Origin: Bdellovibrio sp. CG22_combo_CG10-13_8_21_14_all_39_27
GTDB taxonomy: Bacteria; Bdellovibrionota; Bacteriovoracia; Bacteriovoracales; Bacteriovoracaceae
Assembly (NCBI GenBank): GCA_002786715.1
Contig: PCTW01000064.1
Location: forward strand, 1 to 53,886
Length of the DNA stretch: 53,886 nt
Reading direction: 5' to 3'
The position numbers were made by a program, and so were the translations under genes. The notes beneath the pieces were generated by a model. That model searched no databases. It saw nothing but the letters and a program-made list of their open reading frames with translations, and was not told the DNA's origin. Of this stretch, positions 1-53,886 are shown in pieces (position 1 is the first letter of the stretch; the number at the start of each line of letters is the position of its first letter).

Positions 1-2
1 AT

Positions 3-124
3 CATTGTGAGAGACTAGTTGAACTTTTATCAACTGACCAGAACGGGCTAAAAGACCAAGTTACATTGATAATGCAGACTCGTTTCCTTATTTAGTTTTT
101 ACAGATGAGAAAATCAGAAAAGAG
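3..124 (+). pseudogene. 5' part of the first gene, out of frame with the rest
   Basis: The third forward frame is open from the window edge to about base 62 and reads like protein (CERLVELLSTDQNGLKDQV). From about base 62 the protein-like reading moves to the frame of the next gene (YIDNADSFPYLVFTDEK) and runs without a stop into the ATG at 125. Adding one base near 60-64 would join both parts into one gene that starts before the window. I infer a one-base deletion, either real or a sequencing error. Confidence 0.5.
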
Positions 125-730
125 ATGATTGGGAAACTGTCCTCAAAGGAAGGAGTCGTTAATGTTCTAGTCTCTTGGCTTCCATTGGAAGATAATTGGT
201 ATGCCAGAATATTAGATGAGAATTTAACAATTTTAAGCCTATATGAAACGGGAGATATTCTTCTCGCAAATCACATTAAATTAGAGAATTTTGTCATTAA
301 AAATATCCTAAAGCTGAGTGCGATATATTGTTATTGTGGAAACTCTTTATCGACTAAAGCTTATGGGCTTGCTCATGACCAAATAAGAAAATGTTTGTTT
401 GATATGAACTACGACAAAAGTGATATTGTTTTTAATACAAACTCAGCACAATTATGCAGTGAGTGTGATGCAAACTTTGACAGAGTAAATCTTCCTGAAG
501 ACTTCAAGAAGAATTTGAAAAAAGATTTAAAAAAGTTAAAGAAAGATTTTTTTTATAGAGTTTATGACTTTGTTCAAACGAAACCAAAGATTTCCATTGT
601 CATTGCTACAATATTTGCACTGTTCATCAATATTCTTTCAAACTACTTATACGAGATAATAATGGGAAGGGCCAACCTCCCAATCTTTTTGGTTTCACCT
701 TTTGTCGTAATTTGGAATTATTTTACGTAA
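125..730 (+). CDS. Hypothetical membrane-anchored protein, C-terminal part
   Basis: 201 codons from the first ATG, but this ATG lies inside a longer protein-like reading and has no clear ribosome-binding site, so it is probably not the native start. A soluble part contains two cysteine pairs (YCYCG near residue 70 and CSEC near 112) that could bind a metal. A lysine-rich stretch near residues 128-140 leads into two hydrophobic segments (about 154-176 and 184-200) that would anchor the C-terminus in the membrane. I do not recognise the family. It lies in the AT-rich island with HNH and Hachiman genes, so a mobile or defence-associated role is possible but unproven. Confidence 0.55.
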   Translation: MIGKLSSKEGVVNVLVSWLPLEDNWYARILDENLTILSLYETGDILLANHIKLENFVIKNILKLSAIYCYCGNSLSTKAYGLAHDQIRKCLFDMNYDKSDIVFNTNSAQLCSECDANFDRVNLPEDFKKNLKKDLKKLKKDFFYRVYDFVQTKPKISIVIATIFALFINILSNYLYEIIMGRANLPIFLVSPFVVIWNYFT

Positions 731-827
731 TCAATGTAATCAGAGTAATCGGCCTTTTTAGGAATTCGCAGGAATTTTTAGGAAAGAACGGGAAGCAAAC
801 AGAAGCGTTGAAATGCCGACTATATCT

Positions 828-890
828 TTAACTCAATGATTTAACTGGTTTTTTGTTAGTGTGCCGTTTTACGTCTGGTAGTTCGGGCAT
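828..890 (-). pseudogene. Truncated start of a formamidopyrimidine-DNA-glycosylase-like gene (copy 1)
   Basis: Reverse-strand reading from 890 begins MPELPDVKRH. MPELPEVE is the invariant start of Fpg/Nei DNA glycosylases, in which the proline after Met and the next glutamate are catalytic. Similarity stops after about eight codons and a stop follows at codon 21. The start follows a perfect palindrome also found before copy 2 at 3228. Only the first few residues support this call, but the paired context makes it credible. Confidence 0.5.
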
Positions 891-911
891 AAAACGAGCA
901 TAGCTCGTTTT
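891..911. repeat. Perfect 9-bp palindrome between the four-helix-bundle gene and the glycosylase stub
   Basis: The arms AAAACGAGC and GCTCGTTTT are separated by ATA. The same sequence, with a damaged right arm, occurs at 3229-3249 in the same place relative to the second glycosylase remnant. It could be a transcription terminator of the upstream gene or an operator of the downstream one. Confidence 0.6.
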
Positions 912-936
912 GTGCCAAACTGTTAACAGCTAACTA

Positions 937-1284
937 CTAGCGGTTAACCGTTAACGGTGTTTTTTGCGGTGCTTTGTTTTCTAAACTCATAAGTAATTTC
1001 CAAAGCTTCGCTCCTAATACATCAGCTAAAGCAATAAGCTCAGTCTTATCTTTCATATAAATTTTCATAAGGGTCTGACACTCTTTAAGCGAACCAAAGG
1101 CCATGCGATAAAAGCGACGCTTTTCGTTTCTCGTAAAGCGAGCAGCACCTTCTGCAAGATTGAGTGAAATGGAGAGTGAAGCCCGAGAGAGCTGATCTTT
1201 TGCATGATAAGGAAGTTCAGATAGGGAACTTGCTTGCTTTGAAAACTCAATGGCCAATTCTAACGTTTCAAATTTTGATTTCAT
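937..1284 (-). CDS. Four-helix-bundle protein (23S rRNA IVS / S23 type)
   Basis: 115 aa. The sequence is all-helical, with the conserved core LSRASLSISLNLAEGAARF followed by a FYRMAFGSLKEC segment, as in the TIGR02436/PF05635 four-helix-bundle family. That family is known from intervening sequences inside 23S rRNA genes, but members also occur elsewhere; no rRNA surrounds this one. The start ATG at 1284 has a strong AAGGAGG site, which lies inside a long hairpin (1288-1346) that may block it. A decayed second copy lies at 3285-3415. Biochemical function is unknown; the Avd protein of diversity-generating retroelements has the same fold, but no reverse transcriptase is present. Confidence 0.8.
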   Translation of the reverse strand: MKSKFETLELAIEFSKQASSLSELPYHAKDQLSRASLSISLNLAEGAARFTRNEKRRFYRMAFGSLKECQTLMKIYMKDKTELIALADVLGAKLWKLLMSLENKAPQKTPLTVNR

Positions 1285-1287
1285 TTA

Positions 1288-1346
1288 TTCCTCCTTTTAA
1301 ATTCTCTTTCTCGTAACAACCAGGAAGAGAATTTGAAAGGAGGAAG
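1288..1346 (-). promoter_or_regulatory. Long hairpin enclosing the ribosome-binding site of the four-helix-bundle gene
   Basis: Bases 1288-1310 and 1324-1346 are near-perfect inverted repeats of about 22 bp with a 13-nt loop. On the minus strand the distal arm contains the AAGGAGG Shine-Dalgarno for the ATG at 1284, and the proximal arm contains the complementary CTTCCTCCTT. If transcription starts upstream of 1346, the RNA would fold with the ribosome site buried. I infer translational control or a structural relic of an IVS stem. Confidence 0.6.
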
Positions 1347-1542
1347 CTATTTGTTTGGTCGGATATTTCACATTTAATACTTATCAACTACCTCGTTCAA
1401 AATTTTAACTCATCTGTTCATTGTTAATATTCAATTAAACGTATTCACTGAAGCTATCTAAAAATTTAACTGTAAATTAACTCATTAAAATTGGTTAGTC
1501 TTCGAAAAGAGGAATTAGTAATAATCATAAAATGGAGAAGCG

Positions 1543-1779
1543 ATGCCTAGGAATATAGATGAATTAAAACGAGTTTGCTTTGATATGATTAGTGATCGAA
1601 AGAACGAGCCGATTGAAATTGATACCTCTCTTTTTGAAAAGATTTGTTGTGATGGAAGTGGTTACTTCAATCAAGCTTGGGAAGAGTTTTCGCTTAGTCA
1701 AAAATTGATTGCAAAGTACAAGAGTTCCAATAAACAATTTGTTGGAATTTTTGTTAATGATAAACTTCATTTTTATTAA
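1543..1779 (+). CDS. Small hypothetical protein (78 aa)
   Basis: 78 codons starting MPRNIDELKRVC with a GGAG site 7 bases upstream, which supports a real start. No transmembrane segment or signal peptide is seen. Two adjacent cysteines (ICCDGSG near residue 32) and a soluble charged composition are the only visible features. The C-terminus FVGIFVNDKLHFY looks like a beta-hairpin. It sits just upstream of the HNH endonuclease gene on the same strand, 109 bp away. I do not recognise the family. Confidence 0.5.
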   Translation: MPRNIDELKRVCFDMISDRKNEPIEIDTSLFEKICCDGSGYFNQAWEEFSLSQKLIAKYKSSNKQFVGIFVNDKLHFY

Positions 1780-1888
1780 GGGCACTTTGTCTTTAAGATA
1801 TACAATTAAAATCAAATATTTAGGCCAATCATTAATCTAATTATTAAAGTCAATTGACATAGAACAACTTGCTTAAAATGAGGAAGAT

Positions 1889-2932
1889 GTGGAAATAGAT
1901 GAAGCAAAAGAATTTATTGTTGGTCGAGTCATTAACCCTGCTCTAAACTCACGAAGTATCTCTCAAAAATCTAAAGAGAGCATAAAGAAAACAAGGCAAT
2001 GGATTGAGCATTGTAAATTTGTGGGGGATTTATTTGCTTATATTTCACGATTTACAGGAGAGGGGGATCGGCGCTATGAAACCGTTTATTCAGAACTTAA
2101 AAAATATGGTTTAACGCCCATTGAGGATATTAAACAACCATTCATCAATAAATTTAAAGATAGTTTGGATGAATGCTTGAAGATTTCTGATATGCAAGAA
2201 GGCGAATCGTATAGTTCCTGGGACATCTCAATTATGGCAAGGGTATTCAATATTCAAAGAGGAATTTATCTTTTGGAGAATGAAGGGATTGTAGAAGGTG
2301 TCCTAACAAAAGTTACTATGGGAGGAGATGGAGATTATCCAAATTCTTGGATTGAGTACGGTTATGTTCTTAAACATTATATGCTAGAGTTCAAAGGAAA
2401 AACGGATATTAATTTCAAAGCGAACAAAGCAATCATAGAATCCAATGGTAAACCTATACATGTATTTTTAAAAGAAGGGATCGATTGCAATTATGCAGGC
2501 ATTTTTGATTTTGATAGCTTTGATGAATCAAATGATGGAAGTAAATGGTTTATCCTAAAAAAAAGATCTCAGGAAAAAGTGTTTTCTTTAAATAAATATA
2601 AAACAGAGTTAGAAAAAAACGTTCAAAGTGCTCTTAGATTTCCAAAAGAACGCAGAAGAGAAATCATCGCTTGTACTAACAAAATTCCTGTTAGAAAGAG
2701 TGCAATCACTCAAGTGTTTATTCGTAATCCTTATATCATTGCTGAAGTTCTCTTGAGAGCCGCCGGAGTATGCGAGTTTTGTAATCAAACAGCACCCTTT
2801 TTAAGAGCAATAGATAATACACCCTTTTTAGAGGTTCATCACAAGATACCTCTTGCAAACGGAGGTGAAGATTCTTTAGAAAATACTGTTGCAGTTTGCC
2901 CAAATTGCCACAGAAAAGCTCATTTTGGTTAA
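1889..2932 (+). CDS. HNH endonuclease with large N-terminal domain
   Basis: 347 aa. The last 55 residues form a classical zinc-bound HNH nuclease: CEFC, then LEVHHKIPLANGGEDSLENT, then CPNCHRKAH. The two CxxC pairs bind structural zinc and the HH/N/H residues form the catalytic centre, as in McrA-type enzymes. The N-terminal ~280 residues are not recognised and may be a targeting domain. The best start is GTG at 1889 with a GAGGA site just before it; the ATG two bases earlier is out of frame. Its place beside the Hachiman genes suggests a restriction-like or mobile-element role. The nuclease call is secure; the substrate is not. Confidence 0.85.
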   Translation: MEIDEAKEFIVGRVINPALNSRSISQKSKESIKKTRQWIEHCKFVGDLFAYISRFTGEGDRRYETVYSELKKYGLTPIEDIKQPFINKFKDSLDECLKISDMQEGESYSSWDISIMARVFNIQRGIYLLENEGIVEGVLTKVTMGGDGDYPNSWIEYGYVLKHYMLEFKGKTDINFKANKAIIESNGKPIHVFLKEGIDCNYAGIFDFDSFDESNDGSKWFILKKRSQEKVFSLNKYKTELEKNVQSALRFPKERRREIIACTNKIPVRKSAITQVFIRNPYIIAEVLLRAAGVCEFCNQTAPFLRAIDNTPFLEVHHKIPLANGGEDSLENTVAVCPNCHRKAHFG

Positions 2933-2991
2933 GTTCATTTATTACAAACATTTAATCATACTCTTAGTTCTAAAAATGCTCCACCAAGTTA

Positions 2992-3045
2992 AGTTCCAAC
3001 ATGCTTGTCTTTAGACGGTATTTAATGAAGGTGTGCAGGATCTAA
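2992..3045. repeat. Family-1 palindromic repeat (degenerate copy)
   Basis: Begins AGTTCCAACATGCTTGTC, continues with TTTAATGAAGGTGTGC and ends near AGGATCT, paralleling the fuller element at 27820-27873. It covers the distal end of the glycosylase remnant on the opposite strand. Confidence 0.6.
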
Positions 3046-3228
3046 ATTTGTTGCCTGCTCGCCCTTGCACTCAATCGATTCAATCACATGCCCTTTCGGG
3101 TTAAAAAGTTTAACCGTCGGATGAAAGAGCGAATCGGATACGGGAGGGTGAAAGACGTTTTCTATCTTAACCGGAAGATAGTCTTCAATTTGGCGGTGAA
3201 TGGTTTCAATTTCGGGAAGTTTGGGCAT
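3022..3228 (-). pseudogene. Truncated formamidopyrimidine-DNA-glycosylase-like gene (copy 2)
   Basis: 68 codons beginning MPKLPEIETIHRQIEDYL, which matches the start of Fpg/MutM-type DNA repair glycosylases (MPELPEVETIRRGL). Full enzymes are about 270 aa with a C-terminal zinc finger, so only the N-terminal quarter is left. The third residue, normally the catalytic glutamate, is lysine. The reading frame ends inside a family-1 repeat, suggesting the repeat lies at the deletion junction. Together with the stub at 828-890 this shows the same gene was broken twice. Confidence 0.6.
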
Positions 3229-3415
3229 AAAACGAGCATAGCTCCGCTTGTGGCAAACGGTTAACCTTTAGCGGTTAGCAGTTAACGGTTTTTGCGGTGC
3301 TTTGTTTTCTAAACTCATAAGTAATTTCCAAAGCTTTGCTTCCAGTGCATCTGCTAAAGTAGTGAGCTCAGCCTTTCAGTCATATGAATCTTCATAAAAG
3401 TTTTACATTTTTTTA
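3229..3415 (-). pseudogene. Decayed second copy of the four-helix-bundle gene and its palindrome
   Basis: This stretch is a diverged duplicate of 891-1080: the palindrome, the GTTAAC-rich spacer and the 3' third of the gene are all recognisable. The reverse strand still reads LADALEAKLWKLLMSLENK, close to the intact LADVLGAKLWKLLMSLENK. A small deletion near 3380 breaks the frame and the 5' two thirds are missing. From 3416 to about 3654 I see no gene: AT-rich sequence with stops in all frames. Confidence 0.7.
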
Positions 3416-3680
3416 TAACTAAAGAGCAATTGAGAAATGGCAAATTAAAGATAGTGGCAAGTGCTTGTAGTGATATGAGATTTTTTACACTTGGCAGTCA
3501 TTCCACTTTCTAATTATTTAAAGGGAACTGTTAGCGCCTGTAGTCTCAATGATATCTTTTAGGTTAAATTTTCTTAACTTCATTAGTAGGAAAATGAGAA
3601 ATGAAATCACTTTGGCAAATAAATATGAAAGAGTGATCTCAATCTAGTTTGTGATATAATTATCTGAGTTTTAGAATTTC

Positions 3681-3696
3681 GGAGGTAGTACCCATA
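3681..3696 (+). promoter_or_regulatory. Ribosome-binding site pointing at an ATA start codon of hamA
   Basis: GGAGG at 3681-3685 is followed, after 8 bases, by ATA at 3694 in the hamA frame. There is no ATG, GTG or TTG in that frame between the stop at 3652-3654 and the ATG at 3916, yet the whole stretch reads like protein. So either ATA is used, or an ATG has mutated. Confidence 0.45.
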
Positions 3697-4497
3697 GAAG
3701 GAGTAGTCTTAGAAGAAAAAGATAGTTGCTTAATTTGTCTTGTCACTGACTTTTCAGATGACTTACGTAAATATATTAGAGCAAACTTAATTAAAATTTG
3801 CGAGGGCCAGTATATATCTGAGCATGACCAGTTAATCTATACTTATGCGAGAACGCTAAGAGAGTTTTTAATTCGATATGATACCAAGGTAAAAGCTCCA
3901 GAAACTCAGAAAGGAATGATTGGGGAGCTTTTAGCTCATTTACTGATAGGCTATATATATAATCATCTAAGTCCTGTAAGTCCTTACTTCAATCAAGAAG
4001 AACGAAGTATTAAAAAGGGTTTCGATATAAACTTATATGATTTTAATACTGATGAACTTTGGATAGCAGAAATTAAGTCGGGAGCAGTAAACAAGGGACA
4101 AACTTCTGATGAGAAAAAACTTGGATTAATAGGTGAAGCGAAAAGAGATTTGAAAGGTCGATTAAATAGTAGCAATGCAATGCTATGGCGTAATGCTTTA
4201 ACGGGAGTACGAATCTCGTTAAATGAATCGGAGAAGACAGAATTTATCAAATCTATACTTAGCAAAAATCTAGCAAAAGCTGAAAAATCTGAGGCAATGG
4301 GGGTGAATCACAATGTAATTCTTATTTCAAATATATTCAACTCACTAGATGATCGAATAAGCCTAGAAAGTAGTATGAATCTAATGAAGAAGATTAGAGG
4401 AGAGAAGATATTTAATAAAGTAATGATTTTCTCTATTCAAAAAAAAGCATATCTAACAATCGTCGATTTTTTAAGGCAAGAATCAAGTATCATATGA
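3694..4497 (+). CDS. hamA: HamA, nuclease effector of a Hachiman anti-phage system
   Basis: DUF1837-type protein. In the family HamA is a PD-(D/E)xK DNase held inactive by HamB and released on DNA damage or phage attack. Numbering from ATA 3694, 267 aa: the GMIGELL helix carries E78, the next strand carries KGFD (D111), and WIAEIKSG carries the E126-x-K128 pair, together a nuclease active site. The first standard start is ATG 3916, giving only 193 aa and starting right at the GMIGELL helix; the 74 codons before it read as good protein with a GGAGG site upstream, so I favour the longer form. Its stop overlaps hamB as ATGA. The identification rests on the motifs plus the hamB partner. Confidence 0.75.
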   Translation: MEGVVLEEKDSCLICLVTDFSDDLRKYIRANLIKICEGQYISEHDQLIYTYARTLREFLIRYDTKVKAPETQKGMIGELLAHLLIGYIYNHLSPVSPYFNQEERSIKKGFDINLYDFNTDELWIAEIKSGAVNKGQTSDEKKLGLIGEAKRDLKGRLNSSNAMLWRNALTGVRISLNESEKTEFIKSILSKNLAKAEKSEAMGVNHNVILISNIFNSLDDRISLESSMNLMKKIRGEKIFNKVMIFSIQKKAYLTIVDFLRQESSII

Positions 4498-6962
4498 AAA
4501 AATTAAATTTAAAAGAACTAAGAAATTCAAATTTTAAAGAAATGTACTACCCGTTGCTTTGCAATGCGGAAATATCTAATGAGAAATTAATAAAACTTCT
4601 TAAAATTGCAATCGTTTTTCTTAGCGCCGATGATGATTATTTGAAAAAGCTAGGTTACAAAATTATTCTATTATATGGAAATAAAACGGGTGACTATATT
4701 CCTCTTTATGACGTTTCTCTTAATCTGGGCTATATACCCGTTTCTAAATTAATTGAAAGAAAGATGGGCAAGGAGCTATTCGGAGGGACATTCTTTAAAG
4801 AGTTCCAAGCTGCATTTCAAGAGACATTTAGAAAAAACTCTACTTATCTTAGTTTTGGGCAACAAGAATTGAATAGTAATTTTAAAAAACCTAATTCAAA
4901 TGAATCTTTTGCTGTGATTGCTCCGACCTCTTTTGGCAAATCTGAATTAATAACGTCTACATTAGATGAGGATAAAAATATTTGCATAGTGGTTCCCACC
5001 AAGGCTCTTTTGGCTCAAACGAAAAAGAGGATAATGAATTCAGAAAGCTATGCGAAAGGGCGAAAAATTGTTACACATCATGAAATGTATAATTTGGGTG
5101 ATCGAAACTTTATTGCAGTTTTAACTCAGGAAAGATTGGTTCGACTATTGCAATATGACAAGAGCTTGGCATTCGACATTGCCTTTATCGATGAAGCGCA
5201 TAACCTTCTCGATAATACTGGAAGGAACCACTTGCTAGCGACTGCAATTATGATGCTAAAGAACAGGAGCGCAAGTGTAAGAGTTCATTTTTTAACTCCA
5301 TTTTTATTAGAGGCTAACAATCTAAAGGTTAAATTTACAAGCTTTAGTTTAAAAAGCTTAAGAATTGATGAGTATATAAAAACTGAAAGAGTTCATGTTT
5401 GCGACTTTAGAGAGAATGGAGATAAGCAACTAAAGTTATATGACCCCTTTTTAAACGAGTTTACAGATTTAAAACAGGAAAAAACGTACGAGAACTATTT
5501 GGACTTATTGATTGATAAGTCGGGTAACAAAAATATCATTTACGTAAACGCTCCTAAGGATATACAGAGTTTCGCCTTGGAACTCGCCGAGCGACTTCCC
5601 GAAATTCAAGATTTTGAGATTAACAAAGCTATAGAAAGCATAGCTGATTTTTTAGATGTAAACTACTCTCTTTTGAAATGCATGAAAAATGGTGTCATCT
5701 ATCATCATGGAGCAGTGCCTGACAATGTTAAATTATATATTGAGAATTTGTTTTCAAGTTGTAGAGACTTAAAATATATTGTGACGAATACGACTCTTTT
5801 AGAGGGAGTGAATATACCTGCAGACAAGTTGTTTTTAAAATCAGGAAAAGTTGGAAAAACAAAACATTTAACAGCGGCACAATTGAAGAATTTAATAGGT
5901 CGAGTCTGTCGTTTTAAAGAAGTATTTGATGAAAGTTCTGGAAATTTGAAACTATTGGAACCTGAAGTTTTTTTCCTTGGATCAGATTGCTACACAAAGA
6001 AAAAACCGAAAAGTTTACCTGATTTTATTAAGGATAGACTTAAAATTGATAAAAAATTAAAAGAAAAAGCAGAAAACCTCTTGCTTGAAAACAGTGATAG
6101 GACTGAAGACAACAAACTCGAAAGGGATAAGCTTGAAGATTTTTTAGAAAACGTAGAACCTAATATAACTGGACGTCGAGATGGAAACTATGCAGCGACA
6201 GAAGTTGGAAAGTTGTGCTTTCAACATAACATACTAGAGTTTGACATCGTAGAAAATGAAGTAGCAATTCAAACCGTTGTTGATGACTTAAGAGCTAATA
6301 ATTATGTTGCTTTATCATCTAATGAATTAATAGAGCTTATGAATAACCTTTTTTTTAAATTTATACCAAGCAACAGTAAGGATCGCGTTATTCTGCGCTT
6401 AAAGGAGAAAGATAAAGCTAGAGATTTTTATGCAATGTTTTTTGAAAAGAAAATGGCAAACCCTTCTTATAAACAGATGATTGCAAGTTTTGTTTTCCAT
6501 TGGAACAAAACCCTAGAAAGGAAAAAAAACGAGGCTTTTGTATATGTTGGGAGATGGGGAGATAGTAACAGAGGAGCAGGGGGATATTATAAAGACTGGG
6601 TCAACCTTTGGGGAAAAAGCGATGCAGTCAAAGTTAATCTTGCAATAGTAAGAATTAAAGAAGAGCAAGAATTTGTTAGCTATATGCTTATGAAATTTGT
6701 GGAAGTTATTAATGACTTATCATTGATAAATGGAGATACGTACCTGAAAATTAAATTTTCAACATCAGACCCATATAAAATACTACTTATTAGAAATGGC
6801 TTTAGTTCATCTCTTTCTACATTGCTTATAAATAAATATAAAGAATATCTATCTATAAATTTAGTTAATAATACTGTGACTATTAAACCTGGGCTATATG
6901 ATAAAATGAAAGAATATAGAGAAAGTGAAATTTTAATACATGAAGTAACATACATTGCGTAG
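4494..6962 (+). CDS. hamB: HamB, superfamily 2 helicase of a Hachiman anti-phage system
   Basis: 822 aa. Helicase motifs in order: APTSFGKS (Walker A, 143-150), VPTKALLAQ (Ia, 168-176), IDEAH (232-236), LTPF in the motif III place (267-270), YHHGAVP (403-409), TNTTLLEGVNIPAD (431-444) and NLIGRVCRF (466-474). This Ski2-like layout with DEAH box is typical of HamB, which scans DNA and controls the HamA nuclease. The ~350-residue C-terminal part is unmatched to a named domain by eye. It is translationally coupled to hamA by ATGA overlap. No disruption is visible, so the pair could be functional if hamA is translated. Confidence 0.82.
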   Translation: MKKLNLKELRNSNFKEMYYPLLCNAEISNEKLIKLLKIAIVFLSADDDYLKKLGYKIILLYGNKTGDYIPLYDVSLNLGYIPVSKLIERKMGKELFGGTFFKEFQAAFQETFRKNSTYLSFGQQELNSNFKKPNSNESFAVIAPTSFGKSELITSTLDEDKNICIVVPTKALLAQTKKRIMNSESYAKGRKIVTHHEMYNLGDRNFIAVLTQERLVRLLQYDKSLAFDIAFIDEAHNLLDNTGRNHLLATAIMMLKNRSASVRVHFLTPFLLEANNLKVKFTSFSLKSLRIDEYIKTERVHVCDFRENGDKQLKLYDPFLNEFTDLKQEKTYENYLDLLIDKSGNKNIIYVNAPKDIQSFALELAERLPEIQDFEINKAIESIADFLDVNYSLLKCMKNGVIYHHGAVPDNVKLYIENLFSSCRDLKYIVTNTTLLEGVNIPADKLFLKSGKVGKTKHLTAAQLKNLIGRVCRFKEVFDESSGNLKLLEPEVFFLGSDCYTKKKPKSLPDFIKDRLKIDKKLKEKAENLLLENSDRTEDNKLERDKLEDFLENVEPNITGRRDGNYAATEVGKLCFQHNILEFDIVENEVAIQTVVDDLRANNYVALSSNELIELMNNLFFKFIPSNSKDRVILRLKEKDKARDFYAMFFEKKMANPSYKQMIASFVFHWNKTLERKKNEAFVYVGRWGDSNRGAGGYYKDWVNLWGKSDAVKVNLAIVRIKEEQEFVSYMLMKFVEVINDLSLINGDTYLKIKFSTSDPYKILLIRNGFSSSLSTLLINKYKEYLSINLVNNTVTIKPGLYDKMKEYRESEILIHEVTYIA

Positions 6963-7043
6963 GATTTTATTTCTCAATAAAGTAGTAGCATATTTACCCT
7001 AGAGCGCTGTTATGTAAAAGGTGCTCTTGGGACAAATTAAGCA

Positions 7044-7105
7044 AAATATTGAGATTAGGAAAGCTATAAAGAATACATTTAAACCGTCTTGTATTTGCAT
7101 ATAAT
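7044..7105 (+). promoter_or_regulatory. Promoter region and left direct repeat of the 339-aa gene
   Basis: TATAAT at 7100-7105 lies 11 bp before the ATG at 7117, so the mRNA would have almost no leader. The block AAATATTGAGATT (7044-7056) followed by CTTGTATTTG (7088-7097) recurs at 8138-8169 right after the gene. Confidence 0.45.
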
Positions 7106-7116
7106 ATTAGGAAAAT

Positions 7117-8136
7117 ATGAATAGAGAATATTACGAAGCTAAGTTTTTTCAAGATTATAATCCTAATCCCGTATTTGCGGAGATTTCGACTGGGAACTGG
7201 GTCTATGCTTTAGCCAATACGATTAAGCTTGTTCATGGTAATGGCCCTATTGAATGGAGAACAAGTATTTCAAATGCCTTTGAGAGGATTCAAAATGTTA
7301 ACGATTTTCCTCTTATACACCGCTCAATGAGGGCTTTGTCTCAGGGACTTTCTTTGACATTATCTCTAGAGGCCAGAAAAGAAAATTTTACCCCTTGGCA
7401 TACTGTTGGTTTGATTTCTGACTTTTATTATTCAATTACAAACATATTTGATGTGATAATAATGGGTCAAGTCGATTCTACTTATGAGGATCATACAACG
7501 CGGATTAGGCATTTTGATGGATTGAGATCTCTTTTCCCTCATCCATTTGACATGATTTCATCGTTCTATGATGGATCAGGGTGGAGAAATACTTTGCTTG
7601 TTTCAAAAGAACATTTTCGTTTTGAATTTCCAAGTTTGGATTATAGAACTACCAATTCATCTGAAGGCTTAATCAATGAATGGCATGATTCTATTAACAC
7701 AAGTTTAGCGAAAGATATTTTACTTGGATATTTAAGAGGGACTACTGGATTTCTTTGGGAAATGAAGCGAGAAACATATAAGAAACAAAAAAGTATTCCT
7801 TCGATAAGGAGACAAGAACATAAAGATGAATTGAATCCAAAACTTAAACGAATGAGGATAAATTTTTTGAATTGCTTGTATCGCTACAGAACTAAAGCTC
7901 ACTATAGAGATTTTATATATTTAACTGCAGATCAATATGAGCCTTCAATTCATAAAAAAAATATTTACATCGATAATCGATTCATTGAATCTTTATTTTT
8001 GATTTCTAACTTTTCAGTCTGTGTCGCATTAAAGTATTTGTCTGCAAAAATAGGAGTGAGAAATACTCAAACCTTATTGCTCGCTTTGGAGGGAAAACTT
8101 AAATTACATAACAGTCCGTGGAATGGCTTTTTGTAG
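7117..8136 (+). CDS. Unrecognised 339-aa protein beside the Hachiman genes
   Basis: No family recognised. The protein is soluble, largely helical, rich in aromatic residues, with no signal peptide. A conspicuous element is LYRYRTKAHYRDF at residues 254-266: arginine, short spacer, then AHY resembles the R-x(3-6)-H motif of HEPN ribonucleases, but the rest of a HEPN fold cannot be confirmed by eye. It has its own TATAAT promoter with a very short leader, and its ends are bracketed by matching 13-bp and 10-bp direct repeats, as if it were a cassette. It lies 154 bp after hamB on the same strand. A defence role is inference from location. Confidence 0.7.
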   Translation: MNREYYEAKFFQDYNPNPVFAEISTGNWVYALANTIKLVHGNGPIEWRTSISNAFERIQNVNDFPLIHRSMRALSQGLSLTLSLEARKENFTPWHTVGLISDFYYSITNIFDVIIMGQVDSTYEDHTTRIRHFDGLRSLFPHPFDMISSFYDGSGWRNTLLVSKEHFRFEFPSLDYRTTNSSEGLINEWHDSINTSLAKDILLGYLRGTTGFLWEMKRETYKKQKSIPSIRRQEHKDELNPKLKRMRINFLNCLYRYRTKAHYRDFIYLTADQYEPSIHKKNIYIDNRFIESLFLISNFSVCVALKYLSAKIGVRNTQTLLLALEGKLKLHNSPWNGFL

Positions 8137-8137
8137 G

Positions 8138-8169
8138 AAATATTGAGATTGCATCTAAACTTGTATTTG
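8138..8169 (+). repeat. Right direct repeat of the 339-aa gene cassette
   Basis: AAATATTGAGATT (8138-8150) and CTTGTATTTG (8160-8169) exactly repeat the two blocks at 7044-7056 and 7088-7097, with a shorter spacer (9 instead of 31 bases). The gene 7117-8136 lies between them. Confidence 0.6.
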
Positions 8170-8229
8170 GAGTTAAATTGTAGAAAAAATCTAAGTTAAG
8201 TTCAAGAAAAGTGATAAATAGTCAGAATA

Positions 8230-8252
8230 AATTCCAGCACATTTGTCCTTAT
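8230..8252. repeat. Family-1 repeat (half element)
   Basis: AATTCCAGCACATTTGTCC followed by TTAT matches the left half of the family-1 palindrome. It lies between the convergent 3' ends of the 339-aa gene and the next minus-strand gene. Confidence 0.6.
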
Positions 8253-8332
8253 CTAAGGCTTCTTAAGGAGAACATGTTCTACACTGCTTATGAGATAAAT
8301 GTTGGAACAACAGTTGATTATAAAAGATATAT

Positions 8333-8986
8333 TTATTTAATTTTAGGTCCAATATTTGCGAGAGCTTTTAAGGTTTTCTTGCCCCATTTTAAAAGAAATA
8401 ATTGATAATTATCCGGTATGTCTGCATTGTAATTTTCAAAAAAATGTTCAATTTGCTTCACGGTTAATTCACTATATCTTCGTTTTTCTAAAGCGAGTTT
8501 ATCGATATCTTCGTAGAAGTAAATGTTCTTTTTTTCTTGGCCTTGCTTAGCAGTATCTGAGATTTCTTGAAAAGCTAAAGATGAATCATTTAATACCTTT
8601 TTTAAGCCCGCACAAAGAGAACGCAGTGTTTCTCTGTATTGTGATTCTTCTTGGAGATCTAATTCAAGTTTTTGCTTTGCTCGTGAAATTCTATAATCAC
8701 TACGATTTATCCACCAATTATACCACTCTTTTAGGATTGGCATGATCAGCAAATAAGCCAAAGTTAATAACAAAGGATATATAACTAAAGGAAGAAGTGA
8801 ATTTTTGCTTGTGATATAAAGGTTGATAACTGAGATTCTATCTTGCTCTGGAGTTGTTCCAAAAACTAAAATTATAGGTACTTGCCAGTTCGTAATAAAC
8901 CAAATTAAAGAAAAAGTTCCAGAGATTGGATTTTTTACTCGTTCAGCAAGTGCATCATATATATTTAAGTTGAAGTTTTCTTCCAT
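8333..8986 (-). CDS. Hypothetical membrane protein with two transmembrane helices
   Basis: 217 aa. Two hydrophobic segments, about residues 24-42 (FSLIWFITNWQVPIILVF) and 65-88 (LPLVIYPLLLTLAYLLIMPI), are followed by a tryptophan-rich interface (EWYNWW) and a charged, probably coiled-coil cytoplasmic tail of ~120 residues. No enzymatic motif is visible. It faces the 339-aa gene and is the last gene before the repeat-rich end of the AT-rich island. Proteins of this shape occur near phage-defence genes, but I cannot assign a family. Confidence 0.65.
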   Translation of the reverse strand: MEENFNLNIYDALAERVKNPISGTFSLIWFITNWQVPIILVFGTTPEQDRISVINLYITSKNSLLPLVIYPLLLTLAYLLIMPILKEWYNWWINRSDYRISRAKQKLELDLQEESQYRETLRSLCAGLKKVLNDSSLAFQEISDTAKQGQEKKNIYFYEDIDKLALEKRRYSELTVKQIEHFFENYNADIPDNYQLFLLKWGKKTLKALANIGPKIK

Positions 8987-9069
8987 TTCTATACCTTTTC
9001 AATTCTAAATAAATTAACACTTATTAAAAGATTAAGCAATTTTCAATTTTTTGATTTACTAAAAAGTGA

Positions 9070-9149
9070 GGTTCCATCGCTTGTCCTTAGTAGAATAAAG
9101 TACCAACACACTTGTCCTTAAACTCTTTATTATGATATGTGTGGGAACT
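9070..9149. repeat. Two adjacent family-1 repeats
   Basis: The first, degenerate copy (GGTTCCATCGCTTGTCC, 9070-9086) is a half element. The second runs from GTACCAACACACTTGTCC at 9099 to GTGTGGGAAC ending about 9148, so both terminal arms are present and can pair. They lie in the 262-bp gap between two minus-strand genes, which otherwise holds no gene. Confidence 0.65.
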
Positions 9150-9195
9150 CTTATTGTATTACTTTCAAACATAATGAAGAGCCTATGTAAAATAA

Positions 9196-9235
9196 GGCTC
9201 CATCCAGCACGCTTGTCCTTAAGCAGTGCGAGAAG
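9196..9235. repeat. Family-1 repeat
   Basis: Contains CAGCACGCTTGTCCTTAAGC followed by AGTGCGAG, matching the core of the element at 27820-27873. It lies just past the 3' end of the MerR-type gene. Confidence 0.6.
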
Positions 9236-9248
9236 TGGAAAATTGGGC

Positions 9249-9653
9249 TTATTTTTTATGCGTTTTTAACTGCTTTTTTGTCGCAAGAGAAAGAAGGCGT
9301 TGAAATGTCGGGCACTCTAAATGACTAGGGGCTTTGCAATTACCGGCATGTATTAACCCGTCTCTAACAGCCTCCAGTCGCTTTATTTTCTTATCAATCT
9401 CCATTGCCTTTTTCTTTAAGTGAGATTTATCTAATAGGATTTTTTTTTGATTTTTAAATAACTGATTAAGCTCGTCCAAGGAAAAACCAGCTTGTTTTGC
9501 CAATGTTATGAGCGCTAGTTTCTGTAGAACGTTTGAATGGTACTGACGTCTAAGCCCAACTCTTCCAGTTGATCCGATAAGGCCCTTTTCTTCATAATAT
9601 CTTAGGGTAGAGGTTGAGATACCTGATTTTTTTGAAACTACGCCAATATCCAT
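9249..9653 (-). CDS. MerR-family transcriptional regulator
   Basis: 134 aa from MDIGVVSKKSG (start 9653, GAGGAGA site 7 bases upstream; an ATG at 9683 is less likely). Residues 1-70 form the winged helix (STLRYYEEKGLI and RQYHSNVLQKL), then a dimerisation helix (about 78-110). The C-terminal end has two cysteines (GNCKAPSHLECPTF), a possible metal or redox site; it lacks the four-cysteine iron-sulfur pattern of SoxR. It is divergent from the cupin/permease operon, whose promoter carries a typical MerR operator, so it very likely controls that operon and perhaps itself. Confidence 0.88.
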   Translation of the reverse strand: MDIGVVSKKSGISTSTLRYYEEKGLIGSTGRVGLRRQYHSNVLQKLALITLAKQAGFSLDELNQLFKNQKKILLDKSHLKKKAMEIDKKIKRLEAVRDGLIHAGNCKAPSHLECPTFQRLLSLATKKQLKTHKK

Positions 9654-9696
9654 ACATTTCTCCTCATATTGAGATCTTATCATAGCAGATTCTTGC

Positions 9697-9727
9697 TTGA
9701 CTTCAAGTGAACTTGAAGTTGCATACT
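9697..9727 (+). promoter_or_regulatory. MerR-type promoter/operator with 19-bp spacer
   Basis: TTGACT (-35, 9697-9702) and CATACT (-10, 9722-9727) are separated by 19 bp, the overlong spacing that MerR-family activators correct by twisting DNA. The spacer region holds a perfect dyad ACTTCAAG-TGAA-CTTGAAGT (9700-9719). The core TCAAGT/ACTTGA is close to the known SoxR operator. Transcription runs into the cupin gene. Confidence 0.75.
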
Positions 9728-9748
9728 ATTTACACACGAGGAGGATTT

Positions 9749-10261
9749 ATGAATAAAAAAATTAATGAAATTGTGACTTTACTAAAGAAATCTTGGGACA
9801 CTATGGATGCTAAATCATTGAGAATAACTCAAGATCTAATTAAGGGGCTGGATCTTGAATCGATTGATAAGAGTCAAGGAGTCACTTCTGAAGGTATCGA
9901 GTTGTATAGAGATAAAGAGCAAGGATTTATTCTCATTGCTTATAGAGAAACTCAGGATACCTATCGGATTCCACATAACCATGGAAATGGCTGGGTGATT
10001 TATTCAGTATTGGAAGGTGAAGTTGAGATGGGAAATTACTTTAACTGGCAGAAGACAGCTGATCGATCTCAGCTTATTTTAAAGGATAAAGTTATACTGA
10101 AAAAGGGAGACGTTCAAATTTATTACCCAGGTGATATACACGACACGAAATGTCTTTCAGAAAATGCCTTGATTATAAGACTTACAAGCTGTGATTTAAG
10201 CGTAGAGGAAGCTGCTGGTCGAATGAAAAGATTTGAAGTTAAAAAAAGTTGTTCTTTATGA
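9749..10261 (+). CDS. Cupin-domain protein
   Basis: 170 aa from ATG 9749, which has a GAGGAGG site 6 bases upstream. A beta-barrel cupin is marked by YRIPHNHGNGWVIYSVLEGEV (first cupin motif with two histidines) and YYPGDIHDT (second motif with histidine). These residues typically hold a metal ion. The first ~60 residues are helical. It is first in a three-gene operon with two permease halves, overlapping the next gene by ATGA, and is under the MerR-type promoter. Role inferred: sensing or handling of a small ligand or metal exported by the permease. Confidence 0.75.
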   Translation: MNKKINEIVTLLKKSWDTMDAKSLRITQDLIKGLDLESIDKSQGVTSEGIELYRDKEQGFILIAYRETQDTYRIPHNHGNGWVIYSVLEGEVEMGNYFNWQKTADRSQLILKDKVILKKGDVQIYYPGDIHDTKCLSENALIIRLTSCDLSVEEAAGRMKRFEVKKSCSL

Positions 10262-10728
10262 TCTTATTTATTTGGGGAGTCGCATTCACTTTAACAGGGC
10301 TATCGTTTTTAAAAGATAAGCAAAAAACTTATGAGGTTTTAATCTTTAGTATTAAATCCCTTAAGAAACTTCTTCCTACTCTTTTTGGAATGGTTTTCTT
10401 TGTAGGATTCATACTGACGATCTTTCCAGAAGAGAAAATTATGATGATTTTTAATCATAAGGGCTATCTTGGGTTTTTCTTAGTCTCTTTAGTTGGAGCA
10501 ATTGTTACTATACCTGGGCCAATTGCTTTTCCTCTTGCTGGAGCATTGTTAAAAATGGGTGCTCCGCAAGAGCTTTTAGCATCTTTTATATCAACACTTA
10601 CTATGGTTGGGTTATCAAGTTCTCTATTGGAGATTTCTTACTTTGGAAAACGATTCACTTTTTTAAGACAAGGATCAAGTTTTATATCTGCAATGCTTAT
10701 CGGTTTAATTATGGGAAGCTTGTTATGA
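10258..10728 (+). CDS. Permease half (DUF318/ArsP-like family), first subunit
   Basis: 156 aa from ATG 10258, which overlaps the cupin stop as ATGA. About four or five hydrophobic helices are seen, with GAIVTIPGPIAFPLAGALL as the most family-like stretch; this resembles one half of PF03773-type permeases (ArsP, UPF0718), in which a proline-rich re-entrant motif sits in each half. Full-length family members are ~300-350 aa in one chain; here the two halves are separate overlapping genes. The substrate is unknown; arsenicals or metal/thiol compounds are known in the family. Confidence 0.65.
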   Translation: MILFIWGVAFTLTGLSFLKDKQKTYEVLIFSIKSLKKLLPTLFGMVFFVGFILTIFPEEKIMMIFNHKGYLGFFLVSLVGAIVTIPGPIAFPLAGALLKMGAPQELLASFISTLTMVGLSSSLLEISYFGKRFTFLRQGSSFISAMLIGLIMGSLL

Positions 10729-11180
10729 GTTTAATTGAACTTATTCTTAATACTTTTACCAATTCTTCTCAGTTTTTAATCGAAGTGTTTAAATTTTTCC
10801 CACCAATCTTAATTTTAATGGGTTTACTTGAAGCATGGATTCCAAAGGATAAAATTGAAACTCATCTTGGGCATGAAAGTGGAATCAAGGGCATGCTTTT
10901 CGCTATCATTTTGGGAAGTGCAGCTGCGGGACCTTTATTTGCGGCATTTCCAATCGCTAAGTCACTTTCTGAAAAAGGAGTGCGTGCTGCAAATACTGTT
11001 ATCTTTCTCTGTTCTTGGGCAACGATTAAAATTCCCATATTGATCATGGAAAGTAGCTATCTCGGAATTCGATTTTCTTTATTGCGCCTTTTTGTAACTC
11101 TTCCTTTTATTCTTCTAATGGGCTTGATTATAGAGAGGTTATGTCAAAATAATGGGTCTATATTTAGTAATGATCATTGA
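10725..11180 (+). CDS. Permease half (DUF318/ArsP-like family), second subunit
   Basis: 151 aa, starting ATG 10725 that overlaps the previous stop (ATGA). Hydrophobic helices at about 20-38, 56-75, 90-105 and 122-140. GSAAAGPLFAAFPIAKSLSEKG is typical of DUF318 permeases and mirrors the re-entrant motif of the first half, so the two proteins likely form a heterodimer. The 3' end overlaps the converging methionine aminopeptidase gene by 42 bp, so the two transcripts meet without a separate terminator. Confidence 0.7.
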   Translation: MSLIELILNTFTNSSQFLIEVFKFFPPILILMGLLEAWIPKDKIETHLGHESGIKGMLFAIILGSAAAGPLFAAFPIAKSLSEKGVRAANTVIFLCSWATIKIPILIMESSYLGIRFSLLRLFVTLPFILLMGLIIERLCQNNGSIFSNDH

Positions 11181-11879
11181 ATGCTCGTACTGAGCGGATA
11201 CACTTCCAGGTTCAGTAAAGAGAGTCCAACCATCTTTTGCTTCTTCTACCCATTTTGTTTTTGTCGATAAAAAAGGTTCTATCGTAATGACTTGTCCTTC
11301 TTTTAAAAGGCGTTGATCACTTGAATCAAAGTAGGGAGCAATAAAAGTTGGCTCTTCATGTAAAGAGCGACCTACACCATGACTTCCAAGATTTTCAATT
11401 ATTTTTAAATTATATTTTTTCGCAACTTTTTCAATGGCTCGGCCAATCTGGTTTATTGGCTTACCCGCTGTTGCAACAGCAATTGCACAGTTGAGTGCCT
11501 CTCTCGTTGCTCTCATAACCTTTTTTTGAATATCACTCGATTTTCCAAGTACAAAAGAGCCGCCTGTATCAGCAAAATAACCGTCTAACTCAGCCGAGAC
11601 ATCAATGTTAATAATATCTCCATCTCTTAATACTTTGTCTCCAGGAATACCGTGGGCAATATCTTCATTAACTGAAATACAAGTCGTGCCAGGGAAATTG
11701 TATGTAAGTTTTGGAGCTGATTTCGCATTAAATTTCTCTAGGTAGGAAGCTCCAATATGATCAAGTTCCAAGGTGGTCATTCCAACTCTGGCCTCATTTA
11801 TCATGTGCTTCAATGTATCTGCTACAATCTTTCCAATGATTTGAAGTTTAACAATATCGTTTTGAGTTTCAATGGTCAT
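11139..11879 (-). CDS. map: Methionine aminopeptidase, type I
   Basis: 246 aa, normal length for the type Ia enzyme. It removes the N-terminal methionine from new proteins in the cytoplasm. All five metal ligands are present: D93 (NIDVSAELDG), D104 (FADTGG), H167 (GSHGVG), E201 (TIEPF) and E232 (YEHSMIIT). H76 (AHGIPGD) is the substrate-binding histidine. Its last codons overlap the 3' end of the permease gene on the opposite strand. map usually sits with secY; here it is isolated, so it may be a second, accessory copy. Confidence 0.95.
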   Translation of the reverse strand: MTIETQNDIVKLQIIGKIVADTLKHMINEARVGMTTLELDHIGASYLEKFNAKSAPKLTYNFPGTTCISVNEDIAHGIPGDKVLRDGDIINIDVSAELDGYFADTGGSFVLGKSSDIQKKVMRATREALNCAIAVATAGKPINQIGRAIEKVAKKYNLKIIENLGSHGVGRSLHEEPTFIAPYFDSSDQRLLKEGQVITIEPFLSTKTKWVEEAKDGWTLFTEPGSVSAQYEHSMIITKYRPIILT

Positions 11880-12046
11880 GTCAGTTCCAATTAATAAGTA
11901 AAAAAATGTTCACTGTTTTATTGTAAATTATTATTTTTTGAAATGCATATTCTTAATTTCATCTCTTTTTTAATCTTATAAAAATAAGCACCTAGCTGTT
12001 CGCTGATTCTCTCTATTTTGACTCGCTTGATACTTATAGGTCCTAC

Positions 12047-12334
12047 ATGACTTCAAATAAGGCCAATGTCTTGAGCGCCATTTCAAAACTTCGCCCAAGT
12101 TCAGTTTATGAGTTGGCCTCTTGCCTCAATCGAAAACCTCAACATGTTCTCGCCGATTGCAGATCGCTCGAGTCGCATGGCTTTGTTATTCTGATTCAAG
12201 AAGAAGCTGGACGCAGACCACTTCGTCCAGAGCTTGCTTTCGATTATGATGTGATCTTAGTAGAAGGGAAGGGATCTTTGCCATTGGTAATAAGTGAAAA
12301 ATCAGAAAAAGTACTTACCAAGGCCGCTATTTAA
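12047..12334 (+). CDS. Small HTH protein (HVO_A0114/MarR-like winged helix)
   Basis: 95 aa. The N-terminal 60 residues make a winged helix: KANVLSAISKLRPSSVYELA, then LNRKPQHVLADCRSLESHGF as the recognition helix and wing entry. The pattern fits the HVO_A0114 / MarR-like family of putative DNA-binding proteins. An AGGT element just upstream is a weak ribosome site. Its last four bases overlap the end of the converging methyltransferase gene. The target is unknown. Such genes often act as the antitoxin-like regulator of an unrelated partner, but no partner is adjacent on the same strand. Confidence 0.6.
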   Translation: MTSNKANVLSAISKLRPSSVYELASCLNRKPQHVLADCRSLESHGFVILIQEEAGRRPLRPELAFDYDVILVEGKGSLPLVISEKSEKVLTKAAI

Positions 12335-13158
12335 ATTTTAAGGCCTTCGGCAAAAAATCCACGTGGCATATTGGGAATATGACGAGGGGCCACTGGAAAT
12401 GGCCATCTTGTAGGTGCGTATTCTCCGGCTTGCGACAGTTGAATTGACCAACCTAATTCTTTCATAAATTTTTCAGGATCATTGGTTCCAAATTTCCAAG
12501 GCGCCCCTAGGCTCTTTAAAAAATTGAGTTGAGTTTGCATAAAGGGCGATTCTAAGAGATGGCGATTGAAAATATCAAAGAGCGCGAGATCATTGGGAGA
12601 AGCGAGCGAGTTGATTCGTTCAAAGAGTGTTATAACTTGTTCTTCTTCCAGATACATCAAGAGACCTTCAATTATCCACAGCGTTTTGTGTTGGCGTTTG
12701 AATCCGGCGTCGATGAGTTGTCCCTGCCATTCTTCTCGTAGATCAAGTGCAATTTCGATGCGATTACATTGAGGTTGGATATTATCGAGTTTAGCATTTT
12801 TGTATGCTAACACTTCTGGCTGGTCGAGTTCAAAAAGGGTTGTGCCTGCTGGAAAGTTTATGCGATAGGCACGCGAATCCATTCCTGCGGCCAGCATGAC
12901 GATTTGGCGGACGCCAATGTTAAGCGCATTGATTATTTTTTCATCGAAGAAAGCAGTGCGAATGGCAATGGCAGGTTGTTCTCCTACTTCTGCAATCGCG
13001 CGTTCCATGAGGCCAATTCCGAATTCTCCAGCAAGTGCGCCGGCAAAGGGGTCTGAGAAAAGACGTCCTTCTTCATCGCTGCGTTTTGTCTCGAGATCTC
13101 GCATCGCTGCAACTAATAGCGAAGTTGTGGCGACACCGTTGAGTTTTGGATCAATCAT
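12331..13158 (-). CDS. Class I SAM-dependent methyltransferase (TIGR00027/LCM-like)
   Basis: 275 aa, usual length. Hallmarks of the TIGR00027 / PF04072 group: TSLLVAAMRDLETKR near the N-terminus, DPFAGALAG, then the SAM site VMLAAGMDSRAYRI (about residues 87-100) with FELDQPEV following the second strand, and WIIEGLLMYLEEEQV for the acidic loop. Family members methylate small molecules or carboxyl groups, some in polyketide pathways; substrate unknown here. The ATG at 13158 has only weak ribosome-site context. GC content is higher than in the defence island. Confidence 0.88.
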   Translation of the reverse strand: MIDPKLNGVATTSLLVAAMRDLETKRSDEEGRLFSDPFAGALAGEFGIGLMERAIAEVGEQPAIAIRTAFFDEKIINALNIGVRQIVMLAAGMDSRAYRINFPAGTTLFELDQPEVLAYKNAKLDNIQPQCNRIEIALDLREEWQGQLIDAGFKRQHKTLWIIEGLLMYLEEEQVITLFERINSLASPNDLALFDIFNRHLLESPFMQTQLNFLKSLGAPWKFGTNDPEKFMKELGWSIQLSQAGEYAPTRWPFPVAPRHIPNMPRGFFAEGLKI

Positions 13159-13222
13159 AGGTCTTTAAGAATAGTGCTAATAAATGACATTTTCAAAGGA
13201 TTTAAGAAATACTTTTTGAGAA

Positions 13223-13260
13223 AGTTCCAACACACTTGTCATTAAGCGCGCTTGATGAAT
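13223..13260. repeat. Family-1 repeat
   Basis: GTTCCAACACACTTGTCATT followed by AAGCGCGCTTGATGAAT. The inner AAGCGCGCTT is itself a palindrome. It lies between two divergent genes, upstream of the LolA-like operon, so this copy is not at a 3' end. Confidence 0.6.
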
Positions 13261-13379
13261 TTAAGATGGCAAGTGGTTGAAATATCTACATTTTAAATGA
13301 TTGTATAATCGTCTTATCGTTGCTTTAATTTCTCTTAATATACTGGATTTAAAGGACCCTTTTCAAGGTAGTGGAAACT

Positions 13380-14105
13380 ATGCTGAAGTTCATTCTTTTT
13401 TTCATTTTATCGACAAACTGTCATGCAAGTGAGGAGTTGGACAGGTTTTTGGATAAGCTCGATAGAACGCATCGATCCGATTCTTCTTATTCTACCATGA
13501 TCATGACAATTAAAACCCCTGATTGGGAGAGAACGCTTGAGATGCAGGCCTGGACAAAGGGGCTTGAATTGTTTTTTGTCACGATACTGTCGCCCAAAAA
13601 AGAGAAAGGGATTTCTTCGCTAAAGAAAAACAAGGAGATGTGGAATTACTTCCCCAAGGTGAATAAGATTATTAAGGTTCCGCCTTCAATGATGATGGGT
13701 TCATGGATGGGGTCGGATTTTACCAATGATGATTTGGTCAAAGAGAATACTCTGAGAGAGGATTATCATAGTCGATTTTTGAGTAAAAAAAGTGATCTTT
13801 ATGAAATTGAGCTCATTCCTAAAAAGGAGACGCCAACGGTGTGGGGCAAAATTCTTTTAAAGGCAGATCCGGTTAAGTCTATTCCTATTGAGGAGATTTT
13901 TTATAATGAGAGAGGGGAAGTTGTCAGGACTCTTAAGTTTGAGAATGTAAAAAAGATCTCTGGTCGATTTGTTCCCATGAAAATGATTCTAGAGCCTGTG
14001 ACTAAAAAGGGTCACATGACTGTGGTTGAGTATTTGGATTTGAATTTAGACGCAAAGGTTGAGGACTCAGTCTTTACCATCGGGAATTTGCAGAAGAGGC
14101 GATAG
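13380..14105 (+). CDS. LolA-like outer-membrane lipoprotein-sorting protein
   Basis: 241 aa from ATG 13380. A signal peptide (MLKFILFFILSTNCHA) ends before SEELDRFL. The mature part has the alternating beta pattern of the LolA/LolB fold, with MQAWTKGLELFFVTILSP, KNKEMWNYFPKVNKIIKVPPSM and MMGSWMGSDFTNDD, all typical of PF17131-type proteins. A GTG at 13371 would add three residues. The stop overlaps the next gene by one base. It heads an operon with two FtsX permeases, an ATPase and a barrel, so it likely carries a lipid or lipoprotein across the periplasm. Confidence 0.82.
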   Translation: MLKFILFFILSTNCHASEELDRFLDKLDRTHRSDSSYSTMIMTIKTPDWERTLEMQAWTKGLELFFVTILSPKKEKGISSLKKNKEMWNYFPKVNKIIKVPPSMMMGSWMGSDFTNDDLVKENTLREDYHSRFLSKKSDLYEIELIPKKETPTVWGKILLKADPVKSIPIEEIFYNERGEVVRTLKFENVKKISGRFVPMKMILEPVTKKGHMTVVEYLDLNLDAKVEDSVFTIGNLQKRR

Positions 14106-15289
14106 TGCTTTTAAAACTGGCCCAGAGAAATATATTTCGAAATCGTAGGAGAACGTTCTTGACGGTTTCGATGATGGTCTGTGGTTATGTTCTTGTTTCT
14201 CTCTTTATTGCCTGGGCCGATGGCGCTTATGGGGAAATCATTTCTCAATTCATCAATGCCAGAACAGGTGAGGCCCAGATTCATTTTAAGGATTATCTTG
14301 AAGAGCCAAAGATGTACAAGGCCATTGCTGATTATGAAGGACTTTTATCCTATTTAGAGAGCAATCCCTCAGTCTTGAGTATGAGTCCTCGAGTTAAAGG
14401 CGGAGCCCTGATTTTTCTTAACACGAAAAACTTTCATGCCAATGTTGTGGGGATCGATTTTGATAAGGAAATCGCGGCGACAAACTTTCTGAGGAGAATA
14501 CCCATTGATTCGGGATCAATAGGAAAGAATTCTTATGTCATTGTGTTGGGTGAGAAGGTGGCCAATGCGCTTAAGGCTGTTGTTGGTGATGAAGTGATGC
14601 TTCTCTCCAGTGGAGCCGATGGCTCAATTGCCAACGATCTGTTCAAGGTGATTGACATCGCTCGGGGGGATCGGGCCAAAATTGATGAGATGAATGTGTA
14701 TATTCCGATTAATGTTGCCCAAGAGTTTTTCTCTCTCCCTGGTAAAGTGCATGAAATCATGCTGAGAACAAAGGGTAAATTGGCCGATTTGAATTTGCCG
14801 ACCGATCTGACTCTTTCTGGTTGGAAAGAGATTGAAAAGGATTTTTACAAGGCGATGGAAGCAGATCGGAAGGGCGATAATGTGGCCCGTTTTATTATTA
14901 TGGTGCTTGTGGCACTGGGTGTCTTCAATACGGTTCTCATGTCGGTCATGGAGAGAATGAGGGAATTTGGGGTGCTCAAGGCCATCGGAACGAACCCATC
15001 GTTTCTCTTCAAGATGATTGTACTGGAGAATATAATTGTTGGTGCTCTGAGTATCGTCATCGGTACAATACTCGCTTTAGCAGTCAATTATTACTTCAGT
15101 AAGCATGGAATTACCTTCGGCGAAACCTTTGAGTACGGTGGGTTTGAGTTTAATGAGATGAAAGCCGTTATGGAGCTTCGAAGTTACATTTTGCCTTCCA
15201 TTGTTATTTTGGTGACAAGCATTTTTGTGAGCTTGTATCCCGCCTATAGAGCGGCCAAAATTCCAGCGATCGAGGCCATTCACTCATGA
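14105..15289 (+). CDS. FtsX/LolC-E-type ABC transporter permease 1
   Basis: 394 aa from GTG 14105, which overlaps the preceding stop. Topology is that of FtsX/MacB permeases: one helix at about 18-40, a large periplasmic MacB_PCD-type domain (~45-255), then three helices (about 262-285, 308-335, 360-382). Conserved features include LAQRNIFRNRRRTFLT before helix 1, MRDFGVLKAIGT-like MREFGVLKAIGT after helix 2, and SLYPAYRAAKIPAIEAI at the end. It probably forms a heterodimer with the next protein and the LolD-type ATPase. LolCDE-like extraction of lipoproteins is inference. Confidence 0.88.
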   Translation: MLLKLAQRNIFRNRRRTFLTVSMMVCGYVLVSLFIAWADGAYGEIISQFINARTGEAQIHFKDYLEEPKMYKAIADYEGLLSYLESNPSVLSMSPRVKGGALIFLNTKNFHANVVGIDFDKEIAATNFLRRIPIDSGSIGKNSYVIVLGEKVANALKAVVGDEVMLLSSGADGSIANDLFKVIDIARGDRAKIDEMNVYIPINVAQEFFSLPGKVHEIMLRTKGKLADLNLPTDLTLSGWKEIEKDFYKAMEADRKGDNVARFIIMVLVALGVFNTVLMSVMERMREFGVLKAIGTNPSFLFKMIVLENIIVGALSIVIGTILALAVNYYFSKHGITFGETFEYGGFEFNEMKAVMELRSYILPSIVILVTSIFVSLYPAYRAAKIPAIEAIHS

Positions 15290-16497
15290 TGATCTTAAAG
15301 CTTGGATTTAGAAACATCATGCGAAATAAAAGGAGATCAATCCTTACCGGTCTGGCAGTCGGTTTGGGTCTTGCGGCCATGATACTCGTCAACGGCTTCT
15401 GGAAGGGGATGTTGGCCAATATGATCGATAGTGCGGTCTCAAATTATGTTGGGCATGCTCAAATCCATCATCGTCAATTTGGAGAAAGTCACGAAGTTCA
15501 GTACTCTTTAGACCCCTCTTCGGAGCTGTTTCAGAAGCTTAAACAAAATACTCAGATAGAGGTCATTTCAAAGCGAGTCATTGCTTTGGCCATGGTTTCC
15601 TCAAGCCAGGAATCATTAAATGCCATAGCTCTGGGGATAATCCCTGCTGAAGAAAAGGAGATCTCTCTTTTTGATGACAGAATTCTTGAGGGTCATTATC
15701 CGGAAAATGAAAATGATCTGATGATCGGTGTTCAATTGCAAAAAAAGCTTTCAGTTCAATTGGGTGACCGTATTGTCATCACAGTCAGTGAAGCGAACAC
15801 TGGTGAACTCAACCAAGAACTTTTTAGAGTCTCAGGAATATTCGGTACTGGCGTCAAGGACATGGATGAAGGGATGATCTTGGTGCATCAGAGAAAACTT
15901 CAACAGATGTTGAGTATTTCTGGAGTTCATGAAGTGGTCGTCATGTTTAGCGATTTAAAGACCGCCGAATTGAATGCCCCCTTTATTAATTCGTTGTCGA
16001 CAAAAGATATCAAAGCTGAGAATTGGCAGGAGCTTGTTCCGCAAGTCGTTGGAATCGCCAAGGTCACTGACTTCTCTATGGGGATCATGGGAATCATTCT
16101 TTTCATTCTCGTCGGCCAGGTCATTCTGAACACTTTATTCATGAGTCTGTTTGAAAGAAGTTATGAGTTTGGAGTATTGCGTGCCATCGGAACAAAAAAT
16201 AGGGAACTTTATTTAATGATCTGTTCCGAAGCCTTGGCCCTGAGTTGTTTATCTATTATCTTGGGGATGATCATTGCTCTGATTGTTGGCGGCTATTGGA
16301 GTGTTCTTGGTGTGGATTATTCAGGTGTCCAATTTGGAGAGGTTACTTTTACTGAGAAGATATTTTTTAAGTTTTCATTGGAACAATTTACGTTGTATCC
16401 GACAAGTCTTGTTTTATTTACTGTTTTGGTTTCGCTATATCCAGCATGGAAAATTGTTAGAATCAAAGCAGCTGAGGCATTACATCGATCGTTATAG
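15286..16497 (+). CDS. FtsX/LolC-E-type ABC transporter permease 2
   Basis: 403 aa, start ATG 15286 overlapping the previous stop (a second ATG follows directly). Same four-helix FtsX layout: LGFRNIMRNKRRSILTGLAV leads into helix 1, the periplasmic domain spans roughly 45-260, and SYEFGVLRAIGTKNREL plus the terminal SLYPAWKIVRIKAAEAL frame the last helices. It is a paralogue of the preceding gene, sharing motifs at the same positions, as in LolC and LolE. Confidence 0.88.
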   Translation: MMILKLGFRNIMRNKRRSILTGLAVGLGLAAMILVNGFWKGMLANMIDSAVSNYVGHAQIHHRQFGESHEVQYSLDPSSELFQKLKQNTQIEVISKRVIALAMVSSSQESLNAIALGIIPAEEKEISLFDDRILEGHYPENENDLMIGVQLQKKLSVQLGDRIVITVSEANTGELNQELFRVSGIFGTGVKDMDEGMILVHQRKLQQMLSISGVHEVVVMFSDLKTAELNAPFINSLSTKDIKAENWQELVPQVVGIAKVTDFSMGIMGIILFILVGQVILNTLFMSLFERSYEFGVLRAIGTKNRELYLMICSEALALSCLSIILGMIIALIVGGYWSVLGVDYSGVQFGEVTFTEKIFFKFSLEQFTLYPTSLVLFTVLVSLYPAWKIVRIKAAEALHRSL

Positions 16498-16505
16498 GTG
16501 AGTTT

Positions 16506-17192
16506 ATGGAACATGTTTTTCAATTGGAAAATGTATCGAAAGTCTTCGGCGAAGGAGCAGTACAAGTAAAGGCCCTTAATTCCATTAATTTGGAATTTCA
16601 TAGAGGTGAGTTTTCTGCACTGATAGGGCCGTCTGGGTCCGGAAAGTCGACACTGCTCAATATTATGAGCGGTCTTGATACTCCAACGACAGGGGATGTT
16701 TTTCTTGATGGTATCAATATTAGTGAAATGAGTGGGAACAAGCTTTGTGATTTTCGCCGTGATCATATTGGTTTTATTTTTCAATCTTTCAATTTAATTC
16801 CTGTGCTGACGGTAAAAGAAAACATTGAATACATCATGCTGCTTCAGGGAGTGGCGGAAGAAAAAAGATTACAACGTGTCGAGGAGATTCTCGAAAGAAT
16901 TGGGCTAAAAGGATTTAACAATCGATACCCCAACCAACTCTCAGGTGGTCAGCAGCAACGTGTCGCAATCGCAAGGGCCATTGCAAGTCAACCTAGTATA
17001 ATTCTCGCAGATGAGCCGACGGCCAATCTCGATTCTAAAACGGGTACAGAGCTTATTGATTTGATGGCGCAACTCAATGCTGACTACGGGACCACTTTTA
17101 TTTTTTCTACCCATGATCAAAAAATCATGGATCGGGCCCGAAGACTCGTAACTCTTGAGGATGGCAAAATTGTCAGTGACAAACTATCTTAG
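16506..17192 (+). CDS. LolD/MacB-type ABC transporter ATP-binding protein
   Basis: 228 aa. Complete ATPase: Walker A GPSGSGKST (about 40-48), Q-loop FIFQSFN, signature LSGGQQQR, Walker B ILADEPTANLD and switch histidine in FSTHD. The length and the SGLDTPTTGDV region fit the LolD/MacB/SalX class that pairs with FtsX-fold permeases. It starts 8 bp after permease 2 with AGGTGAG as ribosome site. Its end overlaps the barrel gene by about 30 bp, so all five genes are one operon. Confidence 0.93.
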   Translation: MEHVFQLENVSKVFGEGAVQVKALNSINLEFHRGEFSALIGPSGSGKSTLLNIMSGLDTPTTGDVFLDGINISEMSGNKLCDFRRDHIGFIFQSFNLIPVLTVKENIEYIMLLQGVAEEKRLQRVEEILERIGLKGFNNRYPNQLSGGQQQRVAIARAIASQPSIILADEPTANLDSKTGTELIDLMAQLNADYGTTFIFSTHDQKIMDRARRLVTLEDGKIVSDKLS

Positions 17193-18261
17193 TTTTTTAA
17201 TTGTTATTCCCGCAATTTGTTTCTCTGAAACAGATTGGCGTGGACATAATAGATTTATTGGAACCAGCTATCATGGAATAGGTCGGGAGCATTCCTATGA
17301 ATTTTCCCAAGGGCAGCTTGTTCTCAATCATCGAAGCGACTTTATCTATTCTTCTGAAAAACATCAGTTTGAAGCGGCCTATGAATTATTTGCAACGGAA
17401 AACAAAAATATCCCAGCCGATCCCAATAGTGATTTTAAGTATCGAATCAAAGATTTGAATTACTCTTTGGTCAAAAGTGATCAGGACTTTCTTGTTATTC
17501 AAAACCTCGATCGATTTTACTACACCTATTTTGGTGACAAATTTGAATTGAATCTCGGTAGACAAGCGGTTGGCTTTGGTTCGGCCAGAACCATAAACCC
17601 CTTGGATATTTTGGTTCCCTTCGATTTTCTGATGATAAATATTGAGCAGAAGTTGGGTGTCGATGCCATTAGAACCAAAATCCCTTTTAAACAAACGGGC
17701 ATGGTTGAATTTGGCATCAGCGCTTCAGAAGATGTGCCTTTTGAAGACGAATATCGATTCATTTCATTTTTGCAAAACGATATTCGGTTCCTCTATCAGG
17801 AACTAAATCAGCATAAAGTTTGGGGGCTTGATATTCAAAAGAGTCTCTTGGGTTGGGGGACGTGGCTGGAGTTGGGCCATTTTGACATCCATGAAGGTGA
17901 AAATTTTTTGCGTTATTCAGTAGGTGGGCAATATCAATTTCCCAATGAGCTGAGTTTCTTTGTTGAATATCATCAGAATGGTTCGAGAGTTTTGCACAGA
18001 GATCTCGGCATCTTTGTCACCAATCGAGACTACTTGAATTGGGGGTTAGATTATCAGGTGACACCTCTCAATAAAGTTGCACTTTCAAGCTTCAATAGCT
18101 TAAACGATCCTTCGAGCTTGCTTAATTTAAACTACGAACTCAATTTTGAAGAGAATTGGTATTTTGACTGCAGCCTTTATTATGGCGTCGGAAATAAGAA
18201 TGCTTCAGAGTTTGGTTCCTACCCAGAAATAGTCTCTTTTAATTTGAAAAACTTTTTTTAA
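17161..18261 (+). CDS. Outer-membrane beta-barrel protein of the LolA-like operon
   Basis: About 366 aa. An N-terminal signal peptide (LSFLIVIPAICFS) is followed by alternating strands rich in Y, F, W and short turns; the chain ends in FNLKNFF, with the terminal phenylalanine typical of barrel proteins. LNLGRQAVGFGSARTINPLD resembles porin-type strands that precede a constriction loop. Start is uncertain: ATG 17161 is chosen, but it lies inside the ATPase gene with a poor ribosome site; TTG 17155 and GTG 17176 are alternatives. Likely the outer-membrane end of the transport route. Family not named by eye. Confidence 0.72.
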   Translation: MAKLSVTNYLSFLIVIPAICFSETDWRGHNRFIGTSYHGIGREHSYEFSQGQLVLNHRSDFIYSSEKHQFEAAYELFATENKNIPADPNSDFKYRIKDLNYSLVKSDQDFLVIQNLDRFYYTYFGDKFELNLGRQAVGFGSARTINPLDILVPFDFLMINIEQKLGVDAIRTKIPFKQTGMVEFGISASEDVPFEDEYRFISFLQNDIRFLYQELNQHKVWGLDIQKSLLGWGTWLELGHFDIHEGENFLRYSVGGQYQFPNELSFFVEYHQNGSRVLHRDLGIFVTNRDYLNWGLDYQVTPLNKVALSSFNSLNDPSSLLNLNYELNFEENWYFDCSLYYGVGNKNASEFGSYPEIVSFNLKNFF

Positions 18262-18292
18262 AATACCTCGTTTGGTGTCTTGAAGCCAAGAA

Positions 18293-19207
18293 TTAGCTCC
18301 TTAACTTCGGATCAATCAGTTCTTTAACCAGCGGTTCTACCCAGTCGATAAAGGCGCGTACTCTTTTGGCCAAAAATCGTCTTTGCGGATAGACAATTTT
18401 TAAAGGCATCGATTGGGGTCTGAACTTGGGAAGGACTTCAACCAGTTCGCCCGATTTTAAAAGTTTGGTGATGCCTGGTTGAGGATTTTGGCAAATGCCA
18501 AGACCTGCTAGGCAAGCCCCTCGGTAGGCATCGATATTAGAGACAGTGATGATGCTCTTCATTTTGATTTCTCTGGTTTTTTCGCCGTCAAAATAGTCAA
18601 AGGTTTCAGGTCTTCCACCAAAGTGTTGAACGTACTGGACGAGAAGATGATTTTTAAGATCATCGATATTTTTTGGTTTTCCATACTTCTTGATATAAGC
18701 AGGACTCACCACATTGATGACGTCGAGAGTTCCAATCGGATGTTCGACGAGACCCGCCTCTTTTGTTGTGCCTGATCTAATCGAGCAATCAATTCCTTCG
18801 CGAATCAAATCAAGTTTGCGATCAGAGCCGATGAGTTCAATTTCGATATCGGGATACATTTTAAAAAACTGTGGAAGCTTTGGAATGACAACATCTCTTG
18901 CCGTCACACTTGTCATATCAACTCTGATCTTTCCTTTGATATTCTTTGTGCCCACTTGAAACATCGACTCCATTTCATCGACATCACTTAGTATATCTTT
19001 ACAGCGTTCAAAAAAAGAAAGACCTTCGGTGGTGAGATCGACAGTTCTGGTGGTGCGATTGAGCAGTTTCACTTGTGCTGTGGATTCGAGTTCTTGAACA
19101 GCGGTTGTTGCGGTGGCCTTAGGGATGTTCAAAAGCTCTGCGGCCTTGGTAAAACTTTGAAGTTCTGCAATCTTCACGAAGATTTTCATTGAATTGTATT
19201 TATCCAT
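18293..19207 (-). CDS. LysR-family transcriptional regulator
   Basis: 304 aa from ATG 19207 (MDKYNSMKIFVKIAELQSF). Helix-turn-helix SFTKAAELLNIPKATATTAV at about 17-36, then the linker helix and the effector domain (IRVDMTSVTARDVVIPKL through IDWVEPLV). The CrgA/PcaQ-like group with QRRFLAKRVRAFIDW at the end often controls an adjacent divergent oxidoreductase. Here the divergent gene is an SDR, and the 109-bp gap contains a LysR-type dyad. Starts further upstream would cross that operator and are unlikely. Confidence 0.92.
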   Translation of the reverse strand: MDKYNSMKIFVKIAELQSFTKAAELLNIPKATATTAVQELESTAQVKLLNRTTRTVDLTTEGLSFFERCKDILSDVDEMESMFQVGTKNIKGKIRVDMTSVTARDVVIPKLPQFFKMYPDIEIELIGSDRKLDLIREGIDCSIRSGTTKEAGLVEHPIGTLDVINVVSPAYIKKYGKPKNIDDLKNHLLVQYVQHFGGRPETFDYFDGEKTREIKMKSIITVSNIDAYRGACLAGLGICQNPQPGITKLLKSGELVEVLPKFRPQSMPLKIVYPQRRFLAKRVRAFIDWVEPLVKELIDPKLRS

Positions 19208-19221
19208 AGTCTTTCCTATTG

Positions 19222-19236
19222 TTCGCGATAAGCGAA
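19222..19236. promoter_or_regulatory. Candidate LysR operator
   Basis: TTCGC-GATAA-GCGAA is a perfect dyad with a 5-base centre, lying between the divergent regulator and SDR genes, in the size range of LysR boxes. Position and symmetry suggest it is the regulator's binding site. Confidence 0.5.
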
Positions 19237-19316
19237 TAGTTAATTCAAATAATCGGTATTTATCCAATATAGCAAACAGTATAAGATGAAGGCAATTCAT
19301 AACAAAGGAGTTCAAT

Positions 19317-20063
19317 ATGAAAGTCGCAATCATCACTGGTGGGAGCCGAGGCATTGGAAAAAGCATTGCACTCAACACGGCCAAACGAGGAGTCGGGGTT
19401 ATTTTAACTTATAACAACAATCGAGAAGAGGGGCTTGCAGTGGCCAATGAAATAAAAAAGAATGGCGGCAAAGCAGTTGCTCTGCAATGGGATTCTTCCA
19501 AAGTCGCGTCCTTTGGCGATTTCACTGCGCAAGTAAAAGAATCTCTTAAAGATGAATTTGGTAAAGAAACTTTTGATTTTCTTGTGAACAATGCTGGGAT
19601 CTCAGGCCAACGTGGCTCCATTCTCGAGACAACCGAAGAGGGATTTGACGAACTGGTGAATGTTAATCTGAAAGGTCCTTATTTTTTAACCCAAAAGCTA
19701 GTTCCACTCATGGCCGATGGTGGACACATTATTAATATCTCATCTGGACTCGCGCGATTTGCTTTTCCCAATGTGGCAGTCTACGGAGCTTTAAAATCTG
19801 CTTTGGAGGGTTTTACCAGATATTTTGCCAAGGAATTTGCCGATCGAAAAATTAGAGCAAACTCAGTCGCTCCTGGAGCTGTGGATACAGAGTTTGGCGG
19901 AGGCAAGGACTCTAATGTGAAAAAGCACATTTCAGAAATGACAGCTCTGGGAAAAATGGCCGAAGCAGAAGATATTGGACTTTTTGTGGCGAGCTTACTG
20001 ACAGACGACAGCAGATTTTTAAATGCCCAACGGATTGAATTATCGGGTGGATTTTTCATTTAA
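19317..20063 (+). CDS. Short-chain dehydrogenase/reductase (SDR)
   Basis: 248 aa, classical SDR. The cofactor site TGGSRGIG (8-15), NNAGISG (about 91-97), catalytic serine in NISSG and the YGALK Tyr-x3-Lys pair are all present. An arginine in YNNNREEG after strand 2 favours NADP(H). AAAGGAG lies 6 bases before the start. It is divergent from a LysR gene, so inducible by that regulator's ligand. The substrate is not predictable; FabG-like ketoreductase or glucose-dehydrogenase-type activities are equally possible. Confidence 0.92.
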   Translation: MKVAIITGGSRGIGKSIALNTAKRGVGVILTYNNNREEGLAVANEIKKNGGKAVALQWDSSKVASFGDFTAQVKESLKDEFGKETFDFLVNNAGISGQRGSILETTEEGFDELVNVNLKGPYFLTQKLVPLMADGGHIINISSGLARFAFPNVAVYGALKSALEGFTRYFAKEFADRKIRANSVAPGAVDTEFGGGKDSNVKKHISEMTALGKMAEAEDIGLFVASLLTDDSRFLNAQRIELSGGFFI

Positions 20064-20096
20064 AACCTTTAAGAGGGACGGGATACTTAAGTAAGT

Positions 20097-21851
20097 TTAT
20101 CCAATCATAATCTTTCCCTGAGGGTACTTGGCCGGATTTTTGTTCTGGTTTTCACCGACTGCTAAGACGAGAGTCAGTGGACCGATTCGTCCAATATACA
20201 TGAGGATGGTAAGTAAAATTTTTCCCGTCACTGAAAGGCTCGATGTAATACCCAAACTTAGACCAACTGTTCCGAATGCACTGATGACCTCAAACATAAT
20301 TGTTAGAAGAGACTGATTTGGTTCAAAGGCGATCATCAAAAAGATGAAGATGGAGACGATAATAATTGAAATCATGGTAATGGCCGTGGCCTTGATGACA
20401 GTTGCATTAGGTACGACCCTCCTAAAAAATTCCACATCTCGTCTTCCCGTTAATGTCGTTTTAATGGACTGAAACAAAACCGATACGGTAGTAATTTTGA
20501 TTCCCCCTGCAGTTGAACCAGGTGAGGCTCCAACAAACATCGCAAGCATTAAGAGGAAAATGGTGTGAACATGCATGCTTGCCATGGGTATAGAATTAAA
20601 GCCCGCAGTGGTCAAGGCTGACATAAAATGAAAAAGGGCGATATGTGTTTTTTCAAATAAAGAGAATCCATCTAAAGAACCCATATATTCTGAAAAGAAG
20701 AATATGACTGACCCAAAAAAAAGGAATATGGCAGTGGATGCAAGGATGACTTTACTGTGAAGACTCAAACGTGAGTAAGGCATTTTCTTTTGAAAGATGA
20801 GCTTGCATTCTTTTAATACAATAAATCCCAAGCCTCCCAGGACCGATAAAACGATAATTCCACCACTAATAATGAAATTGGTTGAAAAGCTCTCTAGGCT
20901 GGTATTAAAAAGAGAAAAGCCTGCTGTACAAAAGGCTGAAATACTATGAAAGAAACCCTGGTAGAGAGCATCTTCGAATGATAGGCCATCAATGATGAAT
21001 CCATAAGTGAGAACAATCCATCCCCAAACTTCAATGAAAAAAGTGTATTGTAGAACGTCTGCAATGATTCGATAGATATCCTCCATACTATCTGCATCAA
21101 GTACGTCTAGAAGAACGACTTTTTCTCTCATGCTCATAGATTTTCCAATCAAGAGACTGACTGTTGAGGATAAGGTCATGATGCCGACTGCGCCAACCTG
21201 GACTAAAAGCAGAACGATGGCCTGGCCGAAATAACTTAAATCGTCCCCAACTGAAACTGTTGAAAGTCCTGTGGTCGATACTGCGGAAGCTGAGAGGAAA
21301 AGAGCATCGACAAATGTCATTTGCTTTCCTTCACTGGATGAAACAGGGAGATATAAGAGCAATCCTCCAAGAAGAATAAGAGAACCGAAGGAGAACATAA
21401 CAAGTTGAGCGGGAGTGAGTCTGCGAAGCGAATATCTTTTTACTTGTGGAATGTCTTCCTCTTGGGCCTTTCTTTTTTCTTCTTGATTTGGCTCGTAGAG
21501 CGAGAGGGTAGATGATAAGAGATGAGCCGAGGACAACCAAAATAAAAATTCACGATCTCCCCATGAAATCAAGATCGGGGCAAGGACAATGATTGAAAAA
21601 ATATGCTTTCTTAATAGGACATCAATACTTTTAGATGAAGCTATTCTTGAAAAAATAACGAATAACAGGACGAGTGGAATAAGATAGGTATAAGTCGAGT
21701 AAACGAGATTGGTGTCAATGAGGTAGAAAAAATCCGGCCATTTTCCCATTTTATGGAGAGCATAGAAGGCGATGTAAGTTCCATTGATAAAGAGCTCAAG
21801 CGGGAAAGTGATCTTTGTGTCGAACCTCTGTAAAGACTGAAGAAACCTCAT
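20097..21851 (-). CDS. TrkH/KtrB-family potassium uptake channel subunit
   Basis: 584 aa. Four membrane-pore-membrane repeats with filter-like motifs: STTGLST, FCTAGFSLF, TTAGFNS and GTVGLSL. The N-terminal ~140 residues add extra helices and an EEKRKAQEED linker before RLTPAQLVMFSFGSL, where the conserved core starts. TrkH-type proteins need a cytoplasmic TrkA/KtrA ring; none lies in the window. The gene is divergent from a KdpD/KdpE-like two-component system, which suggests that potassium limitation controls it. Confidence 0.92.
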   Translation of the reverse strand: MRFLQSLQRFDTKITFPLELFINGTYIAFYALHKMGKWPDFFYLIDTNLVYSTYTYLIPLVLLFVIFSRIASSKSIDVLLRKHIFSIIVLAPILISWGDREFLFWLSSAHLLSSTLSLYEPNQEEKRKAQEEDIPQVKRYSLRRLTPAQLVMFSFGSLILLGGLLLYLPVSSSEGKQMTFVDALFLSASAVSTTGLSTVSVGDDLSYFGQAIVLLLVQVGAVGIMTLSSTVSLLIGKSMSMREKVVLLDVLDADSMEDIYRIIADVLQYTFFIEVWGWIVLTYGFIIDGLSFEDALYQGFFHSISAFCTAGFSLFNTSLESFSTNFIISGGIIVLSVLGGLGFIVLKECKLIFQKKMPYSRLSLHSKVILASTAIFLFFGSVIFFFSEYMGSLDGFSLFEKTHIALFHFMSALTTAGFNSIPMASMHVHTIFLLMLAMFVGASPGSTAGGIKITTVSVLFQSIKTTLTGRRDVEFFRRVVPNATVIKATAITMISIIIVSIFIFLMIAFEPNQSLLTIMFEVISAFGTVGLSLGITSSLSVTGKILLTILMYIGRIGPLTLVLAVGENQNKNPAKYPQGKIMIG

Positions 21852-22041
21852 TCTATTAAGCTAATGATACTGGCCTATATGGGCATCTTAAATTGTTGTA
21901 AAAATTCAGGTAAAAGGCGTAAAAAAAACATAAAAATCACAGATGCGCACAGTGTTAGTGACTCTGATTTTTACATAACCACTCCCAACAGATATTGAAC
22001 ATGATAGGCTTCCTTAAATCTTTTTTTAAGAATTGAAGAAT

Positions 22042-24006
22042 ATGGAAGCTGGTAATAACGAAAATGAAAAGCTCTTGGTTACGGTTGGACATGGTCCTCA
22101 TTCTGATGAATTAATCAGGGAATGCAAACAAATGGCTACCCTGATGCAAAGTCCATGGATCGCTTTGCATGTTGATACCGGAAGAGAGCTTAGCAAAGAA
22201 GACAAAAGAACGATAAAGAGGAATCTTGACCTAGCAAGAGAGCTAGGGGCAGAAGTCCATGCCATTTCTGATGGAGATCTTGCTTCAGGTATAAATCGAT
22301 TCTGTAGAAACTTTCAAATTACCTCAGTTTTATTTGGGCAACCCCTTTATGGCCATCTCAGATTATTTTTTTCTGGTGGAAACATCGTCGAGCGTTTCTC
22401 CAAACTCAACCCATCAGTCAAAATATATATAATTGGTCAGAAGATTAAAACAAAAGTGGAGCAAAAGAGAACCATTGATTCTCAAGTTGAAGAAAATAAA
22501 AAGATAGGATTGCGATCGTATCTGATTGCATCTTTTTATATTATTTCAATTGGTACTCTTAATGCAGTACTGTTCCATGTTCTCCATTTATTACCTTATC
22601 GATCGATAGGCCTCATCTTTCTCCTTGCCGTGAGTATGGCCGGGCGTTATTTTTCGATCGGCCCAACCATTTTAGTTTCACTCTTATCTTTGCAGATTTG
22701 GAATGTCTTTTTCATCCCTCCAATATTTACCTTTCACATGGATGACCCCGAAGATATTTTTTTGAGTCTTAGCTTCTTCTTTGTTGCTACAATTTCAGGG
22801 TTGATGACAAGCCTTTCGCGGAGAAATCAAAAGCTTCTTTATCGACAAAAAGAAATGACGTCGGCCCTTTACAAAATATCCTTGAATATCGTTCAGGGGA
22901 CAGAGAGGGGTTCTGTTTTGAGCGGATTTACCAAAGATTTATCAAACTATTTTAAAGGACAATGTGCTGTCGCTCTAAAAAATAGTGATAATGTTCTTGC
23001 CCATTTTCCACGAGGAGAGGATTGGTTGTTTAACCGTTCTAAGGAGTGGGAGGTCGCAACTTGGTGCTTTGTCAATGGTAGGATCGCGGGAAGATGGACA
23101 GATACATTGAACCGAGCAAATGGATTTTATGTTCCACTAAAGGCGATTGATGAAGTGGTTGGGGTGTTTGCGTATTCTCCAAAAGATAGAGATGATCTCA
23201 GTGTCAACGAAAGAGAGATGGTCATTACTTTGTGTTCACAGCTTGCAATGTATCTTCAGCGTGAAATGTATCAAGAAAAAGCATCGGAATCTGAAAGGTT
23301 AAAAACATCAGAGCGAATACACCAAACACTTTTAAATTCAGTATCCCACGAGATTAAGACTCCCTTGACTGCGATCATGACGACAGCGGAAGCAATGAAG
23401 TCAAAACCTGATGACAAAGTTTTGAAAGATCTCTTAATTCCTTCCCTTGTCGATGCATCGAAAAGACTAAAACGTGTTGTCGATAATATTTTGGACATGA
23501 GCCGTTTGGAAAATGGAGTGCTTGGACTCAAGAGTGATTGGGTTGATGTCAATGATGTTTTAGAAAATGCAAAGAATGGGATTGCCGATCAGTTGGGCCA
23601 GAAACAACTGGTTTTCGTTATTCAAGAAGAATTTCCTCTTATCAAGATTGATGCCTTATTGCTTGAACAAGTGGTCATGAATCTCATCTTAAACGCGATT
23701 CAACATTCTCCTGATTTTGGTAAAATCGCAGTCAAAGTAAGTTTCAATCAAAATCAGTGGAGTTTGAGGGTCGAGGATGAGGGAAGTGGCATCCCCAATG
23801 AGTCGAAGGAATTGATTTTTTCAAAATTCTACCGTATCCATCCTGAGCGACGCGGAGGCAGTGGATTGGGGCTAAGTATTGCAAAAAGTATAATCGAGTT
23901 GCATGCAGGTCAGATTATTGCAAAAAACAACGATCAAGGCGGAGCTTGCATTGAGTTTGTCATCCCTCGAGCTGAAAATCCTCCCCCTATGCCAGAAGAA
24001 AACTAA
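22042..24006 (+). CDS. KdpD-like sensor histidine kinase lacking the KdpD N-terminal domain
   Basis: 654 aa from ATG 22042 (TTG 22033 is less likely; GAAG lies 4 bases before the ATG). Domain order: universal-stress/KdpD Usp domain (about 10-135, LLVTVGHGPHSDELI), DUF4118 four-helix membrane unit (about 165-265, with LAVSMAGRYFSIGPTILVSL), GAF-like domain, HisKA with VSHEIKTPLTA (H about 433), and ATPase with NLILNAIQHS, DEGSGIP and GGSGLGLSIA. Real KdpD is ~890 aa because it starts with a ~220-aa KdpD domain with a Walker-type site; that is missing here. Its partner follows directly. Confidence 0.9.
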   Translation: MEAGNNENEKLLVTVGHGPHSDELIRECKQMATLMQSPWIALHVDTGRELSKEDKRTIKRNLDLARELGAEVHAISDGDLASGINRFCRNFQITSVLFGQPLYGHLRLFFSGGNIVERFSKLNPSVKIYIIGQKIKTKVEQKRTIDSQVEENKKIGLRSYLIASFYIISIGTLNAVLFHVLHLLPYRSIGLIFLLAVSMAGRYFSIGPTILVSLLSLQIWNVFFIPPIFTFHMDDPEDIFLSLSFFFVATISGLMTSLSRRNQKLLYRQKEMTSALYKISLNIVQGTERGSVLSGFTKDLSNYFKGQCAVALKNSDNVLAHFPRGEDWLFNRSKEWEVATWCFVNGRIAGRWTDTLNRANGFYVPLKAIDEVVGVFAYSPKDRDDLSVNEREMVITLCSQLAMYLQREMYQEKASESERLKTSERIHQTLLNSVSHEIKTPLTAIMTTAEAMKSKPDDKVLKDLLIPSLVDASKRLKRVVDNILDMSRLENGVLGLKSDWVDVNDVLENAKNGIADQLGQKQLVFVIQEEFPLIKIDALLLEQVVMNLILNAIQHSPDFGKIAVKVSFNQNQWSLRVEDEGSGIPNESKELIFSKFYRIHPERRGGSGLGLSIAKSIIELHAGQIIAKNNDQGGACIEFVIPRAENPPPMPEEN

Positions 24007-24711
24007 ATGATGAATAAAGTTAAAATTCTTGTCATTGATGATGAATTGAGCGTGAGAAAGCTTTTGAGATATGTACTTGAAGCCGAGGGCTATCAAGTTT
24101 TAGAAGCTGGAACAGGAGAGCTTGGTCTGATGTACAATGCTTCACATCGCCCGGATATCATTTTACTCGATTTGGGACTTCCCGATCTGGAGGGGCAAGT
24201 CGTGCTCCAGCGTATTAGAGAATGGACAAATTCCCCAGTTTTAATTCTCACGGCCAACAAGGAAGACGATGAAAAGGTGAAGTTGCTCGATATGGGGGCC
24301 GATGACTATCTTATCAAGCCTTTTAATATGCAAGAACTCCTTGCTCGAATCAGAGTCGCTTTGAGACATGCAAATCGATTAGAGAATGAAATAGAGCCAG
24401 TGATCCAAATCGGCGATCTGAAAGTTGATGTTGGAGCCCATCTCGTCTATGTCCGTGATGAAGAAATCAAACTAACGGGAACAGAATTTTCGTTCTTGGC
24501 GCTACTCTCGAAAAATATAGGGAGAGTTGTTACACAGAACCAACTACTGAATGAAATTTGGGGGCCTGGCAATACTGAGAATACGCACTATCTGCGAGTG
24601 TACGCTGCCCAATTGAGAAAAAAAGTGGAAGTCCCACTTGGTAAAAAATTGATTTACACCGAGCCAGGTGTTGGCTACAGAATGTTAAGTGAGCCAGCAG
24701 AGAAGTCGTAG
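24007..24711 (+). CDS. KdpE-like OmpR-family response regulator
   Basis: 234 aa. Receiver domain with DD at 12-13, phospho-aspartate in IILLDLGLPD and lysine in LIKPF; then a winged-helix output domain (LTGTEFSFLALLSKN to YTEPGVGYRM). Directly follows the kinase stop with no gap (ATGATG start). By context it should act with the KdpD-like kinase and control the divergent trkH gene, since no kdpFABC genes are visible. Confidence 0.92.
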   Translation: MMNKVKILVIDDELSVRKLLRYVLEAEGYQVLEAGTGELGLMYNASHRPDIILLDLGLPDLEGQVVLQRIREWTNSPVLILTANKEDDEKVKLLDMGADDYLIKPFNMQELLARIRVALRHANRLENEIEPVIQIGDLKVDVGAHLVYVRDEEIKLTGTEFSFLALLSKNIGRVVTQNQLLNEIWGPGNTENTHYLRVYAAQLRKKVEVPLGKKLIYTEPGVGYRMLSEPAEKS

Positions 24712-24734
24712 TAGAGAGACGTGATCCCTTTTTG

Positions 24735-24892
24735 TTCGTGAGTGTGTTATTGATTTTGGCGCTGGCCATTCCTATTACACCGATCCAAATCAATTGAGTC
24801 GAAATATTTTTTACTACTTCCTAGTGCTGACGAGGCGAAGTTCTCGGAGATTTGTTTCGAACGACTTAAGGAGCGCAACGGGTTGGAGTAGC
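24735..24892 (+). pseudogene. Decayed ATPase/shikimate-kinase-like gene fragments
   Basis: Two protein-like pieces lie in different frames: VIDFGAGHSYYTDPNQLSR at about 24747-24803, and LLLPSADEAKFSEICFERLK up to a stop at about 24892. The DFGAGHS and LLLPS strings are reminiscent of AAA/shikimate-kinase-like proteins of unknown function. Sequence between the pieces is shortened, so this is a deletion-scarred remnant. From 24893 to 25112 I see only repeats and no gene. Confidence 0.35.
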
Positions 24893-24985
24893 CGAAAGTA
24901 CCCTGCTGCTGAATAATGAGTTTATCAAGTTAGTCAAATAGAAGTCTCTCAGAGATTGCCTTGGAAATGATGAATTTGTTGCAGT

Positions 24986-25101
24986 AGCTATCCAACACAC
25001 TTGCCCACAAAAAGGTATCACGCACTTAATTGCTTAATTGTTAATTGCCAATGTAATTTTAAGCAGTTTACGCAGCCCTAACTAAAAAGTATCACGTACC
25101 C
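24986..25101. repeat. Family-1 half element followed by two direct family-2 repeats
   Basis: CTATCCAACACACTTGCCC at 24988 matches the family-1 left arm. It is followed by AAGGTATCACGCACTT (25012-25027) and AAAGTATCACGTACCC (25086-25101), two copies of the family-2 element in the same orientation about 74 bp apart. They lie directly upstream of the arsenic operon promoter. Confidence 0.6.
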
Positions 25102-25112
25102 TAAGAGAAAAC

Positions 25113-25144
25113 TTGAGGTCGTACCATAGTACAGGGTGTATAAG
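25113..25144 (+). promoter_or_regulatory. Mercury-MerR-type promoter/operator of the arsenic operon
   Basis: TTGAGG (25113-25118) and TATAAG (25139-25144) are 20 bp apart, the overlong spacing of MerR-regulated promoters. Between them GTAC-CATA-GTAC (25121-25132) reproduces the central half-sites of the known mer operator. Transcription would begin near 25151, directly before the regulator gene, so the regulator is under its own control. Confidence 0.75.
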
Positions 25145-25151
25145 TGCTTCT

Positions 25152-25565
25152 ATGAAAGAAGAAATGACTATCGGAACTTTAGCTACAGCGTCAGATGTGA
25201 ACGTTGAGACGATTCGTTTCTATGAAAGAAAGGGAATCTTAAAGCAACCTAAGAAAGCGGGGGGCTTTAGATATTATCCAAAAGAGTATATCACTCGAAT
25301 TCGCTTTATTAAAAGATCACAGGAGCTTGGTTTCACACTTGCAGAGACAAAAGACCTTCTCGATCTTAAGATTAAGAATCAATCAAAGTGTGGTGATGTA
25401 CTTACTAAAACAAAAGTAAAAATTGAAGAGATAGAAAATAAGATAAGTGACTTAAAGAAAATGAAAAAATCCCTGGAAAGCCTCGCAAGCTGCTGTGTCG
25501 ATAATGACCAGCCTTTGAGCGACTGTCCGATTTTAGATTGCTTCATATCAACGAGGAAAGATTAA
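25152..25565 (+). CDS. MerR-family regulator with mercury-type cysteines, leading an ars operon
   Basis: 137 aa from ATG 25152; ATG 25164 with AAAGAAG upstream is an equally good start. Winged helix (MTIGTLATASDVNVETIRFY, then GGFRYYPKEYITRI), long dimer helix, and metal loop. Numbered from 25164, C76 at the start of the dimer helix and C110/C111 plus C121 (SCCVDNDQPLSDCPIL) match the three Hg ligands of MerR (C82, C117, C126). The next three genes are arsenic resistance, normally governed by ArsR. The site could bind As(III) as well as Hg(II), since both accept three thiolates. Its stop overlaps arsC. Confidence 0.88.
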   Translation: MKEEMTIGTLATASDVNVETIRFYERKGILKQPKKAGGFRYYPKEYITRIRFIKRSQELGFTLAETKDLLDLKIKNQSKCGDVLTKTKVKIEEIENKISDLKKMKKSLESLASCCVDNDQPLSDCPILDCFISTRKD

Positions 25566-25999
25566 TGAAAAAGAATGTTTTGTTTCTATGCACAGGGAAT
25601 TCTTGCCGTTCGCAAATGGCCGAAGGGTGGGGGAAGTCACTCAAAGGTGACAAGTTTAATTTTTATTCTGCAGGAACTAAAAAACATGGACTCAATCCAA
25701 GAGCAGTTCAAGTGATGAAAGAAGTTGGAGTTGATATTAGCGCCCATGAGTCTAAGACGACTGATGAGCTACCAAAAGTTACTATGGATTTTGTTTTCAC
25801 AGTATGTTCCGATGCTCATGAAAACTGTCCCTATTTTCCTGGAGGGAAAATCATTCATACGGGCTTTGATGATCCTCCTCGCTTAACTAAAGAGATGACG
25901 AACGAAGAAGAGATTTTAAAAATCTATCGCCGAGTTCGAGATGAGATCAAGGATATGGTTTTAAAAATTGAAAATTATATGGATGGAAAAGATGAGTAG
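25565..25999 (+). CDS. arsC: Arsenate reductase, thioredoxin-coupled ArsC
   Basis: 144 aa from ATG 25565, which overlaps the regulator stop. Low-molecular-weight phosphatase fold with P-loop CTGNSCRS (C9 to C14) and the redox pair C81/C88 (VCSDAHENCPYF); the three-cysteine relay C9-C81-C88 is that of thioredoxin-linked ArsC (pI258 type). It reduces arsenate to arsenite in the cytoplasm for export by the next protein. Conserved DPP (FDDPPRLT) is also present. Confidence 0.94.
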   Translation: MKKNVLFLCTGNSCRSQMAEGWGKSLKGDKFNFYSAGTKKHGLNPRAVQVMKEVGVDISAHESKTTDELPKVTMDFVFTVCSDAHENCPYFPGGKIIHTGFDDPPRLTKEMTNEEEILKIYRRVRDEIKDMVLKIENYMDGKDE

Positions 26000-27023
26000 T
26001 GAATCAGCGAAAATGGGATTATTTGAAAGATATCTAAGTTTTTGGGTTGCTCTTTGTATTATTGGAGGAATTGCCCTTGGAAAAATTCTTGGGCAATCAA
26101 TTACAGTTTTAAGTGATATGAATATTGCCACAGTGAATATTCCTGTGGCCATTTTAGTTTGGCTAATGATTTTTCCTATGATGGTTCAAATAGACTTTAG
26201 TTCTATCAAGGAAGTAGGGAAAAACCCTAAAGGGCTGATTCTTACCCTGGTCATTAACTGGCTTATAAAACCTTTTACGATGGCCTTTTTTGCATGGATT
26301 TTCTTTGATAAACTCTTTAGTGCCTATTTAAGTCCAGAGCTTGCAAAAGAATATATCGCAGGAGCGATTTTGCTTGGAGCTGCTCCATGTACTGCCATGG
26401 TGTTTGTATGGTCATATCTCACAAAAGGCGATCCAGAATATACTCTCGTTCAAGTGGCGATCAATGATCTCGTGTTACTCGTCGCCTTTATTCCCATTGT
26501 AAAATTTCTCTTAGGTGTAAGTAATGTCGAGATTCCTTTTGATACGTTGATTTCTTCAGTGGTTATATTTGTTGTGATTCCTCTCGTTGCAGGATTCATT
26601 GCGAACAAAACACTGATTAAATCTTTCGGTAAGAAATGGTTTACAGAAGTCTTTATGGCGAAACTAAAACCAGTTTCAATCATGGCCCTTTTGACGACAC
26701 TTATTCTTCTCTTTGCCTTTCAAGGGGAGAAGATTCTCGCCAATCCATTTCATATTCTTTTGATTGCAATTCCTCTTACAATTCAAACCTATGTCATCTT
26801 TTTTGTCACTTGGGGCTTGGGAAAGAAAATGACTCTTCCACATTGTGTTTTAAGTCCAGGAGCTATGATTGGAGCAAGCAATTTTTTTGAACTTGCGGTT
26901 GCAGTAGCGATTACATTATTTGGTCTTAATTCTGGAGCTGCTCTTGTTACTGTAGTAGGGGTTTTGATTGAAGTTCCCGTTATGTTAAGTCTCGTTAAAA
27001 TTTCAAACAATTGGAGATACTAA
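25992..27023 (+). CDS. acr3: Arsenite efflux transporter ACR3
   Basis: 343 aa from ATG 25992, overlapping the arsC end by 8 bp. Ten hydrophobic helices; the hallmark [17 protein letters not shown] carries the conserved cysteine needed for transport, and [19 protein letters not shown] carries the conserved glutamate. ACR3 exports arsenite using the proton gradient. Normal length and no visible damage. Start codons 12-24 bases upstream are possible but give no extra conserved sequence. Confidence 0.95.
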
Positions 27024-27742
27024 TGGATTATTTAAAGCATGAAGATTTTAATCTAAGGCCATTGAATTCTTCGCGATTAGAGCATAAACCTAGAGTTCTT
27101 ATCCTGTATGGATCACTAAGAGATCGCTCTTATTCTCGCTTACTTGCGGAAGAGGCGGGAAGGATTCTTGAATTTATGGGAGCGGAAGTGAAATTTTTTA
27201 ATCCTGATGGGCTTCCCACATACGATTCGGATCGTTCTGTAAATCATGAAAAAGTTCAAGAGATAAGAGAGTTAAGTCTTTGGTCGGAGGCCCAAGTTTG
27301 GTCTTCCCCAGAGTTGCACGGAAGTATGTCAGGACTCATGAAAACTCAGATAGATTGGATTCCTCTGTCGATTGGGGCCGTTCGTCCCACTCAGGGAAGA
27401 ACGCTTGCTGTTATGCAAGTAAGTGGTGGTTCCCAGAGTTTTAATGCCGTTAACAATATGAGAATTCTTGGACGTTGGATGAGAATGATCACGATTCCCA
27501 ATCAATCTTCTGTGGCCAAGGCCTTTCAAGAATTTAATGAAGATGGAACAATGAAAGAGTCGAGCTATCGTGATCGTGTTGTTGATGTGATGGAGGAACT
27601 CATGAGGTTTACCTATCTTACTCGTGAACATGCTGATTTTCTCGTTAATCGATATAGTGAACGCAAGGAAGCTCAGAATAAGGCGTTTGAAGCTATGAAA
27701 AAATCTGAATCAAAGTGTCAGGGGAAAACAGGTTGTTGCTAA
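27023..27742 (+). CDS. arsH: ArsH, NADPH-dependent FMN reductase for organoarsenicals
   Basis: 239 aa from ATG 27023 (TAATG overlap with acr3, GGAG upstream). Flavodoxin-like: [13 protein letters not shown] binds FMN phosphate, [20 protein letters not shown] and [20 protein letters not shown] are typical of ArsH, which oxidises trivalent methyl/aryl arsenicals or reduces quinones. The C-terminal CQGKTGCC tail is an extra. Its stop overlaps an ATG that begins a short remnant of osmC, and a decayed arsH tail lies before the intact osmC at 36063. Confidence 0.94.
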
Positions 27743-27792
27743 TGACTTATATTGTAGAATTAACATTTATAAGAAAGTATAACGCAACCTAA
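27742..27792 (+). pseudogene. Remnant start of an osmC gene after arsH
   Basis: Reads [16 protein letters not shown] and then stops. This parallels MTYKVESHFIEKGLTS of the intact osmC at 36063, with the same TAATG overlap to the preceding arsH sequence. After 17 codons the similarity ends and a family-1 repeat begins 28 bases later. Confidence 0.55.
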
Positions 27793-27819
27793 AGAAGCAT
27801 CCTAACTTGAGATTTAAAA

Positions 27820-27873
27820 AAGTTCCAGCACACTTGTCCTTAAGCAGTGCTTAATGAAAGGTGGGCCGGAACT
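27820..27873. repeat. Family-1 palindromic repeat, near-complete copy
   Basis: Runs from AGTTCCAGCACACTTGTCC to GGTGGGCCGGAACT. The terminal arms (AGTTCC...GGAACT, with CCAC-type inner pairing) and an inner hairpin TTAAGC-AGT-GCTTAA are intact. It fills the gap between the ars operon and the converging barrel gene and could act as a terminator for both. Confidence 0.7.
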
Positions 27874-27880
27874 AGAGAAT

Positions 27881-28496
27881 CTATAACTGCAAAGTTAAAC
27901 CAGCAAGAACTGAGAAATTATTTTCTATTCGACTTCTTACTCTTTCTTCTACCGGTAAGCCGTATCTCACTCCCGCGAAGAGTCCTGTTTTATCATCAAT
28001 TGAAAAGACTAATGAACTCGCAAAGTCGATTCCGTATTCAACCTTTTTACTTCCATCTCCAATGTCTTCATATGTTTCACTCTTTAGAAGTTTCTCTTCA
28101 TCGGAGACTCTAAAAGAAGCGTAAGGACCAACTCCAAAGTTAATATAATTGGCAGGCCATATCTTAACTAAAACGGGGACGTGAAGTCGGTCTACATCCG
28201 AAACTCTATCGATCTGTCTTTCCGAATAGACGTATTGATTTTTCATATAGAAGGCACCTGTTTCAAATCCAATGTACTCATCATATTGAAATTCAATAAA
28301 AGCGCCAAATCCTCCGTTGAAGTCATTATTTACTCTTTCATTGGCTTCACTTGCAATACCAAAAAATGAAAGGACTATACTTCCATCATTAGTGTCTGCA
28401 TAAGTATCGCTATTAACTTCTTCAACATTGGAATTATCTTGAGCAAATAATAGAGATGTTAATAAAAACGAAAGTGCTATTAATATTTTTTTTCAT
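27881..28496 (-). CDS. Outer-membrane barrel protein with a homopolymer frameshift after the start codon
   Basis: The reverse strand shows GGAG, ATG (28494-28496), then eight A residues. With seven A the frame would read KKILIALSFLLTSLLFAQD, a good signal peptide, and continue through VLSFFGIASEANERV, FGVGPYASFRVSDEEK and GLFAGVRYGLPVEERV to a C-terminal LAGLTLQL. With eight A the frame breaks after three codons. About 204 aa in all if repaired. Alternating beta strands and a hydrophobic terminal residue pattern suggest an OmpW/OmpA-like barrel. Sequencing error, phase variation or polymerase slippage at the A tract are all possible. Confidence 0.65.
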
Positions 28497-28525
28497 AAAA
28501 GTTACTCCTTCGAAAATGGAACGAC

Positions 28526-28828
28526 TTATTCTTTAACTTCAATATTGTTAATGACATCTTTTACGCCCGCAGTATTTTTGGCAAGTTTATAGGCTTTCTC
28601 TTTTTGCTTATCATTATCAACAAAGCCGCTAAGTTGTACAACTTCCTTGAAAGTGACAATGTTAATGTCAAACGATTTGATAAGTTTGTCTTTCATGAAT
28701 GAGGATTTAACCTTACTTGTGATCACTGATGAATCAACATATTGACCAGTACTTTCCTTTTTGGATGTTGAACTACAAGAAGTTATTAGCAAAAGTCCAC
28801 AGACGGCAGTCATAAAATATTTTTTCAT
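28526..28828 (-). CDS. BON-domain lipoprotein (OsmY-like)
   Basis: 100 aa. A lipoprotein signal ends in LLITSC (Cys about residue 18). The rest is one BON domain: SSVITSKVKSSFMKDKLIKSFDI, then VVQLSGFVDNDKQKEKAYKL and GVKDVINNIEVKE. BON proteins such as OsmY bind membranes in the periplasm and are induced by osmotic or envelope stress. It lies just upstream of the barrel gene, 30 bp away on the same strand, so the two may form an envelope operon. A GAGGAG site 6 bases before the ATG supports the start. Confidence 0.9.
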   Translation of the reverse strand: MKKYFMTAVCGLLLITSCSSTSKKESTGQYVDSSVITSKVKSSFMKDKLIKSFDINIVTFKEVVQLSGFVDNDKQKEKAYKLAKNTAGVKDVINNIEVKE

Positions 28829-28960
28829 TTGAATCTCCTCTTGGAGTTAATATTTAACTCCTTTTATATTTTTGATAACAAATGAACAATGTCATTATTT
28901 TTAGCTAAGGAATAATTGATAATTACGATGAAAAACATAAGTTCTTATTATGTATTAAGT

Positions 28961-28988
28961 AGGTTCCAACCCACCTTGGTCTAGTGGT
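28961..28988. repeat. Family-1 repeat (degenerate half)
   Basis: GGTTCCAACCCACCTTGGTC, a diverged copy of the left arm. It lies upstream of the BON gene start, in a 288-bp gap that also holds a short reading frame (28998-29120) and a small hairpin at about 29046-29068. Confidence 0.45.
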
Positions 28989-28997
28989 GAATGTAAT

Positions 28998-29120
28998 ATG
29001 CCTTCGAATTCTCCCTTAGAAACGTCTCACCAATATTTAAAACATGCCCAACTCTGTCAGAGTTGGGACCAAGTTTATGCAACTGGACACATGGAAATTT
29101 ATAAGGGGCAATCCTCTTAG
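28998..29120 (+). CDS. Possible 40-aa small protein or gene remnant
   Basis: ATG 28998 opens a 40-codon frame (MPSNSPLETSHQYLKHAQLC and onward to EIYKGQSS) ending at 29120, four bases into the next gene on the other strand. The composition looks coding, but the ribosome site is weak and no family is recognised. A perfect 9-bp hairpin (CCCAACTCT-GTC-AGAGTTGGG) lies inside it. It may be the tail of a deleted gene. Confidence 0.25.
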   Translation: MPSNSPLETSHQYLKHAQLCQSWDQVYATGHMEIYKGQSS

Positions 29121-30259
29121 TAGATCGTCGTCTGATTCAGTTTGAAATAATTAGAGCGATCAGGAGATTGAGTTGTGAAACGTGCAGGATTCTGTTCGTC
29201 ATTGCAGCGGTAGCGTAAGACTTGAGGATCATTGTGTTCGAGATAAAGCTTTTCTTTCCAAGGTTGGGTTAAGCCGGCGTGTTCAAATTGAATAAAAGCC
29301 GCATCATCTAAAATCTCGAAAAATGAAATTAAACGAGTTCCCTCTGGACGTCTCACCCAAAGCTCTACATCCATGGTGGCCTTAAAGTTATTAGGGTTTT
29401 CTCCCTCATTCAGATCTCGAGCGTAGACAAACCCAAGTTCTTGTCCGCTTGTCACCAGATCGCCAGGCTTAAATTCTGGAGACAAGGTCAAATGATAAAG
29501 TCGAATTTTAAATGCACTCTGTTCGGTCGATTGGATAACGACATCTTGCCCATATTGGTCTTCTTGAGAGTCAAAGATATAAACAATTTGCCCATTAATA
29601 GGTGAGCTCACTTTTTGCATGCGTGCATCTTCAGGTTTTTTAAAATTAGTTTCGAGGTAGTGCTTCATACTTCTGCAGCTTTCAACATTATCGGTAGCAC
29701 TATGTCCGGCCGAGGAGCGAAATTTTGAAAGACGAGCTATTTTTCTCGCGGGGAGAACACTATTATGGGCAATTTTAGGATAGTTGCTTCCAACAAATTC
29801 TGAGCCCGGGCAACTTCCTTTCTGTCCATAAGAAGAAAGTTTCCACGTTGTCGAGTCTTCGCTGACAGCTCGTCCCGTCATACTTGCAATGAAATGGTCA
29901 TTGTCCAAAAACTTTAGACTTCCTGAAAGAGAAACTTTTAGGTCTCCTGAACCATCCTTTGCTTGAAGCTCTACATTTTGAAAGCTCACAGAATGGGGGA
30001 GTAAGAGCTCTCCAATAAAATGGGCCCCATAGGGCTTTTGTGATGGTGTTTCGAGTTTAGGGGTAATGGCCATTGGAACATGAATACCTCCCGTTATCTC
30101 ACCAAAGCTTAAAATAACTTCTTTCTCTTCCAAAAATTCTAAGTTGAAGCAGAATTTTTGATTTTCTAAAGGATCCGAGGACGAATTGCGCATCAATGCA
30201 TATAGGGCAATAGTGGCTAGAGGGATTAGCAAGGCGATCAAGACTTTACCACGAAACAT
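29117..30259 (-). CDS. Degenerate M23 (LytM-like) peptidase-fold protein
   Basis: 380 aa from ATG 30259, which has AGAGGA 7 bases upstream. An N-terminal membrane anchor (GKVLIALLIPLATIALYALM) exports the protein. The C-terminal half resembles an M23 endopeptidase barrel: GHSATD fits the HxxxD zinc motif, SPINGQIVYI and QYGQDVVIQS the core strands, RLYHLTL the conserved Tyr-x-His region, and VTSGQELGFV the GQxxG turn. The final HxH zinc/catalytic motif (normally PHVHF) reads MDVELW, so activity is probably lost, as in EnvC/NlpD-like activators. The N-terminal half is unknown. Confidence 0.65.
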   Translation of the reverse strand: MFRGKVLIALLIPLATIALYALMRNSSSDPLENQKFCFNLEFLEEKEVILSFGEITGGIHVPMAITPKLETPSQKPYGAHFIGELLLPHSVSFQNVELQAKDGSGDLKVSLSGSLKFLDNDHFIASMTGRAVSEDSTTWKLSSYGQKGSCPGSEFVGSNYPKIAHNSVLPARKIARLSKFRSSAGHSATDNVESCRSMKHYLETNFKKPEDARMQKVSSPINGQIVYIFDSQEDQYGQDVVIQSTEQSAFKIRLYHLTLSPEFKPGDLVTSGQELGFVYARDLNEGENPNNFKATMDVELWVRRPEGTRLISFFEILDDAAFIQFEHAGLTQPWKEKLYLEHNDPQVLRYRCNDEQNPARFTTQSPDRSNYFKLNQTTIY

Positions 30260-30319
30260 AAGCATCCTCTTAAAAGTAATTTTTTAAATAGACTAAAGCA
30301 AAAATTGTTCGATGCAAGA

Positions 30320-30354
30320 GGTATGTGATACTTTTTTGTTAGAGAGTGCGGTAC
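30320..30354. repeat. Family-2 repeat
   Basis: GGTATGTGATACTTTTTTG followed by AGAGTGCGGTAC; the first part matches the element next to the transposase gene (GGTACGTGATACTTTTTTG at 40593). It lies upstream of the M23-like gene. Confidence 0.6.
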
Positions 30355-30440
30355 GGATAATGACTTGAGACATAAAGATGGAGCTGAAATTTTGCAATCT
30401 CCGACTATTCTTATAGGACCGATGTCAGTGGGGAATTGGC

Positions 30441-30470
30441 GAAGTTCCCATTACACTTGTCCTTTAGTAG
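30441..30470. repeat. Family-1 repeat (half element)
   Basis: GAAGTTCCCATTACACTTGT followed by CCTTTAGTAG matches the left half of family 1 and lies 17 bp past the 3' end of the histidine kinase gene. Confidence 0.55.
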
Positions 30471-30486
30471 TCCTCTGTAGTCCAGT

Positions 30487-31509
30487 TTATGTACCTTTAG
30501 GGAATTTAAGGATGAACTTTGTGTTTGTGCAATCATTATCAATATAAATTTCACCGTGATGCTCTTGAATAATTTTTCTTGAAATATAGAGACCAAGACC
30601 GGTTCCTTCTCCTGGTGGTTTTGAAGTATAAAATGGTCCTTTCATAAGTTCTTGGGCCTCAGGTGAGATTCCAGCCCCTGAATCTTTAATAGAGATAATG
30701 ATATTTTCCTCGTTTTGATAAGTTTCAATTTCAATCCATGGCCTTTCTTGGTTTCTGATTGAATCACAGGCATTGCTGATAAGATTAATGAGAACCTGTT
30801 CGATTTGGATTTTTCTGCAATAGAGTTCAATCGGTTTTGTAAAATCGCTTTCTCGTAAGATTTTAATATTTGATAACTGAATCTTTGAATCACATACGGA
30901 CAATGCTTCTTTGATAATATCTTCTATGTTGTCCATTTGAAACAAATCTCTATCAGTATTTCTAACCGCTGTGCGAGTGCTTTTTATTGTTTGATTTATT
31001 CTTGAGATATGATGTTTAATGTCTGTGACAAATTGACTAAATTCTTTTTTATTAAATCCATGCTTTTCTAAGCGCTCTTCCATTAATTCGCATTTCATTG
31101 AAATGGTCATTAAAGGGTTGCTGACTTCATGGGCCACATTTGAAAAGAGTTGCCCTATCATTGATAATCTTGAATCAATTTCAACTTGCTTCTCAAGTAA
31201 AACCTTCTCCGTAATGTCGATACAATAGCTGATGGCGCCAATCACTTTGCCATGTTTGTTGCGTTCTGGATAAAAATGAATAACATGATGGGTTTTCTTA
31301 TTCTCAGGACTTGTAGCATCTAAGTTTAATGTTTTTCGCTCTCCCGTTTTTATGCAATCTAGCAACTTTTCTTCATACTCTTTATATCTCCCATCAGGCC
31401 AATACTGGGTTGATAGTTTTCCAATAATATCCTCATTTTTTACTTCTAAAGCTTTTAACAATAGCTTATTAAAATAGAGAATTTTTCCATCGGCATCATA
31501 TCGTGCCAT
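30487..31509 (-). CDS. PAS-domain sensor histidine kinase
   Basis: 340 aa from ATG 31509. PAS domain (MARYDADGKILYFNKLLL to AISYCIDITE, about 1-98), HisKA with FSNVAHEVSNPLMTI (H about 127), and ATPase with LINLISNACDSI, DSGAGISPE and GEGTGLGLYIS. The PAS domain seems to begin about 10 residues before this ATG (FADEYPDPMARYD); the frame stays open to a stop at 31603-31605 with no ATG, GTG or TTG. An AGAGAGG followed by ATT at 31587 may be the true start. No transmembrane segment, so it senses a cytoplasmic signal. No response regulator is adjacent. Confidence 0.88.
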   Translation of the reverse strand: MARYDADGKILYFNKLLLKALEVKNEDIIGKLSTQYWPDGRYKEYEEKLLDCIKTGERKTLNLDATSPENKKTHHVIHFYPERNKHGKVIGAISYCIDITEKVLLEKQVEIDSRLSMIGQLFSNVAHEVSNPLMTISMKCELMEERLEKHGFNKKEFSQFVTDIKHHISRINQTIKSTRTAVRNTDRDLFQMDNIEDIIKEALSVCDSKIQLSNIKILRESDFTKPIELYCRKIQIEQVLINLISNACDSIRNQERPWIEIETYQNEENIIISIKDSGAGISPEAQELMKGPFYTSKPPGEGTGLGLYISRKIIQEHHGEIYIDNDCTNTKFILKFPKGT

Positions 31510-31754
31510 CGGGTCTGGGTATTCATCTGCAAAGCTTGAAAACTGATCTCCTGTAATATCATTATCATCTGAGCCGATATTTTTAATATTGTCCTCTCTA
31601 ATCTATAACTCTGGTTAAGAATAATTAACTATCGTCATTTTGATGTCTTACTTTAATAGGATAGAAGGTAAATTTTTGAAAAACTTCACTTCTGGTCTCT
31701 GGTGATTTTATCCACTTAAATAATATTTATGTTCCAATTGATTGTGGATTAAAA

Positions 31755-31798
31755 ATTCCAACACATTTGCCCTTATGATCAGAGTAATGTGTTGGAAC
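31755..31798. repeat. Family-1 palindrome, complete hairpin
   Basis: ATTCCAACACATT at the left pairs with AATGTGTTGGAA(C) at the right around a 17-nt middle (TGCCCTTATGATCAG). This is the most symmetric copy. It lies directly past the 3' end of the NmrA-like gene and probably terminates it. Confidence 0.75.
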
Positions 31799-31809
31799 CC
31801 CAATTCTTT

Positions 31810-32664
31810 TTACTCTTTAATCGCTGATTGTATGGCACTCCTTAAAGTTGTCGATTCACGTCCAATCAGTTTGTTTAAATCAGTGGAACGACTTTCCAAC
31901 TGGCCATTTTTAGCTCCTGTATCAGAATCGGCCAAGAGATGGGCAAGGGCTTGAGGGAGTCCAAATCCGATGAGTGCTTTTTCGTATTCGGCTTCACTCA
32001 TATCTTGATAGACGATCTTTTTTTGCGATTGATGACTGAGCTCTTTCGCCAGATCTTGCAGGGTGAAGGATTGATTGCCGGCGAGCTCGTATATTTTGTT
32101 TTCATGTCCAGCTTGGGTGAGGACAATGGCGGCTGCTGTCGCATAGTCTTGACGACTGGCGGAGGAGAAACGACCTTCGCCAGCGGCTCCCAGAATAACT
32201 CCATGTTGAAGAGCGGAAGCCAGATTTTCAGTATGATTTTCTAAGTACCAGCCATTTCTGAGAAAAGTGTATTTTAGGCCTGAAGCGAGAATCGCTTTTT
32301 CAGTGACTCTGTGTTCTTCCGATAATCCAAGAGTGGAAGAATCAGCATTGAGGACACTGGTGTAGGCCAAGTGTTGAACTTTGGCGGCGACTGCTGCATT
32401 AATAACAGCTTGGTGCTGGGTCGCACGTTTTCCAATTTCATTTGAAGAAATAAGGAGCAGCTTTTCAACTCCGTTAAGGGCATCGACGAGAGTGTTGTAT
32501 TGTTCGTAATCGGCTTGTCTCACTTGCACTCCGAGGGCCTGGAGGTTTTGTGTTTTTTGGGGATCGCGCACGAGTGCGACAATATTTTTTGCCTCAGTTC
32601 TTTTTAAGAGTTCTTGAATAACCCAATTTCCTAATTTTCCGCTGGCGCCTGTTACTGCAATCAT
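31810..32664 (-). CDS. NmrA-like NAD(P)-binding oxidoreductase (QorB-like)
   Basis: 284 aa. Rossmann start MIAVTGASGKLGNWVIQELL with the GxxGxxG motif, VALVRDP after strand 2, and YTSVLNADSSTLGLSEEHR, typical of the YtfG/QorB group of NADPH:quinone oxidoreductases. FLRNGWYLEN and YELAGNQSFTLQDLA are further family marks. It is divergent from an HxlR-type regulator, the same arrangement as ytfG-ytfH in enterobacteria, so quinone or electrophile stress is the probable inducer. Confidence 0.9.
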   Translation of the reverse strand: MIAVTGASGKLGNWVIQELLKRTEAKNIVALVRDPQKTQNLQALGVQVRQADYEQYNTLVDALNGVEKLLLISSNEIGKRATQHQAVINAAVAAKVQHLAYTSVLNADSSTLGLSEEHRVTEKAILASGLKYTFLRNGWYLENHTENLASALQHGVILGAAGEGRFSSASRQDYATAAAIVLTQAGHENKIYELAGNQSFTLQDLAKELSHQSQKKIVYQDMSEAEYEKALIGFGLPQALAHLLADSDTGAKNGQLESRSTDLNKLIGRESTTLRSAIQSAIKE

Positions 32665-32728
32665 CGTTTCCTCCTGTTTTATTATTTTACTTGGTAAAAG
32701 TTTAACCTTGGACTAAGATTAGCATGTG

Positions 32729-32749
32729 GTACTTACTTAAAGTAAGTAC
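32729..32749. promoter_or_regulatory. Perfect 21-bp palindromic operator between the NmrA-like and HxlR genes
   Basis: GTACTTACTT-A-AAGTAAGTAC is fully symmetric; a further half-site GGTAAGTA occurs at about 32759. It lies in the divergent promoter region, so binding by the HxlR-type protein would control both genes. Confidence 0.75.
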
Positions 32750-32798
32750 GCACCTTTTGGTAAGTATGGACGGCGATAATCTTTTCAAGGGTTTAAAG

Positions 32799-33161
32799 AT
32801 GAAAAAAAAGAAAAAACTCCCTCCGGCTGATCTCTATTCGTCGAAGTGTCCTTCACGCGAGATCCTCGATCACGTTACTTCAACCTGGGGATCGTTGATC
32901 TTGGTTTTGCTGTTGGAGAAAACTTATCGCTTTAGTGAAATGCGAAAAAAAATTGGCGGTATTAGCGAAAAGATGCTCGCCCAAACGTTGCAGTCTTTGG
33001 AGAAGGACGGTTTTGTCAATCGCAAGGCCTACCCCGTGATTCCTCCTAAAGTGGAATACAGTTTGACTAAAATGGGTAAGGAAGTTGCTCTAAGAGTGCA
33101 AGAGCTGACCACTTGGGTCGAATCAAACCTGCATAAGGTTTTAGCGCAGAAAGAGAAGTGA
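32799..33161 (+). CDS. HxlR-family transcriptional regulator
   Basis: 120 aa from ATG 32799; ATG 32766 is also possible, but an ATG at 32724 lies before the operator and is unlikely. Winged helix: CPSREILDHVTSTWGSLILV, then YRFSEMRKKIGGISEKMLAQTLQSLEKDGF. The conserved N-terminal cysteine (SKCPS) is the redox switch in YodB/QorR-type proteins, which sense quinones and diamide. Divergent from the QorB-like gene, with a perfect palindrome between them. Confidence 0.9.
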   Translation: MKKKKKLPPADLYSSKCPSREILDHVTSTWGSLILVLLLEKTYRFSEMRKKIGGISEKMLAQTLQSLEKDGFVNRKAYPVIPPKVEYSLTKMGKEVALRVQELTTWVESNLHKVLAQKEK

Positions 33162-33279
33162 CATGTATGGCGTCTTGTCTGAGAACGCTTATATTGATTT
33201 TTTGTTCTCTTATCGTCTTTATCGCTTTTAGGACGATGTCGAAAGAGTTGAGTATTGGCGATACTAATTAATGACGAGC

Positions 33280-33293
33280 TTGATACTGATTAA
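33280..33293 (+). promoter_or_regulatory. Candidate FNR/CRP-type box
   Basis: TTGAT-ACTG-ATTAA differs from the FNR/DNR consensus TTGAT-N4-ATCAA by one base. It lies 40-53 bp before the methyltransferase ATG. GATCAAG follows at 33294. No FNR gene is in the window. Confidence 0.35.
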
Positions 33294-33332
33294 GATCAAG
33301 GTTCTTTATGGCCATTTACGGTATAAAAAACC

Positions 33333-33950
33333 ATGGAACTTAAAGAACATTGGGAAGACGTCTATCAAAAAAAAGCACCTCATGAGGTGACTTGGTATCA
33401 ACCAGACTTAAGAAATAGTCTCGAATTGATCCGAGAGGCTCAGCTTAATTCTGGCAAACCAATCATTGACGTTGGAGCAGGGGCATCCACGCTAGTGGAT
33501 CATCTGCTCAATCAAGCTCACACAGATGTCACCGCCTTTGATTTATCTGAAACCGCTTTAGATGCAGCGAAAATGCGTTTAGGTGATCGCGCTGAACAAG
33601 TCCATTGGATTTGCGATGATATCACAAGTTATGAGTTCGCTAAGAAATATGCTTTATGGCATGATCGCGCAGTTTTTCATTTTTTGGTGGATGAAAAAGA
33701 TCGTGAACTCTACTTAGATAATCTAAAAAAGACTTTAATGGTCAAAGGCTATTTAGTAATTTCAACATTTGCTGAAGATGGGCCTGAAAAATGTTCTGGG
33801 CTTAAAATTGTCCGTTATTCGAAAGACGCGATGTGTGAAATTCTAGGCTTTGATTTTAAACTGTTGAAGTTCATTAAAGAGACCCATATTTCACCCACTG
33901 GCTTGGAGCAAAAATTCAATTACTGGCTCTTTCTTTTTGAGCCAGAATAA
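33333..33950 (+). CDS. Class I SAM-dependent methyltransferase
   Basis: 205 aa. SAM-binding motif IIDVGAGASTLVDHLL (about 44-59), acidic residue in VTAFDLSETAL, and the third motif WICDDITSYEF. The N-terminal signature HWEDVYQKKAPHEVTWYQPD marks a small group of cytoplasmic methyltransferases often annotated as TehB-like or thiol methyltransferase-like. A possible FNR-type box upstream suggests control by oxygen or nitric oxide. Substrate unknown. It ends 34 bp before the sequence leading to the next kinase gene. Confidence 0.85.
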   Translation: MELKEHWEDVYQKKAPHEVTWYQPDLRNSLELIREAQLNSGKPIIDVGAGASTLVDHLLNQAHTDVTAFDLSETALDAAKMRLGDRAEQVHWICDDITSYEFAKKYALWHDRAVFHFLVDEKDRELYLDNLKKTLMVKGYLVISTFAEDGPEKCSGLKIVRYSKDAMCEILGFDFKLLKFIKETHISPTGLEQKFNYWLFLFEPE

Positions 33951-34031
33951 TATTTTGAAAAGGAGAGACTCGACCAAAAAGACTTGGTAAAATTTTTTAC
34001 TAAATATGGGGCGGTAATGGGAGAGAGTAAA

Positions 34032-35951
34032 ATGATTAGAAATTGGCGAGATATCGTGAAGGATCGCGAGTTTGTTGTCTTTTTTTTGACCCTTGTTCCC
34101 CTTGCTTATTATGGTATTCAATTTTACTTGCCCTTCCATTCCTTCGCAGAAGGCTATTCGATTGTCATCTCAACGAGTATTTTTCTCCTCAATTGGAACT
34201 CTCGAAAAATTGCTCCCAATAATCTGTTTATGATCTTGGGAATAGGATTACTCTTTTCGGCCATTCTCGATACATTCCACATGCTCAATTATTACGGCAT
34301 GGGTGTTTTTTCCTTCAGCAACGAAAAAAATTACCCGACCCAATTTTGGATTGCAGCTCGCTTCATGCAGGTGCTCACTTTTGTGATAGCTCCACTCTTT
34401 TTTCGAAGAGAATCTGTGGTTAAATACTTTTTCCCCTTTGCTCTCATTTATTCTGTGATCAGTATTTACACCATCTTTACTGGAACTTATCCCGATTGTT
34501 TTGTTCCTGAAACGGGGCTAACAAAATTTAAAATTTATTCTGAAATCAGTATCAATGCACTGGTTATAGTCAGCTTTCTATTGTTTCGTAAAATGAGAAA
34601 TGATATCGATTCCAGAAGCTTAAATTGCCTTTATTATTCTCTCATCGCATTGTTTATCTCTGAAGCAGCGTTCATGACCTATACTGATGTTTATGATGTC
34701 AGAAATTTGGTAGGACATATCTTCAAAATTATTTCAGCTTTTTTTGTCTATAGGGGAGTTTTACAATTGAGCTTGAGCGAACCTTTGGCCGTCATTTTTC
34801 GTTCGGCCAAGGAAGAACAGGACCGACTAGGAGTAGAAAAAAATAATTTACAAAAGGAGCTCCTGACTCATATCAGTTATCTCAACCTTTATAAGAAAGC
34901 TCTCGATGCTTCTTCGATATTTGTAGTAACAGATAAAGAAGGGGTGATTGAATACGTGAATGATGCTTTCTTAAAAATTAGTCAATTCGATCGAAATGAG
35001 CTAATAGGAAAAACCCATAGAGTCGTCAATTCTGGCCACCACGATTTGCCTTATTTTGAAAATTTATGGCAGACGATCACTGCTGGTGAAATCTGGAGTG
35101 GAGAAACAAAAAACAGAGCAAAGGATGGAACAGAGTATTGGGTTTGGGGTATTATCGTACCTTTTAAAAATGAGCATGGAAAAATTGAAAAATTTGTATC
35201 GGTTCGACAAGATATTACGGAATCAAAAAAACAGCGTGAAAAAATGATCCAGCTGGAAAAGCTGAGCGCCGTTGGAGAATTAAGTGCCAAAATATTGCAC
35301 GATACGATGAATCCACTATCAATCATTAAAAGTTCAACGATGTTATTGAGAAGAAACATTTTAAACAAAGAATATGAACGATTAGATGAAACTATTGATT
35401 ATATAGATCAGTCTGCTGATCGAATTCAAGATCTCTTTTCTTCTCTTCGAGAAAATTTGGCAAGAAAGAACAGTGTTAACACAGTTGATGGTTCGGTAAA
35501 ATTGTCGATACACAAAATTATTGATTCTTCTATTCTCTATTTTAAAGAAGATCCACGATTCTCCACTCCCGTTATTGAAATTGAGAATAATACCAATCCC
35601 GATCATTTTGTTTTGGGAAAACAGTTTCAACTCGTACAAGTCTTTTTGAACTTACTTAATAATTCATATGATGAAATAAAAGGTTTCGACGATCGCTGGA
35701 TAAAAGTGAGATCGGAAGTTCAAGGATTAAGCTTAGTCATTCATTTCAGTGATTGTGGAGCTCGTGTCAGCTCGGAAATAGCTAAGAAAATGTTTGACTC
35801 CTTTTTTACGACAAAAGGAGAGAAGGAAGGTACAGGCTTAGGCCTGGCCATTTGTCGAGAAATTCTTCATCAAATGAAGGGTCATATTGAAATCAATAAA
35901 AGGTCTGAAAATATGGAATTTTTAATCAAGCTTCCTCTTTACATTGAATAA
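34032..35951 (+). CDS. MASE3-PAS hybrid-type sensor histidine kinase
   Basis: 639 aa from ATG 34032 (GGAGAGAG upstream; TTG 33984 and ATG 34017 also fit the frame). The first ~270 residues are seven or eight helices with the MASE3 signature (ILDTFHMLNYYGMGVF, then QFWIAARFMQ). Next a PAS domain (VVTDKEGVIEYVNDAFLKIS to VRQDITESKK), then HisKA with AKILHDTMNPLSIIKSS, and ATPase with LLNNSYDEI, DCGARVSSE and GTGLGLAIC. The glycine in the usual DxGxG motif is DCGAR, one glycine short. No regulator is adjacent. The ligand is unknown. Confidence 0.9.
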   Translation: MIRNWRDIVKDREFVVFFLTLVPLAYYGIQFYLPFHSFAEGYSIVISTSIFLLNWNSRKIAPNNLFMILGIGLLFSAILDTFHMLNYYGMGVFSFSNEKNYPTQFWIAARFMQVLTFVIAPLFFRRESVVKYFFPFALIYSVISIYTIFTGTYPDCFVPETGLTKFKIYSEISINALVIVSFLLFRKMRNDIDSRSLNCLYYSLIALFISEAAFMTYTDVYDVRNLVGHIFKIISAFFVYRGVLQLSLSEPLAVIFRSAKEEQDRLGVEKNNLQKELLTHISYLNLYKKALDASSIFVVTDKEGVIEYVNDAFLKISQFDRNELIGKTHRVVNSGHHDLPYFENLWQTITAGEIWSGETKNRAKDGTEYWVWGIIVPFKNEHGKIEKFVSVRQDITESKKQREKMIQLEKLSAVGELSAKILHDTMNPLSIIKSSTMLLRRNILNKEYERLDETIDYIDQSADRIQDLFSSLRENLARKNSVNTVDGSVKLSIHKIIDSSILYFKEDPRFSTPVIEIENNTNPDHFVLGKQFQLVQVFLNLLNNSYDEIKGFDDRWIKVRSEVQGLSLVIHFSDCGARVSSEIAKKMFDSFFTTKGEKEGTGLGLAICREILHQMKGHIEINKRSENMEFLIKLPLYIE

Positions 35952-35970
35952 TTGAAGTAGTGTTTCAAAG

Positions 35971-36063
35971 ATGGATGAAAGTGCTGATGGCTTTGCTTAC
36001 TTGACTCGTGATCATGTTGGTTTTTTGGTTGATCGCTATAGCGAAAGGAGAGAGGTTACATAA
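35971..36063 (+). pseudogene. Decayed C-terminal fragment of arsH before osmC
   Basis: Reads DGFAYLTRDHVGFLVDRYSE followed by RREVT and stop, matching [24 protein letters not shown] of the intact arsH at 27023-27742. The stop overlaps the osmC start as TAATG, the same coupling as at 27742. Everything upstream of this stub is gone. Confidence 0.75.
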
Positions 36064-36467
36064 TGACTTACAAAGTAGAGTCCCATTTTATTGAAAAAGG
36101 TTTAACTTCGTTCGCCCTTGGGAACGAAACTCTCAAGGTTGATGTTTCCAAAGATCGAGACGTTTCCTTACCAGGGCCGGCTGAATTGCTGTTAACGGCC
36201 TTATCCAGTTGCATTTTGAAAAATATTGAACGCTTCTCAGACATGCTCAAATTTGAATACTCTAAGGTTCATATTGAAATGGAGGCTGATCGAAGAGAGA
36301 GTCCTCCTCAGTTTATTGAGATACGATATAAAGTGATGATGGAGACTCAGGAAGAAGTTCATCGAATTGAGCTTTTACATAAAAATATTAAAAAATTTGG
36401 AACTGTTTATAATTCACTTTCCGATGAGATTAATATCGTAGGTGAAATCGTGAAGGTGGATTTATGA
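36063..36467 (+). CDS. OsmC-family protein
   Basis: 134 aa. OsmC fold: GPAELLLTALSSCILKNIERF carries the conserved first cysteine (C50) on the central helix. The second cysteine, expected in a Y/F-C-x-V-Y/S-N motif, is glycine (KFGTVYNSL), so the two-cysteine peroxidase mechanism is incomplete. OsmC proteins reduce organic hydroperoxides. It is preceded by an arsH stub and overlaps the next gene by four bases, so it appears to belong to an arsenic or oxidative stress operon that was broken. Confidence 0.88.
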   Translation: MTYKVESHFIEKGLTSFALGNETLKVDVSKDRDVSLPGPAELLLTALSSCILKNIERFSDMLKFEYSKVHIEMEADRRESPPQFIEIRYKVMMETQEEVHRIELLHKNIKKFGTVYNSLSDEINIVGEIVKVDL

Positions 36468-37180
36468 TTCAAGCCGTAGGTGATCTCTCTCCCGAGCATC
36501 GTGAACTGGTTAGTAGAGTCTTTTTAAAACAGGGACTGGGGATCGAATTTGTGGCGCCGGAGCAATTGCATGAAGGCAGAGTGATCTCATTTGAGAAAAA
36601 GGCCACCACGTTTTTGCAACAACAAGGCAGAGCGTTTTCCAATTGGGACTTGCTCTTTTCCGTGCTCGGTCCCAATGACACAAGCGGCGAGCTCGAAGCC
36701 AAATTAGAGGCCAGAATCAACATCCTCCAATCCCTCATGCGGCTCAAGTCTAGGCCTATGGCCCGCGAGTTTCATGGCAGTATAAGAGTCCGCGATTTGG
36801 CAGCATCAGCGCGCTTCTACACTTGGCTTTTTGGAGTCGAGCCGAAAGAATGGACTCATCGTTATGTTACTTTTTCTCGAGCTGACACTCATTTGAATTT
36901 TGTTCTCTTAGTAGCTGATGGCAAAGAGTTGCATCACGATACGCTTTATCATTTGGGAATGGGAGTTGATTCGAAAGAGCAAGTTATTGCTTTTTACCAT
37001 TCTGCCGTTGAAAATGGTTTTACTATCGAGAAACGGCCTCGTACCACTTGGAGGGGAACTCCTTTGCATGAACTGTGGTTGCACGATCCTGATGGAACTT
37101 TGATCGAAATTTATGCTCGTCTTTCAAGTCAGGAAATGCAACAGATGCCTGATGATAAAGAACCGATCTTTTTAGTTTGA
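36464..37180 (+). CDS. VOC-family protein related to ArsI/CadI, with an extra N-terminal domain
   Basis: 238 aa. Residues ~105-230 are a vicinal-oxygen-chelate domain: FHGSIRVRDLAASARFYTWLFGVEP, HLGMGVDSKEQVIAFYHSAV and ELWLHDPDGTLIEIYARL. These stretches resemble ArsI, a C-As lyase for aromatic arsenicals. ArsI has a TTCC pair that binds arsenic; here that place reads RTTWRGTP, without cysteine. His and Glu metal ligands (FHG, YHLG, IEIY) are present. The first ~100 residues (FVAPEQLHEGRVISFEKKA) are an unrecognised helical domain. It overlaps osmC by ATGA. Confidence 0.72.
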   Translation: MIQAVGDLSPEHRELVSRVFLKQGLGIEFVAPEQLHEGRVISFEKKATTFLQQQGRAFSNWDLLFSVLGPNDTSGELEAKLEARINILQSLMRLKSRPMAREFHGSIRVRDLAASARFYTWLFGVEPKEWTHRYVTFSRADTHLNFVLLVADGKELHHDTLYHLGMGVDSKEQVIAFYHSAVENGFTIEKRPRTTWRGTPLHELWLHDPDGTLIEIYARLSSQEMQQMPDDKEPIFLV

Positions 37181-37185
37181 GAAGA

Positions 37186-37611
37186 TTAATTATCCCGAGA
37201 GGTTTTTCGAATCATCTCGGCCGGAAAGCGAAATTGTTTTTTTAAATAGTCTTTGAAGCTTTCATCATAGTCTTGCTGATTCAGAGCTTTATCCATACAC
37301 AATAGCCACGCATCTCTTTCAGCTTCATTAATGATGAGATGGCGGTGCGCTTGTGGCATATTTACCGGGCCATATTTTTCCAAATATTTTTGTGGGCCAC
37401 CTAACCACATGGTTAAAAAAAGAGTCAGCTTATCAGTCATTAGAGCTAAGTCTTCTTTGTGCATTTTTCTAATAGCGCTCGCTTCCGGCAGCGTATCCAT
37501 AAAGGCATAAAAGTCAGTAGAGAGCTTTCTTAAGCCTTGTTCCTTTCCCGCCGCCTGATAGGAAGTGTCTCGTTGGCCGTAGGCAGGGAAATTATTTATA
37601 GAACTCGACAT
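37186..37611 (-). CDS. Truncated haemoglobin, group II
   Basis: 141 aa. FLTMWLGGPQKYLEKYGPV and the proximal histidine in AHRHLIINEAERDAWLLCMD (H91) with tryptophan G8 (W102) mark the group II (HbO/trHbO) class. The group binds O2, NO and peroxides and takes part in NO detoxification or oxygen transfer. The gene overlaps the YeaR-like gene upstream by 20 bp, so both are transcribed together, away from the trHbI gene, from the same intergenic dyad. Confidence 0.88.
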   Translation of the reverse strand: MSSSINNFPAYGQRDTSYQAAGKEQGLRKLSTDFYAFMDTLPEASAIRKMHKEDLALMTDKLTLFLTMWLGGPQKYLEKYGPVNMPQAHRHLIINEAERDAWLLCMDKALNQQDYDESFKDYLKKQFRFPAEMIRKTSRDN

Positions 37612-37864
37612 AAAACCTTACTTTTCCCATTGGGGCCACGTGATGTTTAACTTCTGGTTCGACTACGCCAAACCGATCTTTATCAAGCCGGTATTCTTCA
37701 TGCTGACTTGGAATGGAGTAAAGCAGCTCGCCCTCGAGGATCACGATCTTTCCCCAAACCTCTGCTTTAGTAGAGTGATCTTTGAGTAAGGCCTGCGGGA
37801 CACTATCCTGATCGAAGACATCGGTTTTTTTATAAGCACAAAGATGGGTTGGAATTTCTTTCAC
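37592..37864 (-). CDS. YeaR/DUF1971-type small cupin
   Basis: About 90 aa from GTG 37864 (GGA 6 bases upstream); TTG 37900 would give 102 aa but abuts the operator. Residues such as AEVWGKIVILEGELLYSI and FGVVEPEVKHHVAPMG match the DUF1971 domain found in YeaR and in the N-terminal part of TehB-like proteins. E. coli yeaR is induced by nitrate and nitric oxide and is NsrR-controlled; the context here, with an NsrR gene and haemoglobins, fits. Confidence 0.75.
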   Translation of the reverse strand: MKEIPTHLCAYKKTDVFDQDSVPQALLKDHSTKAEVWGKIVILEGELLYSIPSQHEEYRLDKDRFGVVEPEVKHHVAPMGKVRFYVEFYK

Positions 37865-37900
37865 ATTAATTTCCAAGTTTGTATTGCCAGCAATTGGCAA

Positions 37901-37923
37901 TTAATATATATCAAATATATTAA
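37901..37923. promoter_or_regulatory. Candidate NsrR operator
   Basis: TTAATATAT-ATCAA-ATATATTAA is a 9-bp dyad in the 78-bp gap between the divergent YeaR/trHbII and trHbI operons. It has the AT-rich 11-1-11-like symmetry of NsrR sites. GGCAATT/AATTGCC just left of it is a second, smaller dyad. Confidence 0.55.
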
Positions 37924-37942
37924 TTAAACGCAAGGAGAAACA

Positions 37943-38314
37943 ATGAGTTCATTATTTGAAAAATTGGGTGGAGAGAATTCAGTAGATGCAGCAGTCGATA
38001 TTTTTTATCGCAAGGTATTGCAGGACAATCGTATCAATAGTTTTTTTACTGACGTCGACATGGATGAGCAAATTAAGAAGCAAAAAGCTTTTCTCACCTT
38101 TGCCTTCGGTGGGCCCAATCAATATTCTGGACTCAATATGAAAGATGCTCATACTCGATTGGTGGCGAAAGGGATGAATGATACTCACGTTGATGTGGTG
38201 ATTGAACTTCTCGGTGGAACACTCAAAGAGCTAGGTGTCGGCGATGATTTAATCGGCGAAGTTGCTGCTGTCGCCGAAAGTGTTAGAGATCAAGTTTTAG
38301 GAAGAGCAGGATAA
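37943..38314 (+). CDS. Truncated haemoglobin, group I
   Basis: 123 aa. Typical group I: SSLFEKLGGENSVDAAVDIFYRKV, FFTDVDMDEQ, FAFGGPNQYSG and the proximal histidine H70 in KDAHTRL. It should bind NO and O2. It starts a four-gene operon with a reductase 6 bp downstream; this pair could act as a split NO dioxygenase, doing what a flavohaemoglobin does in one chain. CAAGGAG lies 6 bases upstream of the ATG. Confidence 0.92.
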   Translation: MSSLFEKLGGENSVDAAVDIFYRKVLQDNRINSFFTDVDMDEQIKKQKAFLTFAFGGPNQYSGLNMKDAHTRLVAKGMNDTHVDVVIELLGGTLKELGVGDDLIGEVAAVAESVRDQVLGRAG

Positions 38315-38320
38315 AGCGAG

Positions 38321-39295
38321 ATGACAGCATTTACTTTTGAAGATCAAGAATATCAAGCTCTCACAGGGGAGACCGTTTTAGACTGTCTCCTGAGAGAGGG
38401 CGTTTCTGTGACGAATTCGTGTCGGAATGGCATTTGTCATTCCTGCATGCTGAAGTCAAAGTCAAAATTAAATGCAAAAAGTCAGAAAGGGTTAAGCACT
38501 GCTAAAAAGGAGGCAGGTTACTTTTTATCTTGTCAGCAAGAAGTGGATTCTCCATTAGAAGTCTTTCGCCCTGATACCTCGACGCTTTTGACCGAGGGAG
38601 AAATTATCGCGCAAGAGAGAATTTCGGATTCGATAGTGATCATCAAAATTGAAACATTAAAAGAATTTCCTTTTAAGGCCGGTCAATTCCTCAATCTTAT
38701 TAGAGAAGATGGATTATGCCGGTCTTATTCTATTGCCAGTCAAACCGGAAGCCAGCAATTAGAGTTTCATATAAGAAAAGTTCCTCATGGAGAGATGTCG
38801 AGTTGGTTATACGATCGCGATTTGCTTGGTCAAAAAATTAAGTTATCAGAGCCGCTCGGTGAATGTTCCTTAACTGATAATATGCGCGACCGTGATTTGC
38901 TGCTGATTGGAGTTGGTACTGGGCTTGCGCCCCTTTACGGAGTCGTACGTGATTCACTTGCGATGGCCAGTATGGGAAAGATCCATTTGTTGCATGGAGG
39001 TTTAACCATTGAAGGGCTTTACCTCGTCGAAGATTTAAAAAATCTCGAGAAGCAAAATGCTACTTTTCATTACTATCCCGTCTTTTTACGAGGCCAAGAA
39101 GTCGAAGGTTTTCAGAAAGGAAATATTGTTGAACTTGTCAGGGCGTTTGAATTTAATAAGGCCAATACCATCGTGATGGTTTGTGGCGACCCTCAACTTG
39201 TCAAAAGTTTAAAACAAGAAGTCTTTTTGGCCGGGGTTCCATCTAAACATATTTTTAGCGATCCCTTTATTTCACATACGGCCAATGCAAAATAA
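38321..39295 (+). CDS. [2Fe-2S]-FAD-NAD(P) reductase, probable haemoglobin reductase
   Basis: 324 aa. Ferredoxin domain at the N-terminus with C34-x4-C39-x2-C42 and C71; FAD domain with RSYSIAS (flavin-binding R-x-Y-S) and FHIRKVPHGEMSSWLY; NAD domain with GVGTGLAPLYG and VCGDPQLV. The order, ferredoxin first, matches CDP-6-deoxyglucoseen-reductase/methane-monooxygenase-C-type reductases. Placed 6 bp behind trHbI, so it likely passes electrons from NAD(P)H to that haem. Confidence 0.9.
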   Translation: MTAFTFEDQEYQALTGETVLDCLLREGVSVTNSCRNGICHSCMLKSKSKLNAKSQKGLSTAKKEAGYFLSCQQEVDSPLEVFRPDTSTLLTEGEIIAQERISDSIVIIKIETLKEFPFKAGQFLNLIREDGLCRSYSIASQTGSQQLEFHIRKVPHGEMSSWLYDRDLLGQKIKLSEPLGECSLTDNMRDRDLLLIGVGTGLAPLYGVVRDSLAMASMGKIHLLHGGLTIEGLYLVEDLKNLEKQNATFHYYPVFLRGQEVEGFQKGNIVELVRAFEFNKANTIVMVCGDPQLVKSLKQEVFLAGVPSKHIFSDPFISHTANAK

Positions 39296-39785
39296 CGGTC
39301 GCGATAATTTTAAAATACTGCTGGGTTCGTTCGTCACGGTGCTCGGCTTTGGTATGATTTCAACTTGGCTTCGTCCTTATATTGGCACTGAAATGTTGGT
39401 GGGGGCTTTTGGTGCTTCGACTGCCATTTTATTTCATTCTCCAAAGGAAAGTCTTTCACGTTATCAAAACTTGGCAGGAGGTTATGTCCTTTCTTGCTTG
39501 GTAGGAACAAGCCTAAACTATGCGTTTGGAACTAATCAGGTCGTCTTAAAAGTGGCTCTAGCAGTTTCGTTAGCAATCTACCTGATGCGAACATTTAAGC
39601 TCTTTCATCCTGCAGGAGGGGCGCTGGCCCTTCTGTCAGCGAGCTACGCCTTTAAGCAGCCAAGTGAACTCTTATCCTATTTTCTCGGCACATCTGTTAT
39701 CGGACCTTCACTTTTCTATTTTATTGTGCTAATAGTCAGGAAATCAATTTATTTGGATTCTCATGAAACTGACTTTAAAAACTGA
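39285..39785 (+). CDS. HPP-family membrane protein
   Basis: 166 aa, about four or five helices. LVGAFGASTAILFHSPKESL and FKLFHPAGGALALLSAS match the HPP family, in which plant and cyanobacterial members have been linked with nitrite transport. Start ATG 39285 overlaps the reductase gene by 11 bp. The last 23 bp overlap the regulator gene. In this setting export or import of nitrite/nitrate from NO oxidation is reasonable but unproven. Confidence 0.85.
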   Translation: MQNNGRDNFKILLGSFVTVLGFGMISTWLRPYIGTEMLVGAFGASTAILFHSPKESLSRYQNLAGGYVLSCLVGTSLNYAFGTNQVVLKVALAVSLAIYLMRTFKLFHPAGGALALLSASYAFKQPSELLSYFLGTSVIGPSLFYFIVLIVRKSIYLDSHETDFKN

Positions 39786-40149
39786 TTATGCTCTCAGGGT
39801 GCTTATTTTTTTACAAAATAAAGAAAAGGCGACTATCAAAGAAATTGCTGAGTTCTATAATATTAAAAAGAATCATTTGAATGTGGTGGTCAATCGTTTA
39901 TCCGAGTTGGGCTATATCAACTCTTCCACAGGGCCCACTGGTGGTGTTTCGCTAAAACCGCAAACGTTGCAAAAAAGCGTCGGCGAAATCATTTTACACT
40001 TTGAAGAGTTCGAGCTCGTCGAATGTTTTAATAATGAGTCCAATCAATGCAGGTTGAACCCGGGCTGCAAATTGAAGTCTGTTTTAAAGAAGGCCAACCG
40101 CCAATTTATAGACGAACTCAATAAACATAAACTCCAAGATCTGGTCTAA
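39763..40149 (+). CDS. nsrR: Rrf2-family regulator, NsrR type
   Basis: 128 aa. Winged helix MKLTLKTDYALRVLIFLQNK, IAEFYNIKKNHLNVVVNRL and STGPTGGVSLKP, followed by three cysteines C88, C96 and C102 (ECFNNESNQCRLNPGC), the iron-sulfur ligands of NsrR. NsrR represses NO detoxification genes until NO damages the cluster. It is the last gene of the trHbI operon, so expression would be self-limiting through the dyad at 37901-37923. IscR-like proteins have a different cysteine spacing. Confidence 0.9.
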   Translation: MKLTLKTDYALRVLIFLQNKEKATIKEIAEFYNIKKNHLNVVVNRLSELGYINSSTGPTGGVSLKPQTLQKSVGEIILHFEEFELVECFNNESNQCRLNPGCKLKSVLKKANRQFIDELNKHKLQDLV

Positions 40150-40236
40150 AAGAACTAAACAAATAATGCATTAGCTCTTAACGATTTGTAGAATTAGAGC
40201 AATAATAGTTTCACTAATTTTTTATAAGGATTTTTT

Positions 40237-40593
40237 ATGTCTGACGATAGTCAACCATGCCCGAAATGTAGTTCCCCTTATGGTTATCAAGATAGAGGCT
40301 TATGGATTTGTCCTGAGTGTGCTCACGAGTGGGTACTTGAAGCAGCTGTTGAAGCAGAAGAAGTGGTTGCTGGGCCAAAGTTTTTAGATGCTAACGGAGT
40401 TCAACTTCAATCAGGTGATACGGTTAGAACCACCAAAGATTTAAAAGTTGGCGGAGAGACTTTGAAGTCTGGCACTAAAGTGAAGGGCATTCGTCTTTTG
40501 GAAGATCCCGTTGATGGCCACGACATCGCCTGCAAGATCGATGGCTTTGGCTCGATGTACTTAAAATGTTCTGTGGTAAGAAAAGATTCATAG
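40237..40593 (+). CDS. PhnA/YjdM-type zinc-ribbon protein
   Basis: 118 aa. N-terminal zinc ribbon (CPKC and CPEC, residues 8-27), then the PhnA domain with GVQLQSGDTVRTTKDLKVGG and KIDGFGSMYLKCSVVRK. Called alkylphosphonate-utilisation protein by homology, but E. coli YjdM is not needed for phosphonate use; function is unknown. Starts with TAAGGA upstream. A family-2 repeat begins at its stop codon. Confidence 0.93.
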   Translation: MSDDSQPCPKCSSPYGYQDRGLWICPECAHEWVLEAAVEAEEVVAGPKFLDANGVQLQSGDTVRTTKDLKVGGETLKSGTKVKGIRLLEDPVDGHDIACKIDGFGSMYLKCSVVRKDS

Positions 40594-40621
40594 GTACGTG
40601 ATACTTTTTTGTGAGCAGTTG
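40593..40621. repeat. Family-2 repeat left of the transposase gene
   Basis: GGTACGTGATACTTTTTTG followed by TGAGCAGTTG. GTACGTGATAC is the family core. It starts at the last base of the phnA-type stop, 83 bp before the RAYT transposase gene. Confidence 0.65.
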
Positions 40622-40703
40622 CAAAATTTTATCGCGATTTAATAGAGTTAAGAGTCTTACTTATATTTTTTCATTTGCATGCCTCCTCTGAAAAGGAGGC
40701 ATT

Positions 40704-41306
40704 ATGCCTAGAAAAATTCTGATTAGAACCCGCAATCACGTTTATCACATTACCTCACGATCAAATGCAAAAGAATGGTTTTATATTCCCATCGAAGAGT
40801 GCTGGAAAATCTGTCTGGGGCTTTTGGAAAAGGGGCAGAATGATTTTCAAATCGAACTCCATGCTTTCGTTCTTATGAGTAATCACTATCACATGCTGAT
40901 CAAGACTCCTCACTGTGACATTGATAAGTTCATGCATTTTTTCAATAAAACGCTTAGTTCAAGAATTAATATGGCCACTGGAAGAATAAATCACGTTCTT
41001 GGTGGGAGTTATAAATGGAGCATTATTGATAATCATAGCTATTATTCAAATGCCATAAAATATATCTATCAAAATCCAGTGAGGGCAAGTGTGAGCAAGA
41101 ATGTAGAATCTTATCCTTTCTCGACTGTAGATAAGTGTCGATGCAAAAATATAGAATTGAAGAGCTATCTAGACCCATTGGATTTGAACTGGCTCAATGG
41201 GATTTTCTCGACGAGTGAAAATGAAAGAATTAAAAAAGGATTCAAACGCGCGTATTTTCGACCTAGTTATGAACCTCGAACGAGAAAACATAAAATGATA
41301 ATGTAA
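40704..41306 (+). CDS. REP-associated tyrosine transposase (RAYT, Y1_Tnp)
   Basis: 200 aa. HUH motif LMSNHYHMLI (H61, H63) and the catalytic tyrosine region AIKYIYQNPVRASV (Y120 or Y122) define the IS200/IS605-like Y1 transposase family; the N-terminal RTRNHVYHITSR is typical of RAYTs. These enzymes cut single-stranded REP hairpins and are usually single-copy, domesticated genes that spread REP repeats. The gene is flanked at 40593 and 41349 by sequences related to family-2 repeats, likely its substrates. An AGGAGG site precedes it. Confidence 0.92.
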   Translation: MPRKILIRTRNHVYHITSRSNAKEWFYIPIEECWKICLGLLEKGQNDFQIELHAFVLMSNHYHMLIKTPHCDIDKFMHFFNKTLSSRINMATGRINHVLGGSYKWSIIDNHSYYSNAIKYIYQNPVRASVSKNVESYPFSTVDKCRCKNIELKSYLDPLDLNWLNGIFSTSENERIKKGFKRAYFRPSYEPRTRKHKMIM

Positions 41307-41339
41307 GTTTTCATCTATTATTGCGCTGTTGGCGCACGC

Positions 41340-42566
41340 CTAACTAGTAGGTATAGCGTACCTTGAGGCGATTTTGTCGAAATATTTCAAATTCTCATTG
41401 GCAAATTTTCTTTTGTCCAAATAGGTTCCATGGTGGAAGCTTTTCTTGAAGCCGTAGGCGATAATATCTTTGAGATGGGCGAGGGGAATATCAAAGTTAT
41501 CCGTTGCCAGCTTAAATTCTTTGGTGACGGTAGTATTTGAAACCAAGCGATTGTCAGTACAAAAAGTCGTGGCGATTCTATTTGCAAGCATATCGCCGAG
41601 CTTGTGATTTTTAATGTCTTTGATGGCGGGATTCGTTTGCAAATTACTGGTCAAGCAAACTTCGATGACAATGCGCTGATCGGCGATAAAACTGGCCAAG
41701 CGTTTTACAAATTCCTGTTTGTCTTTAATCTCTGGATGAGTGATCAGCTCGGGCGCAAACAGCGTGTAGCCGTGGCCGATGCGATTGGCATGGCACTCAG
41801 TAATTGCGTCGAAAATACTCTCGGCACCATAGGCTTCGCCGGCATGAATCGTTTTACTCAAAAAATGCTTGTGGGCGTAGGCAAACATTTCTTTGAAATT
41901 ACTGGCGGGAAAGCCTGCTTCCTGACCTGCAATATCGACACCGACGATCGGGATTCCCGATTCATCTCGAAGTTTCACACAGGCCTTAACCATATCCATG
42001 GCCGCCGCTCTGATGACTTCATTTGAACTTGAGTGGTTCATCACTGCAAAGAGATTATTATAATAGGGAGAGAAAGCTTTCGTGAACATTCTCATGGCGC
42101 AACAGATAATGCCGTAATGAAATTCTGGTCGACCTTCAACTTTAACTTTACTCGAATTGTTGTATTCTTTCTTGGCACGTTCAAGGCCATCCGCGGTGGC
42201 TTGCATGATTGATTCAAAAGTCAGCTTGCCGGAATTGTCGATCAAGAGCTGAGGCGCGAAGCGTACCTCAATATAGTTGACGCCTTCTTCTTGATTATCA
42301 ATCGCTAATTCATAAGCAGCACGTTCGATATTTTCCAGATCGCGCATGGCCGCACAGGTATATTGAAATCCGTGTAGGTATTCGCCCAGGTTTTGATATT
42401 GATCTTTAAACACTAACTCTTTTAACCCTTCTTCAGTAGAAGAGGGCAAGGCAACTTTGAGCTTTTTACTCATTTCAATCAAGGAATTAATCCTAAGACT
42501 GCCATCGAGATGAAGGTGTAAATCGGTTTTAGGTATTTCTTTTAAAAAATTAATGTCGTATTTCAT
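41340..42566 (-). CDS. add: Adenosine deaminase
   Basis: 408 aa, about 60 longer than E. coli Add. Motifs: TDLHLHLDGSLR (zinc HxH), GVDIAGQEAG, HAGEAYG (catalytic His-Ala-Gly-Glu), NRIGHGYTL, EVCLTSNLQT and FCTDNRLVS (metal aspartate). It converts adenosine to inosine in purine salvage. Extra length lies in the middle (residues ~120-190) as in the adenosine deaminase-like group. The final residues RYAIPTS are encoded by a family-2-like repeat, so the native C-terminus may have been altered by its insertion. Confidence 0.92.
   Translation of the reverse strand: MKYDINFLKEIPKTDLHLHLDGSLRINSLIEMSKKLKVALPSSTEEGLKELVFKDQYQNLGEYLHGFQYTCAAMRDLENIERAAYELAIDNQEEGVNYIEVRFAPQLLIDNSGKLTFESIMQATADGLERAKKEYNNSSKVKVEGRPEFHYGIICCAMRMFTKAFSPYYNNLFAVMNHSSSNEVIRAAAMDMVKACVKLRDESGIPIVGVDIAGQEAGFPASNFKEMFAYAHKHFLSKTIHAGEAYGAESIFDAITECHANRIGHGYTLFAPELITHPEIKDKQEFVKRLASFIADQRIVIEVCLTSNLQTNPAIKDIKNHKLGDMLANRIATTFCTDNRLVSNTTVTKEFKLATDNFDIPLAHLKDIIAYGFKKSFHHGTYLDKRKFANENLKYFDKIASRYAIPTS
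41349..41363. repeat. Family-2-like repeat right of the transposase gene
   Basis: AGGTATAGCGTACCT is a near-perfect palindrome (AGGTA/TACCT). It overlaps the last codons of the adenosine deaminase gene on the other strand. The flanking GGCGCACGCC at 41329-41338 is also symmetric. Confidence 0.5.
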
Positions 42567-42603
42567 AGGATGAATTATAGCATAAGTGATTGGCGCTCTA
42601 AAA

Positions 42604-43596
42604 CTAAAAGCGCAGGTCTTTCCAATAGTCCTTCGGGTCTTTATTTCGAGTACTGTTGAGTCGGTCGGTTAAGAGTCGCAAGTCTTCTTCTTTCAGTGCT
42701 AAGTTTTTGAAATGGTCTTGGGCCACTTCGCTTTCTCCTGCCAATTCTAAGGCGCGGATCAGAAAAAAGTGAGCACTTAAGGAATGAGGGAATTGGGTCA
42801 TGATTTCTCGAGAGTCATCGATGACAGCTTCATAGTCCTTACTTGCCAATGATCGATAGAGTGGTATTTCCAGAATATCTTCATTGAGGAAATCGGAGCG
42901 ATCAAGCAATCCCTCTTCGATTTGTGCTTCAAGACCAGTCACTTCATCAAATTTGGATTGGAGTTGAGCTTCCAGCTGTGCAGTGTCTGCCTGATCTGAA
43001 CTTTGTTCAATTTCATTTTGAAGCGCCACTATTTCATCATTTGTGACATCAATTTTCTCATTGGTTCGTGCAATTAGAAAGGCCTCTTTTTGCAAGGTTC
43101 TCTCGCTTAGCATATTAAAGTTCGACATTGTGGTGAGAAGCTCTTCGATTTCGCTATCGTCGATGGCCTCTTTTAATGCACCTTCTTTTGACAGGAGTAA
43201 AATGAGCTTTGCTTTATAACTAGAGTAAACATTGGGATCGCGTGAGATGAGCTCATCGGCCATAGCGATATTCTGATCAAAATCTTGAGTGGAAAGTTTT
43301 GATCTTTTATTCAATGTCATTTGTAATTCAGTCGCGAGCTGCTCGCTTTCTTTCTCTTGAAGACTTAACTGAGGGGTTTCGGGTGACTCGATCGTTTCAG
43401 TTGGTACCGGAGTGACTTCCTTCAGCGGAGACTTTTCCTCTTTGAACTTCTCCCATGTCACGGCCGGAGCTTTATTTTTAGCTTCCAGATTTACTCTCAG
43501 TTTGAGGGCCAAGTTTTCTTGCTTAAGTGTTTGAACCCATAAGAAGAGAATGGCCGACGCAAAAAGGAGAATAACTAATGTGATCTTTTCTTTCAT
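42604..43596 (-). CDS. Membrane-anchored TPR-like coiled-coil protein
   Basis: 330 aa from ATG 43596 (upstream in-frame codons are repeat sequence, so excluded). One N-terminal transmembrane helix (KITLVILLFASAILFLWVQ) with the rest probably periplasmic: a proline/threonine-rich linker (~50-85), helical coiled coil (IDVTNDEIVALQNEIEQSS, DTAQLEAQLQSKFDEV), and TPR-like helices near the C-terminus (ASKDYEAVIDDSREIMTQFP, AHFFLIRALELAG). No enzyme motif. Function unknown; protein-protein scaffold is likely. Confidence 0.75.
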   Translation of the reverse strand: MKEKITLVILLFASAILFLWVQTLKQENLALKLRVNLEAKNKAPAVTWEKFKEEKSPLKEVTPVPTETIESPETPQLSLQEKESEQLATELQMTLNKRSKLSTQDFDQNIAMADELISRDPNVYSSYKAKLILLLSKEGALKEAIDDSEIEELLTTMSNFNMLSERTLQKEAFLIARTNEKIDVTNDEIVALQNEIEQSSDQADTAQLEAQLQSKFDEVTGLEAQIEEGLLDRSDFLNEDILEIPLYRSLASKDYEAVIDDSREIMTQFPHSLSAHFFLIRALELAGESEVAQDHFKNLALKEEDLRLLTDRLNSTRNKDPKDYWKDLRF

Positions 43597-43610
43597 TTTC
43601 TGATTATACC

Positions 43611-43681
43611 AAAGTGCGTGATACTTTTCTATGGGTCTATGCACTCAATGCTTCAACCCATAAACAAGTATCACGCACTTT
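43611..43681. repeat. Family-2 composite palindrome (two inverted copies)
   Basis: AAAGTGCGTGATACTT (43611-43626) and AAGTATCACGCACTTT (43666-43681) are perfect inverted 16-bp arms; ATGGGT/ACCCAT inside forms a second stem. Such paired inverted units correspond to BIME arrangements of REP repeats. It lies between two minus-strand genes, at the 3' end of the cupin gene. Confidence 0.85.
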
Positions 43682-44186
43682 AATTTTTTTTATCCGATGA
43701 ACCATGATGGTTGCCAAGCTGATGTTCGGGATGATTTTCCCAAAAAAAACCTTCTTTTTTACAATCTTCATTACGTTTAGGGTGGAGGGGATAAAAGATT
43801 TTATCTTCAGGATGACCAACATCTCCAACCACGATCGCGCGAACTTCTTTATCGCTATTGTTGATGAGGGTGTGAGCGTGACCTGTACCGGGAGGAAGAC
43901 CAACGCAATCGCCAGGATTGAGGGGATAGATATTTCCATCGATCCACATGTCAGGATGGCCTTCGAGAATATGAATAAATTCTTCATCGTGAGAATGAGC
44001 ATGAGGCCAGCTCGATCGGTCTCCGGGTCTTAAAATTTCGTAATTGATACCAATTCGCTTTAAACCTAATTTTCTTCCCATGGCTGCACCAAATCCAAAG
44101 GTTTCACTGTCGCCAGGATAGGAAAAAGATTGGTCTACGATTAGTTCACTGACATGCTTGATAAATTCGGGTCTTGATTTGGTCAT
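43680..44186 (-). CDS. Cupin-domain protein
   Basis: 168 aa. First cupin motif SSWPHAHSHDEEFIHILEG with three histidines and a glutamate, second motif GDCVGLPPGTGHAHTL. The metal site is complete. Family members include mannose-6-phosphate-isomerase-like and dioxygenase-like proteins with unknown substrates. The tail ENHPEHQLGNHHGSSDKK is histidine-rich and ends at the composite repeat. The upstream gene is a GNAT acetyltransferase 31 bp away on the same strand. Confidence 0.85.
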   Translation of the reverse strand: MTKSRPEFIKHVSELIVDQSFSYPGDSETFGFGAAMGRKLGLKRIGINYEILRPGDRSSWPHAHSHDEEFIHILEGHPDMWIDGNIYPLNPGDCVGLPPGTGHAHTLINNSDKEVRAIVVGDVGHPEDKIFYPLHPKRNEDCKKEGFFWENHPEHQLGNHHGSSDKKN

Positions 44187-44217
44187 ATCAATAGTCTCTT
44201 TTTGTTTGAAGCTTAAA

Positions 44218-44745
44218 CTACTCTGCTAGATTGAGTTTCGCCAAAAGTAATTTCTTGTCTTCGGGGTGGGGAAATATTTTAAATCCGAGTTCCTTGATAA
44301 AATCAATCATCTTTTGGTTATGGGGAAGGATCTCGCCACTCATTTCACTTAGCTTTTCAGCCTTAGCTATTTCGATCAAACTCTTTAACAGTTCGCCTCC
44401 AAGCCCTTTGTGTTGCCAATGATCGTCAACAACTATGGCAAATTCACATACGCTCTTCGAGTTGCCACAGATATAGCGGGCAACGGCAATTTCTTTTTCT
44501 ACACCATCGTTATTTATAACAGCGATTAAGGCCATATGAGTGACATAGTCTATGTTCGTGAAAAAATGCAGCATTTGTGGAGAGAGGTCTTTAGTGGCCC
44601 CAAAAAAACGAAACGTTCTGGCGTCTTGGGATAAGTTATGAACAAAGTTCCATTCTAGATTTGCATCATCAACTGTAATCGGACGAATGAGCACTTTTGT
44701 GCCGTCCGAAAGTGTAATTTCTTTTCTAAAGTCTTTGTTATTCAT
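44218..44745 (-). CDS. GNAT-family N-acetyltransferase
   Basis: 175 aa from ATG 44745. EITLSDGTKVLIRPITVDDANLEW is the usual GNAT entry; IAVARYICG, EFAIVVDDHWQHKGLGGELLKSLIEIAK contains the acetyl-CoA Q/R-x-x-G-x-G/A motif (QHKGLGG). DGTKVLIRPI resembles Pat-type protein acetyltransferase domains, suggesting a protein substrate. Starts at 44775 would overlap the divergent promoter and are unlikely. It lies opposite a deacetylase gene, an interesting pairing. Confidence 0.9.
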   Translation of the reverse strand: MNNKDFRKEITLSDGTKVLIRPITVDDANLEWNFVHNLSQDARTFRFFGATKDLSPQMLHFFTNIDYVTHMALIAVINNDGVEKEIAVARYICGNSKSVCEFAIVVDDHWQHKGLGGELLKSLIEIAKAEKLSEMSGEILPHNQKMIDFIKELGFKIFPHPEDKKLLLAKLNLAE

Positions 44746-44785
44746 AACCTGAACATTATGCCATATAATAATCAAAAGGATAAAT

Positions 44786-45709
44786 ATGGTAACAGCGTAT
44801 ATTACACATCCTGATTGTCAACTTCATCAAATGGGTGAGCATCACCCTGAATGCCCCGATCGAGTCCGATTGATTGAAGATCAATTGATTAGTGATCAGC
44901 TTTTTGATTTCCTTAAGTTTTATCAAGCTCCTCTGGTTTCTGACGATGATCTCTATCGCGCCCATACTCAAAAATATGTTCAAGAGATTGAAAGTCTCTC
45001 TCCGCAACAGGGTTTAGTGTCAATTGACGATGATACACTCATGAATCCCTATACTATTACGGCCGCCAAAAGAGCTGCTGGAGCTGGTGTTTTAGCTGTT
45101 GATCTCGTCTTAAAGGGTGAAGTGAATAATGCATTTTGTAATGTTCGTCCACCAGGTCATCATGCCGAAAGAGAACAGGCAATGGGATTTTGTTTTTTCA
45201 ATAACATTGCGATTGCAGCTCTTCATGCCTTACAAAGCAAGGTTATTCGAAAAGTGGCGATCATTGACTTTGATGTTCATCACGGAAATGGAACCGAAGA
45301 GATTTTGCAAGATGATGATAGAGTGATGATTCTCTCTTCATTTCAATATCCCAGCTTTCCCGATAAAGATTTTGCGATTAATCACAAGAATATTGTTAAC
45401 GTCAAGCTTCATCCCAATACCAAAGGGCATGAGTATCGAGAACTCGTCAGTCATGATTGGTTTACGGCCTTGAGAAAATTTTCTCCAGATATGATTTTTA
45501 TTTCGGCTGGCTTTGATGCTCACCATTTAGACCCCTTGGCCGATATTAACTTAAAGGAATCTGATTACGTTTGGCTTACGCAACAGATTATGATGATTGC
45601 CGATCAGTGCGCCAAGGGAAGAATTGTATCTATGCTCGAGGGCGGCTACCATTTGGGAGCTTTAGCGAAGAGCGCCAGTGCTCATATTCGTGAACTGATG
45701 AAGCTTTAA
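44786..45709 (+). CDS. Histone-deacetylase-superfamily protein (AcuC/HDAC-like)
   Basis: 307 aa, complete fold. HHPECPDRVRLIEDQL, VRPPGHHAEREQAMGFCFFNN (catalytic double histidine), VAIIDFDVHHGNGTEEI (zinc Asp/His) and SAGFDAHHLDPLAD (zinc Asp) are all conserved. The enzymes remove acetyl groups from lysine or polyamines. Divergent from a GNAT gene 40 bp away, so acetylation and deacetylation may be controlled together. The next gene begins 2 bp after its stop. Confidence 0.93.
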   Translation: MVTAYITHPDCQLHQMGEHHPECPDRVRLIEDQLISDQLFDFLKFYQAPLVSDDDLYRAHTQKYVQEIESLSPQQGLVSIDDDTLMNPYTITAAKRAAGAGVLAVDLVLKGEVNNAFCNVRPPGHHAEREQAMGFCFFNNIAIAALHALQSKVIRKVAIIDFDVHHGNGTEEILQDDDRVMILSSFQYPSFPDKDFAINHKNIVNVKLHPNTKGHEYRELVSHDWFTALRKFSPDMIFISAGFDAHHLDPLADINLKESDYVWLTQQIMMIADQCAKGRIVSMLEGGYHLGALAKSASAHIRELMKL

Positions 45710-45711
45710 TC

Positions 45712-46110
45712 ATGAAAAAGAGTCATGAAATTCAAATTATTTTTTTCGATGGGGTTTGCAATCTTTGTAATGGATTTGTTGATTTTGTTATGAGATTTGA
45801 TCGTCACCATCAATTTCAATTCGCCTCATTACAAGGTGAGACTGCGAAAAAACTATTACCTGAAAAATTTCACCAGGAACTATCCACTGTTGTGTTGCTA
45901 AAAGATGGCAAGGTTAATACAAAAGCAACCGCAGTGCTGCTTGTTCTTCAAGAATTAGGCGCTGTTTGGAAGTTTTTTTGGATCTTTAATTATTTTCCCT
46001 TCAAAGATTTCTTTTATAATTTGATCGCTAAAAACCGATATTGTTTATTTGGAAAAAGAAAATCCTGTCGATTACCAACTGATGAAGAAGCTCACTTATT
46101 TCTTAAATAA
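45712..46110 (+). CDS. DCC-family thiol-disulfide oxidoreductase (DUF393)
   Basis: 132 aa. DGVCNLCNGFVDFVMRFD is the DCC signature with a CxxC pair (C16, C19), ASLQGETAKKLLP follows, and YCLFGKRKSCRLP ends the domain. The fold is predicted thioredoxin-like; redox partner unknown. It follows the deacetylase by 2 bp, so they share an operon. Its stop lies only 4 bp from the converging nitrilase gene; ATAATTGATTAT between them may help termination. Confidence 0.93.
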   Translation: MKKSHEIQIIFFDGVCNLCNGFVDFVMRFDRHHQFQFASLQGETAKKLLPEKFHQELSTVVLLKDGKVNTKATAVLLVLQELGAVWKFFWIFNYFPFKDFFYNLIAKNRYCLFGKRKSCRLPTDEEAHLFLK

Positions 46111-46114
46111 TTGA

Positions 46115-46987
46115 TTATTTTAAAAGCAAAAAACCGTAGGCCAAGCCAGTCGATTGTCGGATATGTGATTGCTCACTTCCGTCAGCATTCACGACTCCCG
46201 CATCTGGGTAGTAGTTGTGGTTAGAACCCAGGATGATGGTGTTAAGGGTTCGGGAGGCACTAACGTAATAACTATAAGCTGAATTGTGAATGGTCCAAGA
46301 AGATGAAAGAGAGAGAGCATCAATCTTCAGATTGCGGTATTGATTGAGAAAAGTAGAGTCGTAAATATCTGCACATACTCCCAATCCGATTCTTCCGGCA
46401 GGTCCGTTATATGTTTGTGGTCCATTGCCTTCTTGAATGTAGCGATACTCACCCCCGAAAAGGTTTTGTTTATGGTAGGTGACAAGAAGTTTTCCTTCGG
46501 GTGAGATCACCATGACTGAATTAAAAAACTTCTTTTCTTTAGGAACTTTTTCAAGAAATCCAATATGCAAATACATTTCATACTGGCGAGCGAGCTGGCT
46601 AAAGAATTTAAAAGTTGGGCCGGTCTTCTCTTCAGCATAGGGAGCTGCTTGGCCCACTGAAGAAAAATTATCATCGAACTCTGGCTGAAATGGATAGCCA
46701 ACAACGGCCATTTCTGGAGTTACAAGAAGGTTTGCGCCGTTATTATTGGCCTCTTCAATATAGTAAGCAATGGCCTGGCGGTTTGTTTGTTTAAAATTTT
46801 CAGCTTGGGCGGCTGTGACATCGATCGGAGTATCTTTGGGATTTGCCCACTGGAGGACGGCCACTTTTTGATAAAGAGTTGAAGGGTAGTGGGACTCATC
46901 TGGTGAAAAAATCTCTTTGATGGGCGTAAGACCAGCATAGAGATTCTGAGAGACAAATAGGAGTAAAGTAAAGAGTAACAATTTCAT
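46115..46987 (-). CDS. Secreted nitrilase-superfamily amidohydrolase (vanin-like)
   Basis: 290 aa. A signal peptide (MKLLLFTLLLFVSQNLYA) is followed by a carbon-nitrogen hydrolase domain with the full Glu-Lys-Cys triad: VTPEMAVVGYP (Glu), TYHKQNLFGGEY (Lys) and IGLGVCADIYD (Cys). Secretion and SSSWTIHNSAYSYYVSASRT suggest the vanin/biotinidase branch, which hydrolyses pantetheine or biotin amides. Cytoplasmic nitrilases lack the signal peptide. Substrate not proven; a periplasmic scavenging role is plausible. Confidence 0.9.
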   Translation of the reverse strand: MKLLLFTLLLFVSQNLYAGLTPIKEIFSPDESHYPSTLYQKVAVLQWANPKDTPIDVTAAQAENFKQTNRQAIAYYIEEANNNGANLLVTPEMAVVGYPFQPEFDDNFSSVGQAAPYAEEKTGPTFKFFSQLARQYEMYLHIGFLEKVPKEKKFFNSVMVISPEGKLLVTYHKQNLFGGEYRYIQEGNGPQTYNGPAGRIGLGVCADIYDSTFLNQYRNLKIDALSLSSSWTIHNSAYSYYVSASRTLNTIILGSNHNYYPDAGVVNADGSEQSHIRQSTGLAYGFLLLK

Positions 46988-47131
46988 GTTCCTATTATGG
47001 AACGTTGTTTCGATTTGAGTTAATTTTGATCTACTTTTTTCTTACATGAAAAGTAAAATAGTCGAGAATATCAGCGATTATTGATCTAGATTTCTGGCCA
47101 AGCTGATCTTCAAATAATAGAATTTATTCTA

Positions 47132-47362
47132 ATGATTCCTAACAAAAATGATCTTATTCAATTGGCCAATTTACCAATGCCCTATGGCAAGTATAAAGGG
47201 GTATTGCTGATTGATCTGCCTGAGCCCTATGTGGTTTGGTATTATAATCAAGGATTCCCAAAAACGGCGATAGGTAAGCTCTTGCAACTTCTTTATGAAA
47301 TCAAGGTCAACGGTCTTGAGTATTTGGTCCAACCCTTAAAGCAAGACTCTAGGCTTCGCTAA
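47132..47362 (+). CDS. DUF3820 small protein
   Basis: 76 aa. MPYGKYKGVLLIDLPEPYVVWY and the following GFPKTAIGKLLQLLYEIK are diagnostic of DUF3820, a small widespread family sometimes labelled quorum-sensing-regulated virulence factor; its activity is unknown. The fold is similar to exonuclease-linked PGxYxG domains. It has its own promoter region of about 140 bp; an ATTCTA before the ATG gives only a weak ribosome site. Confidence 0.9.
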   Translation: MIPNKNDLIQLANLPMPYGKYKGVLLIDLPEPYVVWYYNQGFPKTAIGKLLQLLYEIKVNGLEYLVQPLKQDSRLR

Positions 47363-47505
47363 CTCGTCAGATTTAGAGGAATTTGTTCTCAATCGTCATT
47401 CGATGTTTAAACAATTGACGGCCCTATAAAGACTACAAGTTTTTACTCATCTTCTACCGCATAAAATATAATCATAGAAAATTTTAGAAAGCGAAAAGGT
47501 GATTT

Positions 47506-48474
47506 GTGTCTTTTAATAATATTTTTGTTAATGCCAGGAGAGATCTTCATTATTTAAATAAGAATTACGCTTATAATGCTCTCTTTTTACTTGTTATCAA
47601 CCTTCTTGCTTTTCATTTCATTCCAAGAAGTGAATTTTCATTACAGCTTTGGCACCTGTTTGTTCCCTTGGTGGCCATTCCCTTTGCGTGGTCTGTTTCT
47701 TCTCTTATTCATAATGCTGCTCATGGAAATATCTTTGGCAGTTGGATTAATCGAATTGCAGGCGAGCTCTGTGGCCTTGCCCTCTTTTATGGATTGCCGA
47801 GCTTTGCACTGATTCATATCCTTCACCATAAAATGCCAGATGAGGACGGTGATCCTGTTTCCCCTAAAGGAATGTCCTTCTTAAAATTTGCTTTTGCTCC
47901 GAATCGCTATGTGAAGAAAAAAACGGTTCAATATCAAAGAGAACTTTTTGGTGATAACCCTGCTTTTGAAAGGACAATGACCTTACAAAATATTGGTTTC
48001 AATATCAATTATCTTTTAAGAGTATCTTTTTGGTATTTCTTATTAGGACCAGAACTGTTTTTGGTTTATCAAATCCCTTTTATTATCAGCTCTGTTTTAA
48101 TTTTGGCCCACATCAATTATATCAATCACCGCAATTTGCCAGATGGTTCAGTTGAAGTCGTCAATTATAATCACAACCTTTACTATAAAGTGGCGAACTT
48201 CTTTTCCTTTGGTGGTTATTATCATAAGGCCCATCACCTCAACCAAAAGCTTTTTAATCCTCAACGAGCGGTCGATAACGGAACGCGAATGTTCACTCTC
48301 GGTCCACGTCTCGAAGTCGAGGTTCAGGGCATTCCTGAGTTTGAAATAGACCCGTTAAATCCTAAACAAAAGCTTTATCGTTTCCTGAAAGTGGACACCG
48401 TGTGGGGAGAGGCTGAAAAGCACAAACTCCAAAAAAAGAATGCTGGTGGCATGAGAGTCTTTTCAATGCCCTAG
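47506..48474 (+). CDS. Membrane fatty-acid desaturase
   Basis: 322 aa from GTG 47506 (AAGGTGA 5 bases before). Four helices and the three histidine boxes of the PF00487 family: HNAAHG (about 68-73), HILHHKMPD (near 108-116) and YYHKAHHLNQ (near 237-246), plus INYINHRN. These bind the di-iron centre that removes hydrogens from acyl chains. Family members also act as hydroxylases or carotene ketolases, so the exact substrate is open. The gene is monocistronic. Confidence 0.88.
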   Translation: MSFNNIFVNARRDLHYLNKNYAYNALFLLVINLLAFHFIPRSEFSLQLWHLFVPLVAIPFAWSVSSLIHNAAHGNIFGSWINRIAGELCGLALFYGLPSFALIHILHHKMPDEDGDPVSPKGMSFLKFAFAPNRYVKKKTVQYQRELFGDNPAFERTMTLQNIGFNINYLLRVSFWYFLLGPELFLVYQIPFIISSVLILAHINYINHRNLPDGSVEVVNYNHNLYYKVANFFSFGGYYHKAHHLNQKLFNPQRAVDNGTRMFTLGPRLEVEVQGIPEFEIDPLNPKQKLYRFLKVDTVWGEAEKHKLQKKNAGGMRVFSMP

Positions 48475-48631
48475 TGTCATGAAGACACCTTTTGCCCACA
48501 GAAAGTCGAAAAAACTAACATTACCATGTAAGAATGGGCAGATTTGCCTTCATTCAAGACTCGGCCCTTTACGAGCTGTTTTAAATTAGAGATGAGAGAG
48601 ATAACCACTGCTATTTCATTATGGAGAGATT

Positions 48632-51600
48632 ATGAAAGCAACAAAGAGGGTTTTTGTACCCGTTTTTCTCATACTATTCCCAAGCCTGCTTTTGGCGAAT
48701 TTACCTAATGAAATAGACCATCCGACTTATGAGTCTCAATATCGAAACTCACAGACGCAAAGCTTGCGCGACCGCGCCAATGCCAATCAGTTATTGGAGA
48801 TCGTAAGATCAACTGAGTCTCAGATCAACCAAAATGAAAGTGACGTCGCGGCTGCCCAAAATGAAATAGGCGAAGCTCATAGAAATATTTCTGAACTTGA
48901 AAGTGATAGCTTGAGACGAAGGAACGATAACTCCCAACTCTCTCGCGAGAATCAAAACCTTTCTTCAAGTATAAGAAGCACGGATCAAGAGCGAGCGAGT
49001 TCTCAAACCAGTTTAGATAATCTAGCTCGTCGTTACAATATTGAGCAACGCCAGTTAGAGCAGTTTCGTCAACGATTGGAAGAACTTCGAATCCAAGTCG
49101 ATCGCTCTGATCGTGAAGTCCAAATCAAGCGTGGTGAAATTCGAAAAATTGAAATTGTCTTAGAAGAAGTACGTAACCAAGTCATTGAACTCAACCAAGA
49201 AAAAGTAAGTATTTCGAGCAAAATCACAAATCTTGAAGCTCAAAAAGACAAACTTGAAAGAGCTGTCACACAGGCCGAAGCTCAGCTGCAGAACCTTCGC
49301 AATGAAGTCAATCAGGCGCAATCAAATGTTCAACGCCTTGAAAGAGAAGCCTCGACACTTAAGAATCAAAGAGATCAGGCGAAAGCGCAATTAGATGCTG
49401 CTTCACGTGGGCTTGATCCGCTTAGAAATAAAATCTCGGCAGTGAAGGGTGAAATCAATCAACTCAATTCAACTAAAAGCAGTTTAGAAAGCAAGCTCTC
49501 TCAAAACCAGAGTGAAATTAATAAGAAAAGAACTGAACTGTCGCAAAGTGAATCGGTTATTTCAAATCTTGAATCAAAGATTTCTCAAACCAGAGCGGAA
49601 GCTTCTAACTACGATCAAGAAGTTTCGGCTCTTGGGACTAAAAAAGCACGCTTCGAAAGCGAAGTGTCTCGAATTGAAGGGGAGATCAGAAGTTTGCAAT
49701 CGGGTCCTCAATCCCCAGAGGTGCAAAATCAAATCAGAAAACTTCAAAATGAAAAGCTCTCGAATGAAACTCGTATTCGTGGAATCGAAGGGGAAATGGC
49801 GACAGCTCTAAAAAATAAGGAACGCGCTCTTCGTCAGATCGACAATATGGAAAAACAGATCGCTCAAGTCAGAGGATCACAGTCAACACTTCAAAGAGAG
49901 ATTTCGAGTCTCGAGTCGGAAAGACCGCGTCTTCAATCACAAATCTCAAGTGTACAGCAAGACATCTCTAGCAAAAGTTCAGAGCTTAGTCGTTTAGAAA
50001 CGGAATATGCCAATGCTTCAAGAAGCTTTGCAGGCTTAGAGCAAGCTTATCAAACGGCCCAAGTTCAATATAATAGCAAGCTCAATGAAGTGAGCACTGC
50101 TCAAAACCAATTGAGAATGGCCCAGAAACGCTTGCAAGATGTGCAAGAAGATATCAATCAGGCCAAGAGTAAGATTGCAGATATACAACGTGAGTTGCCT
50201 CAGTTAAGTCGTCGCCTTTCGACCATTGAGAATGACGTTCGCGACCTCAAGCAAAAAGGTGATCGTCTTCGCCAGCAATTACCGAACTTAGAGAATGAGT
50301 TGCAAAGAGCAGAGCAGCGTTATGCTGCTGATCTTCGCGATTACCAACAGAGTCAACGTTTAACAGATAATCAAGAGCGCATCGTTAATTCTCTTTCGAT
50401 GGAACTCTCTCAAATGGATCAAGTTGTTCGTGACCTTAATCAACGCTTACAGCAGCTGAGAAACCAATTGTCTCAAAATGAAAATCAAATTTCAGTAAAT
50501 GAGTCGACTATGGCAAGAAATGCTCAAAGCGTTCAAGCTTATGAGCGACAAATTACAAGTTTAGAACTTCAGATTGATCAATCACAACGTGAAATGGCCC
50601 GACTTAATAAAGATCTCATTCAGCAGCAACAAGCCTATCAAGCAGCAGATAGAGTGGCTTTGGCTTCTGAGAGTAAAACTCAAAGTGACTATCAAGAATG
50701 GCAAAAACGTTTAACTCTTTACCGCCAGTATTTCAGTGAAGCTCAATCGTTAGGGGCGAATCAGGCCCAGGGACTAGCGACTCAAAAAGGGCAAGAAAAA
50801 GGTGAATTGTTAGTCTCTCAAGAAGGTCAGTCGATTGGTACTCGCATCGGATTAGAAATGGCTTTGCTTGACGGTCAGGAACGTGGCCTTATTCGTGGCA
50901 AGCTATTAGGTTTTGAGGAAGGTTATAAAAAGGGAACTGAAAGCGAAGAGGATTTTAATCATGGGCACGCGCTGGGGATGATCATTGGCCGTGATAATGC
51001 CAAAGCAGAAGCTTTGAAAGTCGATTTTCCGATCGGATACAATGAGAAGAAAAATGAACTGTTAAGAGATATTCCTCGCAATTTAATTACTCTTGATAAT
51101 CAAAAGCGTGTTGATTTTGTATCTCTTACCGATTCATCACTTGAAAAAGGTTTTGAGAAATCTGATGAGACTGACATTTCAGACGAAGAACGGGAGCGCG
51201 CTAATTCATTTGAATCACAGATAGATGAAGCTCTTAGAAAAGTTGAAGTGGCCCTCGAAGAATACTCTCAAGCCTCTCGCAACCTCTCTGATGCCTCATA
51301 CGTATATCAAAATCCACAGAACATAGTGGTCGTTAAAGACGATCAAGATTGCTCTCAGGTTTATAAGGGTATTGCTGATTTTGTCAGTGCATGTGCCAAT
51401 AGTTACGATAATAGTTTCAAAAACTTTTACTCACTCTCTCATAAAGAAAGCTATTTTGCGGGTTACTCACGGTTTTATCAGAATGCAAGAAACTTAAGCT
51501 TTGCTAGTCATCGCAATGATCGCTTTCAAGCTTCAAAGACTGATTCCTATAAAATTGTCTTTGCTGAGAGTTTCGTCAAAGGTGCTGCAGTTGCAGAACA

Positions 51601-52447
51601 AAATGGCAAATTGGCCGGAATTGAAGAAGGCTATAACCAAAACATTGGCCAAGCTCGAATTGAAGCCAAAGCGCAAGGGACTCAAGCAGCGGGAGAGTTT
51701 TTCAATCGCAATGGTGTGACAAGAGTGAGAGCAGGAACAACGGGAACATTAATTGAAGCTCGCGATCCTCGAGGTCTTCTGCAGGGAAGTGAAATCTCTT
51801 TAGGATTATTGCTATCAAACTTAGGGAAGCAAGCGCAACAGCGAGGTGCGGTTTCAATGACGATTCAATCATTGAGTGACAATATCACGCTCCAAAATAG
51901 TAAAGCGACATTAACAGAGCTACCGGCGCGTTCAAATATCGATTTGAAAAACATCGTTCTTGGAAAAGTTAAAGACAATGCTCGTCCAGGCAGTGATATC
52001 ACTGTGCAAGCGATACTCGTTTATCCTGGAGATCAACTTGCGAGTAGCTATAAAGAAGCCGTCACGTTCAGAGCGCAAATCAAAGTGAATCCTGAAGTTC
52101 AATCAACACTTGAGATTGATCGCAATCCAGAATGGCGTAAATGGACAATCTTTCCGGTCAAATGGAAATTTAGAAGCCATGAAGTCAAAATAAAGCTTCA
52201 AGGTCTTCGCGATTTTGTGCCCAATGGTTACCAAGTCAAAATGTCAGTCTTAGAAGGTTCAAAGTATGTCGATCTCGATGTTGCCACGGTGAAAACAAAA
52301 CCCTTGGCCAAAGATGAAACAACTACGGCCGTTCTTCAATATACATTTAGAGAAAAGGCCAAGAACGTCACTCTAAGCTTTAAAATCGAGGTTTCTTATG
52401 AAGGCGAAGTTTTAAAGAGCGAAGTGGTGAAATTACAGGTCCAGTGA
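48632..52447 (+). CDS. Very long secreted coiled-coil protein
   Basis: 1271 aa. Signal peptide (VFVPVFLILFPSLLLA) then an almost unbroken coiled coil from about residue 50 to 690 with heptads full of Q, E, S and R (QINQNESDVAAAQNEIGEAH). It looks SMC-like only by composition; no ATPase motifs. At ~700-790 a glycine-spaced helix (GQEKGELLVSQEGQSIG, GKLLGFEEGYKKG) resembles a GxxxG-type rod, followed by a second helical region and a C-terminal beta domain (~1040-1271). GAGAG ribosome site upstream. Likely a periplasmic or surface structural protein; a partner for the VWA gene 99 bp downstream. Confidence 0.8.
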   Translation: MKATKRVFVPVFLILFPSLLLANLPNEIDHPTYESQYRNSQTQSLRDRANANQLLEIVRSTESQINQNESDVAAAQNEIGEAHRNISELESDSLRRRNDNSQLSRENQNLSSSIRSTDQERASSQTSLDNLARRYNIEQRQLEQFRQRLEELRIQVDRSDREVQIKRGEIRKIEIVLEEVRNQVIELNQEKVSISSKITNLEAQKDKLERAVTQAEAQLQNLRNEVNQAQSNVQRLEREASTLKNQRDQAKAQLDAASRGLDPLRNKISAVKGEINQLNSTKSSLESKLSQNQSEINKKRTELSQSESVISNLESKISQTRAEASNYDQEVSALGTKKARFESEVSRIEGEIRSLQSGPQSPEVQNQIRKLQNEKLSNETRIRGIEGEMATALKNKERALRQIDNMEKQIAQVRGSQSTLQREISSLESERPRLQSQISSVQQDISSKSSELSRLETEYANASRSFAGLEQAYQTAQVQYNSKLNEVSTAQNQLRMAQKRLQDVQEDINQAKSKIADIQRELPQLSRRLSTIENDVRDLKQKGDRLRQQLPNLENELQRAEQRYAADLRDYQQSQRLTDNQERIVNSLSMELSQMDQVVRDLNQRLQQLRNQLSQNENQISVNESTMARNAQSVQAYERQITSLELQIDQSQREMARLNKDLIQQQQAYQAADRVALASESKTQSDYQEWQKRLTLYRQYFSEAQSLGANQAQGLATQKGQEKGELLVSQEGQSIGTRIGLEMALLDGQERGLIRGKLLGFEEGYKKGTESEEDFNHGHALGMIIGRDNAKAEALKVDFPIGYNEKKNELLRDIPRNLITLDNQKRVDFVSLTDSSLEKGFEKSDETDISDEERERANSFESQIDEALRKVEVALEEYSQASRNLSDASYVYQNPQNIVVVKDDQDCSQVYKGIADFVSACANSYDNSFKNFYSLSHKESYFAGYSRFYQNARNLSFASHRNDRFQASKTDSYKIVFAESFVKGAAVAEQNGKLAGIEEGYNQNIGQARIEAKAQGTQAAGEFFNRNGVTRVRAGTTGTLIEARDPRGLLQGSEISLGLLLSNLGKQAQQRGAVSMTIQSLSDNITLQNSKATLTELPARSNIDLKNIVLGKVKDNARPGSDITVQAILVYPGDQLASSYKEAVTFRAQIKVNPEVQSTLEIDRNPEWRKWTIFPVKWKFRSHEVKIKLQGLRDFVPNGYQVKMSVLEGSKYVDLDVATVKTKPLAKDETTTAVLQYTFREKAKNVTLSFKIEVSYEGEVLKSEVVKLQVQ

Positions 52448-52546
52448 TCCATTATTTTTACTTATGATAACCATTGTATTCAGATATTATCTTTATGGAT
52501 AATTGAAGGCTATTTATTTCACTCCAACTAACTAAGAGGAGTAGAG

Positions 52547-53758
52547 ATGAAAAAAACAATGACGGCAATCGCGCTTCTCATGAGCGCGAATCTATTTGCC
52601 AAACCAACTGCAGACATTGCCATTCTTTTGGATACTTCAGGAAGTATGCAAGGTCTCATCAATCAAGTTCGAGATGGCCTATGGCAAACGATCAATGGCC
52701 TAGGTGAAATTAAAAAAGATGGCGAAGTCGCCGATCTTCGCTTGGCACTCTATGAATATGGCTCAGGAGTCGTTTCACAAGAAGCTAACTTCATCCAAAT
52801 GCTAGCGCCCTTGACTACTGATCATACTGTCATAGCTCAAAAACTTTTTGCTACTGAAGCGAAAGGTGGGACTGAGTATTCTGGCATGGCGATTCAAATG
52901 GCTTCAACTGATTTAGCTTTCAGTGTTGATGCTGGAGATTTTAAATCAATTGTGATTGCAGGTAATGAAACCATTTATCAAGGTCCAGTTGATCCCCTTA
53001 AAGCGGCAGAAGACTCTTTAAGCAAAGATATTCTGGTCAATTCGATCTTTGCTGGTTCGCAAACGATTCAAGTCGGTGGTGGCTTTAGTGGAGGCGGATT
53101 TGGTTGTGCCTTTTGTCCACGACCGAATCCTACACCGGCACCTCCAACTGATCCTCAAACTGAGCTCAATCCTATTTTTGCTGAATGGAGAGATTTAGCA
53201 AAATCAGGAGGAGGGGAGAGTTTGAATATTGATCACAATAACTCAATCCCCTATATCGCTTCACCTTTTGATGCGCGAATTATTGCGGCGACTGAAGAGA
53301 TCAGTGAAACTTACTTGCCCTTTGGGATCAATGGGGAAGCAGAGTATAGACGCATGAGAGATTTAGATCGTGACGTTCGTGGCAGTGGCAATGGATCTTA
53401 TATAGGTTGGGGAAATTATCGTTCAGGAAACTTTGGACAGTCAACCTATGCGACTTGGGATTTAGTTTCAGCATTAAGAGAAGGAACGCTTGATCTCGCC
53501 GTCATTCCAGTATCTCAATTGCCAATCACTTTTCGTTGGTTATCGCCTGAAGAGAGACTCGAGGCTGTAATGGTGATGGAGCAAAAGAGAAAAAATCTTG
53601 AAGATGAAGTCGCTGATCTGCGTGCCAAGAGAAAAATCTTTGTCGATGAGCAACTAGCTCAACGAACACAAGACAATGAAGCCAATTTTGCAGATGCCAT
53701 AAAGCAGATATTGGTTAAGCAGCTCAAGTCTAAAGGATTCACCCTCTCCGGAAATTAG
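52547..53758 (+). CDS. Secreted von Willebrand factor A-domain protein
   Basis: 403 aa. Signal peptide (MKKTMTAIALLMSANLFA) then VWA domain from residue 21: DIAILLDTSGSMQGLI has the complete DxSxS metal site, TEYSGM supplies its third-loop threonine, and VIAGNETIYQGP the late acidic site. A proline-rich insert with CAFC (PRPNPTPAPPTDP, ~185-202) and a C-terminal coiled coil (KRKNLEDEVADLRAKRK) follow. It should bind a partner protein via metal. GAGGAG lies before the ATG. With the preceding coiled-coil gene it may form a surface complex. Confidence 0.85.
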   Translation: MKKTMTAIALLMSANLFAKPTADIAILLDTSGSMQGLINQVRDGLWQTINGLGEIKKDGEVADLRLALYEYGSGVVSQEANFIQMLAPLTTDHTVIAQKLFATEAKGGTEYSGMAIQMASTDLAFSVDAGDFKSIVIAGNETIYQGPVDPLKAAEDSLSKDILVNSIFAGSQTIQVGGGFSGGGFGCAFCPRPNPTPAPPTDPQTELNPIFAEWRDLAKSGGGESLNIDHNNSIPYIASPFDARIIAATEEISETYLPFGINGEAEYRRMRDLDRDVRGSGNGSYIGWGNYRSGNFGQSTYATWDLVSALREGTLDLAVIPVSQLPITFRWLSPEERLEAVMVMEQKRKNLEDEVADLRAKRKIFVDEQLAQRTQDNEANFADAIKQILVKQLKSKGFTLSGN

Positions 53759-53774
53759 AATCGTAATCCGTCTT

Positions 53775-53806
53775 ACTCCAGTGCATTTGCAAAGATGTGC
53801 TGGAGT
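53775..53806. terminator. Hairpin between convergent genes
   Basis: ACTCCAGTGCA pairs with TGTGCTGGAGT (11 bp with two G-U pairs) around a 10-nt loop, followed by TTCTT. It lies 17 bp after the VWA gene and 8 bp before the end of a converging gene, so it may stop both. Confidence 0.65.
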
Positions 53807-53813
53807 TCTTATC

Positions 53814-53886
53814 TCAGCGATTTTGAGTTAACCCTTCATAGATGATGTACCAAACGGCCAGAGAGATCACGAGTAGGATTGATTTT
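53814..53886 (-). CDS. C-terminal end of a membrane protein gene (cut by the window edge)
   Basis: The reverse strand reads KSILLVISLAVWYIIYEGL and ends TQNR with a stop at 53814-53816. A hydrophobic helix of about 15 residues with a polar end suggests a membrane protein tail. Only 23 residues are visible, so no family can be named. Confidence 0.5.
   Translation of the reverse strand, partial: KSILLVISLAVWYIIYEGLTQNR

Follow-up and report, generated by a model that had tools for sequence, protein, structure and literature searches.

We describe a family of bacterial proteins represented by P0001, the product of a gene next to a Hachiman defence system in a Bdellovibrio genome. With moderate confidence, we propose that P0001 acts in phage defence as an abortive-infection effector, encoded by a single gene, built on a HEPN fold and probably acting on RNA. 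The existence of the family, its conserved residues, a HEPN-like fold in structural models and mobile, defence-rich genomic contexts support this proposal. The window, i.e. the whole stretch of DNA that was analysed, spans 53,886 bases from the start of a contig 158,815 bases long. The 339-amino-acid gene marked in the initial annotation is real, with its open reading frame at 7117–8136. The features of the gene and its surroundings are as follows.

3694–4497, plus strand: probable HamA, from the frame translation, the position and a D...AEIK-type motif
4494–6962, plus strand: HamB helicase of Hachiman (PADLOC HamB, E 1.4e-64), 154 nt upstream of the P0001 gene
7044–7097, plus strand: upstream repeat pair AAATATTGAGATT ... 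CTTGTATTTG, 31 nt between the words
7109–7112, plus strand: AGGA, probable ribosome-binding site of the P0001 gene, from reading of the sequence
7117–8136, plus strand: P0001 gene, 339 aa, HEPN-fold candidate (open reading frame, family alignments, model fold)
7492–7494, plus strand: codon of H126, candidate alternative active-site histidine (61 of 61 members; position compared with PMC3710099)
7882–7908, plus strand: codons of R256-Y-R-T-K-A-H-Y-R264, the conserved block of the family, including R258 and H262
8138–8169, plus strand: downstream repeat pair AAATATTGAGATT ... CTTGTATTTG, 9 nt between the words

A rare and widely scattered family

Single-sequence searches of Pfam, NCBIfam, PHROGs, PADLOC and PDB with P0001 gave no match, and single-sequence scans of genome and viral contigs found no close relatives. 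Homologues at 49% and 32% identity were recovered by a search within the order, and tblastn revealed distant plasmid-borne homologues at 23–26% identity over most of the protein. An alignment of nine sequences, used as query, identified 63 loci on genome contigs and 13 on viral contigs; the search pattern for the genome-contig loci demanded RYR[GT]K[AF][NH]Y, while H126 and other residues were not demanded. The family as a whole has no significant sequence match in Pfam, NCBIfam, PADLOC, PHROGs or PDB.

Members were assigned to Pseudomonadota, Bdellovibrionota, Planctomycetota, Armatimonadota, Nitrospirota, Elusimicrobiota, Verrucomicrobiota, Acidobacteriota, Cyanobacteriota, Bacteroidota, Campylobacterota and others, many of the genomes being metagenome-assembled, and individual phylum assignments can be wrong. 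The gene is present in 3 of 369 Bdellovibrionota genomes, in 2 of 395 genomes from the order that includes Vibrio pectenicida, and in 42 of 5,426 E. coli genomes; among the genomes searched, the nearest relatives of the source genome that carry it are Bacteriovoracaceae. The family is rare, sparse, horizontally spread and mostly stand-alone. A literature search by name for the E. coli homologue WP_000049501 found no mention. Relative to the profile libraries searched the family is new; in kind it is ordinary, a mobile HEPN-type defence candidate.

Conserved residues

In 61 aligned members, W28, Y105, H126, P143, Y205, G208, R256, Y257, R258, K260, Y263 and R264 are invariant. For the RYRxKxxYR block this invariance arises partly by construction, as loci were selected by the motif; the nine-sequence alignment shows the block without motif selection and provides the unbiased basis. 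A counter-example to invariance is a relative in genome G615, found by profile, which lacks H126 and has lost most of the arginine block.

The initial annotation had noted an element RTKAHY, which is present at residues 258–263, and had read R258-x3-H262 as reminiscent of HEPN RNases. The R258-x3-H262 pair is not the family signature: position 262 is asparagine in 56 of the 61 members and histidine in five, and the residue has changed at least three times on the tree. The window protein also has R256-x5-H262, of the Rx4-6H form, with the same asparagine in most other members; part of the HEPN superfamily lacks this histidine (PMC3710099). From the alignments, H126 and the RYRxKxxYR block are stronger signature candidates than R258 and H262. 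The initial annotation would have counted homologues outside defence contexts without the R/H residues as a refutation, and this applies by half: H262 is lost from most homologues, but the arginines and H126 are kept, and the contexts are still defence-related or mobile.

Predicted fold

Two AlphaFold2 models were compared with PDB structures. For the model with the window protein first (pLDDT 82), the best re-aligned chains were 3c18 (Z 5.9), the helical part of a nucleotidyltransferase-like protein, and 8xeh_B (Z 5.3), the HEPN protein of a HEPN-MNT complex. The model with a central family member (L053) first was better (pLDDT 93.2, pTM 0.91) and aligned with 126 of 126 residues of 2hsb, the AF_0298 HEPN protein (Z 10.4, rmsd 2.8), and with 128 of 139 residues of 3o10, the sacsin HEPN domain (Z 8.6); the next unrelated PDB row had Z 5.6, and a Z near 10 between helical bundles can reflect a common arrangement. 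In these predicted structures, the top two PDB entries for each of the two models are HEPN-type domains, and an all-helical HEPN core is seen in both members modelled.

At the sequence level, PF05168 (HEPN) is the Pfam family matched by most members, with weak matches in 6 of 61 (best E 0.0029) that cover helix 2 and the following histidine. The best score was 18.2 bits against a curated cut-off of 22, and profile-profile alignment with hhalign against 28 PF05168 proteins returned nothing, the probabilities being 0.1–0.2%. For no HEPN family did a profile match exceed its curated cut-off. Because the Pfam matches fall below the cut-off and there is no profile-profile match, we call the fold HEPN-like and do not file the family under PF05168. 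The suggestion of a HEPN-like protein in the initial annotation, which had proposed an HHpred-type search as a check, is borne out by independent comparison of the models: the profile-profile link did not materialize, whereas HEPN domains came out on top in the structural comparison.

A different reading would make P0001 an all-helical protein with no relation to HEPN, its resemblance to HEPN domains being a chance likeness of helical bundles. The missing profile-profile similarity to PF05168 fits such a reading, as does the outcome of Foldseek searches against PDB and viral models, which gave no significant match and none below E 0.2. Against it stand the HEPN-type domains in the top two places for each of two models, the full-domain coverage of the better model with its clear gap to unrelated helical proteins, and the weak PF05168 matches together with the matching position of the invariant histidine. 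We regard chance resemblance as very unlikely, and favour a HEPN-like core.

A candidate active site and the closest known families

In AbiV and the AF_0298 family the histidine of Rx4-6H is missing, and there is another conserved histidine between helices 2 and 3 (PMC3710099), which could form a site with the basic residue of the Rx4-6H motif (Anantharaman et al. 2013, PMC3710099). In the predicted structure, H126 lies just after two long helices, and R256 and R258 lie on a later helix. The arrangement of the HEPN-T/AbiV type, with H126 and R256/R258, is present in 61 of 61 members as far as residue positions go. A HEPN-type activity is favoured mainly because the best structural neighbour and the residue pattern agree.

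The best structural neighbour is AF_0298 HEPN-T (PF05168, 2hsb), all 126 residues of which are spanned by the predicted core. Like HEPN-T, the P0001 family has a conserved histidine after helix 2 and basic residues on a later helix (PMC3710099). However, P0001 family proteins are ∼320–350 aa long, with an N-terminal extension and inserts, compared to ∼130 aa for HEPN-T; they have the RYRxKxxYR block in place of the RYP motif, and they have neither an MNT partner nor a profile match above cut-off. AbiV, the HEPN protein of Lactococcus abortive infection, is likewise a stand-alone defence gene that lacks the Rx4-6H histidine and has an alternative histidine at the AF_0298 position (PMC3710099), but no P0001 family member matched any AbiV model, and the likeness is one of description. 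A third comparison is the HEPN protein of PDB entry 3jrt, which resembles the P0001 family in being a HEPN fold on gammaproteobacterial integron cassettes (Anantharaman et al.). Unlike the P0001 family, the 3jrt family keeps Rx4-6H (PMC3710099), and the P0001-family profile searched against PDB sequences gave no match to 3jrt.

The protein might instead bind RNA or nucleotides through a HEPN fold and not be a nuclease, for example as a factor through which mobile elements confer immunity or exert regulation (superinfection control). Such a role would agree with the asparagine that most members have in place of the usual catalytic histidine (56 of 61) and with the frequent carriage of the gene on prophages and plasmids; moreover, some HEPN domains without the motif are thought to bind substrates (PMC3710099). 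The invariance of H126 and the arginines across very distant members is more typical of an active site, and we consider a purely binding role unlikely compared with an active effector.

Mobile and defence-rich contexts

The initial annotation had placed the gene in a defence island, and this association is upheld by the contexts of the homologues and by the Hachiman neighbour. In E. coli, copies are found in prophages, beside an integrase, a type II restriction-modification pair and a GIY-YIG protein, and Klebsiella copies reside on IncFIB replicons with phage-type genes (phage-plasmid-like). Across enterobacterial genera, the gene and its surroundings from about −251 to +145 are ∼99% identical, which indicates recent transfer of a single-gene unit. 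In Vibrio europaeus the copy is an integron cassette in an array that also holds DUF3265 cassettes; the anti-phage gene Hhe is two genes away, and VCR-like attC sites, which we take to be VCR, lie on both sides. Other direct neighbours encode a TIR protein (in Bacteriovoracia), Mrr_cat, DUF499/HEPN_Swt1 and AAA_13 proteins, and a Schlafen AlbA_2 protein with a recombinase-like gene. With 149 proteins in each set and E ≤ 1e-10, near neighbours matched 191 PADLOC models and far neighbours 65, a coarse measure since it counts models and not proteins. The neighbourhood is enriched in defence genes, and no recurrent partner gene was found around the homologues.

Two arrangements of neighbouring genes were observed in addition. 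The 32%-identity homologue from Bacteriovoracia shares its first 4 nt with the gene of a TIR-domain protein (PF13676, E 2e-13; L021 3880–4980, L144 10260–11360), and the two may form a pair of TIR and HEPN-like proteins. In an alphaproteobacterium, a 1,100-aa DUF499/HEPN_Swt1 protein overlaps the homologue start (L028 6639–9941).

The relation to Hachiman

In the window, P0001 follows the Hachiman pair. Upstream of its called ATG (3916), the HamA frame stays open to about 3694, with no ATG, GTG or TTG start in between; GGAGGT is followed after 7 nt by ATA, which may be a rare ATA start or point to an assembly error. The 193-aa C-terminal part of the probable HamA has no Pfam match. Upstream of Hachiman, at 1889–2932 of the window, lies a gene for a 347-aa HNH endonuclease that matches PADLOC mREase_IV (E 1.3e-21; type IV methyl-directed restriction), and judging from this match one more defence gene may be present in the island.

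It could be argued that P0001 is an accessory part of Hachiman, an extra effector or regulator under HamAB control. The gene lies 3' of HamB on the same strand, and a second case comes from G615, in which an operon (L143 7611–13365, minus strand) encodes an MBL nuclease, a trypsin-HamA fusion and HamB, followed directly by the degenerate P0001 relative. The HamMAB layout has been described (PMC12799240), and the gene order in G615 corresponds to it. However, these are the only two cases among ∼80 loci, no HamA/HamB-like neighbours were found elsewhere except for one weak helicase match in L067, and the G615 relative is the divergent one without H126 and most of the arginine block. Furthermore, the P0001 gene is separated from HamB by 154 nt and has its own ribosome site. 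P0001 is no known component of Hachiman, most homologues have no Hachiman nearby, and HEPN was not mentioned in the Hachiman papers searched. The co-occurrence is too infrequent for a regular Hachiman component, and an accessory role is quite unlikely; the stand-alone effector remains the preferred reading.

Flanking repeats and promoter

The initial annotation had described the gene as a cassette framed by direct repeats, with its own TATAAT promoter. Both repeat words do occur before and after the gene, in the same order and as exact copies, AAATATTGAGATT at 7044–7056 and 8138–8150 and CTTGTATTTG at 7088–7097 and 8160–8169. The copies are out of register: 31 nt separate the two words upstream of the gene, and 9 nt separate them downstream. 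In 5,000 dinucleotide shuffles, a 13-nt exact match between the 150-nt flanks of P0001 arose three times and the gapped similarity score was reached 32 times, before correction for the number of genes, of which there are ∼50 in the window. In the same test the neighbouring gene at 8333–8986 outscores P0001, because of a separate repeat family there. The repeat pairing around P0001 is suggestive of a mild excess over chance and is not compelling.

Across the genome the 13-mer AAATATTGAGATT occurs six times. Two of the occurrences flank P0001, and two others lie inside dnaA and a fatty-acid desaturase gene with most of CTTGTATTTG nearby. Pairs of this kind thus come about with no mobile element involved. 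A genome-wide mobile element made up of the repeat words was rejected on the basis of its four genomic matches, two of them within ordinary genes. Flanks resembling the P0001 repeats were absent at all three homologous loci examined. The repeats lend the cassette claim little support: they are marginal, and there is no sign that they mobilise the gene. The promoter fares no better, as promoter-like matches are at background level (7, TATAAT among them, versus 6.6 expected). TATAAT is at 7100–7105, with TTTAAA 16 nt upstream of it, and ends 11 nt 5' of the ATG, overlapping the AGGA ribosome-site region. On the whole, the initial annotation came close in its conclusion, though most of its reasons failed.

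An integron gene cassette was also considered for the window copy and rejected: no attC sites were seen around the gene, the flanking words are unlike attC, and the contig has no tyrosine recombinase.

The window contains a family of imperfect palindromes, in which a conserved arm, AGTTCCAACACACTTGTCCTTAA, pairs with a variable arm. Eight copies (≤3 mismatches) were found, at 2992–3048, 8230–8310, 9099–9152, 9198–9252, 13223–13283, 27821–27875, 30446 and 31754–31803, all on the plus strand, all intergenic and all in the first 33 kb. No copies were found on the minus strand or in the remaining 126 kb of this contig, and contig C82 has a few more. The family is similar to an attC cluster that lacks an integrase, or to a MITE, but does not have the strict attC ends.

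Proposed mode of action and significance

The P0001 protein would have a four-helix HEPN core, to which inserts and a helical extension at the N-terminus are added. It would be kept inactive or at a low level before infection and be triggered by phage infection. The effector would then cut or bind RNA via a HEPN-like site formed by H126 and R256-Y-R-x-K-x-x-Y-R264, and this attack on RNA would stop translation and growth. In this scheme we infer the RNA target, catalysis, trigger, growth arrest and the anti-phage activity itself. A broader proposal, which we put forward tentatively and regard as possible though doubtful, is that of a mobile single-gene HEPN-fold defence family in which an H126/RYRxKxxYR site replaces Rx4-6H, and which moves with integron cassettes, prophages and phage-plasmids and serves Hachiman as an extra effector in some lineages.

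HEPN proteins are a main class of bacterial abortive-infection effectors. With its invariant residues, the P0001 family offers a way to test directly the alternative HEPN active site that was put forward for AbiV and AF_0298 in 2013. If the defence role is true, the family would add a testable single-gene candidate that the profile libraries searched have missed and that is found across many phyla as well as in E. coli prophages.
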